IMG/VR virus record: IMGVR_UViG_3300031578_000149
Location: 1-38,489 of that record
DNA length: 38,489 bases
Source: a virus
Reading direction: 5' to 3' (one strand)
The notes beneath the pieces were generated by a model. That model was not told the origin of the DNA. It did not search any database and was given only the letters and a program-made list of their open reading frames with translations. The position numbers were made by a program, and so were the translations under genes. Shown here in pieces: positions 1-38,489 of the stretch. How positions within the stretch are numbered: position 1 is the stretch's first letter; every line of letters starts with the position of its first letter.

Positions 1-38
1 GCGATTATTTGTATGCCTTTAATTTTCTTACCATTCAT
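1..38 (-). CDS. 5' end of a gene cut by the window edge
   Basis: An ATG at 38-36 is preceded by AAGGTG at good spacing and stays open to the window edge (first residues MNGKKIKGIQII). Too little is present to name it. If the sequence were circular, this frame would join in frame with the zinc-finger gene that starts at 38479; that may be chance. Confidence 0.4.
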   Translation of the reverse strand, partial: MNGKKIKGIQII

Positions 39-48
39 CCGAACACCT

Positions 49-129
49 TTATTTTATCTTATAATATTTTACTGCTGCTTCTTCTAATAATTCAGCAATC
101 GTACTTTTTTTATCGACTGCTAATTTTCT
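49..129 (-). pseudogene. C-terminal remnant of a possible ribbon-helix-helix (CopG/ParB-like) protein
   Basis: This open segment encodes RKLAVDKKSTIAELLEEAAV and a few more residues before a stop. It looks like the second half of a ribbon-helix-helix DNA-binding domain, where a 'LK-LA-KG-TISELL-EAV' pattern is typical. In this frame there is no ATG, GTG or TTG between the preceding stop (160-162) and this segment, so it cannot be a normal complete gene here. It directly follows the HNH endonuclease gene and overlaps its 3' end, which suggests that the endonuclease inserted into, or replaced the 5' part of, the gene. The family call is a visual impression from a short stretch. Confidence 0.4.
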
Positions 130-605
130 ACAACATCCTTGAAGTTTAATTTTGCATATTCACCGTGCAACTGTTTTGCAATAATATCATATTCTTTCAG
201 GGCTTCTATCTTATCAAGATGGTTGCCTAAGTGTATCTTCTTTTTAGTAATTGGATCAGTTATTTGGACGTGCCAAAGTCCATTCATCATAGATATGCCT
301 TTGTGTTCTCTATCTGCAAATTTTCTATTAAAGCAATTTTGTTGTTTTGTTGCCAACCTTAAATTTTCTCTTGTATTATTCAATGTATTATTGTCTATAT
401 GGTCAACTTGCATATTAGAAGGTGCGTTCAATATTTCTCGGTGCATAAATATCGCCTTTTTAGGTTTGCTCATACAATCCCATCTTCTTACATATAATTT
501 GCTAAACTTGGTCTTCATAATATGCCAAGTGAATCCACTAAGATATTCATAGTCAATGTCTGAAACTAATATTAAAATATTATTATGTGTTTTTAAATGT
601 TTCAT
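120..605 (-). CDS. HNH homing-type endonuclease with AP2 DNA-binding domain
   Basis: A 161-residue protein with the layout of phage HNH-AP2 endonucleases. The HNH nuclease core lies at residues 54-90: H55, then the VDHIDNNTLNN stretch with D68 and H69, then N81 in the NTRENLRLAT segment. A C-terminal AP2-like domain at residues 102-155 begins KGISMMNGLWHVQI and has the usual aromatic/basic sheet followed by a helix (EALKEYDIIAK). Such proteins nick or cut DNA and spread as free-standing selfish genes. Its 5' end overlaps the 583-774 gene by 23 bases and its 3' end abuts a ribbon-helix-helix-like remnant, as expected for a mobile gene that landed in another gene. Confidence 0.9.
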   Translation of the reverse strand: MKHLKTHNNILILVSDIDYEYLSGFTWHIMKTKFSKLYVRRWDCMSKPKKAIFMHREILNAPSNMQVDHIDNNTLNNTRENLRLATKQQNCFNRKFADREHKGISMMNGLWHVQITDPITKKKIHLGNHLDKIEALKEYDIIAKQLHGEYAKLNFKDVVEN

Positions 606-774
606 TTGTTTCTAAATATTGTAAATATTTTATTATCTTGTTTTTTAAGGTCGGATAACTATCTGTTTGGATGGCTTGAGAAATTTGAGATGCTTTTCTA
701 TGAAATTTTAATGCCAAATGCTTTTGACTTTTTTTTAATATTTTAAGTTTGATTTGTATTTCAATATTTGTCAT
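583..774 (-). CDS. small putative helix-turn-helix protein
   Basis: 63 residues, basic and helical. The segment KHLALKFHRKASQISQAIQT reads like an HTH (helix, turn, then a recognition helix rich in S/Q), but the match is weak. A sigma70-like promoter lies upstream (822-849). It is the first gene of a short leftward unit with the HNH endonuclease. A DNA-binding regulator is plausible; no family is certain. Confidence 0.6.
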   Translation of the reverse strand: MTNIEIQIKLKILKKSQKHLALKFHRKASQISQAIQTDSYPTLKNKIIKYLQYLETNETFKNT

Positions 775-821
775 AATGTTAATTTCTTAATATTGTAAAC
801 TTATTTATATTCTCACTTGCT

Positions 822-849
822 AATATAATAGAAAAAAACTTAAAGTCAA
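822..849 (-). promoter_or_regulatory. sigma70-like promoter for the 774 leftward unit
   Basis: Minus strand: TTGACT (849-844), a 16-base spacer, TATATT (827-822). It points at the gene starting at 774, about 50 bases downstream. The 775-926 gap lies between divergent genes and is very AT-rich; no other element was found there with certainty. Confidence 0.5.
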
Positions 850-926
850 GTATAATTTGTAATTATTTAAAATTATTTTTAAGTTGCTATTAGTCGGGCA
901 GTATTTTAATAAGAAAGGAATATATC

Positions 927-1202
927 ATGGTAGTAAAATTCAAAGTAATTTTTGAGGATAAAATCTCTGAATGGCGTTTTATAGATAAAATAGATCGTGT
1001 AGATATTCAAGAACCCTGTGAAGATAACGATAATTTATTAACATTTACCCTTAAAACTCATCAAGATAAAATTATTGAAGAAATTGAGGTTAGTAATAAT
1101 CCATCATCTTTTGATGATAAGTTAGAATGTTGTTATTTAAGATCAAATGAAATTTATCTTATGAATGATCAAGGTCAAACAATAGAAAAAATTAGTCCTT
1201 AA
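927..1202 (+). CDS. hypothetical acidic protein, 91 residues
   Basis: It starts at ATG 927 with AAGAAAGGAA about 8 bases upstream. The protein is acidic and probably mostly beta: alternating hydrophobic strands (MVVKFKVIFEDKISEWRF, then LLTFTLKTHQDKIIEEIEV) end in KISP. No signal peptide, membrane segment or known motif was seen. It is the only plus-strand gene in the left half and is convergent with the late operon. It could be a lone-expressed host-takeover or immunity gene, but that is position-based guesswork. Confidence 0.7.
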   Translation: MVVKFKVIFEDKISEWRFIDKIDRVDIQEPCEDNDNLLTFTLKTHQDKIIEEIEVSNNPSSFDDKLECCYLRSNEIYLMNDQGQTIEKISP

Positions 1203-1209
1203 TAATCAT

Positions 1210-1292
1210 TTAGCGTTTTAGCAGTTCTTAGCATTTGCACACATATTCCACCCACTGTAAATGTTAGCAACTTGCTAAGTAATGTTGCTAAG
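1210..1292. repeat. cluster of TTAGCA half-sites in both orientations
   Basis: Between the convergent gene ends, TTAGC(A) occurs forward at 1210, 1218, 1228 and 1264, and reversed (TTGCTAAG) at 1272-1279 and 1285-1292. TTAGCAA-C-TTGCTAA (1264-1278) is a perfect palindrome. It could be an operator cluster, iterons or a weak terminator. The remaining 1293-1353 stretch is AT-rich with no feature seen. Confidence 0.5.
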
Positions 1293-1353
1293 ATTTATAT
1301 CGATAGTTTAGATAAATTAAATTTGATAAATAAATACTATATGAACAACCATA

Positions 1354-2331
1354 TTAATAAATATAACCATTTATTATCTTCTTGTTCTCAACTGTAAAAT
1401 TTCCGTCTTTTTCTCTTGTGAGAAATGCGAAGCCTAAGTTCCAATCATTTATAGACATATAGTCAGGTGAAAGTCCACATAATGACCCAACAGCCCAACT
1501 ACCTAAAACTTTATTTTTAATTGTTCTCGTTAAGTTTTCTTGTGTACGATGGAAATGACCAAAAAGAATATTGTCGCTTGCTTTAATCCTAAAGTTCCTT
1601 GCAACGTGAACGCCGCCGCCTAAAATTTCGTGTCCGTGTATTATGTTTAATCTGCCAAACTCAGAAACAGTTAGGCTGTCAATCATTTTTATTCTTAGTC
1701 TTGTCAAGTGTAAAACATCATCTATTTGTACGCTATCTAAATCAAATAACTCAGGCGCAACGTTTATCAAGTAGTTAATCCATCTTTGTTCGTGATTTCC
1801 TATCTTATAATATATTTCAAGATCCGGGAACTTATTTCTTAGGTTTTCTAAAAACTGTCTGGTAGAATCAATTTCCTCTTTTACTCTCCTGAGATGTGGC
1901 AGTCTTTGATAACGAGACACGCCATAAAAATCTATTATATCACCTCCTAAAAATATTCCTCTCATCCCATTATCATAGCCGTATTTTATTGCAAGTTTAA
2001 TAGCGGTTATATCATGGTAAGGTATGTGTAGATCTGAAATGTAAAGAAGTCTGTCAATTCCGGCTGGTATTATAAAGCGTGGTCTTTCTTTATATAGTGA
2101 GTCTGGAATTTCAATAACAAATTCAGTATCATCTAAAGAAACACTGGTTTGTTTTCCCCCTGTATATGGGATAATGGTTCTAAGAACATCAACGGTATGA
2201 TTTATTTTTTCCCTTTTAATTATCATTTTAGCCAGCTTTGCATTGTCCATATAGGGAAATTCGGTCTTATATCTCTTAACTAAAGGAGCGTATTCAATTC
2301 CCTTTTTGGTCTTCCATTCTACACTTGGCAA
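1354..2331 (-). CDS. calcineurin-like metallophosphoesterase
   Basis: A 325-residue protein with the full metallophosphoesterase metal-binding series: SDLH (D100, H102), GGD (D131), GNHE (N179, H180), HGHE (H232, H234) and GHFH (H259, H261). The family hydrolyses phosphomono- or diesters, including nucleic acid and nucleotide substrates, at a two-metal centre; the substrate here is unknown. The first 60 residues form a separate helical, possibly DNA-binding, segment (AKLAKMIIKREKINHTVDVL). The start is TTG at 2331, fixed by a perfect AAGGAGG five bases upstream. A promoter with TTGACA lies in the 126-base gap ahead, so it can be expressed apart from the late operon. It is the last gene of the leftward arm. 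Confidence 0.88.
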   Translation of the reverse strand: MPSVEWKTKKGIEYAPLVKRYKTEFPYMDNAKLAKMIIKREKINHTVDVLRTIIPYTGGKQTSVSLDDTEFVIEIPDSLYKERPRFIIPAGIDRLLYISDLHIPYHDITAIKLAIKYGYDNGMRGIFLGGDIIDFYGVSRYQRLPHLRRVKEEIDSTRQFLENLRNKFPDLEIYYKIGNHEQRWINYLINVAPELFDLDSVQIDDVLHLTRLRIKMIDSLTVSEFGRLNIIHGHEILGGGVHVARNFRIKASDNILFGHFHRTQENLTRTIKNKVLGSWAVGSLCGLSPDYMSINDWNLGFAFLTREKDGNFTVENKKIINGYIY

Positions 2332-2336
2332 TTAAA

Positions 2337-2343
2337 CCTCCTT
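2337..2343 (-). promoter_or_regulatory. consensus Shine-Dalgarno site deciding a TTG start
   Basis: AAGGAGG on the minus strand, five bases before TTG (2331-2329). No in-frame ATG lies nearby, so the TTG start is well supported. Confidence 0.75.
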
Positions 2344-2369
2344 GATTAAGTTTGTTCAATAAGTGCTAT

Positions 2370-2398
2370 AAATTACTTTATTTTACTATAATTGTCAA
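2370..2398 (-). promoter_or_regulatory. sigma70-like promoter for the metallophosphoesterase gene
   Basis: Minus strand: perfect TTGACA (2398-2393), a 17-base spacer, TAATTT (2375-2370). It sits about 40 bases before the TTG start. The -35 box is consensus; the -10 box is weaker. Confidence 0.55.
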
Positions 2399-2457
2399 GT
2401 AGTATTTTTGGTTATTTCTTTAATTGACATAAACCTCTCTTTCCAACCGGAATTATT

Positions 2458-2994
2458 TTAAACATACACTCGCTTTAATAAACGATTTAGCCAGCTTTTG
2501 CCGAATCGCCAAAATTTTGATAATGTTCTATAACTTACTTCATTTCTTTCAATATATTTTCGATAGAGAAGTTCTTGGTTTGCTATTGATTTAATCGCAC
2601 CAAGCGTTATCTGACCGAAGATTCCGTCTCTGGCAATGGTTTTGCCAAAGTCAAAGAATAAAGTGTCCTGTAGTAGCTTTACGGCTGTTTTACGACCTCT
2701 ATTGACTGATAAATCAAACAACTTAAATGCTAAACTATTATCAGGGATTTCTTTATAAAGATCATCCCAGAAATGGATATAGTAAAATCTCTTTGTAGTA
2801 TCTAAAGCAAGGAAAGTTTTTCCATCATCAAATAAAGTTTTAACAACATTATAAGTACTCGGATAGTCTCTGCTTGTTATTCCATAAATAGTTTTACCAC
2901 CACTATCATAAGGATCATTCGCATACCCACCTTCGTTAATTATTAATTCCTGGAAGGTATTATCAAAATCATCTTCTCTGTTTTTATCACACAT
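2458..2994 (-). CDS. phage endolysin, glycoside hydrolase family 108 type
   Basis: 178 residues. The N-terminal half has the GH108 (phage muramidase) signature: NEGGYANDPYDSGGKTIYGIT at residues 20-40 with the probable catalytic glutamate E21, followed by a WDDLYKEI segment. The C-terminal part (residues 95-150, FKLFDLSVNRGRKTAVKLLQ and DGIFGQITLGAIKSI) matches the peptidoglycan-binding half usually fused to it. No signal peptide is present, so release to the periplasm should need the holin-like protein encoded at 4210-4542. It stands in the lysis module after a spanin-like and a peptidase gene. Confidence 0.88.
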   Translation of the reverse strand: MCDKNREDDFDNTFQELIINEGGYANDPYDSGGKTIYGITSRDYPSTYNVVKTLFDDGKTFLALDTTKRFYYIHFWDDLYKEIPDNSLAFKLFDLSVNRGRKTAVKLLQDTLFFDFGKTIARDGIFGQITLGAIKSIANQELLYRKYIERNEVSYRTLSKFWRFGKSWLNRLLKRVYV

Positions 2995-3024
2995 TTATCC
3001 ACCACCTGTTTTTGATGTTTTCAT

Positions 3025-3648
3025 TTAGTTTAGCCTTATTCCAAATCCAAGTTGTATGCCTGGCTCAATAGTTTTACCATTATAGTTTAAGCCAAGTCCC
3101 AAATACGTTATAAATCTTTTGTAGAAAAATCCTGGCGGTTCACATTCTTTTAATTTTAATAATTCATTTTCTCCGGTAAGCATATCAACGTTAGATTGCA
3201 TTTGTTTTATAATTAAGGATTGCTTTCCATTAATCTGATCTTTAAGTAATAGTAGCTCTAAACTTTCTTTAAACCGATTAAAATACTTAGCACCAAATCC
3301 TATTTCTCTATAAGTGAGATATTTTGTATTATCTGGTTTTGTCCCAAGTAGTTCTAAACCTTTTCTATATTCAGGAATTGATTGTGTACTATCACTTGCA
3401 ATAGTGCTATCGATAGATTCTTCTTTAGCCTTATATTTATAAACGATTTTAGGTTCTAAAGATTTTAAACTATCGATTTCTTTTTGCTTAACTTTTATAA
3501 CTTTGTCCAGACTATCTTTTGCAAACGCAATCCGCTTTTCATATTTATCAACTATGGATTGTATATCTTTCTCAGGTTTTAAATTCCACCCAATGAATCC
3601 ACCTATGATTAAGCAGATTGCAAATGATATTAAAATTGTTTTATTCAA
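3025..3648 (-). CDS. single-span membrane protein with coiled coil; candidate i-spanin
   Basis: 207 residues. A membrane helix at about residues 5-22 (ILISFAICLIIGGFIGW) is followed by a long charged coiled coil at 28-68 (DSLDKVIKVKQKEIDSLKS) and a second helical stretch near 120-165. The C-terminus is short and beta-like (FITYLGLGLNYNGKTIEPGI), resembling an outer-membrane strand hairpin. An inner-membrane anchor plus periplasmic coiled coil between peptidase and endolysin genes is what Rz-type i-spanins look like, though this one is longer. No separate lipoprotein o-spanin was seen; the C-terminal strands might stand in for it (inference). It overlaps the upstream peptidase gene by 8 bases. 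Confidence 0.7.
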   Translation of the reverse strand: MNKTILISFAICLIIGGFIGWNLKPEKDIQSIVDKYEKRIAFAKDSLDKVIKVKQKEIDSLKSLEPKIVYKYKAKEESIDSTIASDSTQSIPEYRKGLELLGTKPDNTKYLTYREIGFGAKYFNRFKESLELLLLKDQINGKQSLIIKQMQSNVDMLTGENELLKLKECEPPGFFYKRFITYLGLGLNYNGKTIEPGIQLGFGIRLN

Positions 3649-4213
3649 AGATCACCTCGCCTTTTTCTTCGGCTTCTTTTAGAACGCCATATAATCTCAT
3701 AGGTGAATACAAATTAGAATTATAGTCTCTTAATCTTTGTGATAAGTATTTCAGTCCGTATTTATCTGCGTATAACATAGCACAGGTGTAGGCTATTTCT
3801 GAACATACACTTGATTTCGGAAACCATACGTTCTTGGGATCACGCTTAAATAATTTGTTCATAAACCATACTCTTACAAAATCTATCAATTGTAAGCGGG
3901 CATAGGGCTTACTATGCTCTGTATCAACTATTCTTAAGAATATTGTCAGATCATTTAACTGTATATTAGAACTTACAAAGTGTGCTGTAAGCAGAGGGTT
4001 ATCGTAATAGCTTAACATCTGGGCAAGATTGCTTTCAAAGATTATTTTCCTTGTCCTGCCTTCATCTTCGCCTATTGAAACGTGCGTCCACGTCTTATCA
4101 AAGGGTATGGATGGATATTGCCAATGTGTAAATAGTTTTATCAGATAACTAAGATTAAACGGTTTGCTATACCATTTTAATTTAGAAGTATCTGCGGAAT
4201 AAAAGTGTATCAT
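3641..4213 (-). CDS. permuted papain-like (YiiX/NlpC-P60-like) cysteine peptidase
   Basis: 190 residues. The catalytic layout is that of circularly permuted NlpC/P60 enzymes: an early histidine in WTHVSIG (H44), an acidic residue in FESN (E60), and the cysteine late, in SSVCSEIAY (C137). Family members cleave amide bonds in peptidoglycan or lipids. Placed directly between the holin-like and spanin-like genes, it may be a second lytic enzyme acting on peptide crosslinks beside the muramidase. It starts inside the stop of the upstream gene (ATGA overlap at 4210-4213). No signal peptide is visible. The family call rests on motif order only. Confidence 0.65.
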   Translation of the reverse strand: MIHFYSADTSKLKWYSKPFNLSYLIKLFTHWQYPSIPFDKTWTHVSIGEDEGRTRKIIFESNLAQMLSYYDNPLLTAHFVSSNIQLNDLTIFLRIVDTEHSKPYARLQLIDFVRVWFMNKLFKRDPKNVWFPKSSVCSEIAYTCAMLYADKYGLKYLSQRLRDYNSNLYSPMRLYGVLKEAEEKGEVIFE

Positions 4214-4542
4214 TCTGTTTTCTTCCCCACTACGCTTATTGCTTTACCTATAATCTTTTCAACAATTATCTTTCCGCCTATCCTGTAAAATAGAATTGCA
4301 AAAGCCCAATTCATCACCACGATTAAGACAGTATCAAACCAACCGACTACAACCGATGGGAAGCCAAGTGTTAAGAAGATACCCACTATTAAACAGATAA
4401 CAGCCGTGATAAGTGAACCCTTAACTTTATCTGATGTAGATTGATTTATTGCCTCAATAATAAAACTGCAAACAATACCTGCAAACAGTGGTATTATCAA
4501 GATAGTTAATTCACCAAACCACCCGATTAAAAGTTGTTCCAT
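4210..4542 (-). CDS. multi-span membrane protein, candidate holin
   Basis: 110 residues with three likely membrane helices at about 9-30 (ELTILIIPLFAGIVCSFII), 42-62 (GSLITAVICLIVGIFLTLGF) and 68-90 (WFDTVLIVVMNWAFAILFY), and a short basic tail (KIIGKAISVVGKKTE). Size, topology and its place as first gene of the lysis set fit a class I-type holin that lets the leaderless endolysin cross the inner membrane. I do not recognise a specific holin family. Confidence 0.72.
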   Translation of the reverse strand: MEQLLIGWFGELTILIIPLFAGIVCSFIIEAINQSTSDKVKGSLITAVICLIVGIFLTLGFPSVVVGWFDTVLIVVMNWAFAILFYRIGGKIIVEKIIGKAISVVGKKTE

Positions 4543-4543
4543 C

Positions 4544-4684
4544 TTATTTACCTTTTATTTTATTGAATAACCCATAATACCATTCGGTTATTGCTAACCA
4601 TCTTTTATAAAACTTCATAGACCATTTTTTATCTATTTCTTTTAGTTCGTTAGCGAACCATTCTGTTCTATCAACTATCTTCAC
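4544..4684 (-). CDS. small aromatic/basic protein, 46 residues, GTG start
   Basis: GTG at 4684 with AAAGGT eight bases upstream; it encodes KIVDRTEWFANELKEIDKK and then KFYKRWLAITEWYYGLFNKI. It is rich in W, Y and K and helical, perhaps membrane-surface bound. The start codon overlaps the stop of the upstream 35-codon gene (GTGA), suggesting translational coupling. It resembles the W-rich peptide encoded at 5952-6095 in composition. Function unknown. Confidence 0.55.
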   Translation of the reverse strand: MKIVDRTEWFANELKEIDKKWSMKFYKRWLAITEWYYGLFNKIKGK

Positions 4685-4788
4685 TTTATACCTTTTATTT
4701 TTTTAATTCCGTTTTTAATTATCAATACAGTTAGCTTTTTTATGATGCTTAATCCTGTTCTTGCCAGTATTTTTATTTCTCTGTTCAT
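4681..4788 (-). CDS. small basic peptide, 35 residues
   Basis: ATG at 4788, encoding MNREIKILARTGLSIIKKL and then TVLIIKNGIKKIKGIK. It is an amphipathic, strongly basic helix. Its TGA overlaps the GTG of the next gene. AAGAGA lies upstream as a weak ribosome site. Tight packing in the lysis region supports it; function unknown. Confidence 0.45.
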   Translation of the reverse strand: MNREIKILARTGLSIIKKLTVLIIKNGIKKIKGIK

Positions 4789-4826
4789 AAAATCTCTTAG
4801 TTATCAAAATTGTTAATTATCTGTCT

Positions 4827-4898
4827 TTATTCCCCTACAAATCGCACCCATTCGGGACATTTAACGTCCAATTTGGTCTTTTTATACCCGTTTGTCAA
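4827..4898 (-). CDS. possible 23-residue peptide, TTG start
   Basis: TTG at 4898, five bases after the stop of the upstream gene, encodes MTNGYKKTKLDVKCPEWVRF and three more residues. The KCPEWV motif and its location in an otherwise empty 115-base gap are the only support; the ribosome site is poor. Confidence 0.25.
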   Translation of the reverse strand: MTNGYKKTKLDVKCPEWVRFVGE

Positions 4899-4903
4899 AT
4901 TAT

Positions 4904-5116
4904 TTATCTTTTTGTGCTGGTAAATCCACCAACTATATCTTTAAGCATATCCGGTATGTCAGGCGTTTTTGATTCTATCGGTTCAGATTCTATTTTGTCT
5001 ATCTTTAGCTGACCCCGTAAATAATATTCTATCTGTTCCTTTGTTTGATACTTGTATTCATCATCAGGCAATTCTTTGATCAACTTCTTACCGAATATTT
5101 TAAAGTAAACTATCAT
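4904..5116 (-). CDS. hypothetical protein, 70 residues
   Basis: It begins MIVYFKIFGKKLIKELPDDE and continues with a charged helical part (KYQTKEQIEYYLRGQLKI) and a polar tail. It overlaps the upstream gene by 4 bases (ATGA), so the two are probably co-translated. No family recognised; probably a soluble small accessory protein of the late operon. Confidence 0.6.
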   Translation of the reverse strand: MIVYFKIFGKKLIKELPDDEYKYQTKEQIEYYLRGQLKIDKIESEPIESKTPDIPDMLKDIVGGFTSTKR

Positions 5117-5310
5117 TTATAAAATTCATCATTCCCTCGATTAAGTTCTTTTATATCAAAGAAAGTCTTAATCGCTAAATATAAATCATCGATTGGTACT
5201 CCCCCTGCTACTGTTGCACCTACGGTAAGATTAACATAATTATCATTAGCGAGTCCTTCGTTGTCAATAATTATATTCAGTTCATCTTCGAAGTCTAATT
5301 TTATTTCCAT
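5113..5310 (-). CDS. hypothetical acidic protein, 65 residues
   Basis: It is acidic at the N-terminus (MEIKLDFEDELNIIIDNEG) and has a glycine/valine-rich central stretch (VNLTVGATVAGGVPIDDLY). AGAGGTG precedes the ATG at 5310. It is coupled to the following gene by an ATGA overlap. Not recognised. Confidence 0.6.
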   Translation of the reverse strand: MEIKLDFEDELNIIIDNEGLANDNYVNLTVGATVAGGVPIDDLYLAIKTFFDIKELNRGNDEFYK

Positions 5311-5322
5311 TTCACACCTCTT

Positions 5323-5955
5323 TTATTTTGTTAATGAACTTAATATCTTTGGAATTATTATTTCCTTACTGCCTAACTCATTTATATGCAATCCATCATT
5401 AGGCGAATATTTATTCAAGTAAGTTTCTTTATCTATCTTATTCCATTCATCTGTAATATTGATAAATCCGGTATGTCTAAACTTTGCAATGTCTTCAACT
5501 AATTGATTATATGTTTTGATAAACGGTCTATTAGTAAAAGGATTCCTGCCTGATAAAATAGTATCAGCAGGCAGGTTCATTGTCATTAAATAAATTTTAC
5601 ATTTAGGTAATTTAATTCTTACCTCATCAATCATTTTAATCCAATTGCTCTTACTGTCTTCTAAAGAAGTAAGGACACTCCAATAAACATTGACTAAGCA
5701 AGCATCATTTATACTGAACTCCATCAAGACAATATCTGGATTTAATTTGATTACTTTATCCTCTAAGTTTTTTACCCCCCAATCACTATTCATTCCGCCT
5801 TTACCTGAATTTATTACTTTAGCATTTGGGAGTTGTTGCTGTAATGTTTCGGGATATTTACCTACTCGGGTTAATGAAGTACCATAACACACAATAGTTT
5901 GTGCATTAACAAGTAATGCCATCCATAGCAATAATATTAAGAATAACCATTTCAT
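5323..5955 (-). CDS. exported SGNH/GDSL-family hydrolase
   Basis: 210 residues with a Sec signal peptide (MKWLFLILLLWMALLVNA|Q) and all four SGNH blocks: GTS with the nucleophile S27, the GKGG turn (51-54), SIND with N83, and DGLHIN with the D187/H190 pair. The family covers esterases, lipases and polysaccharide deacetylases; the substrate here is unknown. Export points to action on host surface glycans or lipids outside the inner membrane. It sits between the fibre-like gene and the lysis module and starts inside the stop codon of a tiny upstream gene (ATGA). Possible roles are surface modification against superinfection or help with release (inference). Confidence 0.88.
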   Translation of the reverse strand: MKWLFLILLLWMALLVNAQTIVCYGTSLTRVGKYPETLQQQLPNAKVINSGKGGMNSDWGVKNLEDKVIKLNPDIVLMEFSINDACLVNVYWSVLTSLEDSKSNWIKMIDEVRIKLPKCKIYLMTMNLPADTILSGRNPFTNRPFIKTYNQLVEDIAKFRHTGFINITDEWNKIDKETYLNKYSPNDGLHINELGSKEIIIPKILSSLTK

Positions 5956-6095
5956 TCAGTATATCTTAAATTAAATTCTTTACTTGGCTTCCAGTAATCC
6001 CATCTTTTCTTCCAAGTGTTTATCAATGGTAACCACATCCAGAAGAAATTCCATTTGCAACCGAAAAAAAAATACCAACTTCTTAACTGTTTCAT
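5952..6095 (-). CDS. tryptophan-rich 47-residue peptide
   Basis: ATG at 6095 lies in an ATGA overlap with the stop of the 25-residue membrane peptide gene, and its own stop overlaps the ATG of the SGNH hydrolase gene. It encodes MKQLRSWYFFFGCKWNFFW and then MWLPLINTWKKRWDYWKPS, with eight W residues in 47. The aromatic block could lie in a membrane interface. The double overlap strongly supports translation. Function unknown. Confidence 0.65.
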   Translation of the reverse strand: MKQLRSWYFFFGCKWNFFWMWLPLINTWKKRWDYWKPSKEFNLRYTE

Positions 6096-6169
6096 TTCCT
6101 AAACTTCCGAACTAAAATTAAAACTCCAATCACTATAACCACGAGTATTATTATTTCGAGTGTGTCCAT
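6092..6169 (-). CDS. 25-residue single-span membrane peptide
   Basis: It encodes MDTLEIIILVVIVIGVLIL followed by VRKFRK: one hydrophobic helix with a basic cytoplasmic tail. AAGGAA stands six bases before the ATG, and the stop overlaps the start of the W-rich peptide gene. Size and topology resemble small phage membrane peptides such as pinholin- or antiholin-like factors, but no family is claimed. Confidence 0.6.
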   Translation of the reverse strand: MDTLEIIILVVIVIGVLILVRKFRK

Positions 6170-6170
6170 T

Positions 6171-6491
6171 TTATTTCCTTAAATACTTCAGTATTTCTTT
6201 AATATCCTGCCGGTTTTCTCTCACAATCTCTAAATATTCAGATAGTTTCTCGTCAAACTCCTGCTTTGTTACGAATCGTTCAGTCCCGGACCTAACGGAA
6301 GATTCAGTTAATATTTTCATTTCCTGATTGGTAAACACCCTTCCTTCTATGTTTGCAAACCAGAATATAATGCTTACAAAAAAAGCAATTATCGCAATTA
6401 TAGGAGTCCAATAGTTTAGTAGATATTCCCATTTACTAACTACTTTTTTCTCGCCGCTGTCTATTTCATCTATTATTTTTTTATCAGTCAT
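6171..6491 (-). CDS. single-span membrane protein with C-terminal coiled coil
   Basis: 106 residues: a charged N-terminus, one membrane helix at about 29-46 (TPIIAIIAFFVSIIFWFA), then a charged helical tail (KLSEYLEIVRENRQDIKEIL). It starts right after a copy of a three-fold repeat (6495-6578). The stop abuts the next gene's ribosome site. Possibly an accessory lysis or membrane protein; unrecognised. Confidence 0.65.
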   Translation of the reverse strand: MTDKKIIDEIDSGEKKVVSKWEYLLNYWTPIIAIIAFFVSIIFWFANIEGRVFTNQEMKILTESSVRSGTERFVTKQEFDEKLSEYLEIVRENRQDIKEILKYLRK

Positions 6492-6494
6492 AAT

Positions 6495-6578
6495 TTTCCA
6501 CTATAAATGTATTCTCGGTTATTTCTTGTTAAAACTTTCCACTATAAGCTATATAATTAGTTAATTTTTCCACTATAA
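6495..6578 (-). repeat. three direct copies of TTATAGTGGAAA
   Basis: On the minus strand the 12-mer TTATAGTGGAAA occurs at 6578-6567, 6547-6536 and 6506-6495. The first copy contains the TAG stop of the 1029-residue fibre-like gene; the last ends three bases before the ATG at 6491. Exact 12-base identity in three copies within 84 bases suggests a protein-binding or promoter role. Confidence 0.65.
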
Positions 6579-9500
6579 AACTTCCTTCAGACTTACATTG
6601 TCTAAATAAAATTTATCTTCAACTGTGATAAGATCAGCATCGCCATCTTTAAGTAATCTAATTGAAATACTTGTCTTATTTTCAGTCACCGAAAAATCAA
6701 CGGAAATATCAGTCCAAGTTCCAACGGTTGTTTCCGTCCTTATCACTTGTGTTGTTGTTCCCCAAGTATAAAATTGTATCTGATTTCCTGTAGTATTACC
6801 CGCAGGGATATAATAAGATGCTGTAAGATGATAAGTTTTACTTGGTGTTAGACCTACAAGCTGTGTAACTCTCACATTAACTGTCCCTGTTGCTGAATCT
6901 AATAGACAAGGTATATTAGGCGGTGATACAGCATTCCAATCGGTATTATACCATTTTGCAGTAGAAGCATACCCAGTCCAATTAGCTATGTCGGATGTAA
7001 ATGCCCCGTTAATTATTAGTTCTTCTCCGTATGAAGAGCCGCCTCCACCACCGCCTGTATCACTTGCAACTCTTTCAAATGCACCAACATCCCAGGTTAA
7101 ACCAACTCTTGATGTATCTCGATAATCTATGGTAAAATAAGCGGTTAAATTCGTGCCTTCATCAATACCGGAAGAACCTGCTGCAAGCATATATTTAGAA
7201 GCAGTATCTGAGAGTGTAGTGAAATCATTATCTATAAGAGTAAATCCTGTTGTGTCTGAATTTGCGTCTTGGCTAAAGGTGCTTTTCCAATTGGTATAAT
7301 TATAAGTTGTCCCGCCAATGGAAATATAATCAGTAGAGGCTGTTTCATATTGATTATAGTCAACATCGAAATAAGGTGTAGGTATTCCAGAAGCGAATGT
7401 CCAAAATCTATCTTCTTCAAAATTGACAATATTATTCTTAAAAAATACGCTGTCTATTGCTCTTATATATGTGTGCTGTCCGAAAGTATGTGTACCTTCA
7501 GTAAGAATCATTGTGTTATTGTAAGCGTGTAGCGATAGATATGGTGAAGGTGGATAATAAATTCCATCAACATACCCATTTTCGCCGCCTATGCCCTGAT
7601 TCCATCTAAATGTTTGGAAGATCGATCCAGCGTTTTTGTGGATAACAATGATATTATTATATACCCATACGCTGCCGCCGCCATTTTGTAATGTGAAAAT
7701 ATCAGTTGCACAATCAGAAGTATCAAAATCAGTTGTAATAAAATTATTATGGATTTTAGTTGGGGCGCTGCCTCCTGCAAGATTATTATAAGGTAACTGT
7801 ATTATATCTCTACTATTTGTTGTCTCACTAAATACTCTTCTCGACCTTGCATTAAAAGTATTGTATGCTATTTCAAGACCATAACTCAACATTATTTTTA
7901 TTGGGTCAGGGTTACTATAAGTGTTAGCTGCATCCACTTCGGATAATGCGTAACTTTCAAAAGTGTTATTTAATATTTTACAGAAATTATTTTCTTGTCC
8001 AATTACTCCCCATCCATAAGTAAAGTTAAATTGATTGCCAATCAGATTTACATAATTACACTTCATCAGATAAAGATTATCTCTCCTGCTTGAAGTAGCA
8101 TCAGTTTTGAATTTTAGGTAAGACACTTCTGTATAACTTGCTTGATTTAGATAGAATATTTGTGCAAGAGTACTTGTGGTAAATACAGGTACTCCATTAT
8201 GAGTAGCATCTATCCCCCTTGTATAAACAATAGGTTTTATAGCAGTGCCTGTTGATGTGATAAACAAAGTAGTGGTTAAATTATATACCACACTATCCGC
8301 TCCACCGTCAACAAATAAAGTATCGCCAGAATGAATACTGGCGAAACTAAAGGTTGGGAAATCATCCATATTAGCCCAGCTTGTAGCATTGCCCGCACTA
8401 ACCGCAGTTAAACCTACATACCAATTCTTAGTAATAAAATCACTTACTCTGCTGTTGTAAGCACTATCATAATTACTTAGTTTATACGCACTGTTAGACG
8501 CTATTAAATAATAAGTATATGGGTTTGTATTGTATCTTGTTGAAACATTATTATCAGACCAAGTTGAAACATTGTATGCAACTGAATCTAATTTAGAATA
8601 ATCCACATTGTTAGTTGATCGCCATATTTGGGTATATCCCTGTGAATTTGTCGGTGTCCAGGTAAGTGTAATCGTACTCGGTAATGAATGAGAAGGCACT
8701 TCGGTAGAAGCTAAATCTAATAATGGATTCGGAGTAGTAGAAGTATCTACTATTATAATTGTTCTAATCAACGCCTCAAGTCTTGCTATTTCAGTAATTA
8801 AAAAAGCATTATCAACATTATAATCGGTTTGATCTACTTTAGTATTTACTTCTGCTGTTGTTGATAGAGTACCACTCAGGGGAGGTAAAGCTACTGCAAC
8901 TCCATCAGTAGGAGATGATATACTTGAACCATTATATACTAATCTACTAAGATCATCTGTCATTAAAGTGGCAACTCCGCCAGTTCCATCTCTTAATTGT
9001 ATCTGTCCTTCTGTGTCGGTATCATTACCAAGTTTTAGCGTTGGAACAATTAAAGTCGGACTCGTACCCGCAACCGTTACTGTCCCTGTAAATGTAGGGG
9101 ATGCAATATCAGCTTTCGTGGCAATTGAATCGGAAATAAATCCTTTTGTCTCTGCCACTGTTGGAAGTGCTGCAATGTCTTGAGCTAATGAGTCTGTGAT
9201 AACCAAAGATGCTTTTGCATTTATCCTGTTTGATAGACCAAGCGTATCGGCTGAATTTAATTTCAGATTCAGACTATCACTCATTTGTGCAATAGATGCT
9301 TTTAAATTTATCCTATTACTCAATGAAGTGGTATCTGTTGAGACTAATACCGGCAATCCATTAAGATACATTTTACCACTATTACCACCAGTTATAGTTG
9401 TACTCTCTTCATTTATCCCATCACTTATCGATATGCTTGCTGCTTTAGATGTTGCCCAATTACCTAATGTAATAGAACTGCTATCCACAACTGTTAATTT

Positions 9501-9662
9501 TGTAGTAATATCTTCTGCTAAAGAATCGTCAACAACCTTAAACTCTGCCCTCACTGCATTGGCAGAATCCTTTGCTATTCCTTTAACCCAACTTGGCGTT
9601 ACTGTCTTTTGTGCATAAGAAACAAAGGAAAACAATATTATTAAAAATATTAACTTTTTCAT
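6573..9662 (-). CDS. exported multidomain fibre/spike-like protein with beta-helix and carbohydrate-binding module
   Basis: 1029 residues. A Sec signal peptide (1-17, SYA|Q) is followed by a fibre-like region at 20-300 with repeats (LSNRIN at 114 and 143; KADIASPTFTGTVTV at 182-196, a classic tail-fibre motif). A fibronectin III-like domain follows at about 320-405 (ITLTWTPTNSQGYTQIWRS). A right-handed parallel beta-helix spans about 415-865, with many NN/short-strand turns and a closing DVGAFE motif as in Bacteroidota polysaccharide-acting proteins. A poly-Gly linker (about 870-876) leads to a CBM4/9-like jelly roll (GEELIINGAF to the end). A tail-fibre motif plus an export signal is unexpected for a virion protein. 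It begins in a TAATG overlap with the previous exported gene. Glycan binding or degradation is likely; whether it is a virion spike or a secreted protein is unresolved. Confidence 0.82.
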   Translation of the reverse strand: MKKLIFLIILFSFVSYAQKTVTPSWVKGIAKDSANAVRAEFKVVDDSLAEDITTKLTVVDSSSITLGNWATSKAASISISDGINEESTTITGGNSGKMYLNGLPVLVSTDTTSLSNRINLKASIAQMSDSLNLKLNSADTLGLSNRINAKASLVITDSLAQDIAALPTVAETKGFISDSIATKADIASPTFTGTVTVAGTSPTLIVPTLKLGNDTDTEGQIQLRDGTGGVATLMTDDLSRLVYNGSSISSPTDGVAVALPPLSGTLSTTAEVNTKVDQTDYNVDNAFLITEIARLEALIRTIIIVDTSTTPNPLLDLASTEVPSHSLPSTITLTWTPTNSQGYTQIWRSTNNVDYSKLDSVAYNVSTWSDNNVSTRYNTNPYTYYLIASNSAYKLSNYDSAYNSRVSDFITKNWYVGLTAVSAGNATSWANMDDFPTFSFASIHSGDTLFVDGGADSVVYNLTTTLFITSTGTAIKPIVYTRGIDATHNGVPVFTTSTLAQIFYLNQASYTEVSYLKFKTDATSSRRDNLYLMKCNYVNLIGNQFNFTYGWGVIGQENNFCKILNNTFESYALSEVDAANTYSNPDPIKIMLSYGLEIAYNTFNARSRRVFSETTNSRDIIQLPYNNLAGGSAPTKIHNNFITTDFDTSDCATDIFTLQNGGGSVWVYNNIIVIHKNAGSIFQTFRWNQGIGGENGYVDGIYYPPSPYLSLHAYNNTMILTEGTHTFGQHTYIRAIDSVFFKNNIVNFEEDRFWTFASGIPTPYFDVDYNQYETASTDYISIGGTTYNYTNWKSTFSQDANSDTTGFTLIDNDFTTLSDTASKYMLAAGSSGIDEGTNLTAYFTIDYRDTSRVGLTWDVGAFERVASDTGGGGGGSSYGEELIINGAFTSDIANWTGYASTAKWYNTDWNAVSPPNIPCLLDSATGTVNVRVTQLVGLTPSKTYHLTASYYIPAGNTTGNQIQFYTWGTTTQVIRTETTVGTWTDISVDFSVTENKTSISIRLLKDGDADLITVEDKFYLDNVSLKEVL

Positions 9663-10132
9663 TATCTTGTTGCGTTTATTGTTATTACTAAATTTCTTGT
9701 CGCCAACGCAGTCCTATCGTTCATTAAACTAAATTTTAATAGTTGGATTGCTTGGTTGTCTAATACAAAGTCCACACCTGCGGAGGTATTAACCATCCTA
9801 ACCGCTATTGTCCCTGCTGCAATTTGGACACCGGTATAAGAACCCCAGACAGTATCTACTGCGGCTTTTGATTCGTCGTATCTTACTGAGCCAGCTTGTA
9901 CTGCAACAGAATCTACCGAAGAATTGGCATTCCCTTCTAAAAATATTCTGTAAGAGTCATAGACAAAGTTTACGTCTAAAATTAGTACAGAATCTGCGAC
10001 TGCGAGTGTATCTGAACCCGAAAAGCCCAATGAGTCTGTCCATACTGTGCCATTACCGACCAGTTTGCCTGTTGTTTGTGCTGAGATATTCATTGCGAAT
10101 ATAATCGCAATGAATAAAAGTAGTTTTTTCAT
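9662..10132 (-). CDS. exported beta-rich protein, 156 residues
   Basis: The start is set at 10132, where AAGGAG stands six bases upstream and a typical Sec signal peptide begins (MKKLLLFIAIIFAMNISA|Q); the frame stays open upstream but that part overlaps the preceding gene. The mature part is beta-strand-like and polar (VLILDVNFVYDSYRIFLEGN; NLVITINATR at the end). No cysteine motif or lipobox. Its stop overlaps the start of the 1029-residue exported protein (TAATG), so the two may work together, perhaps as subunits on the cell surface or virion. No family recognised. Confidence 0.75.
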   Translation of the reverse strand: MKKLLLFIAIIFAMNISAQTTGKLVGNGTVWTDSLGFSGSDTLAVADSVLILDVNFVYDSYRIFLEGNANSSVDSVAVQAGSVRYDESKAAVDTVWGSYTGVQIAAGTIAVRMVNTSAGVDFVLDNQAIQLLKFSLMNDRTALATRNLVITINATR

Positions 10133-10133
10133 T

Positions 10134-13100
10134 TTATCTCCTTGTGTTTCTTGATTGTCTTTGTTGTCTTGAACCGCTTGATGATGGAAAAATTTCTTTT
10201 GTCCATTTGTCAATTATTTTTGTTGCACCAACGGTTCTTAATATCCCGGCGGCAGGGATATTTCTTTCTGTTGTTTTTACAACTCCTTGTGTAGTTTTCG
10301 GGATGAAGTTCTTATAATCACCAGTTAATACTTCGCCAGTTGGGCTTAGAATATCTTCTGTTGTCTGTATCGCCTCGCCTACTGTTGGACCCAAAACAGC
10401 GCCTACTACCCCTGCTTTGCCATAGCCAAGAGAACGAACTACATCAACGAATAAACCCATAGCGCCTAAACTTGATACATCGCTTATTATTCTTAAAGCG
10501 ATAGCATCATTTTGTTTTTTTGTCCAACTTGTAAATAAAGATTTTTCAAAGGTATTTTTGCCGGTTAAATCAATTTTTCCTTTTAAGGCATTCCCAAAAA
10601 CTTCTCTAACATAATCTATAATGGTACTTACTGTCTCTCCTGCTACTCCATAAGCTACTAAAGCAGTTGTAAGCGGAGCAAGGTTTCCGTGTCTTACTTC
10701 TTTTAAAATATTATCGTTAATTAATTGCGCCATTTTATATCCGAAAGATTTCCATTGTGTCAAAATCTTGCCTGTTGGCGAACTCCAGAATAAAGGCAAA
10801 TCGGAAGGTCTGATATTAAATTGCGCATCTCCAGCGAATGTTCTTTTAATTAAATTTATTTCATCTGGCGTAAATTCTCCACGTTTAACAATTTCCTTCG
10901 CATCTAATCCTATTTTCTCAAATTCTCTAAGTGCTCTTGCTTTTAAGAATGAATCTGTTTTTATCCTTTTAAGCATATCTTTATAAAACACTTCACCACC
11001 AGCAGCAGAAATTACTCTATTTGTAACATCTCTGGCGGTAAATCCTATTAAATCAATATATTTACCTGCCAAATCTCCACCACCAACCATTTCGGTTTGG
11101 ATTATTCTTTCTATTTGATCTACTAAAGCTCCAGACCGATAAGCACTTCTTTTCCCCTCAACCGTAAGTGATTTTAATGCCCCCACTACACCTGCTTTAA
11201 GATTACCTCTTGTTGTAGTTCCCAAAAACCCCTGTAAAGCATTCCTTAACGTTGTGAACGGAGTAAATTTGGTAAGTGCTTGCCATCCCTTCGCTTTGTT
11301 AACCCCCTGTATCATTCTATGTTCTTGGGCGTTTAATTGCCCAGTCTCATATCTGTATAAATCTCTTGCAAAGTTTTCGTTATAGCCATCTTTTTTGATT
11401 GTGTTTAATAAATCAGAAGCTATTTCTCCCTTCGCACCGAAGTTATCTATAAACCCTAATCTTTTGCCAGCACTTACGGAATAAGAAATTAAAAGTTCGG
11501 CAGGGTCAGAAACATAAAATTGTTCTGGCAAATCAAGTTCTCTTGCATATTCGATATTCCCTGCTTTTTTAATTCTTGATTTCATAATAAAATTATCTAA
11601 TATATAAGAGGCTTCGGCATTGTTTTTCGCCTTACCTTCCTTAACCATTGCTTTGATAATTTTGTCCCTTTTTTCGTTAAATACAGGTTTACCATCTGCT
11701 CGTCTTACAACACCTAATTCATCTAACTTGAATGTTAGTTTTCTTGGTTCATAATTCGGTAAAGGGGTAAAGTCGTGTTTACTGCCATATTTGTTTTCTG
11801 TCTCAATATGTCTCTTCTGATATTCACTAACCAAAGAATCATAATATTTGTTTAATCTTTCGTTCATCGATTTAACGTTATCGTTTACAGGGATCGGTTC
11901 TTTCCTATTAAATCTTTTCGCTTGCCTAATATCTGAAAGACTTTTTTGTTCGGCTTTGTTTAACCGCTTTATATCAAATGCTATCTCCGAAGGGATGCCT
12001 ACAAATGCCCTTTCGAAATCTTTCATTTTCTCTATTTTCCCAGCAAAGATTTTTCCGCTATCTCCCATTTTACCTACAACCTTATTAGATTGTGCAACAA
12101 GATAATTCCTACTTTTCCCAATCCAAGATTCACTATATGGTACGTCTAATTCCTCTGCTATGTCTTTTACACCATCTTTTAGTTTTGTCTCGCTTTTAAT
12201 CTCTGGACTTAAATATTTATCCATTAAACTCTGGTCAATAATCTTTAACGGTCTCGCAGGATTGTATTTACTTTCTACAAAATCACTAACTTTTTCTAAT
12301 GCTATCTTGCCTAAATCTTCGCCAAACTTTTTAACCTCACTCCATATTCTTAATAGTTGTGGTTTTATCTTTTCACCTAAGTCTTTAATCATTTGTGCAG
12401 ACCAATCAGCAAATTTTACAACTCCGTTTTTAAGATGATAAGCACCTAATTTAATCCCTGCTTTATAGTCTAAAGGATTAAATCCACTTGGGTTTGATTG
12501 CCTGTTTTTGAACTCGTCTAACGCCTCTGTTCTTAGTCTGTCTATTATAGAGTTACCTGTTAGTTTTTCATTAGCCCCAAACTTAAAACTTGTTTCAGAT
12601 TCATATTCTTTAAATGCTTCGTCTAAAGATTTTGACGTAAATTTACTTTTCTCAAATCTTTGTAAAAATTCACCTACGTCTATATCGGGTGGTGTTTTGC
12701 CTTGTATATGCTTTTTGAATTTTCCGCTTGTACCAATATTAACTGATATTTCTTCGCCTTCTTTAAGATGATTTAAGATAACAGATTTTACTTCTTCAAC
12801 TAATTTTCCTTTATCTTTACCTTTATCTTCAATAATTTTTTTAAGTGCATTAATAACATCTTTTTTATTTCTCCCAAGTTCAGAAAACCATTCCGGGAAG
12901 TCAGAAATAGTAAATGCTTTTTCTGTCCTAATGGTTTCAAACCCTTGCCCCACATTCCCTTGTTCTCTAAATGAACCCTGAGATTCTTTAACCGCTTGTT
13001 GAATTTGTATTAGTTTTCCTTCTGCTTCTCCCTTAATTTTTTCACTAAGTTTTTCTGGTAATTCGCTTCTTGGAACTTTAGCTATTTCTGGTTCAGATGT

Positions 13101-14348
13101 TATAGGCTTCTCTACCACCTCTGGTTTACTTTGAACCACGTTCTCTTTTCGTGGTTCATTCTCAATAGGTTTTACTTCACTCTTAGGTAAAACGCCCTCC
13201 GATTTGAGCTTCTCCGATAGGCTTGGAGGGCTTGTTTCTAATTTTACTTCAATAGGCTTTATGGGCTCTGCTTTAAACTCTGGTTTGGTGTCAATAATAG
13301 GTTTAGGTTCTTCAAATTTAAAATCCGTAAATCCTGTTTCTTGGTTTACTTGTTCTGGATTAACAGTTAGCGTTTCTACCTTCGGTATCTCTTTGGGTTT
13401 GAAAGTAATTTTTGTATCGATCTCTTTGGATATTTTTTGTAAAGTACTACGTTCTTGTAACAGGGTTTTAACTGATTCCGGGTCGCCTTGTTGTTCTTGT
13501 AGCTTAGTTTTGTTTTCGCTTAAAGAAGTTTTTACTTTCTCTTTATCTATCTTTAATTCTTCAAGTGTTTTAATTTGTTTAGGAGTTCCGATTTCACCCT
13601 TCTCATTGGCAATAAAGGTAGTTGGTTGTTTCACTTCTTGAGGGACTTCCTCTTTTGGTAAAACTTTAACTTCGTTTACTTTAGGTGCAAGTTTATTCTT
13701 TAATTTACCAGCACCTCCAAATCCTAATATAGTTGCCCCTAATTTACCCGCTTCATCTAATGCACTTTGAGTTTCTTTAAATTGTTCTTCAGTTGCACCC
13801 CGTGGCATTAAACGAGTTGCTATCATCCCTTTTTTAATTTTGGAATCTACATACTCAGGTGCAATACCATTCATTCTTAAATAATTATCAATACTTTGTT
13901 TACCTAAGTCGTAAAGCATCGCAGGTGTTTGGAAAACTCCATTTAATCCTTCGGATATAAAATTACCAACTCCCTTAGCATCACCTTTTTCATCAGTAGT
14001 GCCTACTAACTTATCACTTGTTTTTAAGAAGTCTTCACCAAAAGCTAAAGGTACTGTTGCCATTAAGAATGGAACTCCCGCAACTCCTTGAGCTATGTTT
14101 AATGCGCCTGCTAATGGATTATCTAATAATTGAGAAGCACCTTTGTTAAATAATCTTCCGGGTTCTTTTAACGCTTCAATAGTAGCATCACCTTTAGGGA
14201 GGATAGGTTTGAAGAACCAATCCCAACCATCACTTTCTTTTGGCTTTTTGGTATCAGTCTTTTCGGGTTGGACAGACTTCTCCTGTTCAGCAATCCCTAT
14301 TAGCTGATCTAATCTTTCTAATATCCTTTTCTTCTTATCATCGGGCAT
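10134..14348 (-). CDS. very large internal virion / DNA-ejection-like protein
   Basis: 1404 residues, the largest protein here. The N-terminus is charged (KKKRILERLDQLIGIAEQEK). A low-complexity P/E/K/V-rich stretch lies at roughly 210-440, followed by helical, basic domains. The C-terminal third resembles late-phage polyvalent or ejection proteins: RDVTNRVISAAGGEVFYKDM, then FWSSPTGKILTQWKSFGYKM, then hydrophobic helices (ALVAYGVAGETVSTIIDYV; GVVGAVLGPTVGEAIQ). Position after tail genes and two smaller putative ejection genes, extreme length and membrane-active C-terminus fit the T7 gp16 role of entering the host envelope at infection. No lysozyme motif was spotted. The start directly follows the upstream stop (TAAATG). 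Confidence 0.65.
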   Translation of the reverse strand: MPDDKKKRILERLDQLIGIAEQEKSVQPEKTDTKKPKESDGWDWFFKPILPKGDATIEALKEPGRLFNKGASQLLDNPLAGALNIAQGVAGVPFLMATVPLAFGEDFLKTSDKLVGTTDEKGDAKGVGNFISEGLNGVFQTPAMLYDLGKQSIDNYLRMNGIAPEYVDSKIKKGMIATRLMPRGATEEQFKETQSALDEAGKLGATILGFGGAGKLKNKLAPKVNEVKVLPKEEVPQEVKQPTTFIANEKGEIGTPKQIKTLEELKIDKEKVKTSLSENKTKLQEQQGDPESVKTLLQERSTLQKISKEIDTKITFKPKEIPKVETLTVNPEQVNQETGFTDFKFEEPKPIIDTKPEFKAEPIKPIEVKLETSPPSLSEKLKSEGVLPKSEVKPIENEPRKENVVQSKPEVVEKPITSEPEIAKVPRSELPEKLSEKIKGEAEGKLIQIQQAVKESQGSFREQGNVGQGFETIRTEKAFTISDFPEWFSELGRNKKDVINALKKIIEDKGKDKGKLVEEVKSVILNHLKEGEEISVNIGTSGKFKKHIQGKTPPDIDVGEFLQRFEKSKFTSKSLDEAFKEYESETSFKFGANEKLTGNSIIDRLRTEALDEFKNRQSNPSGFNPLDYKAGIKLGAYHLKNGVVKFADWSAQMIKDLGEKIKPQLLRIWSEVKKFGEDLGKIALEKVSDFVESKYNPARPLKIIDQSLMDKYLSPEIKSETKLKDGVKDIAEELDVPYSESWIGKSRNYLVAQSNKVVGKMGDSGKIFAGKIEKMKDFERAFVGIPSEIAFDIKRLNKAEQKSLSDIRQAKRFNRKEPIPVNDNVKSMNERLNKYYDSLVSEYQKRHIETENKYGSKHDFTPLPNYEPRKLTFKLDELGVVRRADGKPVFNEKRDKIIKAMVKEGKAKNNAEASYILDNFIMKSRIKKAGNIEYARELDLPEQFYVSDPAELLISYSVSAGKRLGFIDNFGAKGEIASDLLNTIKKDGYNENFARDLYRYETGQLNAQEHRMIQGVNKAKGWQALTKFTPFTTLRNALQGFLGTTTRGNLKAGVVGALKSLTVEGKRSAYRSGALVDQIERIIQTEMVGGGDLAGKYIDLIGFTARDVTNRVISAAGGEVFYKDMLKRIKTDSFLKARALREFEKIGLDAKEIVKRGEFTPDEINLIKRTFAGDAQFNIRPSDLPLFWSSPTGKILTQWKSFGYKMAQLINDNILKEVRHGNLAPLTTALVAYGVAGETVSTIIDYVREVFGNALKGKIDLTGKNTFEKSLFTSWTKKQNDAIALRIISDVSSLGAMGLFVDVVRSLGYGKAGVVGAVLGPTVGEAIQTTEDILSPTGEVLTGDYKNFIPKTTQGVVKTTERNIPAAGILRTVGATKIIDKWTKEIFPSSSGSRQQRQSRNTRR

Positions 14349-15191
14349 TTATTGTGCTCCAAACAAATCCGAACGATATGCACTTGCATCAATTAAATCT
14401 TGTGCATCTTCAACATCTAACGTACCGTTATTCACTCCGTCTCTAACTATTTTTAGATAGGTCGCATTATCTACTTTTTCTTTACCTGTCTTTTTAATCT
14501 TGTTTTTATAAAATAAATACGCATTTGGATTTAAATTAGAATAAAAATTATTCTTTGCTTGATTCCACGCTTGGTTTCTTTCCTGTTCTGACTTATCTAC
14601 CGTCTCTCCATTTTTATCTGTAAATTGAGTTTCTTTTGCATCAGTAATTAAGTTTCCAAATGCTTTCCATTTTTCAGGTTTTGGCATATCTATTTTAACA
14701 ACTGTATCTTTTTGCGGTTGATGATATTGTTCACCAAAAGGGATTTTAGGAGCATTGGGGTCTTTAGGATTAACCCAATATTGCATATCTTTACCATTCT
14801 CTTTTAATGATTTTAATTCATAATTAGGAGGTATTGCTTGTTTAGTATTCGGTGTATATCTTTGGTTTTCTTCAAACGGACTGAAAGCACCATTGAACTG
14901 TTTGTTTAAATTGCTTCCTAATTCACCAACGGAAGATAAAGAATCTGTGTTTTTTGTGTACCCGCTTGTAATATCAAACTCTGTTTTCTCTTTATCCATT
15001 GCTTGGTTTTGTTGTCTTAAAAGAAAGTCTTGTTGGCGTACTTTATCCATCAGTCTCATCTGTCTATCCTCAAGTCCCATCTTTTGATTGAACTCAAGTT
15101 CATTTCGTTTCCTGTCTCTTTCTGATTGTAAAGTAGTAAGGAAACCTTCACCGAAACCTGCTACACCTTTCCAGAAATCATTTTTGGGCAT
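14349..15191 (-). CDS. putative internal virion/ejection protein, coiled coil
   Basis: 280 residues. It opens MPKNDFWKGVAGFGEGFLTT and then forms a long charged coiled coil at 25-70 (rich in R, Q, K, E, D), followed by a polar N/K/P-rich body and a helical C-terminus. It lies between a Gly/Ala-rich protein and the 1404-residue protein with only 1-2 bases between genes, as in the three-gene internal-core cassettes of podoviruses. No enzyme motif seen. The role is inferred from context. Confidence 0.6.
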   Translation of the reverse strand: MPKNDFWKGVAGFGEGFLTTLQSERDRKRNELEFNQKMGLEDRQMRLMDKVRQQDFLLRQQNQAMDKEKTEFDITSGYTKNTDSLSSVGELGSNLNKQFNGAFSPFEENQRYTPNTKQAIPPNYELKSLKENGKDMQYWVNPKDPNAPKIPFGEQYHQPQKDTVVKIDMPKPEKWKAFGNLITDAKETQFTDKNGETVDKSEQERNQAWNQAKNNFYSNLNPNAYLFYKNKIKKTGKEKVDNATYLKIVRDGVNNGTLDVEDAQDLIDASAYRSDLFGAQ

Positions 15192-15192
15192 T

Positions 15193-15777
15193 TTAATAAC
15201 CTCCGTATCCTGCTACACCACTTGGTTGACTTCGTCTGCTATTACCACCAGAACCAGCCAGCGCAGCAGTTCCAGCTAACGAAGCGCCTCCTGTAAATGG
15301 CGCAGCTGCAATACCACCAATCATACCAATTGATTTCATTATAGAACCCCAATCGGTTTTATTGGCTTGGTCTATTTCGGCAGTTCTATCCATCGTATGT
15401 GCAAATGAACCTCCTATTTGACCTAATTGGCTAAGTATGTTCTGTTGCATATTAAGACCAAATCCTTCTACGCCTGTGTTAATTTTATCCTGCCGTTCTT
15501 TACTAAAGGTTTCCATTCTCTTCTTCGCAATCGCTTGTCCGCCTGCATATCCTGTACCTCCAGCCATTAAAGGCGCAAGTAAAGAATTTGCACCTATCCC
15601 GGGTGTTGTCTTCTGCAAGTAAGAAGCATACTTTTGGTATAAAGGCGAATTAAAGTCAGTCATATTCGCCAAATTAGAAAAACCTAATTGTCTAACGAAA
15701 TCTTCCCATTGAGTAAATTTGGGATCGTTGCTATTGAAATTCCCTGTGTCTAAATATCCGTTACCAAAATTTGGCAT
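15193..15777 (-). CDS. Gly/Ala-rich putative internal virion protein
   Basis: 194 residues. The C-terminal half is glycine/alanine-rich and hydrophobic (SIGMIGGIAAAPFTGGASLA), followed by a polar S/R/Q tail. A second Gly/Ala block occurs near residues 65-80 (SLLAPLMAGGTGYAGGQAIA). Such membrane-prone proteins are typical of podovirus ejection cores (T7 gp14-like in style, not by alignment). AAAGGAG precedes the ATG. First of three adjacent putative ejection genes. Confidence 0.62.
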   Translation of the reverse strand: MPNFGNGYLDTGNFNSNDPKFTQWEDFVRQLGFSNLANMTDFNSPLYQKYASYLQKTTPGIGANSLLAPLMAGGTGYAGGQAIAKKRMETFSKERQDKINTGVEGFGLNMQQNILSQLGQIGGSFAHTMDRTAEIDQANKTDWGSIMKSIGMIGGIAAAPFTGGASLAGTAALAGSGGNSRRSQPSGVAGYGGY

Positions 15778-15778
15778 T

Positions 15779-15838
15779 TTATTCTCCTTTAATTCCTATT
15801 GTAATAGGTGTTACGTCTTCTGTTAAATGTTTGCCCAT
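15779..15838 (-). CDS. possible 19-residue peptide
   Basis: It encodes MGKHLTEDVTPITIGIKGE, with AGGA upstream inside the preceding stop region. Its 3' end carries the ribosome site of the next gene. Very short; it could equally be a leader. Confidence 0.25.
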   Translation of the reverse strand: MGKHLTEDVTPITIGIKGE

Positions 15839-15843
15839 TGGAT

Positions 15844-16137
15844 TTATTCCTGTTGTTTAACAAATATAGTCATCGCTACTTTTCCAATATTATCATGAAA
15901 GGTTATGTTCTGATCTGCATTATAAAATCTTATAACATCATCTGAACACACCTTTGGTTTTGTGTCTATATGGATAGAAAATTCTCCAAAATCTTGAACA
16001 TCACATATCTTTATTGGTAGATTTTTATTACCATCAATCAAAGATTCAAATTGAAAATAAATTTCACCTGTTTTCTTTGGTGTATTTAAGTTAAGAACTT
16101 CAGGTTCTCCATTGATTTTGAAATTGTCGTTTTCCAT
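15844..16137 (-). CDS. hypothetical beta-rich protein, 97 residues
   Basis: A soluble protein with alternating strands (GEIYFQFESLIDGNKNLPIKI, then EFSIHIDTKPKVCSDDVIRF). GGAGAT precedes the ATG at 16137. Located between a fibre-like gene and the ejection genes; it might be a small tail or fibre accessory. Not recognised. Confidence 0.6.
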   Translation of the reverse strand: MENDNFKINGEPEVLNLNTPKKTGEIYFQFESLIDGNKNLPIKICDVQDFGEFSIHIDTKPKVCSDDVIRFYNADQNITFHDNIGKVAMTIFVKQQE

Positions 16138-16171
16138 AATATCTCCAATCTAAGTTTGAAAAATTTATTTA

Positions 16172-17278
16172 TTATATTTTCGTTGTTGTTAATACACCAT
16201 CGTCACCAATTGTAACCCGCCATCTCGAAGTGTCTGGTGAAGTTAATATGATGCCTTTTGTTGTATCTGTTATTTCAATATCGTTAGCCGTTTTTATAAT
16301 TCCACCACTTGCATTTATTGTTAGCAAACCTGCGGCACTTACATTAAAATCTACATAGTAAGTCGCACTGCCATTTGCATCATTATAAGTTAATCTTAAA
16401 CAGTTACCATCTGCACTGTTTATTTCTAAAGACTTATCAGGCGCTGTAGTCTTGATACCCGTGTTACCAGTAGCCGTTACTACTGTTAATCCAATTGCAG
16501 GTGTTGAAGTCTGAGAAAGATAAATTTTTTGTCCTGAATTAGCGGTTATAGATATTGGATTATCTGCATTCCAAATGGTATTTAAAGCATCGTTATATCT
16601 AATTCTTAACCCGTCATTAATTGCATTACCTAACCAAATAAAAGAGTTGGTCCCCTTTGAATAAAATTTCAGGTCAACAATTGTATTTGAACCTATTGCA
16701 TATATCCCATCATATCTTATAGCAAACCCCTGCGATAGATTAAGTGCATAACAAGCAATAATATTGTCAATATCAGATGCTTTGGTATTGGTATTCCCTA
16801 CTATTTCTAATTTACCAGTTGGCGTTGATACCCCAACCCCTGCCCTATTATTAACTGTATCAACCGATAAAATTACATTACTATCTTTATCATTTACATT
16901 TACTACATTTACAGCATCGGTAGCAGGTGTAATTGTAAGTCCACCTGTAAGCGTTCCACCTGTTAGCGCTAAATACAATCCATCAAAATAAGTTTTAAGA
17001 GTACTTTTAATTGTACTCAATAAAGAATGTTTAAGTGTAGTTCCATCTACAAGCGGGAACTTATTAGCATCGGCTAAAACTGTTTGCTCAGTAGATGCAC
17101 CAATAATAGTTGCAATAGAAGTTGCTGTTTCGGGTGCGTGTAAATTCCCAGCCAAAGCATCTGTTAAATTATTTTCTGTTTTTACATAAGTTGTCCCATT
17201 GGTAATATCATCCATAGTACCGCTAAATGAACCAATTGATAACTCATCGATCAATTTTAAACTCTTTAATAATGCCAT
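16172..17278 (-). CDS. tail fibre-like protein
   Basis: 368 residues of repetitive, polar beta structure with phage-fibre hallmarks: LTGGTLTGGLTITP near residue 110, GVGVSTPTGKLEIVGN near 147-162 and NTGIKTTAPDKSLEINSADG near 270-290, the 'GIgT..P..kLeV' motif that precedes many fibre tips. No C-terminal intramolecular chaperone with an obvious catalytic pair is visible, and no signal peptide, unlike the larger fibre-like protein at 6573-9662. It overlaps the upstream 77-residue gene by one base. Likely a virion-borne host-recognition fibre. Confidence 0.72.
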   Translation of the reverse strand: MALLKSLKLIDELSIGSFSGTMDDITNGTTYVKTENNLTDALAGNLHAPETATSIATIIGASTEQTVLADANKFPLVDGTTLKHSLLSTIKSTLKTYFDGLYLALTGGTLTGGLTITPATDAVNVVNVNDKDSNVILSVDTVNNRAGVGVSTPTGKLEIVGNTNTKASDIDNIIACYALNLSQGFAIRYDGIYAIGSNTIVDLKFYSKGTNSFIWLGNAINDGLRIRYNDALNTIWNADNPISITANSGQKIYLSQTSTPAIGLTVVTATGNTGIKTTAPDKSLEINSADGNCLRLTYNDANGSATYYVDFNVSAAGLLTINASGGIIKTANDIEITDTTKGIILTSPDTSRWRVTIGDDGVLTTTKI

Positions 17279-17511
17279 TATTTTTGTATGATCCCTTTAT
17301 TTTTCAAATCATTTACTAATGTGCATAGATAATTAGCAACATCTCCAATGGTCGCTTCATTTACATTTAATGTTCTTATTTCTGTATAATTCTTAACGTA
17401 CATATTCTCACCGGCATTAAATTTATTTATTATCTTTTCAATATCCTGTATTGCCCTTGTGGGGATAACTCTTTCTTTACCAACTTTAATTGTTTGTTTA
17501 ACGTTTGCCAA
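17278..17511 (-). CDS. hypothetical protein, 77 residues
   Basis: A basic N-terminus (MANVKQTIKVGKERVIPTRA) is followed by two amphipathic helices (DIEKIINKFNAGENMYVKNY; VANYLCTLVNDLKNKG). It overlaps the nozzle gene by 14 bases and the fibre gene by one, so it is probably a small tail-assembly or fibre-attachment protein. No family recognised. Confidence 0.6.
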   Translation of the reverse strand: MANVKQTIKVGKERVIPTRAIQDIEKIINKFNAGENMYVKNYTEIRTLNVNEATIGDVANYLCTLVNDLKNKGIIQK

Positions 17512-19729
17512 TTAAACTCCGATAAATTACTTCCATCGAACCTACAAAATTAGTAAACGCAGTCCCGGTCGTAACTGCCGCTGCATTTAATTTAATTCTT
17601 ATGCTTTTTTTATATTGATTGATCAGGGTCTCGTTAGTATAAGCCGTGTTTACGGTTGCACCTTCAAAACCATAATTTATGGAAACAGTCCCGGTAGCAT
17701 CTGTTTTTATCATCGCTATGGATTTATTCTGTCTTGGTTCTCCAAAGATTAAATCTTGCGAATACCACTCCCACGCTTGCGTATATGTAGAAACTGTTGG
17801 TCTCATTAACTTTTGTGTAGCCGTTGCGTAGGATAGATAAACTTCTCCATCTTTCCCCTTAAAAACACCACCATTAGCATTTGAAACATATCCACCGAAA
17901 GTAAAGCAATCCCATCTTTCTTTTATTGGATGATAAGCCCAAGCCATAAAATTATAAGTTGTGCCGGTTACAACGTAATCGTTTATAAATAAAACATATC
18001 CTTTTTTTGCATCCGAAGTAACTATCAAATCTTCTAAAGCATTATTCGTTAATGTTGCCCAGCTCTTTCCGCTTGATGTACTTTGCCTTATTGCATCACC
18101 TATTCTTGTAAAAGTTCCACCTTGATACATCCAGACATTATTGTAGTTCCCAAAGAACATTCCTTGTTCGTTTGTAGTAACTGAAAATTGGTCGTGACAT
18201 CCTGCATCTTCAAAAACATCTTGTATATAAAATCCTTCTATATTTATTCTATAAACCTTATTCAAAGAAAAAGCGTATAAAAATCCCTCATAGTATTTTA
18301 ACGCTACTAAAGGTTCGGGCATTTCTAAAAAGTCAGTATAGTAATCGAACATATCGTATCTGAAATACTTCGATTTGAAAATCCTTCTTAATTCCGAACC
18401 TGCTAATGTTGCTTGGGTACACTTCGTTACAAAATGATAACCACCGCCTGCTGTTGATAAACCATAGTATAAAGCAGGGTCAGTTAAATTCTCAGGCATA
18501 CCTGAATTTTCTTCATACGTCACAGGGTTGCCTGGGTATATGGTAGTCCCTGCATCAAGAGAATATCTTGTACCATAATCTCTAACTGTTACCAATTGGT
18601 GATCAGTAGAAGCACCCCAGTTATCATCATTTATATCTATCGAAGCGACTAACCTATATAACCCTATATTATCGACACTATCATCAGTTGAATCTGCTCT
18701 ATAAAGGTTTACAGCAGTTATCCTTTTATTGAAAGCAGATAATCCTGTTTCTTGGAAAGCAGTCCCGTTAGTTGGAGTAGCATAATGGGCAGTAATTACT
18801 ACATCATAATATGGATATTCCGTCCCATCAAGTCCCGTTAAACTCCCTACGATTGGACTTTCCTGCAACCCATCATAAGTAGAGGACAATCCCCATTTAT
18901 AATAAATATTAGCTTGGAAAAATCCAGGGGCAGTACCTCCTGCCACGGGACTACTTGCTATATTGCAATAACCCGGGTTGCTGTTGGTAGCATTGAAATT
19001 AACACATTGTGATACTTCATAAGTTAAATAAAGCGCCGCAGTACCTGGTGCAGTTAAAGTCGTTCCTGTGTAAGTAGAACCTGTTAATTCAAAAGTCTTA
19101 TCAAAATTATTTACAGTTTTGACAACCCAAATCCCATTTATACTCGCTGAATCTGTACCTGTTGCATCTGATATTTTAACTATATCTCCGTTTTTTAATG
19201 AATGTGTAGGTGTAGTCGTAACTACTATCGTTCCCGAATTGTTCGCTATCGAAGCAATCGCAAAAGATGTCCCATAATCAAATAATCCGTGATCCATCCT
19301 GCCAATCCAATAACCTTGATAACCATCAATTCCTACGTGTACTTGTTGATTTTGTAAAGTCAAAGTCACGTTATCAGAACTTAAAGAACTTATAATATTT
19401 AGTTTCCTTTTATTCGCAGCAGTAGTACCATAAAAATCTGTGATTACACTTATAGTATTATTGTAAGAATCGTGGTAAATTAAATCATAAATACCATCGT
19501 GTTCTATAAATTCTCCTTGTTTTATATAAGCAATAGCATCATCAATAGTCCCATCTAAGTCGGAATCTATAAGAATCTCAGTATCCGTAGGGATCCCCCT
19601 TAATATTCCCTCTCCTACATCCCCGTCTACATTCAGAGAATCAGAAGCGGATTCTTGAGGTATATCTTCTGCATCTAAAGAAGAGATAATCCCATACTTA
19701 AATTCTTTTATGACTGAAGTTTCTCTCAT
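17498..19729 (-). CDS. tail nozzle / DNA-stabilisation-like protein (gp12/gp10 type)
   Basis: 743 residues, beta-rich. It opens with a pattern common to podovirus nozzle proteins (KEFKYGIISSLDAEDIPQE, 'sLNVDGDVGEGILRGIP'), then propeller-like repeats with W/Y-ending blades: YNNVWMYQGGTFTRIGDAI, WAYHPIKERWDCFTFGGYVS. It contains Ig-like polar stretches (SGTIVVTTTPTHSLKNGDIV). Position right after an adaptor-like gene, with a 4-base overlap, supports a tail hub role below the portal. Comparable to the P22 gp10 or T7 gp12 role by size, fold impression and order, not by alignment. Confidence 0.7.
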   Translation of the reverse strand: MRETSVIKEFKYGIISSLDAEDIPQESASDSLNVDGDVGEGILRGIPTDTEILIDSDLDGTIDDAIAYIKQGEFIEHDGIYDLIYHDSYNNTISVITDFYGTTAANKRKLNIISSLSSDNVTLTLQNQQVHVGIDGYQGYWIGRMDHGLFDYGTSFAIASIANNSGTIVVTTTPTHSLKNGDIVKISDATGTDSASINGIWVVKTVNNFDKTFELTGSTYTGTTLTAPGTAALYLTYEVSQCVNFNATNSNPGYCNIASSPVAGGTAPGFFQANIYYKWGLSSTYDGLQESPIVGSLTGLDGTEYPYYDVVITAHYATPTNGTAFQETGLSAFNKRITAVNLYRADSTDDSVDNIGLYRLVASIDINDDNWGASTDHQLVTVRDYGTRYSLDAGTTIYPGNPVTYEENSGMPENLTDPALYYGLSTAGGGYHFVTKCTQATLAGSELRRIFKSKYFRYDMFDYYTDFLEMPEPLVALKYYEGFLYAFSLNKVYRINIEGFYIQDVFEDAGCHDQFSVTTNEQGMFFGNYNNVWMYQGGTFTRIGDAIRQSTSSGKSWATLTNNALEDLIVTSDAKKGYVLFINDYVVTGTTYNFMAWAYHPIKERWDCFTFGGYVSNANGGVFKGKDGEVYLSYATATQKLMRPTVSTYTQAWEWYSQDLIFGEPRQNKSIAMIKTDATGTVSINYGFEGATVNTAYTNETLINQYKKSIRIKLNAAAVTTGTAFTNFVGSMEVIYRSLIGKR

Positions 19730-20682
19730 ATTCTCTCATACATTTCAAAACTGGCATTGGTCCAGCCCGAAGGCGCTGTTATTGTTATCTGGCTCGAGCT
19801 GTCATAAGTATAACCGCAATCTTCGTTGGAAAAATTGATAATTGTTCCAACACTAAAATCACCGGTTGAGGTTAAAGTAATTGTGTCGCCAATAACTGAA
19901 CAAGAAATTGTGCTGTAATTTATTTGTATATCGGGGTCAAAATCACCTGTTGTTGTAATTTTGTAATAAACATATTTAGTATAAAGTTCAGTTAAAGCCG
20001 GTATCGAAATAGTAGAACTATAAGTAGAATCATTTGGTCGTCTTGGTAAGATATGTGATCCTGCGTGCTGGTAATTTTGCACCGTTCCATCACCTGTGGT
20101 TTGTAAACTATTAAAATATCTTTTTAATTTAATTTTTAATTTTTCATAACGGGATTCGTGCCATTGCGCTAATTGTAAATTTATAGTTTTAACTACTTCC
20201 CCACGTGATACAAAATCTATCGGGAACTTTCCAAAATATTTGCTTAAAACATAAGATTCATTAGCGTCTCTGAATTGTTCCGCTATTTCCATAGCAGTGG
20301 ATTCATTAGTTAATGTATCCGGTAATTTTTCATAATGGAGATATGCAGATGAAATTTCTGTATTTAACCCTGTTATCGGGGTACTCGTTAATGAATATAT
20401 GAATAACTTTCCTAATTCGATTTCGTATTTATAATTGTAATCCCCTGAATATTTGGGATTATCACTCGAATCATAAAAAACTAAATCTTTTAAACTTATA
20501 AACCCGGTTGGCAATGCCCACGCAAAGTTAGTCGCTATACTTGATAAACTTGCCCTTGTGGTTAATGTTCCGGTTTCACTTGCAAGTATTTTCTGAGCTG
20601 TATCTAAATCTAATCTGATTTGATTTCTTGGCACGCCCGGGAATACTTGTCTTATACTTTCGATTAATTGTAAGGTGTTCAC
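19726..20682 (-). CDS. head-tail adaptor / tail tubular A-like protein with Ig-like C-terminus
   Basis: 318 residues. The N-terminal 200 residues are a helical bundle with a strand insert typical of adaptors: MNTLQLIESIRQVFPGVPRN, WALPTGFISLKDLVFYDSS, then SAYLHYEKLPDTLTNESTAM and EQFRDANESYVLSKYFGKF. The last about 90 residues are a beta domain resembling a phage Ig-like fold. It would connect portal and nozzle. Overlaps with both neighbours (1 and 4 bases) show tight coupling. Identification is from pattern and order. Confidence 0.62.
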   Translation of the reverse strand: MNTLQLIESIRQVFPGVPRNQIRLDLDTAQKILASETGTLTTRASLSSIATNFAWALPTGFISLKDLVFYDSSDNPKYSGDYNYKYEIELGKLFIYSLTSTPITGLNTEISSAYLHYEKLPDTLTNESTAMEIAEQFRDANESYVLSKYFGKFPIDFVSRGEVVKTINLQLAQWHESRYEKLKIKLKRYFNSLQTTGDGTVQNYQHAGSHILPRRPNDSTYSSTISIPALTELYTKYVYYKITTTGDFDPDIQINYSTISCSVIGDTITLTSTGDFSVGTIINFSNEDCGYTYDSSSQITITAPSGWTNASFEMYERI

Positions 20683-21146
20683 TATACTATGCCTACTAAA
20701 ATTTCAACATTCGCTACTGTCGTTGCACCAGTTGAATATATAGAAACTGATGCTGTGGACATCAACAAGGGTATTATTATAAAATCGCCTACGCCTGATA
20801 ATGAGAAGGGATAACCATCAACAACAGGGTCAACGGTATAAAACTTACCTGCAACGTCTGGAGTTCCACTTGAACCCGCACTTACTATTTTTATATATAA
20901 GAAAGACATTACGCCAACTTCATTTAATATTGTTGAGTGGCTTAATGCTACGGGTGAAGTGGTTGTTAAATAGGTATCATATAAAACCTTAGTGCTTGTA
21001 GTTCCTATTGTTTTAATAGTCGAACTACCAAACACTTTATCTAAATTAGAGTTGATATTATAAGAAACATCACTACCGTCCGATAATGTTACTTCTTCTG
21101 TCGGTACTACCTGCCCCGAATATCTAAATTTGAATGATGTTGCCAC
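20682..21146 (-). CDS. hypothetical structural protein, 154 residues
   Basis: A Ser/Thr/Val-rich beta protein (MATSFKFRYSGQVVPTEEVT; DFIIIPLLMSTASVSIYSTG). It sits between the adaptor-like gene (1-base overlap) and a coiled-coil structural gene (1-base gap). Probably a virion component such as a ring, decoration or fibre-anchor protein; no family recognised. Confidence 0.62.
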   Translation of the reverse strand: MATSFKFRYSGQVVPTEEVTLSDGSDVSYNINSNLDKVFGSSTIKTIGTTSTKVLYDTYLTTTSPVALSHSTILNEVGVMSFLYIKIVSAGSSGTPDVAGKFYTVDPVVDGYPFSLSGVGDFIIIPLLMSTASVSIYSTGATTVANVEILVGIV

Positions 21147-21147
21147 G

Positions 21148-22425
21148 TTAAATTCCTTTCACGAAAAGTTCAAAATCCTTTTTTAAACTTTCTAATCCTA
21201 AAGCGTATTGTTGAAATTGTATGTTGTATTGATTTATTCTACTGCCTACTCTTGAGATTTCCTGATTGATCTCAGTAGAATATGAATTTATTTCCTGTCC
21301 ATAATTCTGGAGTTTTGCTGAATATTCTTGTATTTGTCTTTCTAATTCTTTCGATTTATTTACAATCGCAGTTTCTAAAGTTTTAGATTTGTTTGTAATA
21401 TCTAATTCTAAATCAGCCCTTCTGTTTGCTATATCAACTTGAGACCCTTGTGCAGCATTAGATAATTCTTCTTGTAATGCTTGTTGAGCGTTAAATTTAT
21501 TTAACTCTACTTGTGTTTTTGTCTGTTCTATTAATCTTTGCTGTGTTAATTGTGCATCCGTAATAGCAATTTGTAAGTTAGCGTCAAACTCGCCCTTCTC
21601 TTTATTAAAATCATTTAAAGAAACTAAGAGTTCCTTTTGCATCTGTTCTAATAAAGTATTCTGTTTACTCAAGTGTGCATTAGCAAGTTCAATATCCTGA
21701 TTTGTTAAGGATGTATCTACATTAGTAAAATTACCGCTGAATACAGGGGGAGTGTAAACTAATGTATCTGTAAAGGAAACTGCGGTTGATGCAACCGTAT
21801 CTATTAAAGCATTGATATAAATCGCAGGCGTATATTCAGCATCGGTATAAGAAGCATCTGTGTAAGAAGCATCTGCCCACGTGAATGAGGGACTTGCGGG
21901 AACAATAGGCTTTACAATCGTAATTATTGAAAGTCCTCCCAGCGTGGTAATTGTTAAATCAGACATTTGTCTCAATCTACCTTGAATACAAGCGTATATT
22001 ACCACTCCTTCATCTAAATCCGCAGGAAATGCTGTAATAGTAGAATCACCATAAGCCACTGTTGGGTATGCCATCGCAACCACTGTACCGCTCGTAGGTT
22101 TTACATAAGCTAAACCATTTAAAATATACCAGGCAGGATCGGTAGAGATCGCATAATGTATTGAGTTTGAATCAACTACTTGTGCGGCTAATCCAGCATC
22201 AACTTTTCTTGCACCGTAATTTGATTTATGTGCTCTTAAAACTCTATATGCAACTATGGAAACTCCCGAACCCGAATCTGCTAAATCAACAGTAAACTTT
22301 TCTAATCTTTCAGGAGGGAGTATATTTACAAAAAATTTACCACCTGCTGTTAAGAAATCAGATAAAGCAGCATCATCTCCTACTGAACCTATCTTATTTT
22401 CAATTCGTTCTTTATATGTTGACAT
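21148..22425 (-). CDS. virion structural protein with long coiled coil, 425 residues
   Basis: The N-terminal 200 residues form a mixed domain (KIGSVGDDAALSDFLTAGGK; FFVNILPPERLEKFTVDL). A short repeat (TDASY, TDASY, TDAEY) occurs near 190-200. Residues about 250-425 form an uninterrupted charged coiled coil (KSKELERQIQEYSAKLQNYG). This could be a tail or head whisker or fibre that projects as a bundle. It follows the capsid block after a terminator-like hairpin. The only good ribosome site (AAGGAG) is over 20 bases from the ATG, so translation initiation is weak or the AT-rich leader compensates. Confidence 0.65.
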   Translation of the reverse strand: MSTYKERIENKIGSVGDDAALSDFLTAGGKFFVNILPPERLEKFTVDLADSGSGVSIVAYRVLRAHKSNYGARKVDAGLAAQVVDSNSIHYAISTDPAWYILNGLAYVKPTSGTVVAMAYPTVAYGDSTITAFPADLDEGVVIYACIQGRLRQMSDLTITTLGGLSIITIVKPIVPASPSFTWADASYTDASYTDAEYTPAIYINALIDTVASTAVSFTDTLVYTPPVFSGNFTNVDTSLTNQDIELANAHLSKQNTLLEQMQKELLVSLNDFNKEKGEFDANLQIAITDAQLTQQRLIEQTKTQVELNKFNAQQALQEELSNAAQGSQVDIANRRADLELDITNKSKTLETAIVNKSKELERQIQEYSAKLQNYGQEINSYSTEINQEISRVGSRINQYNIQFQQYALGLESLKKDFELFVKGI

Positions 22426-22453
22426 TATTTTTTAATTTTTAATTTTTCTCCTT

Positions 22454-22480
22454 AAAAAGTGGGGCATTTCTGCCCCTTTT
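22454..22480 (-). terminator. terminator-like hairpin after the capsid genes
   Basis: On the minus strand GGGGCA-GAAA-TGCCCC (22476-22461) forms a perfect 6-bp stem with a GNRA loop, followed by ACTTTTT. The A-run on the other side could make it act in both directions. It sits between the possible decoration gene and the next structural gene, so it probably lets some transcription through and lowers expression downstream of the capsid genes. Confidence 0.65.
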
Positions 22481-22483
22481 AGT

Positions 22484-22978
22484 TTATTGTATGATTGTGA
22501 AAGTAAGTGTGTGCGCTAAAAGCGTTCCACTTGCTGCATTCATACTAAATGCGTGATACTTAGTTGCTGGGGCACGGAATTTCATTCCTGTTGCTACATT
22601 GGCTATCGCCACTACATCTGCTACTGGTAAGTCTGGGTCAATAATAAATGATACACCTAAGACTGCTGCTGCATATCCTAAATCATCACATATATTCCCA
22701 TACTCTGCACCATTAGTTACCGTAGGTCTTCCAGTTGTTCCTGCTAATGCAAGACCTTTAGCCTTGCTAAAATATAACGCTATCGGAGCTGCTGCCGCAT
22801 CTTGAGCTGCTGATGCCGCTACAATAAGTGTATATTTCTTAGAACAATCTATTCCCTCTGGTGTCGGAGGTGTCCAGTTGCAAAGATTAGCTGCATCTGT
22901 TGTCGCAGTACAAGAAGTAACCACTTGTTTACCTACTGATACTGGGCTTGTCCACGCTGTTTGTGTCTGAGCTGCCAT
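22484..22978 (-). CDS. possible capsid decoration / head protein, 164 residues
   Basis: Ala-, Thr- and Val-rich beta protein with four cysteines in the first 95 residues (SCTATTDAANLCNWTPPTPEG; ..GNICDDLGY..). AAAGGA lies 10 bases before the ATG. Directly after the major capsid gene and before a terminator-like hairpin, the usual place of a highly made decoration or head-fibre protein. No motif proves it. Confidence 0.55.
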   Translation of the reverse strand: MAAQTQTAWTSPVSVGKQVVTSCTATTDAANLCNWTPPTPEGIDCSKKYTLIVAASAAQDAAAAPIALYFSKAKGLALAGTTGRPTVTNGAEYGNICDDLGYAAAVLGVSFIIDPDLPVADVVAIANVATGMKFRAPATKYHAFSMNAASGTLLAHTLTFTIIQ

Positions 22979-22998
22979 TATTTTTTTTCCTTTCTATC

Positions 22999-24339
22999 TT
23001 ATACCAGATAAAGAATATTGTGATTATAAATATTCGTAATTGCAATACCTTCATCTGAAAAATATTGGTTCTTTTGATAATCAGGAGCATCGTTAGTAAC
23101 GATATTCTGTTGATACTCCGGATTTCTGAAAACCATATGAGAGATGTTAGCAGGGTCAACTGCGAAACCAGCTTTGTAAGCAAATGGGTCTTTGGTCATT
23201 ACAGGTGTTCTTACAAATTGAATTACCCCGTGTGGTGATTCCCATTCCTTAATATTGAATCCTAAAGATGATGCTCTTTCGGAATTCATTTTCGGGAAGT
23301 TTACAGTCCATTTTGATTTAGCTGCTACGCCTGCTCCGCCAGCCCCTTCTAACTTATTGAAGAAAGATAAAAGCCCCGCACCCACAAATATTGGCAGAAC
23401 TTTATCGGGTGATTCGTCAAATATTTTCTCGCAGTCATCAACCCAATTTGCATAAGTATAAGATGCTTCTGTGATTGGGAAAATATTCTGATCGTCACTT
23501 GTTACAGAGGATGAACCATAATTATACACTGCTGAAAATGCACCGTAAGTAGAACGTACTGTATTCCCATCAATGTCAGTTCTTCCACCGTCTCCGAACG
23601 TATCGCCTGATTCCCCAATACCTATATTAGATATTGAGAATAAAAGATCACGTTCTTTTTTGATCATATGTTCCTGACCCTTGATCCTTTTCATTCTGTT
23701 ATATTCAGAACTTTCTCCTCTTAAAGACGCCTGCATTAACGTTTTAGTCAACTGGAACGATGTTTTATGAATTCCACATTGATTCCAACGTGTAAGAAGT
23801 TCATTGTGTGAAGGTTTAGCTGCTACTGTGCCTTCGCCAAATGACGTACCTTGAAGAACTAACCAGTCGTCATTAGCTATTACTACTGATGCACTGCCTA
23901 AATTCTTCACGTTAATTGAAGTTGTTGAGGTAAATGTGGTTATCAGTAATTGACCCTTTGGCGCACCTGAAGGTTTTGAATTTACATTTGCGTGAACATT
24001 TACTTTTTGCCCTACTAAATAATTTGCAAGAGCAGCGGGCATACCTACTGCATTTGTTACTACTACTGCTAACGTATCTTCAGCGTTATCCGCATCTGAT
24101 GTAGTACCCGTAGTTACTTGAAAATATTGTTTCACCCAGGGTGAAGTGAATTGGAACAGCTTATACTGAGGGTCTTTTAACCCTGATTGCTGATCCCAAT
24201 TTGAAACTGCTGTCAAAAACGGCGCTACTTCAGCGTAACGTGTTTTAACAACCTGCGGCTGTACATAAAAATCCCGTCTATCAGTATATAATACCGAAGA
24301 CGAAGACCCTTGATACAGATGTTTTTCTTCTGCTGCCAT
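22999..24339 (-). CDS. major capsid protein
   Basis: 446 residues. Order (portal, scaffold, this gene) and length fit an HK97-fold capsid protein of the SU10-like type. Visible features: an N-terminal arm with aromatic/charged residues (LYTDRRDFYVQPQVVKTRYA), WVKQYFQVTT strands, a helical segment (KRIKGQEHMIKKERDLLFSI) resembling the spine helix, and a C-terminal part with DPFAYKAGFAVDPANISHM. There is no sign of a fused protease. It should be the most abundant virion protein; the terminator-like hairpin one gene downstream fits high expression of this block. Confidence 0.78.
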   Translation of the reverse strand: MAAEEKHLYQGSSSSVLYTDRRDFYVQPQVVKTRYAEVAPFLTAVSNWDQQSGLKDPQYKLFQFTSPWVKQYFQVTTGTTSDADNAEDTLAVVVTNAVGMPAALANYLVGQKVNVHANVNSKPSGAPKGQLLITTFTSTTSINVKNLGSASVVIANDDWLVLQGTSFGEGTVAAKPSHNELLTRWNQCGIHKTSFQLTKTLMQASLRGESSEYNRMKRIKGQEHMIKKERDLLFSISNIGIGESGDTFGDGGRTDIDGNTVRSTYGAFSAVYNYGSSSVTSDDQNIFPITEASYTYANWVDDCEKIFDESPDKVLPIFVGAGLLSFFNKLEGAGGAGVAAKSKWTVNFPKMNSERASSLGFNIKEWESPHGVIQFVRTPVMTKDPFAYKAGFAVDPANISHMVFRNPEYQQNIVTNDAPDYQKNQYFSDEGIAITNIYNHNILYLV

Positions 24340-24373
24340 TTAAAATTAACTCTCTTTCTTTATAAGACTTTTC

Positions 24374-25075
24374 CTAAAGCCTATAAGATTTCTTTTGTGT
24401 TATACCTTCATTAAAAGCATCATCGACAGTTTTAACCGAGTTTACCGATTCTCCGCCAACAGGAGGAGGTGGTGCTTTCTTAACTGATTCCGGTGATGTT
24501 TTGTTATTCAGAAAACTCATAGCTGCGTCATACATTACATCATACATTTTGGGATTTTGTAAGTGAGGTGAATTAGCAAAAAAATCTACAATGTTTTGAC
24601 TTTTCTGCGAGCTTTTATTCACTTCGACCAACTTAGCAACCGTATATTGTTTTATTGCTTGCTGCTTTTCAATCTCCTGTCTTTGTGTTTCTGTCTGTTG
24701 TGTCTGCTTTTGCATTTTCTGAATCTGTTTTAAAGTATAATTGCTTAATTCAGTATTATACTTTAACATTTCTATTGGGTCAGTTTTATCTTGCGGAAGA
24801 ACTGGAGGTGCATCCTCTACTGGAGGTGGCTCAAGTTTTTTCTGGAGTGCCTCTAAAGCTGATTTAGCCTTAGCCGCTTCTGATTGCCAATATTCGTACC
24901 TGACGGTATCATTGTCTTTAACTGGCTCTGGAGGAGTAACTTCGGGTTCAACTGGTTCAGCCACAAGTGGCTCTTCGGTTGAAACTTGCTCAACTTTAGT
25001 TGGCTCTGCCGGAGTGTCCGTCACTGGAGGTTCAGGTAGTACAAATGTGTTTTCGTCATATTCCGATGGTGTCAT
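24374..25075 (-). CDS. capsid scaffolding protein
   Basis: 233 residues, strongly acidic and Pro/Val/Glu-rich at the N-terminus (about 1-60), with a coiled coil at 60-150 (YWQSEAAKAKSALEALQKKL; QKMQKQTQQTETQRQEIEKQ) and a short basic end (KKSYRL). This is the usual look of podovirus scaffolds, where the basic C-terminal helix binds the coat protein. It lies between portal and capsid genes. No protease motif seen. Confidence 0.75.
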   Translation of the reverse strand: MTPSEYDENTFVLPEPPVTDTPAEPTKVEQVSTEEPLVAEPVEPEVTPPEPVKDNDTVRYEYWQSEAAKAKSALEALQKKLEPPPVEDAPPVLPQDKTDPIEMLKYNTELSNYTLKQIQKMQKQTQQTETQRQEIEKQQAIKQYTVAKLVEVNKSSQKSQNIVDFFANSPHLQNPKMYDVMYDAAMSFLNNKTSPESVKKAPPPPVGGESVNSVKTVDDAFNEGITQKKSYRL

Positions 25076-25097
25076 TATATCTCCTTTGAGAAAGCCA

Positions 25098-27245
25098 TTA
25101 CTGGGTATTTCTCGATTTTTGTTTGTTTTGCTTCGTTGCTTTATCTTTTTTTACTTCGTCGCCAAGTCTCAATTTTGCTATGTTCACTGCACCTTTTACA
25201 TCAGATTCCATAGCTTTTAAATTCGTTTTTACTTTTTCAACTTCAATTTTCTGTTTAACGTGGACGTTCTCTCTTTGTAGGGTTTGCATATCACCGTCAA
25301 GTTTTTTAAGCTGTTCTTCAAGCTGTTGGATATATTGCATAGCCTGATTTAACTTATCTTGTTTGGCTATGATTTCTTCTACGTCTTCTATTTCACTCAT
25401 CCTTAAAATGGCACTTGCATCCTGAAGTATGCCTTTCTCATAAAGCCCTGTATAGTATTCGCTTTTTGCCCAACGATTCGTAGGCAGCATAGAACCCGAA
25501 ACCATTACTATATCGTATTTACCTACTGATAGATCATTGATTATTTTTCTTGCACCATTTTCATATTGTTCTTCGTTAAATATTTCTTGTTTAACTATAT
25601 TATTCGGTTTCAAAAGCCTTACTACTTTTTCTGTTGTGTAAACATTAGGTATCATTTCAGCGACTACTTTTGCTAAAGTGTTAATACCCGCTTCAATTCT
25701 TCTTCTCTTACCCTGAGTTCTGTTTTGTCCTTCTTCCTGAATAACTAAAGTGGCTTTATAAGTTTCCGGTGCTTGCGAAGCATCACCGTCAAGAAACGGA
25801 TATGCACCCATAATTCTTTGTATCTGTGATATGATCCTTTGTCTGTCTTCAAATACTCCTGCTGGCATAGGCGGGTACTGAGCGAATACAGGCTGTCCAC
25901 CTAATTCCATATCAATTTCAAAAACTTTCATTCCGGCTTTACCTATTTGTTCTTCGATCTGTTTCTTCATCCCGGAACCTTTTGGTGTAAAAGCAGTAAG
26001 ATTTGTTATCGCAGATATGTAAGCGGTAATTTTAGATGTAATTTTATTTAATTGTTCCTGCAAAGGTCGGATCAAAGAAATATCTCCTATAGGAAAGGGG
26101 TTTCTTCTTGAATGGATCATCGAAGTAACAATAGGATATTTTGAAATCGGCATTATATCGTTATAATAAAGTTTGCCTCCGATCGAGAATACTCTTTTAA
26201 TTCTGTCAATCGGTTTTTCATCTACTTTGATGATCCCTTGTTCTATAAAATATCCTTTGTTAGAAATAGTAATTTGAGTAGTCAATGCCGGTTCACCGAT
26301 CCCCGGGACTATCTTCGGCTGGTCACTCTGAGAGTCATATTCATAATGTACTATATCCCCCATTTGGTTATAAATGTCCCGCCAGGCTTTAGCGTCTTCA
26401 TCCACTAAATATTGTTCATCCCCCGCTTGAGTTAGAATTACAGTTTCTTCTTCCCAATATTTCCTATATTGTTCTTCTGTAAAAATGGATTCAAAATCTC
26501 TATCCTGGACATGGTATCTTGTTTTTTTAACTTTAGTATATCTATCAATCAGATCGTATTTTTTATGTTCAATATCATCGGTTATTGTTAAAACCTGCCC
26601 TTCATTAGCCGCTCTTGTACTCTGCGGTGTGTTGTCACCGTAAGAAAGACGTGCACCTGTAAAACCAAAATCAGGATATTTATTTTCTATGTATTCTTTG
26701 GTACATCTTTTATAAATTATTTTATGTGCAGCGTCTTCGGTGTCGTTTCTTCGTGAATTAGGATCAATGTATAGATCGTTAGGGTCTAAGTCGTCAATAA
26801 TGATCTCTCCCTTACCAAAATCAGCGTTATAATCTACATAAGCCATCATAGCCCACATACCAGTGTCTATTAAATCCTCAGTAGCCTGAGCGTTTTTAAT
26901 ATCTGCATCCGAGTTCTGCCAAATGTATTCCATTAAAGACGAAATCTTAGTAGCGATATTAACATCTGATTTTTCCCTGCCGTAACTCATCCATCTCGGA
27001 GAGTTCTTAGTTAAATTATCAACTACCTGATCTCTTGCAGGTGTGGTTTCATTTACGCATAAAGAAGGTTCATTAGCTGCTTCTAAAGCATCGGCATCTT
27101 CTTGTTCCCATTGTATCGAAGCTACAAAGGCTCTGTTCTCTAAAATACTATTCGCCCAGGTGGCTCTATTGCCTTGTTTGTAGTTTTCTAATATCTTTTC
27201 GCTTTCACGAACTTCTTTTAAATCTGATTCTTCTTTATTTTCCAT
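25098..27245 (-). CDS. portal protein (P22-like type)
   Basis: 715 residues. The N-terminal region shows a pattern common to P22-like portals: RDQVVDNLTKNSPRWMSYG, YIWQNSDADIKNAQATED and DLDPNDLYIDPNSRRNDTED. The core contains HSRRNPFPIGDISLIRPLQE and QEEGQNRTQGKRRRIEAGIN, and the C-terminus is a long helical barrel/coiled coil (about 625-715). As a dodecamer it forms the DNA gate and docks terminase and adaptor. Its start lies inside the upstream zinc-ribbon gene (11-base overlap), so translation is probably coupled. Confidence 0.85.
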   Translation of the reverse strand: MENKEESDLKEVRESEKILENYKQGNRATWANSILENRAFVASIQWEQEDADALEAANEPSLCVNETTPARDQVVDNLTKNSPRWMSYGREKSDVNIATKISSLMEYIWQNSDADIKNAQATEDLIDTGMWAMMAYVDYNADFGKGEIIIDDLDPNDLYIDPNSRRNDTEDAAHKIIYKRCTKEYIENKYPDFGFTGARLSYGDNTPQSTRAANEGQVLTITDDIEHKKYDLIDRYTKVKKTRYHVQDRDFESIFTEEQYRKYWEEETVILTQAGDEQYLVDEDAKAWRDIYNQMGDIVHYEYDSQSDQPKIVPGIGEPALTTQITISNKGYFIEQGIIKVDEKPIDRIKRVFSIGGKLYYNDIMPISKYPIVTSMIHSRRNPFPIGDISLIRPLQEQLNKITSKITAYISAITNLTAFTPKGSGMKKQIEEQIGKAGMKVFEIDMELGGQPVFAQYPPMPAGVFEDRQRIISQIQRIMGAYPFLDGDASQAPETYKATLVIQEEGQNRTQGKRRRIEAGINTLAKVVAEMIPNVYTTEKVVRLLKPNNIVKQEIFNEEQYENGARKIINDLSVGKYDIVMVSGSMLPTNRWAKSEYYTGLYEKGILQDASAILRMSEIEDVEEIIAKQDKLNQAMQYIQQLEEQLKKLDGDMQTLQRENVHVKQKIEVEKVKTNLKAMESDVKGAVNIAKLRLGDEVKKDKATKQNKQKSRNTQ

Positions 27246-27357
27246 TAAGGAACTCGTATAGTTTTTTTATAAGTTCTATTGTAAATGACCAGCCGCATTG
27301 AGGACAATAGACTAATTTATCGTTTTGTTCTATTTCAGAACCGCATTCACATTTCAT
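27235..27357 (-). CDS. 40-residue zinc-ribbon protein
   Basis: It encodes MKCECGSEIEQNDKLVYCPQ, then CGWSFTIELIKKLYEF and a short tail. Two paired-cysteine knuckles (CECG and CPQCG) form a compact zinc ribbon followed by one helix. ATG at 27357 overlaps the stop of the upstream FmdB-like gene (ATGA), and its 3' end overlaps the portal start. It is likely a real, translationally coupled mini-protein; function unknown. Confidence 0.7.
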   Translation of the reverse strand: MKCECGSEIEQNDKLVYCPQCGWSFTIELIKKLYEFLNGK

Positions 27358-27590
27358 TGAAATCGGGATGAAATTTTGCCCTTGCCAATCCCTGCATTAA
27401 AAAACATTGGTTCTTGGGGTATAGTTAATAGTTTTTTTAATTTACCTCCACACTCACATTGCCGGGGTTCATACATTCTCATCGAAAGTTTATCCTGCTC
27501 TACCCTGCCATATTTATCCATAATATCCGAAGTCTGGACTATGATTTCTTCAATTTTCCCGCAACTCCCGCATTCGTAATTATAAGTCAT
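27354..27590 (-). CDS. FmdB-like zinc-ribbon protein
   Basis: 78 residues. YECGSCG at 5-11 and QCECGGKLKKLL near 49-60 give the paired CxxC/CxC layout of the FmdB 'putative regulatory' zinc-ribbon family, with the aromatic YNYEC start typical of it. It overlaps the terminase gene by 4 bases and the next zinc-ribbon gene by 3. It may bind DNA or act as a packaging accessory, by position only. Confidence 0.75.
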   Translation of the reverse strand: MTYNYECGSCGKIEEIIVQTSDIMDKYGRVEQDKLSMRMYEPRQCECGGKLKKLLTIPQEPMFFNAGIGKGKISSRFQ

Positions 27591-29134
27591 ATTCTCAACC
27601 AGCTTTTGTTAGTTTGTCTTGATCTTAAAAAATATTTTAAATCATCTTCTTCGGTTTCAACTGTATGGTCCGGCGGATATAATTTTCTCGTAGCATAATA
27701 AAGCCCATCAAGTAAATCATCGTGTTTACCACGTGGATAAATATTTAATTCATCTTCTAATTCTACTTGATCTTCTTTTATATAAATTTTGCCGGTAGCG
27801 AAAAATGGTTGTAGTGTATCTAACCTTGCTGATTTTTCAGTGCGAGGATTAAATTTAGTTTCAAGTCCGGGAACGTATAAATCTTCTTCTTCTAATCGCA
27901 TTCTTAAATACTGACGCATCATTTCCTGATAACCAACAGTTTCAACGTGTGCTCTTGTAGGTTTCCACGCTCTTATAGTCTGGATTATTTGTTCTGCGTG
28001 TGAGGTAGGGGTTGTTCTTTGTCTGAAATAAGGTAAACAATATAAATTCTTTTCTGAATCATAAGCGACCGCGAATGTAACTGAATAATCTGCACTTGCT
28101 TTTGTAGAAGAAGCGGGGTCAATGCCTAAAAAGATATTAACCGGGACTTTTTCTATCTGAGGTAAATCTTGTTTGTTCCTTCGAGTTATATTTAAATAAC
28201 ATCCTGAATTTGATACTTCTACATCCCCATCCCAGAATTTCCAGTTTTTGAATAATCTATCTTCTTCGCCTACGATCTGGCACATATATTCAGAATAAAA
28301 CTTGCTTCTCATACCTACTGCTTCAAATTCAAGTTTTTTATTTTTTAACCATTCATAATCATACATTTCTTCCCATAAGCACTCAATTTTACCTTCAGAA
28401 TTTATCCAGTATGATTCATAAACTTTAGTATTCCAACCCGGTGCATTTCTTAATCTTTCTACTATACATCCTTCTCGTATAGGTGTACCTATTACGATAA
28501 CTCTGCCATTCCTTCTATCTAACCCGGCTATACCACCTAAAAATTTAGAAAAGTTTTTATCCATTTGTTCTTTAGTTAAACAGTTTTCTTCGTCATCCGG
28601 GTCATCTAAAATATAAAGTGTGATACGAGTATCACCTTCCAAAGCACCCCTTGTCGGCATCCCTGTCCCGATTGCCTTAATAGTCAATATGGAAAATATG
28701 CCAGTCAATGGATTCCTAACTTTAACTTTAATTTTATTTTCACGCCAGGTAATAGCTACCTGTTCGCCCATATATCCGAATAAAGCCCTGAATTCTAAAC
28801 TGTATTCAAATATATTCTTGATCTTAGTTAATCTGTTTATTGCTTCGGGTTGGGTTTTAGATTGGATCACTACTAATTTATCGCCATCATCAAATAACCC
28901 GTGATGAATTATTTTAGCGATAACTTTGGTAGATTTTGCAGTGCCTCTCGGTGCTTCTCTTACTGCTTGTATTATTGAGTTATCTAAGAGGACTTCATCT
29001 ATTTCTTTGTGGAATTCAGGCGATTCTAAATAAAATGTCTGCGGGGATATAGTCCTGCCTAAGTAGGTTAAATCCTCATAACATCTTTCTATTAGTTCTT
29101 GCTTGGCTCTTTGTTGTATTTGCTGTTCTGTCAT
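27587..29134 (-). CDS. terL: terminase large subunit
   Basis: 515 residues with both motor and nuclease parts. ATPase: variant Walker A REAPRGTAKST (59-69), Walker B LYILDDPD (173-180) and the coupling motif VIGTP (214-218). RNase H-like nuclease: GIDPAS with D339, HVETVGYQ with E398 and GKHDDLLDG with D472/D473. The enzyme packages DNA through the portal and cuts concatemers. No intein or frameshift. It lies upstream of portal and scaffold genes as usual. Subtype (headful or cohesive) cannot be decided by eye; the gene order resembles headful podoviruses. Confidence 0.93.
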   Translation of the reverse strand: MTEQQIQQRAKQELIERCYEDLTYLGRTISPQTFYLESPEFHKEIDEVLLDNSIIQAVREAPRGTAKSTKVIAKIIHHGLFDDGDKLVVIQSKTQPEAINRLTKIKNIFEYSLEFRALFGYMGEQVAITWRENKIKVKVRNPLTGIFSILTIKAIGTGMPTRGALEGDTRITLYILDDPDDEENCLTKEQMDKNFSKFLGGIAGLDRRNGRVIVIGTPIREGCIVERLRNAPGWNTKVYESYWINSEGKIECLWEEMYDYEWLKNKKLEFEAVGMRSKFYSEYMCQIVGEEDRLFKNWKFWDGDVEVSNSGCYLNITRRNKQDLPQIEKVPVNIFLGIDPASSTKASADYSVTFAVAYDSEKNLYCLPYFRQRTTPTSHAEQIIQTIRAWKPTRAHVETVGYQEMMRQYLRMRLEEEDLYVPGLETKFNPRTEKSARLDTLQPFFATGKIYIKEDQVELEDELNIYPRGKHDDLLDGLYYATRKLYPPDHTVETEEDDLKYFLRSRQTNKSWLRI

Positions 29135-29193
29135 AGTTCATATTTTTTACTCGCTTGCTATGACAGCTTGCTGGTAGGGGTTTTTAGTTTATT

Positions 29194-29421
29194 TTATGTT
29201 AGTTTTTGACTTATCGTTACTGAATCTGATTCCTTGACTATTTTTGTTAAACATTTAATTTCTTTTTTATAGTCACTATGGAAAAACAATATATCCTCGC
29301 TTGCCATTACCCCCAAATAATATCCTATAAGGAACGGATTACCTTTTGCCTTCAACTCTTTGATCTTAAAGGAAAAATCAAGAAATTTGTCAATCTGGAT
29401 TTCTGATTTATTTGGTTTCAT
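29194..29421 (-). CDS. hypothetical protein, 75 residues, repeat-bearing C-terminus
   Basis: ATG at 29421 is chosen over the in-frame GTG at 29430; GGGA lies just upstream. It encodes MKPNKSEIQIDKFLDFSFKI, then IKELKAKGNPFLIGYYLGVM and a charged end. The tail IVKESDSVTIS is shared with the upstream neighbour through a near-identical 33-base DNA repeat. It overlaps that neighbour by 14 bases. No family recognised. Confidence 0.6.
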   Translation of the reverse strand: MKPNKSEIQIDKFLDFSFKIKELKAKGNPFLIGYYLGVMASEDILFFHSDYKKEIKCLTKIVKESDSVTISQKLT

Positions 29422-29461
29422 AGTTCCCACTTATCGTTACTGAATCTGATTCTTTAACTAT
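29209..29461. repeat. 33-base direct repeat encoding a shared C-terminal peptide
   Basis: 29209-29241 and 29429-29461 match over 33 bases; the first 24 (ACTTATCGTTACTGAATCTG...) are identical and only a few bases differ afterwards. Each copy lies at the 3' end of a different small gene and encodes VKESDSVTIS on the minus strand in both. Confidence 0.75.
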
Positions 29462-29617
29462 CATTTCTGTTTTAGGAGGTGGTTGGTCATTCATAAATAA
29501 TCCGTCTGACTTCGTGGGTTTTACGCCTTTTTTAATCCAATATACTTTGTCTCCGTATTCTATCTTGATCGGGAGTCCCATTTCTACCGAACCTACGTCA
29601 TCTGTGATAGTGACCAT
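29408..29617 (-). CDS. hypothetical small beta protein, about 69 residues
   Basis: ATG at 29617 is preferred, with GGA eight bases upstream; a TTG at 29629 is possible. It encodes MVTITDDVGSVEMGLPIKIE, then YGDKVYWIKKGVKPTKSDGL, and ends with the repeated IVKESDSVTIS segment. A small head or tail accessory or a DNA-mimic are possibilities without direct support. Confidence 0.6.
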   Translation of the reverse strand: MVTITDDVGSVEMGLPIKIEYGDKVYWIKKGVKPTKSDGLFMNDQPPPKTEMIVKESDSVTISGNYETK

Positions 29618-29678
29618 TGTTTGTTCCAAACTCTTTGTTTATATCCTTAAACTCTTTCTCATTATAACAATCAACCTT

Positions 29679-29728
29679 TTATCAAGTTATAGCTTGAAAT
29701 ACTTGTTGAATTTATCAAGTTATAGCTT
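29679..29728 (-). promoter_or_regulatory. 17-base direct repeat beside a TATAAT box
   Basis: TTATCAAGTTATAGCTT occurs exactly at 29679-29695 and 29712-29728, 33 bases apart. On the minus strand the second copy read is followed, 8 bases on, by TTGTTATAATGAG, a good -10-like box, ahead of the gene starting at 29617. No convincing -35 box at standard spacing. Possibly an activator-dependent promoter for the packaging/head genes. Confidence 0.4.
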
Positions 29729-29971
29729 TTATCCATTAGGTCTCTCCACTGTTTGCATTAGTCTTATCAATTGTTCGTCAAATTCTTCCTCCGAAACCTG
29801 CCCGTCTAACATTAACCAACAAAAATTATATCCATTGTGTAATCCTGAAAAATAACTCATATAGTGATAATCTAATGGGTCCGTTGAACCTTCCTTGACT
29901 TTATTAGCAAATTTTTCCTCGTTCTTCTTTATTACCTTAAGTGTTGATTCCCATTTTGACTTATTGTTCAT
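29729..29971 (-). CDS. hypothetical helical protein, 80 residues
   Basis: Charged N-terminal helix (KWESTLKVIKKNEEKFANK), an aromatic centre (YHYMSYFSGLHNGYNFCWLM) and an acidic C-terminus (SEEEFDEQLIRLMQTV). It overlaps the upstream gene by 11 bases. Not recognised. Confidence 0.6.
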   Translation of the reverse strand: MNNKSKWESTLKVIKKNEEKFANKVKEGSTDPLDYHYMSYFSGLHNGYNFCWLMLDGQVSEEEFDEQLIRLMQTVERPNG

Positions 29972-30353
29972 TAATATTTCTCTTGTCTATGTAAATTTTG
30001 GAATCTGGGTTTTTGTTCGATAGTTTGAAATTATCTGCGAAATCTGAAAATCTGTTGTATAGTTTATCTTCTGGATCATCGAATATCGGCTCTTTCTTAG
30101 AATCTTCTCGTATCTCGTCTATGCTTTTTTCTAAATTCCCTCTCATTCTGGAATCTGGATTTTTGTTGTATAGTTTATCAGGGTCTCTCTCAACAAGCCC
30201 GCCCCCATCTCTCGAGGGTGTGCCGGCATCAACCAGGTTGAAATTTCCATTCAAATCAGTTGCATTAGTATCTATACTTAGTCTTAATAAGGATAAGCTA
30301 TCATTGTCAATGCTTGCGTGTGTGCTGCTGTTGTTTATATCTTTAGTTATCAT
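29961..30353 (-). CDS. disordered, internally repeated protein, 130 residues
   Basis: Asp/Asn/Ser/Lys-rich and probably unstructured. Short repeats: DPDKLYNKNPDSRMRGN, then DPEDKLYNRFSDF, then LSNKNPDSKIYIDK; at DNA level GTTGTATAGTTTATC occurs twice (near 30053 and 30166). Lies between small and large terminase genes. May have grown by internal duplication; function unknown. Its start overlaps the 31-residue gene. Confidence 0.55.
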   Translation of the reverse strand: MITKDINNSSTHASIDNDSLSLLRLSIDTNATDLNGNFNLVDAGTPSRDGGGLVERDPDKLYNKNPDSRMRGNLEKSIDEIREDSKKEPIFDDPEDKLYNRFSDFADNFKLSNKNPDSKIYIDKRNINEQ

Positions 30354-30438
30354 TGTGTCCTAACAATACTCTCATAGCAGCAGTTGCTATCTCTTCTAAT
30401 AGCACGCTTAGTGCAGCTATAATACTATGTGTAGTCAT
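30343..30438 (-). CDS. possible 31-residue helical peptide
   Basis: It encodes MTTHSIIAALSVLLEEIATA followed by AMRVLLGHNDN, an Ala/Leu-rich amphipathic helix. It overlaps both neighbours (14 and 11 bases) and fills the only gap between them. Weak ribosome site. Confidence 0.4.
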   Translation of the reverse strand: MTTHSIIAALSVLLEEIATAAMRVLLGHNDN

Positions 30439-30688
30439 TGTATATACTATCATTAGTGTTAGTGCTTACTTGTTTAAGCTGTTGCTTGAGTGTAGCATTG
30501 TGTATTGCTACAGGTGAATGTCTATAACCTAACTTAGCATTGCCTCGCTGTTTGTTCTTCCAGTAACCCAATCTTGTAAGCTCATTCTTTAACACTTCCA
30601 ACAGCTTAGAACGTCTATCAAAATGATCTGTAATTTGGGATAGTTCGTTTTTAAGCCATATTATATGTTCATTATATTCATTTGTCAT
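30425..30688 (-). CDS. hypothetical basic protein, 87 residues
   Basis: Helical N-terminus (EHIIWLKNELSQITDHFDRR) followed by a basic, Q/N-rich end (KNKQRGNAKLGYRHSPVAI). Possibly nucleic-acid binding by charge. It follows the putative small terminase in the operon with a 20-base gap. Not recognised. Confidence 0.55.
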   Translation of the reverse strand: MTNEYNEHIIWLKNELSQITDHFDRRSKLLEVLKNELTRLGYWKNKQRGNAKLGYRHSPVAIHNATLKQQLKQVSTNTNDSIYNDYT

Positions 30689-30708
30689 ACTTGCTATCGC
30701 CTAAATGT

Positions 30709-31242
30709 CTATACATTATCATTGCCTTGATCTTTATCCTGGCTTAGATCGCTTCTAATAGCTTCGTTTTTTGTCTCTTTTGGCATTTCGAGGCTTTTTG
30801 TCTCTTTTTTGCCTGTTAATTTAACCTTTTTACCGGACTCTAACATATTTGTAAATGAAATTACCTCTGTTTGAGTGGTCTTAATCTCTTTGTTATCGAT
30901 CAATTTAGCTTCAAATGACTCTAAAACCTTATTAGCGTTGCTTAAATCAGGTCTATCTTGGCTCATTGCCGTATTTAATACCTCTAACCTCTTTTTAAGA
31001 ATGAAATCAGGCGTTATGCCGTTATCATCGTATATTTTAAGTATTTCATCTGTTACCACGTCTTGAATAGCCCTTAATCTTAGTAATTTTTTAGCCTTTA
31101 TCTCTGGTTGTTGCTCTGATCTATCATAAACATTAACTAATTGTCTATAATTTACAGTCCCACTCATTAACATTTTAGCGTATAATCGTGCAAATCTTTC
31201 ATATTTGCTAAATAGACGTCTTCTACCTGTATTAAATGACAC
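30709..31242 (-). CDS. putative terminase small subunit
   Basis: 177 residues. Basic N-terminal helices that read like a DNA-recognition unit (YERFARLYAKMLMSGTVNYR) and a long central helical region (RLRAIQDVVTDEILKIYDD; FILKKRLEVLNTAMSQDRPD) typical of oligomerising small terminases, then a K/E/T-rich tail that could contact the large subunit. It lies upstream of the large terminase, separated by five small genes. It would choose the packaging site on viral DNA. Confidence is limited because the HTH is not sharp. Confidence 0.6.
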   Translation of the reverse strand: MSFNTGRRRLFSKYERFARLYAKMLMSGTVNYRQLVNVYDRSEQQPEIKAKKLLRLRAIQDVVTDEILKIYDDNGITPDFILKKRLEVLNTAMSQDRPDLSNANKVLESFEAKLIDNKEIKTTQTEVISFTNMLESGKKVKLTGKKETKSLEMPKETKNEAIRSDLSQDKDQGNDNV

Positions 31243-31245
31243 AAT

Positions 31246-31443
31246 TTAACTTAATTCCATCCGATATAACGATCTTAACAAAGCAAATAACGATCTTGTT
31301 TTCTTCATTTGTTTGGTTTCTTCAAATGGCAATCCATCGGATTTACACATTCTCCTCAATAATTCCAATTTTAAATACTCGTCATAAAGTACACCGTCAA
31401 CAGATACTTTGATAATTAGATGCTTATTAGGTTTATTTGGCAT
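31246..31443 (-). CDS. hypothetical basic protein, 65 residues
   Basis: A short strand region (NKHLIIKVSVDGVLYDEYLK) then basic helices (RRMCKSDGLPFEETKQMKK; FALLRSLYRMELS). It ends 3 bases before the small terminase ATG. Not recognised. Confidence 0.55.
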   Translation of the reverse strand: MPNKPNKHLIIKVSVDGVLYDEYLKLELLRRMCKSDGLPFEETKQMKKTRSLFALLRSLYRMELS

Positions 31444-31489
31444 AATCTAATATTTATTATTATTAAAACTTAATCTAAATAGCCTTAGT

Positions 31490-31729
31490 TTATATTTTAA
31501 TGATCCTTTTATGCTTAATTGCTACTTTTGGAATAGTGATTATACTTCCGTATGGTGCGTTTATTCCGGTCGTGTCTCTATTTAATGCTAATGTGAATGA
31601 ATGTTTATCTTCAGTCACATAATACCCAATGGTCTGACATAAGGAAATTCCATAATTTTGATGTAGTGGCTGCCAATTACCATCTGTTACCGAATCTACC
31701 CAGTCTATTATGTATGCTTTTTGCTTCAT
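31490..31729 (-). CDS. conserved-looking small phage protein, 79 residues
   Basis: It contains the sequence style of a small phage-encoded beta-barrel: IIDWVDSVTDGNWQPL, then GISLCQTIGYYVTEDKHSFT, then GSIITIPKVAIKHKRIIKI. Similar 'C-T-GY-v-ed....IPk--I' proteins are common beside phage packaging or recombination genes, but I cannot name the family. A cluster of TGATCTT sites lies just upstream. Confidence 0.6.
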   Translation of the reverse strand: MKQKAYIIDWVDSVTDGNWQPLHQNYGISLCQTIGYYVTEDKHSFTLALNRDTTGINAPYGSIITIPKVAIKHKRIIKI

Positions 31730-31773
31730 TTAATTCTTTGTGGCAGTTTGCTCTTTATTTAGTTAATACCTTT

Positions 31774-31827
31774 TGATCTCTTGATCGTAGCCAAGATCAG
31801 TGAGCTTGATCTTAAGCAAGTGATCTT
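31774..31827. promoter_or_regulatory. cluster of five TGATCTT-type half-sites
   Basis: TGATCTC at 31774, TGATCGT at 31782, inverted AAGATCA at 31793-31799, TGATCTT at 31807 and TGATCTT at 31821. The last three sites start 14 bases apart, and AAGATCA-N7-TGATCTT is a perfect inverted repeat. Located in the 165-base gap upstream of the 31729 gene, it looks like an operator or iteron array. No obvious promoter was found within it. Confidence 0.5.
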
Positions 31828-31894
31828 AAATATCTTCGAGCTTTCTTGCTGTTAGTTGTTTCTGGTCTACTTTAATCATTATCTACATTCAATC

Positions 31895-32077
31895 TTAATA
31901 ACAATTACGTTCTCTTAGTTTGATTAGTTTCTGTTTTGATAAATTGTAAGGGTAATTTTGATCTTTGAATGGTTCTAAGGGTTTTTCATTGAGCGGGTTA
32001 TGACGCTGGTTAAACTGATAGCAATCTATTTGCTCCGCTTCTTTTACTAATGTTTCATAATCGAGGTGATGCATCAT
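31895..32077 (-). CDS. hypothetical small protein, first gene of the leftward operon, 60 residues
   Basis: Polar, N/Q/P-rich with mixed charge (HHLDYETLVKEAEQIDCYQF; NEKPLEPFKDQNYPYNLSKQ). A promoter at 32104-32132 precedes it, making it the first leftward gene. Not recognised. The poor ribosome site keeps confidence moderate. Confidence 0.5.
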   Translation of the reverse strand: MMHHLDYETLVKEAEQIDCYQFNQRHNPLNEKPLEPFKDQNYPYNLSKQKLIKLRERNCY

Positions 32078-32103
32078 AAAATAATCTTTTTTAAAGTCAC
32101 TGC

Positions 32104-32132
32104 AATTTACTATAATTTACTTTACCAGTCAA
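32104..32132 (-). promoter_or_regulatory. leftward promoter of the divergent control region
   Basis: Minus strand: TTGACT (32132-32127), 17-base spacer, TAAATT (32109-32104), about 27 bases before the ATG at 32077. Similar in form to the metallophosphoesterase promoter at 2370-2398. It is likely the entry point of the late operon, although the operator-like array at 31774 may hold another. Confidence 0.5.
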
Positions 32133-32196
32133 TAGCTGATTTTGATGCAATCAGTTTACCGTCCATCATTCTATTTTACCGCTTATCACTATTCGC

Positions 32197-32225
32197 TTGT
32201 TATTGGCACACGCATAGCGTATCTT
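32197..32225 (+). promoter_or_regulatory. rightward early promoter with palindrome between the boxes
   Basis: TTGTTA (32197-32202), 17-base spacer, TATCTT (32220-32225), about 48 bases before the ATG at 32274. ACGC-ATA-GCGT (32210-32220), a palindrome, lies at the end of the spacer and is well placed for a repressor, perhaps the XRE protein encoded at the operon's end (inference). Confidence 0.45.
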
Positions 32226-32273
32226 AACATCAGACATTAAGAGTAACTTTCACAATAAAAAAAGGAGTACAAA

Positions 32274-32498
32274 ATGATAGAGACCACAGGATTCAGCGAT
32301 GATCTGGAACCTAAAATAGAAAGTTTTATAAAAGATGAGTTAGACGCTAAACGTGTCAAAATTCGCTCAATCTCTAACCATAATTATTCCTTTAACGCAG
32401 ACGGCGTTAGGGGTGAAGTGTGGTTAAATTGCCTCTCTAACGATGAAGAGATTCGAAATAATGACATTCTCTATGATGTTGAGTTATTGATTGACTGA
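32274..32498 (+). CDS. small early protein 1, 74 residues
   Basis: It begins after AAAAAAAGGAGTACAAA. Acidic, with a helix (FSDDLEPKIESFIKDELDAK) and strands (RVKIRSISNHNYSFNADGVR; DILYDVELLID). First gene of the plus-strand array; followed 5 bases after its stop by structured element copy 1. No family recognised. Typical size for a host-takeover early protein. Confidence 0.7.
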   Translation: MIETTGFSDDLEPKIESFIKDELDAKRVKIRSISNHNYSFNADGVRGEVWLNCLSNDEEIRNNDILYDVELLID

Positions 32499-32503
32499 TC
32501 CTT

Positions 32504-32544
32504 TTGCCTTGCGCTTTAGGCGTGGATCGAATCCAACAAGGCAA
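32504..32544 (+). repeat. intercistronic structured element, copy 1
   Basis: Outer stem TTGCCTTG (32504-32511) with CAAGGCAA (32537-32544). Inside are hairpin CGC-TTTAG-GCG (32512-32522) and hairpin TGGAT-CGA-ATCCA (32523-32535). The second hairpin abuts the 3' side of the outer stem as a tRNA T-arm does. Then comes a shared AT-rich leader with AAAGGAG before the next ATG. There is no T-run, so it is not a standard terminator. Confidence 0.8.
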
Positions 32545-32587
32545 CTAATGTTCTAAATATTTCTTAAACTTAAAAAAGGAGTACAAA

Positions 32588-32779
32588 ATGAAAACAAAAG
32601 AAATAGTATATCAGCAAGGCAATAATTGGATTTGGTCGCATAACGCTGATAGTCGGGGCTTATGCGAGACCGAGCAACTGCCTTATTGGGTGCAAACAAA
32701 AAAAGAGGTGCGTCAATACATAGCCGATAGATATAATAACAGAGGTAAGAGTCCAGATTTTAGGATTTGCTGGGCTTAA
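32588..32779 (+). CDS. small early protein 2, 63 residues
   Basis: AAAAAAGGAGTACAAAATG leader. Basic, W/Y-rich: EIVYQQGNNWIWSHNADSRG, then LPYWVQTKKEVRQYIADRYN, ending FRICWA. Probably a single small alpha/beta domain. It bears no visible similarity to its neighbours although the flanks are near-identical repeats. Function unknown. Confidence 0.7.
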   Translation: MKTKEIVYQQGNNWIWSHNADSRGLCETEQLPYWVQTKKEVRQYIADRYNNRGKSPDFRICWA

Positions 32780-32784
32780 TCCCC

Positions 32785-32825
32785 TTGCCTTGCGCTCCAG
32801 GCGTGGATCGAATCCAACAAGGCAA
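32785..32825 (+). repeat. intercistronic structured element, copy 2
   Basis: The 91 bases from 32785 match copy 1 (from 32504) except for two bases (TT to CC) in the loop of the first hairpin (CGC-TCCAG-GCG). Outer stem and second hairpin are identical, as are the leader and ribosome site that follow. Confidence 0.8.
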
Positions 32826-32868
32826 CTAATGTTCTAAATATTTCTTAAACTTAAAAAAGGAGTACAAA

Positions 32869-33057
32869 ATGAAAAAATATCAACAAAAAGCTGCAAAGTT
32901 AGCAGCGAGTATATTTGAAGAACTAAAGCTAAGAGATCAAAGGAAATATGATCTCTGCACATATCGTGGCATTTGCGCAAAGGATTCTATTTCAAGTTCG
33001 ATTCAAAGAGAAATAGAACAACTAATCGCTGAAGCGGCGAAAGATGAACGGAGTTAG
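32869..33057 (+). CDS. small early protein 3, 62 residues
   Basis: Same leader as genes 1 and 2. Helical and strongly charged: KKYQQKAAKLAASIFEELKL, then YDLCTYRGICAKDSISSSIQ, then REIEQLIAEAAKDERS. Two cysteines (CTYRGIC) could bind metal. No family recognised. Confidence 0.7.
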   Translation: MKKYQQKAAKLAASIFEELKLRDQRKYDLCTYRGICAKDSISSSIQREIEQLIAEAAKDERS

Positions 33058-33067
33058 TTTGATCCCC

Positions 33068-33111
33068 TTGCCTTGCGCTATAGGCGTAGTGTTTCAATCA
33101 CAACAAGGCAA
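33068..33111 (+). repeat. intercistronic structured element, copy 3 (variant)
   Basis: Same outer stem (33068-33075 with 33104-33111) and first hairpin with a changed loop (CGC-TATAG-GCG). The second hairpin is replaced by GTG-TTTCAAT-CAC. Here the standard leader is absent; another structured segment (33116-33189) follows. Confidence 0.75.
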
Positions 33112-33115
33112 CTAA

Positions 33116-33189
33116 TAGGGCTTATGAGTGCGGCACAAAATAGAAAGCTAATTGACTAATAATAAATAATAGTGAACCGACAAGCCCTA
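33116..33189 (+). other. 74-base segment closed by TAGGGCTT/AAGCCCTA
   Basis: TAGGGCTT (33116-33123) pairs perfectly with AAGCCCTA (33182-33189) across 58 bases. Inside is a short hairpin GTG-CGG-CAC whose loop could pair with ACCG near the 3' side. It forms the leader of the 54-residue gene. It may be an RNA regulatory leader; it does not fold as a tRNA. Confidence 0.45.
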
Positions 33190-33223
33190 ACTTTTTATTA
33201 ACTAATAAGAAAGAGAGAACGAA

Positions 33224-33388
33224 ATGTTAGCACAAATGAAAATCCACAACAATAAATTGATTTTGGTAGAAGTAGAAAAGGAGTCCGAAATAAAAAAGTT
33301 GAGAGTAGATCCAATAATTGAACAAAGAAAACAGCGTTTAGAATGGGTTAAATTATACAAAAGTGTTAAGCTTTGGGATTGTTCTTAA
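33224..33388 (+). CDS. small early protein 4, 54 residues
   Basis: ATG at 33224 after AAGAAAGAGAG, a different ribosome site from genes 1-3. It encodes MLAQMKIHNNKLILVEVEKE, then SEIKKLRVDPIIEQRKQRLE and an aromatic end (WVKLYKSVKLWDCS). A short strand pair then a basic helix. Function unknown. Its stop is 6 bases before element copy 4. Confidence 0.65.
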   Translation: MLAQMKIHNNKLILVEVEKESEIKKLRVDPIIEQRKQRLEWVKLYKSVKLWDCS

Positions 33389-33394
33389 TCCCCT

Positions 33395-33440
33395 TGCCTT
33401 GTGTTTGCTATGGGAACTGTGTTTCAATCACGACAAGGCA
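33395..33440 (+). repeat. intercistronic structured element, copy 4 (variant)
   Basis: Outer stem TGCCTTG (33395-33401) with CAAGGCA (33434-33440). The first hairpin differs in sequence but can still pair (GTTT with GAAC, G-T allowed); the second is GTG-TTTCAAT-CAC as in copy 3. It is followed by a diverged but recognisable leader ending AAAAAAAGGAGTTCAAAATG. Confidence 0.75.
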
Positions 33441-33481
33441 CTAAGTTCTAAATAATTTCTAATTAAAAAAAGGAGTTCAAA

Positions 33482-33616
33482 ATGAAAACTAAAAACACAA
33501 AAGGCGCAAATAAAATGGCGAAAAGAAAATCAATCCCATTCTGGATGATTTGCTATAATAATCCATTTGATAGACTTGTGTGGACATCTATTAAAAGGAA
33601 GAGGGGAATGAAATGA
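33482..33616 (+). CDS. small basic early protein 5, 44 residues
   Basis: It encodes MKTKNTKGANKMAKRKSIPF, then WMICYNNPFDRLVWTSIKRK and RGMK. Very basic with aromatic patches. The last gene preceded by a copy of the structured element; its stop overlaps the next start (ATGA at 33613-33616). Function unknown. Confidence 0.6.
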   Translation: MKTKNTKGANKMAKRKSIPFWMICYNNPFDRLVWTSIKRKRGMK

Positions 33617-33918
33617 CAACAGAAAATCAAAAAATGATGCAATACCTTAAAGATAACGAAATTAAAGCAACGCCTAAATTTTTATGGAAAGGTTCTTTAA
33701 AGGGTTGCTGGAGATTGCATAATTATAAAAAAGTAAACGGACAAATCGTAAGCGAAAACTGGGCTGGTAATTATGATCTTCAAAATAAACTTACAGCACT
33801 TGGATTTGTTGACTTTGATGGCAAACCATTAAGCGATCTTTGTGGTAATGGCGGCTGGTTTAGTGTTTTTTTGAGAAATAATGAATTAACTAATAAATTT
33901 TGCTTTAATAAATTATAA
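33613..33918 (+). CDS. hypothetical early protein, 101 residues
   Basis: Opens MTTENQKMMQYLKDNEIKAT and continues W/G-rich (KFLWKGSLKGCWRLHNYKK; LCGNGGWFSVFLRNNELTN). Predicted alpha/beta. Similar short W-rich proteins are found among phage early genes, but no family is certain. Coupled to the upstream gene. Confidence 0.68.
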   Translation: MTTENQKMMQYLKDNEIKATPKFLWKGSLKGCWRLHNYKKVNGQIVSENWAGNYDLQNKLTALGFVDFDGKPLSDLCGNGGWFSVFLRNNELTNKFCFNKL

Positions 33919-33934
33919 GAAAGAGAGTAATGAA

Positions 33935-34129
33935 ATGAAAATATTTGAAGTCGCAAATTGCAGAGGCTATAAACCTATCGAAACAGACCTTAAAAAGGTA
34001 TTAAATATCTTAGCTTCTTTAAGGATGGAATTAAACCCATGCAAAGCAAAATCAGTGATCGATAAATTTGCCGGTGAAATGGGATATTTGTTAGTAAAAC
34101 AAAATCCTAAAATTACTATTTACAAATAA
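33935..34129 (+). CDS. hypothetical early protein, 64 residues
   Basis: AAGAAAGAGAG precedes the ATG. It encodes MKIFEVANCRGYKPIETDLK, then KVLNILASLRMELNPCKAKS, then VIDKFAGEMGYLLVKQNPKI. Helical with a final strand. Not recognised. Confidence 0.65.
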   Translation: MKIFEVANCRGYKPIETDLKKVLNILASLRMELNPCKAKSVIDKFAGEMGYLLVKQNPKITIYK

Positions 34130-34142
34130 AAAAGGTGATAAA

Positions 34143-34316
34143 ATGAAAATAGGACTATCAAAAGAACGTATCCATTTGTATTCTAAATGTACCATTGTTG
34201 GGATAGCCTCCGAATACCCTCAAAATAATTGGTATAAACTGTTTTATAAAATATTGGATATAGATAAAATTTATACTATCTCCGAACTTAAAAAGGATGT
34301 GAGGTTGACAAGATGA
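34143..34316 (+). CDS. hypothetical early protein, 57 residues
   Basis: AAAAAAGGTGATAAA precedes ATG 34143. It encodes MKIGLSKERIHLYSKCTIVG, then IASEYPQNNWYKLFYKILDI and a charged end. Its stop overlaps the next start (ATGA at 34313-34316), supporting translation. Function unknown. Confidence 0.6.
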   Translation: MKIGLSKERIHLYSKCTIVGIASEYPQNNWYKLFYKILDIDKIYTISELKKDVRLTR

Positions 34317-34519
34317 ATGTTAAAGGAATACACTGGATAAATAACGATGTAGTAGTTGATTATATTATGGAATATAATTTGCCTGACGATTTTTCGCAAT
34401 GTAAAAGGAATATTATGTTTAATAAATATTATTATTTCCACGATTATGATTCGACAAAGACAGAACTACTGAATAATTTATTAATCGGGAAAATGGAAGA
34501 AAAAGAGGTGATGAAATGA
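34313..34519 (+). CDS. hypothetical early protein, 68 residues
   Basis: MNVKGIHWINNDVVVDYIME opens it; it is rich in N, Y and D and ends with an acidic/basic helix (NNLLIGKMEEKEVMK). ATGA overlaps at both ends tie it into a coupled run. Not recognised. Confidence 0.65.
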   Translation: MNVKGIHWINNDVVVDYIMEYNLPDDFSQCKRNIMFNKYYYFHDYDSTKTELLNNLLIGKMEEKEVMK

Positions 34520-34719
34520 AAACCAAAGAATTAAAAAACAGTTACTATTTGGAAGCGGAGAATGATTTAGAGAATTGCATAATAGCAGTTATCGTGAATA
34601 GGATAGACATTAAAGATCATCCAGAACTTTTTATAAAAGAAGGTTGCTTCCAGAAAAAAGGCAGGACTTATAATTATATGGAAATCCCACTTTGGGAGGA
34701 GGAGATAAATGACAACTAA
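34516..34719 (+). CDS. hypothetical early protein, 67 residues
   Basis: MKTKELKNSYYLEAENDLEN, then CIIAVIVNRIDIKDHPELFI and an acidic tail. AAAGAGGTG precedes the ATG. Its 3' end overlaps the XRE gene by 11 bases, and the XRE ribosome site (GGAGGAG) lies inside it. Not recognised. Confidence 0.65.
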   Translation: MKTKELKNSYYLEAENDLENCIIAVIVNRIDIKDHPELFIKEGCFQKKGRTYNYMEIPLWEEEINDN

Positions 34720-34912
34720 AGAAATTAAAAAAATACGTCTCGATGCTGATCTTACTCAAGCCCAGCTTGCTGAAGTGTTGCAGCTATCGAGCCAAACTCG
34801 GATCTCAGAGTATGAGCACGGCGTAAGGAATCCATCAAAACAAACTATTATGCTTTTAGATTTGGTGGCGAAAGGAAAATTAAAATACCAGGTCCGGCAA
34901 AAAACAAAATAA
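34709..34912 (+). CDS. XRE-family helix-turn-helix regulator
   Basis: 67 residues: almost only the DNA-binding domain. The HTH runs over residues 5-37 (KIRLDADLTQAQLAEVLQL, then SSQTRISEYEHGVRNPS), with the TQ-LA--L----TIS-WE-G pattern of Cro/CI-type repressors. GGAGGAG precedes the ATG. As last gene before the terminator it may shut down its own operon by binding near 32197-32225 (inference); the palindrome between those boxes is a candidate site. No dimerisation or cleavage domain, so not a full CI repressor. Confidence 0.88.
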   Translation: MTTKEIKKIRLDADLTQAQLAEVLQLSSQTRISEYEHGVRNPSKQTIMLLDLVAKGKLKYQVRQKTK

Positions 34913-34924
34913 CCATTGCACCAA

Positions 34925-34952
34925 CCCGATAAACTTTCTTATCGGGTTTTTT
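34925..34952 (+). terminator. intrinsic terminator of the rightward early operon
   Basis: Perfect 8-bp stem CCCGATAA (34925-34932) / TTATCGGG (34939-34946), 6-base loop, then TTTTTT. It begins 13 bases after the XRE stop, before the convergent gene whose stop is at 34951. Confidence 0.9.
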
Positions 34953-35400
34953 ATACTAAATATTTTTTTTTATTTGCTTTTTTCAAAACTTCGATCTGGC
35001 AGTCAATCCAATATGAATTTTTAATTTCAACACGAAATCTCCTATTCCTATTATTTTTTTTCGCAGTCTCAACAATCCTGGAGTTGCCGGGATAATCTCT
35101 CTCAATATTTTGGGATATTGTCTCTGCTAATGTTCTATTGCAATAAGCAGCTAAAGCGGAATAACCAGCCATATATTTTGGATCTGCTTTTTGCTTAGTA
35201 AATTTTTCCATAGAATCTTCACAAACTGGACAATCAATTTTCATCAGATGTATTTTCGGAAAATCAGGATAAAACGTTGGCTTTATTCGATTTCTACCCA
35301 TATATATATTTTCGTAAGCTTGTTCGCAAGTAGGACAGACAAGTATTTCGTGTAATCTGTAACTATTGTTTGTTCCAAACTCGTTTTGTGTTAGTTCCAT
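34951..35400 (-). CDS. zinc-binding protein with two CxxC knuckles, 149 residues
   Basis: The start is set at ATG 35400, eight bases after AAGGA; an upstream in-frame ATG would leave the ribosome site inside the gene. CPTC near residues 24-27 and CPVC near 61-64 form a zinc ribbon; the rest is helical and basic (NRNRRFRVEIKNSYWIDCQI). Possibly a DNA- or RNA-binding regulator. Last gene of the right-hand leftward arm; convergent with the early operon. No family recognised. Confidence 0.72.
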   Translation of the reverse strand: MELTQNEFGTNNSYRLHEILVCPTCEQAYENIYMGRNRIKPTFYPDFPKIHLMKIDCPVCEDSMEKFTKQKADPKYMAGYSALAAYCNRTLAETISQNIERDYPGNSRIVETAKKNNRNRRFRVEIKNSYWIDCQIEVLKKANKKKYLV

Positions 35401-35476
35401 TTTTACCATCCTTTTTTGATACACTTTTTTAATATTCTCATTTCGGACATGCTATCTTGTTATGCCTTAGTTATTT

Positions 35477-35626
35477 TTACTCGTCGCTTTTATCTTCTTC
35501 TTCTTCTTCTTCAATCCAAAAAGTATATCCACAATTTGCACATCGTTCCATATCTTCTGTTTCTCCAGTATAATCTTCGGGATCATATAGTGGGTAACAA
35601 ACTTTACATCCACATTTAGGGCACAT
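35477..35626 (-). CDS. 49-residue zinc ribbon with acidic tail
   Basis: It encodes MCPKCGCKVCYPLYDPEDYT, then GETEDMERCANCGYTFWIEE, then a run of Glu/Asp. Cysteine knuckles CPKCGCKVC and CANCGY make a clear zinc ribbon. GAAGGAGCGGAG precedes the ATG. The acidic tail suggests binding to a basic partner or DNA mimicry (inference). The 35627-35774 stretch upstream holds a doubtful tiny gene and a hairpin. Confidence 0.7.
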   Translation of the reverse strand: MCPKCGCKVCYPLYDPEDYTGETEDMERCANCGYTFWIEEEEEEDKSDE

Positions 35627-35638
35627 ATCTCCGCTCCT

Positions 35639-35737
35639 TCAAAAAATAACTTTGCAATCTACACGACAACTATCGCTGTCTCGTAAATTGGAGAAGTTTG
35701 GTTTATTAAATTTATTTCTATTTAAGTTCGTCATCAT
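35639..35737 (-). CDS. possible 32-residue peptide
   Basis: It encodes MMTNLNRNKFNKPNFSNLRD followed by SDSCRVDCKVIF. Its ATG pair follows a hairpin element (35747-35760) and CGAAAG. Polar and short; only context supports it. Confidence 0.3.
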   Translation of the reverse strand: MMTNLNRNKFNKPNFSNLRDSDSCRVDCKVIF

Positions 35738-35743
35738 CTTTCG

Positions 35744-35767
35744 TTGCGTGTAATCGCACGTCCTGTT
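35744..35767 (-). repeat. hairpin leader with CGATTA loop, copy A
   Basis: Minus strand: AACAGGA then CGTG-CGATTA-CACG then CAA. It shares the 14-base core GCGATTAC-N-CGCAA with 37657-37670 and the preceding AACA motif with other gaps in this arm. Confidence 0.45.
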
Positions 35768-35774
35768 ATTCTGC

Positions 35775-36455
35775 TTAATTTGGGTCAAATAGCCCTGCCT
35801 GTTTTTTCTCAACAGTTATTATTGTATCGTTATGGCAAGCCCCGTGGCAAACCAACAAAATCTCTATTATCTCAAAACCTCTTTTCATACCCATGCCAGT
35901 GCTATCCCAACAAAATGATATTACAATCCCACCTGGTTTAATTATTCTCATTATTTCATCTTTGCATTTTGCCCAATATTCAGCACGTCCAGCAGTCCCC
36001 TTAAACTTTGGGGTATATTTTCGCAAACATTGTTCTACGCTATAAGGGGGGTCAAAAGTTACACCATTATATTTTGCGTCTTCACATACCTGCAAAAATT
36101 CTAAAGCATCCATTTGATGGTTTGCCCCTCTCCCTTCAATATCATTAGTCATCTCAGCAGGGCTATTTTCCCCTGCAAATGGATCAACCCATCCTGTGCC
36201 TACTTTATATCTTACCAATAAATCTTGTATCGGCTTTATGGTAAACGTCCATTGGCTTGGCATTGCCCACACTCTTGTAAACTTAATATCTCGGTGTAGA
36301 CCTGTAAGCACAATAACTTTTGCCTCCACCTGAATTGCTTTTAGTTTCGGTTCAAACCAAGTAAACAATCTCTTAATGCCTTTCTTGCCAACATAGCCTT
36401 CTAATTGTATCGCTAATGCAGGTTCATCTTTGTAAAAATCTTCTATTAAACTCAT
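35775..36455 (-). CDS. adenine-type DNA methyltransferase, 226 residues
   Basis: The start is set at ATG 36455, in an ATGA overlap with the upstream gene and after AAAGGAT; the longer frame is less likely. The SAM-binding motif resembles DPFAG (91-95) and the catalytic motif is DPPY (135-138), followed by RIIKPGGIVISFCWDSTGMG. The order (SAM motif before DPPY) differs from the other methyltransferase of this arm. It probably methylates adenine N6 or cytosine N4 in phage DNA to escape host restriction. No partner restriction enzyme is visible. Confidence 0.82.
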   Translation of the reverse strand: MSLIEDFYKDEPALAIQLEGYVGKKGIKRLFTWFEPKLKAIQVEAKVIVLTGLHRDIKFTRVWAMPSQWTFTIKPIQDLLVRYKVGTGWVDPFAGENSPAEMTNDIEGRGANHQMDALEFLQVCEDAKYNGVTFDPPYSVEQCLRKYTPKFKGTAGRAEYWAKCKDEIMRIIKPGGIVISFCWDSTGMGMKRGFEIIEILLVCHGACHNDTIITVEKKQAGLFDPN

Positions 36456-36823
36456 TGTATATCCTTTCTGTTGCCGCAATCAAGTGAGGCAACGACCTGT
36501 TGGGCTGACAAACGGCTAATTATCCATTCCCAAACCTCGTCTGGATCAAAAATGTGCATATCATCCCTAAATTGTATGTATTTTACTTCTCCAGTTCCGT
36601 AATCAATCCCTTTACGTTTAATGCAGTATTTTGCTATAAATTCTTCTTTTACGCCGTTTTGCATCCCAACTTCGGGCTCAACGCTGACCTGCTTTGTTAT
36701 CAGGCTAATTATATGTTCAACTTCCATAAGGTTGCCAATGCCTTTTATTTCTAATCTGTATTGTGCAGGGTCAGTAGTCGTGCTTCTATGTAAAAGTATT
36801 TCTTTGTTAATTTCTAATTTCAT
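36452..36823 (-). CDS. hypothetical protein, 123 residues
   Basis: Alpha/beta look: KLEINKEILLHRSTTTDPAQ, then LEIKGIGNLMEVEHIISLIT, then DMHIFDPDEVWEWIISRLSA. GAAAGAAG precedes the ATG. Coupled by ATGA to a methyltransferase, so may work with it. The repeated AACA-N20-GCGG element lies within its 3' end. Not recognised. Confidence 0.65.
   Translation of the reverse strand: MKLEINKEILLHRSTTTDPAQYRLEIKGIGNLMEVEHIISLITKQVSVEPEVGMQNGVKEEFIAKYCIKRKGIDYGTGEVKYIQFRDDMHIFDPDEVWEWIISRLSAQQVVASLDCGNRKDIQ
36474..36501 (-). repeat. AACA-N20-GCGG intercistronic element, copy 1
   Basis: Minus strand AACA (36501-36498), exactly 20 bases, GCGG (36477-36474) then CAACA. Inside, GTTGCC and GGCAAC can pair. 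It precedes the 226-residue methyltransferase ribosome site. Confidence 0.5.
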
Positions 36824-36834
36824 TTTTCTTCTTT

Positions 36835-36862
36835 CCGCAGGCAGGTTAGCCCGCTAATTGTT
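36835..36862 (-). repeat. AACA-N20-GCGG intercistronic element, copy 2
   Basis: Minus strand AACA (36862-36859), exactly 20 bases, GCGG (36838-36835) then AAAGAAG. A GCGGG-CTAA-CCTGC hairpin lies inside. It precedes the 123-residue gene. Confidence 0.5.
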
Positions 36863-36869
36863 ATGTGCC

Positions 36870-37637
36870 TTATCGTAATTCTCCAAATAGGTCTTTCTTA
36901 GTTATTCGTTCCTTCGCTATATCGCAATACTCACGGCTTAGTTCTATCCCTATCGCCTTCCGCCCGCAAATCTTGGCTGCTATTAAAGTTGTTCCACTTC
37001 CCATATACGGATCAATTATTAAATCTCCTGGTTTAGTAGTCCAGTTAATAATATCAATAATCATTTCAAGCGGTTTCTGTGCGGGGTGTCCTGTTTCTTC
37101 CGCCTCTGGCTTGCTTTTTATATAAGTATCGTGTTTCACTTGCCCCGTGCCCCATTCAATTTTATCTTCACTAAATTTTCTAAAGAAGCATACTGGGTCT
37201 GTTGTTTGCATCCAGCCACCCCATTTGTGTGCATTACCCCATCTTCTGTATAAGTAAATACTTTTCTGATATTGTAATTTTGTTTTTCGGGTGGCTTCAA
37301 ATAGTAGTGATAAAATTCTGTTATCATAATAAGCAACAAAAAACTTACCGTCTTTTAATATTTGTTCAGCACGGGGCAAGAGCAATAAAATGGATGAAAC
37401 CGCTTTCAAGTTATCGGGGTCTATCCCGCTTCCGTATTTTTGGCTCAACTTATAAGGTGGATCAGTTAAAATTAAATCTGCGGGCGGAAGGCTATCAATC
37501 ACATCCAAACAGTCATCGTTTATAATTGTAACATCTCCATCGGTGTAAAACGGCACATAACTTGGCAATGTACCCGACAAAAAATTATTGTCCAGTGTTT
37601 TTAAGTTATCTGCTATATTTGTTTTTTCATCTTTCAA
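36870..37637 (-). CDS. beta-class DNA methyltransferase, TTG start
   Basis: 255 residues with DPPY (59-62) ahead of the SAM site (DPYMGSGTT, about 209-217, with a following GRKAIGIELSREYCDIA), the beta-class order seen in site-specific N6-adenine and N4-cytosine enzymes. ETGHPAQKPLEMI is the conserved step before motif I. The start is TTG at 37637 with AGGAAG upstream; no early in-frame ATG exists. Orphan enzyme, likely for self-protection of phage DNA. It differs from the neighbouring methyltransferase and may have another target. Confidence 0.9.
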   Translation of the reverse strand: MKDEKTNIADNLKTLDNNFLSGTLPSYVPFYTDGDVTIINDDCLDVIDSLPPADLILTDPPYKLSQKYGSGIDPDNLKAVSSILLLLPRAEQILKDGKFFVAYYDNRILSLLFEATRKTKLQYQKSIYLYRRWGNAHKWGGWMQTTDPVCFFRKFSEDKIEWGTGQVKHDTYIKSKPEAEETGHPAQKPLEMIIDIINWTTKPGDLIIDPYMGSGTTLIAAKICGRKAIGIELSREYCDIAKERITKKDLFGELR

Positions 37638-37656
37638 AGTTTATTCTTCCTGTTTT

Positions 37657-37679
37657 TTGCGGGTAATCGCCCATCTGTT
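37657..37679 (-). repeat. hairpin leader with CGATTA loop, copy B
   Basis: Minus strand AACAGAT then GGG-CGATTA-CCC then GCAA. Same loop as 35744-35767 with a different but still pairing stem. It precedes the TTG-start methyltransferase. Confidence 0.45.
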
Positions 37680-37899
37680 ATAAATGTTTTTGGCTATCTT
37701 TTAACCAATAGCCATTTGTTGTCGTTAATGCACCCTTGCCAACTTGATAGACACATCCACCTGGATATATTTTTGTGTTAAAGGTTCTAAAATCTGTTAT
37801 GGCTTTCTTGCCTATAACTTCTTTTACTACATATTCCCTTTCACCACTCAATACTGTGCTTACTATTACAATGTCGCCTTTTTCTAATTTGTCTTTCAT
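37678..37899 (-). CDS. hypothetical small beta-barrel-like protein, 73 residues
   Basis: MKDKLEKGDIVIVSTVLSGE, then YVVKEVIGKKAITDFRTFNT, then GGCVYQVGKGALTTTNGYWL. The opening 'kGD-V-V--..ey-Vk-v' resembles a KOW/SH3-like small barrel. Could be an RNA- or protein-binding accessory; no family is certain. Confidence 0.65.
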   Translation of the reverse strand: MKDKLEKGDIVIVSTVLSGEREYVVKEVIGKKAITDFRTFNTKIYPGGCVYQVGKGALTTTNGYWLKDSQKHL

Positions 37900-37942
37900 A
37901 CTTCCGCCAAAAAATTTATAACTAAAAACTCAAAGGGAATTG

Positions 37943-38116
37943 CTATCGTTTCATCTCTTTCGGTACAAGTTTATACCCAAGTTTATCTGCAAAAAATTCC
38001 AAATGTGCCTTCTTCATTCTCTCATTCCCAGTATTTAATCCATTAAGGATTATGTATAATGCTCTCACATCTTTATCGGTAATTCGTTTGCCTTTTGTTT
38101 CAATGTTAATCCTCAT
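37943..38116 (-). CDS. hypothetical basic protein, 57 residues
   Basis: ATG at 38116 with AAAGGAG nine bases upstream. It encodes MRINIETKGKRITDKDVRAL, then YIILNGLNTGNERMKKAHLE, then FFADKLGYKLVPKEMKR. Helical, basic; plausible nucleic-acid binding. It fills the space between two other small genes. Not recognised. Confidence 0.65.
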   Translation of the reverse strand: MRINIETKGKRITDKDVRALYIILNGLNTGNERMKKAHLEFFADKLGYKLVPKEMKR

Positions 38117-38146
38117 ATCTATTCTCCTTTAGTTTAGTTTTTGTTT

Positions 38147-38174
38147 CCGCAATCCCTTTAGTTTCCATCCTGTT
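38147..38174 (-). repeat. AACA-N20-GCGG intercistronic element, copy 3
   Basis: Minus strand AACA (38174-38171), exactly 20 bases, GCGG (38150-38147) then AAACAAAAA. It lies between the 96-residue zinc-finger gene and the 57-residue gene. Confidence 0.5.
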
Positions 38175-38188
38175 AAACCGAAAATTGC

Positions 38189-38479
38189 TTATAAATTAAA
38201 ATTCTCTTTTGTGTCTAATATTACAGCTCTCAGTTTTTTCTTTTGTTTATATTCGTCTGGGATAAACCATCCGCCATAAGTAATTCCCCAATCTTCACCT
38301 TTCTTAAAAGCATATTCAATAATCTTTTCAATGTCCACAATTTCTGGTTTAACTTTTGCCTGCACCTGATTGCTTTCTGCCGGATATTTTTTATCCCAAC
38401 AAGCATCACAACAAGTAAAGGTTTTAGCTTCTCCCTCATTCATTTCAACACCGCAATCATTACAATAATATTTTTCCAT
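38189..38479 (-). CDS. zinc-finger protein, 96 residues
   Basis: CNDCG at residues 6-10 and CCDAC near 23-27 form one zinc knuckle pair. The rest is charged, with EYAFKKGEDWGITYGGWFIP and a basic segment (DEYKQKKKLRAVILDTKEN). AAGGATAACA precedes the ATG at 38479, so the gene is complete although at the window edge. A similar role to the other small zinc ribbons here is possible; function unknown. Confidence 0.7.
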   Translation of the reverse strand: MEKYYCNDCGVEMNEGEAKTFTCCDACWDKKYPAESNQVQAKVKPEIVDIEKIIEYAFKKGEDWGITYGGWFIPDEYKQKKKLRAVILDTKENFNL

Positions 38480-38489
38480 TGTTATCCTT

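Follow-up and report, generated by a model that had tools for sequence, protein, structure and literature searches.

What does a structured element do when it follows, one copy at a time, a series of small genes that share nothing with each other? This question is raised by IMG/VR virus record IMGVR_UViG_3300031578_000149, whose full 38,489 bp were analysed and are referred to here as the window. The terminase, portal and head genes are found on the minus strand, and a plus-strand run of small genes extends from 32274 to 34912, closed by an intrinsic terminator-like hairpin. Each of the first four genes of this run has one element at its 3' side. The features are as follows, with the parts of the elements named in tRNA terms.

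32274..32498, plus strand: small gene 1, 74 aa, stop codon 5 nt upstream of copy 1
32504..32547, plus strand: element copy 1, acceptor-like stem 32505-32511/32537-32543, middle hairpin 32512-32522, 3' ACTA 32544-32547
32523-32535, plus strand: T-arm-like hairpin of copy 1, 7-nt loop ATCGAAT (32526-32532)
32545..32587, plus strand: leader with AAGGAG ribosome-binding site, 3' of copy 1, identical at 32826-32868 (copy 2)
32588..32779, plus strand: small gene 2, 63 aa, stop codon 5 nt upstream of copy 2
32785..32828, plus strand: element copy 2, acceptor 32786-32792/32818-32824, T-arm 32804-32816 (loop ATCGAAT), 3' ACTA 32825-32828
32869..33057, plus strand: small gene 3, 62 aa, stop codon 10 nt upstream of copy 3
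33068..33114, plus strand: element copy 3, acceptor 33069-33075/33104-33110, T-arm 33090-33102 (loop TTCAATC), 3' ACTA 33111-33114
33224..33388, plus strand: small gene 4, 54 aa, stop codon 5 nt upstream of copy 4
33395..33443, plus strand: element copy 4, acceptor 33396-33401/33434-33439, longer middle region 33402-33419, 3' ACTA 33440-33443
33420-33432, plus strand: T-arm of copy 4, loop TTCAATC
33482..33616, plus strand: small gene 5, 44 aa, first gene past the array
34709..34912, plus strand: final gene of the run, XRE-like helix-turn-helix regulator, read by eye from the sequence
34923..34948, plus strand: intrinsic terminator-like hairpin with T-run, end of the run

A preliminary description of this locus had reported four elements, each with the outer stem TGCCTTG/CAAGGCA and two inner hairpins, and both their coordinates and their stems were confirmed. 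The pattern TGCCTTG-N(20-45)-CAAGGCA occurs four times on the plus strand of the window versus none in 100 dinucleotide shuffles. Aligned from 32504 and 32785, copies 1 and 2 agree over 91 bp with two differences, both within the first hairpin loop, as had been described; the 97-nt block that begins six bases upstream contains two further differences. The leader 3' of copy 4 (33441-33481) is related to that of copies 1 and 2, and the leader 3' of copy 3 differs from those of the other copies. The second hairpin of copies 3 and 4 had been said to be replaced in sequence and still able to pair. This holds, but only 3 bp pair, and in copy 4 the first hairpin is replaced as well. The genes of the array are indeed unrelated, as BLASTP at E<=1 found no similarity among the small proteins; comparison with PHROGs and Pfam gave no family match for them.

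Copies 1–3 adopt a three-way junction in both the minimum free energy (MFE) and the centroid folds. In copy 4 the junction forms weakly, the centroid consists of the outer stem only, and 30 of 200 shuffles fold equally well. When the outer stem was kept fixed and the inside shuffled, the two inner hairpins were retained in about 4% of cases. All four copies begin 5–10 nt past a stop codon.

Other structures were noticed in the window. A second, longer inverted repeat (TAGGGCTT/AAGCCCTA, arms 58–59 nt apart) lies 3' of copy 3 at 33117-33191, where the spacing to gene 4 is unusually long and is filled by this repeat, in which no T-arm was seen. On the minus strand between 35000 and 38200, other hairpins are present in intergenic gaps, and at least two gaps have the motif TAACAGRYGNGCGATTACNCGC in common. 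A weak match to the Rfam abiF RNA (39.9 bits, cut-off 37), possibly due to chance, falls within a 1404-aa ORF at 13194-13230 on the minus strand.

Is the element confined to this phage? A scan of IMG/VR with the outer stem plus downstream bases returned two matches. The match in L006 lies inside a coding sequence and is a chance match. The other (L005) is a real relative in the Tenacibaculum phage Gundel_1, placed in the gap 3' of the first annotated early gene, and the same early region contains a like fold with another outer stem, TGGCGTG/CACGCTA, in the gap 3258-3355. Gundel_1 (L022) also carries an unannotated Pistol self-cleaving ribozyme between two small early genes (2564-2642, plus strand; 65.6 bits, cut-off 34.5). 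The exact-stem scan of GTDB genomes gave seven matches, none with the architecture; the single match of an ATCCCC-prefixed scan was coding and due to chance. With BLASTN, the element block had only short and weak matches in phages and plasmids, most of them falling in its AT-rich leader. The array was not seen in the TerL relatives L008–L012, among which only L009 extends far enough upstream, and it has no array. In L014 (5900-6400), found as a relative of P0006, the window's 101-aa protein, every small gene has its own consensus sigma-70-like promoter and its own terminator-like hairpin, which is another way of separating small early genes. A covariance search, which the preliminary description had suggested, gave five weak matches over 396 Bacteroidota genomes, judged to be chance on inspection; pattern and descriptor searches in phages did place the element beside different small genes.

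Scans with the sequence of the second hairpin led to L030, L057, L079/L100/L101, L087 (two copies), L088 and L107. Because the same patterns also retrieved true phage tRNAs, with T-arms TCGGATCGTTACCGA or TCGGATCGTAACCGA, we read the second hairpin, which resembles the T-arms of true tRNAs in other phages, as a T-arm. T-loops TTCGAAT or TTCGATT also occur in cases outside the search patterns, namely one L087 copy and Gundel_1 788-846, the latter resembling a shortened tRNA. The search was then widened to a descriptor that asked for a T-arm, an acceptor of 6 bp or more, and RCNA 11 or 12 nt past the loop. In 595 kb of strand-bases it gave 30 matches in 18 phage sequences, whereas shuffled sequence yielded none and reversed sequence one. 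Of these 30, six read as true Gundel_1 tRNAs, recovered unprompted, four of which are also called by ARAGORN. Most of the remaining matches lie between small same-strand genes. Copy 4 of the window escaped this descriptor because its loop-to-tail distance is 10. L087, retrieved for two copies, proved to have six elements within 3.7 kb (shuffle expectation 0.1), and L101, retrieved for one, has four on that strand (expectation 0.05). When the flanks around a given T-arm match were shuffled, the descriptor was passed in 0–0.17% of trials. Among about 36 places examined around T-arm matches there were two new passes, each of which fell in a gap separating small genes. In the L030 phage the second copy is confirmed by a feature not used by the search, a downstream leader, CTATTTTTTA-GTGAAACTTTTA, that it has in common with the first, and L087 has two near-identical element blocks 623 bp apart. 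On the minus strand of L087 (7790-9250) a second related hairpin (GCGGTTTTTCC...GGGA...CCGC) lies 5' of three elements, as if the unit were compound there. Nearly all elements are on the strand of the flanking genes, in same-strand gaps, usually 5–18 nt past a stop codon. Candidates were also noted in cultured phages:

L141 (Cellulophaga phage phi46:3) 19090-19139 and 20997-21068, minus strand: candidate elements in intergenic gaps
L140 (phi38:1) 15678-15750, minus strand: longer candidate element in an intergenic gap

No elements were found outside tRNA genes in the Bacteroidota phages B124-14, crAss001 (first half) and Versailles. The scans covered phage sequences, GTDB genomes and plasmids, with search patterns biased toward one T-arm sequence.

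Twenty elements from several phages were compared, and the comparison well supports, at the level of sequence, a conserved core made of an acceptor stem and a T-arm, that is, the top half of a tRNA, with an RCNA 3' tail and no anticodon arm. That the elements are tRNA-like at all we regard as very probable. The acceptor stem has 6–8 bp in all 20, the T-arm loop has 7 nt of the NNCRANN type, and 11–22 nt separate acceptor and T-arm, with no anticodon arm between them. C at position 56 (20/20) and the purine at 57 were imposed by the descriptor; A58 (17/20) was not. Position 55 is U or G, with G in 11 of 20. The distance from the T-loop to position 73 is 11–12 nt in 19 elements, close to the tRNA, where 12 nt lie between the T-loop and NCCA. 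The encoded tail is RCNA, with N other than C in 19 of 20. For several members this type of tail (ACTA/ACAA) was imposed by the search patterns, and the wider descriptor demanded RCNA of everything newly found; it was free of imposition at first exposure in the window copies, Gundel_1 788 and 3284, L030, L060b and the TTCGAAT copy of L087. The Gundel_1 tRNAs called by ARAGORN likewise have no encoded CCA. ARAGORN called no tRNA for the window elements.

The MFE fold contains the middle hairpin in only 14 of the 20 elements, so the three-way junction does not belong to the core. The preliminary description had spoken of a cassette built on a conserved element: a structured element it is, but its conservation does not lie in the sequence of the outer stem, which has 14 distinct six-base acceptor cores among the 20, and the three-way junction is optional. 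The acceptor stems of different phages can be wholly different and still pair. For eight elements taken from four phages, 98.9% of stem cells are paired, with changes on both sides at 7 of 11 pairs, and the pairing drops to 27–52% when the partner is slid by 1–3 columns; the statistic is partly circular, because pairing was itself a selection criterion for some members. The flank shuffles and the wider descriptor serve as independent checks. A structured RNA-type element that comes in blocks with its leader before unrelated small genes is upheld, and so is its recurrence in other phages, where the neighbouring small genes differ and the stem changes are paired. Neither of the outcomes that had been named as fatal to that idea, an element found nowhere else or an unchanged gene order with element sequence drifting freely and no paired changes, was observed.

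These paired changes also bear on the possibility that the element with its leader is a shuffling block, whose DNA homology drives swaps of small genes by recombination as in the T4 PeSLs. Repeated blocks do flank unrelated genes in the window, the L030 phage and L087. However, the stems between phages, and mostly within L087 and L101, have no common sequence yet remain paired, so that homology alone is insufficient. The T4-type promoter/stem-loop cassettes to which the preliminary description had likened the array are defined by a promoter, and no promoter signal above chance was found here: sigma-70-like matches in the region number 32 versus 28.6 in shuffles, and none lies in the gaps after copies 1, 2 and 4. 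No swap event was seen either, and we consider this explanation improbable. An intrinsic terminator was rejected as well, since no T-run lies 3' of any copy.

Recombination could in principle also act on single-stranded DNA, the folded element being an attC-like site that makes a cassette together with its gene. Small genes that lack promoters of their own and each precede an inverted repeat whose interior varies have this look, and the L060 element at minus 10694 reads GCCTAAC/GTTAGGC, the form of the attC core. Read by eye, however, RYYYAAC ... GTTRRRY fits neither the window arms TTGCCTTG/CAAGGCAA nor 19 of the 20 listed elements, the leaders duplicate together with the element and not with the gene, and the T-arm and its ruler are left unexplained. 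An attC-like site is therefore scarcely credible.

If the elements are tRNA-like, they might simply be decayed tRNA genes carried along as functionless hitch-hikers. Several of the pattern-matched phages and Gundel_1 do carry tRNA genes, and Gundel_1 788-846 looks like a shortened one. Decay is nevertheless very unlikely, given pairing kept through so many different stem sequences, exact placement past the stop codon, repeated arrays and no gradient of decay. The elements could instead be small self-cleaving ribozymes of a new class, in the same niche as the Gundel_1 Pistol; the Pistol in a sister gap, the compact junction and the AGCGANA loop conserved in many relatives would fit this. However, almost no unpaired nucleotide is conserved besides the T-arm loop and RCNA, and no Rfam ribozyme model matched, which also removes the known self-cleaving ribozymes; we give such a class very little credence.

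Among the three functions that had been put forward, namely recombination, mRNA processing and translation control, mRNA processing fits best because the core is the acceptor and T-arm half of a tRNA; recombination is unsupported. The Pistol in a sister early gap makes RNA cutting at early junctions plausible in Gundel_1. Since the core is a known type of RNase P substrate and a Pistol occupies the sister gap, we propose punctuation by RNase P. Each element would be an anticodon-less tRNA mimic, with a variable insert replacing the D and anticodon arms, positioned just past the stop codon of a small early gene. The mimics would fold within the polycistronic early mRNA, where host enzymes that process tRNA ends would recognise them. 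RNase P, which gauges the distance between the T-loop and the acceptor 5' end, is the most likely of these. A cut at the 5' side of the mimic would free the upstream mRNA a few nucleotides past its stop codon, and the downstream mRNA would begin with paired bases. A further cut by RNase Z may occur at the 3' side, and the outcome would be a tRNA-style punctuation of the phage operon. Structure, paired changes, placement and recurrence in other phages can be read from the sequences, and from them we infer recognition, cleavage and benefit.

Several findings speak against cleavage. C75 helps binding to bacterial RNase P, and position 75 is not C in 19 of 20 elements. The frequent G at position 55 and the imposed features of T-loop and tail weigh on the same side. 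The window T-stems have only 3 bp plus a possible G.A, the ruler from T-loop to tail is 11 nt in the window and 10 nt in copy 4 instead of the 12 nt of tRNA, and copy 4 is a poor folder by energy. That host RNase P, perhaps with RNase Z, cuts the polycistronic early mRNA at the mimics thus appears to us an evenly balanced proposition. The same facts of structure, placement and strand, with loops and stems conserved in shape and not in sequence, would be expected if the tRNA-like fold stayed uncut as a roadblock or docking site (for EF-Tu, a phage protein, or an enzyme that modifies tRNA or adds CCA to it), there to stabilise the 3' ends of small mRNAs or to insulate neighbouring ribosome-binding sites. 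A plain hairpin would suffice for a roadblock, however, and neither the loop-to-tail distance nor RCNA would be needed; we consider an uncut fold fairly unlikely.

RNase P punctuation may reach beyond the window. We tentatively suggest, with a confidence just short of even, that serial anticodon-less mimics cut by RNase P or RNase Z are a feature of small-gene operons in phages, many probably on Bacteroidota hosts, a link that rests on Gundel_1 and phi46:3, and that the DUF2693-FD RNA is one branch of them. If this is true, a class of intercistronic phage RNA elements, on nearly all of which ARAGORN and Rfam are silent here, would acquire a function that can be tested directly, an Rfam orphan would find its place, and separate expression and stability could be set for many small host-takeover genes from one promoter. 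Among cultured phages, elements occur in Tenacibaculum phage Gundel_1 and, as candidates, in Cellulophaga phage phi46:3.

The full-text open-access literature, with most subscription journals outside its scope, contained no description of such elements. The closest known RNA is DUF2693-FD (Rfam RF02926), whose consensus has the same layout of 7-bp outer stem, short first hairpin and 5-bp second hairpin, the latter with a 7-nt loop AGCGAGA and joined directly to the outer stem. L079 12720-12769, whose 3' end reads ACCA, is the best-scoring relative at 39.7 bits (cut-off 44.5), and the L101 record has an element at 9090-9139 that nearly matches the family. The DUF2693-FD model matched neither the window copies nor most other elements. 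The Rfam output for this family, an RNA of no assigned function, states no tRNA relation, and the one open-access paper found on it concerns structure prediction. The window elements count as a divergent variant of this orphan architecture, not as members.

Compared with tRNA, the elements have the acceptor (6–8 bp against 7 bp) and lack the anticodon arm. Their T-arm-like hairpin has a 7-nt loop that only partly follows the TTCRANY type of tRNA. They resemble the minimal substrates of RNase P, acceptor-T-stem-T-loop model hairpins, in acceptor plus T-arm, in C56 and A58 of the T-loop, and in the ruler of about 12 nt. Natural non-tRNA substrates of RNase P include the T4 gene 32 mRNA, the phage M3 and C4 RNAs and the his operon mRNA (PMC11143913), and some natural substrates lie in polycistronic mRNA, as the elements do. 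Unlike the known substrates, the elements follow one another in series, with a single one in each gap of a phage small-gene operon, and their tail is RCNA and not RCCA. The T4-type PeSL cassettes (Arbiol 2010, Comeau 2014, as relayed in PMC4503421) comprise small early genes and repeated blocks with stem-loops right after the stop codon. The stem-loop directly past the upstream stop is shared by all four window copies (5–10 nt), whereas the window block has no sigma-70-like promoter signal above chance and no terminator, and its stem-loop is tRNA-like. In mitochondria, too, structures of the tRNA type separate the genes of a polycistronic transcript; the marks there are functional tRNAs, whereas the phage elements have no anticodon arm. 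If the proposal is correct, tRNA-like punctuation, best known from mitochondria, would extend to phage operons and have a viral counterpart.
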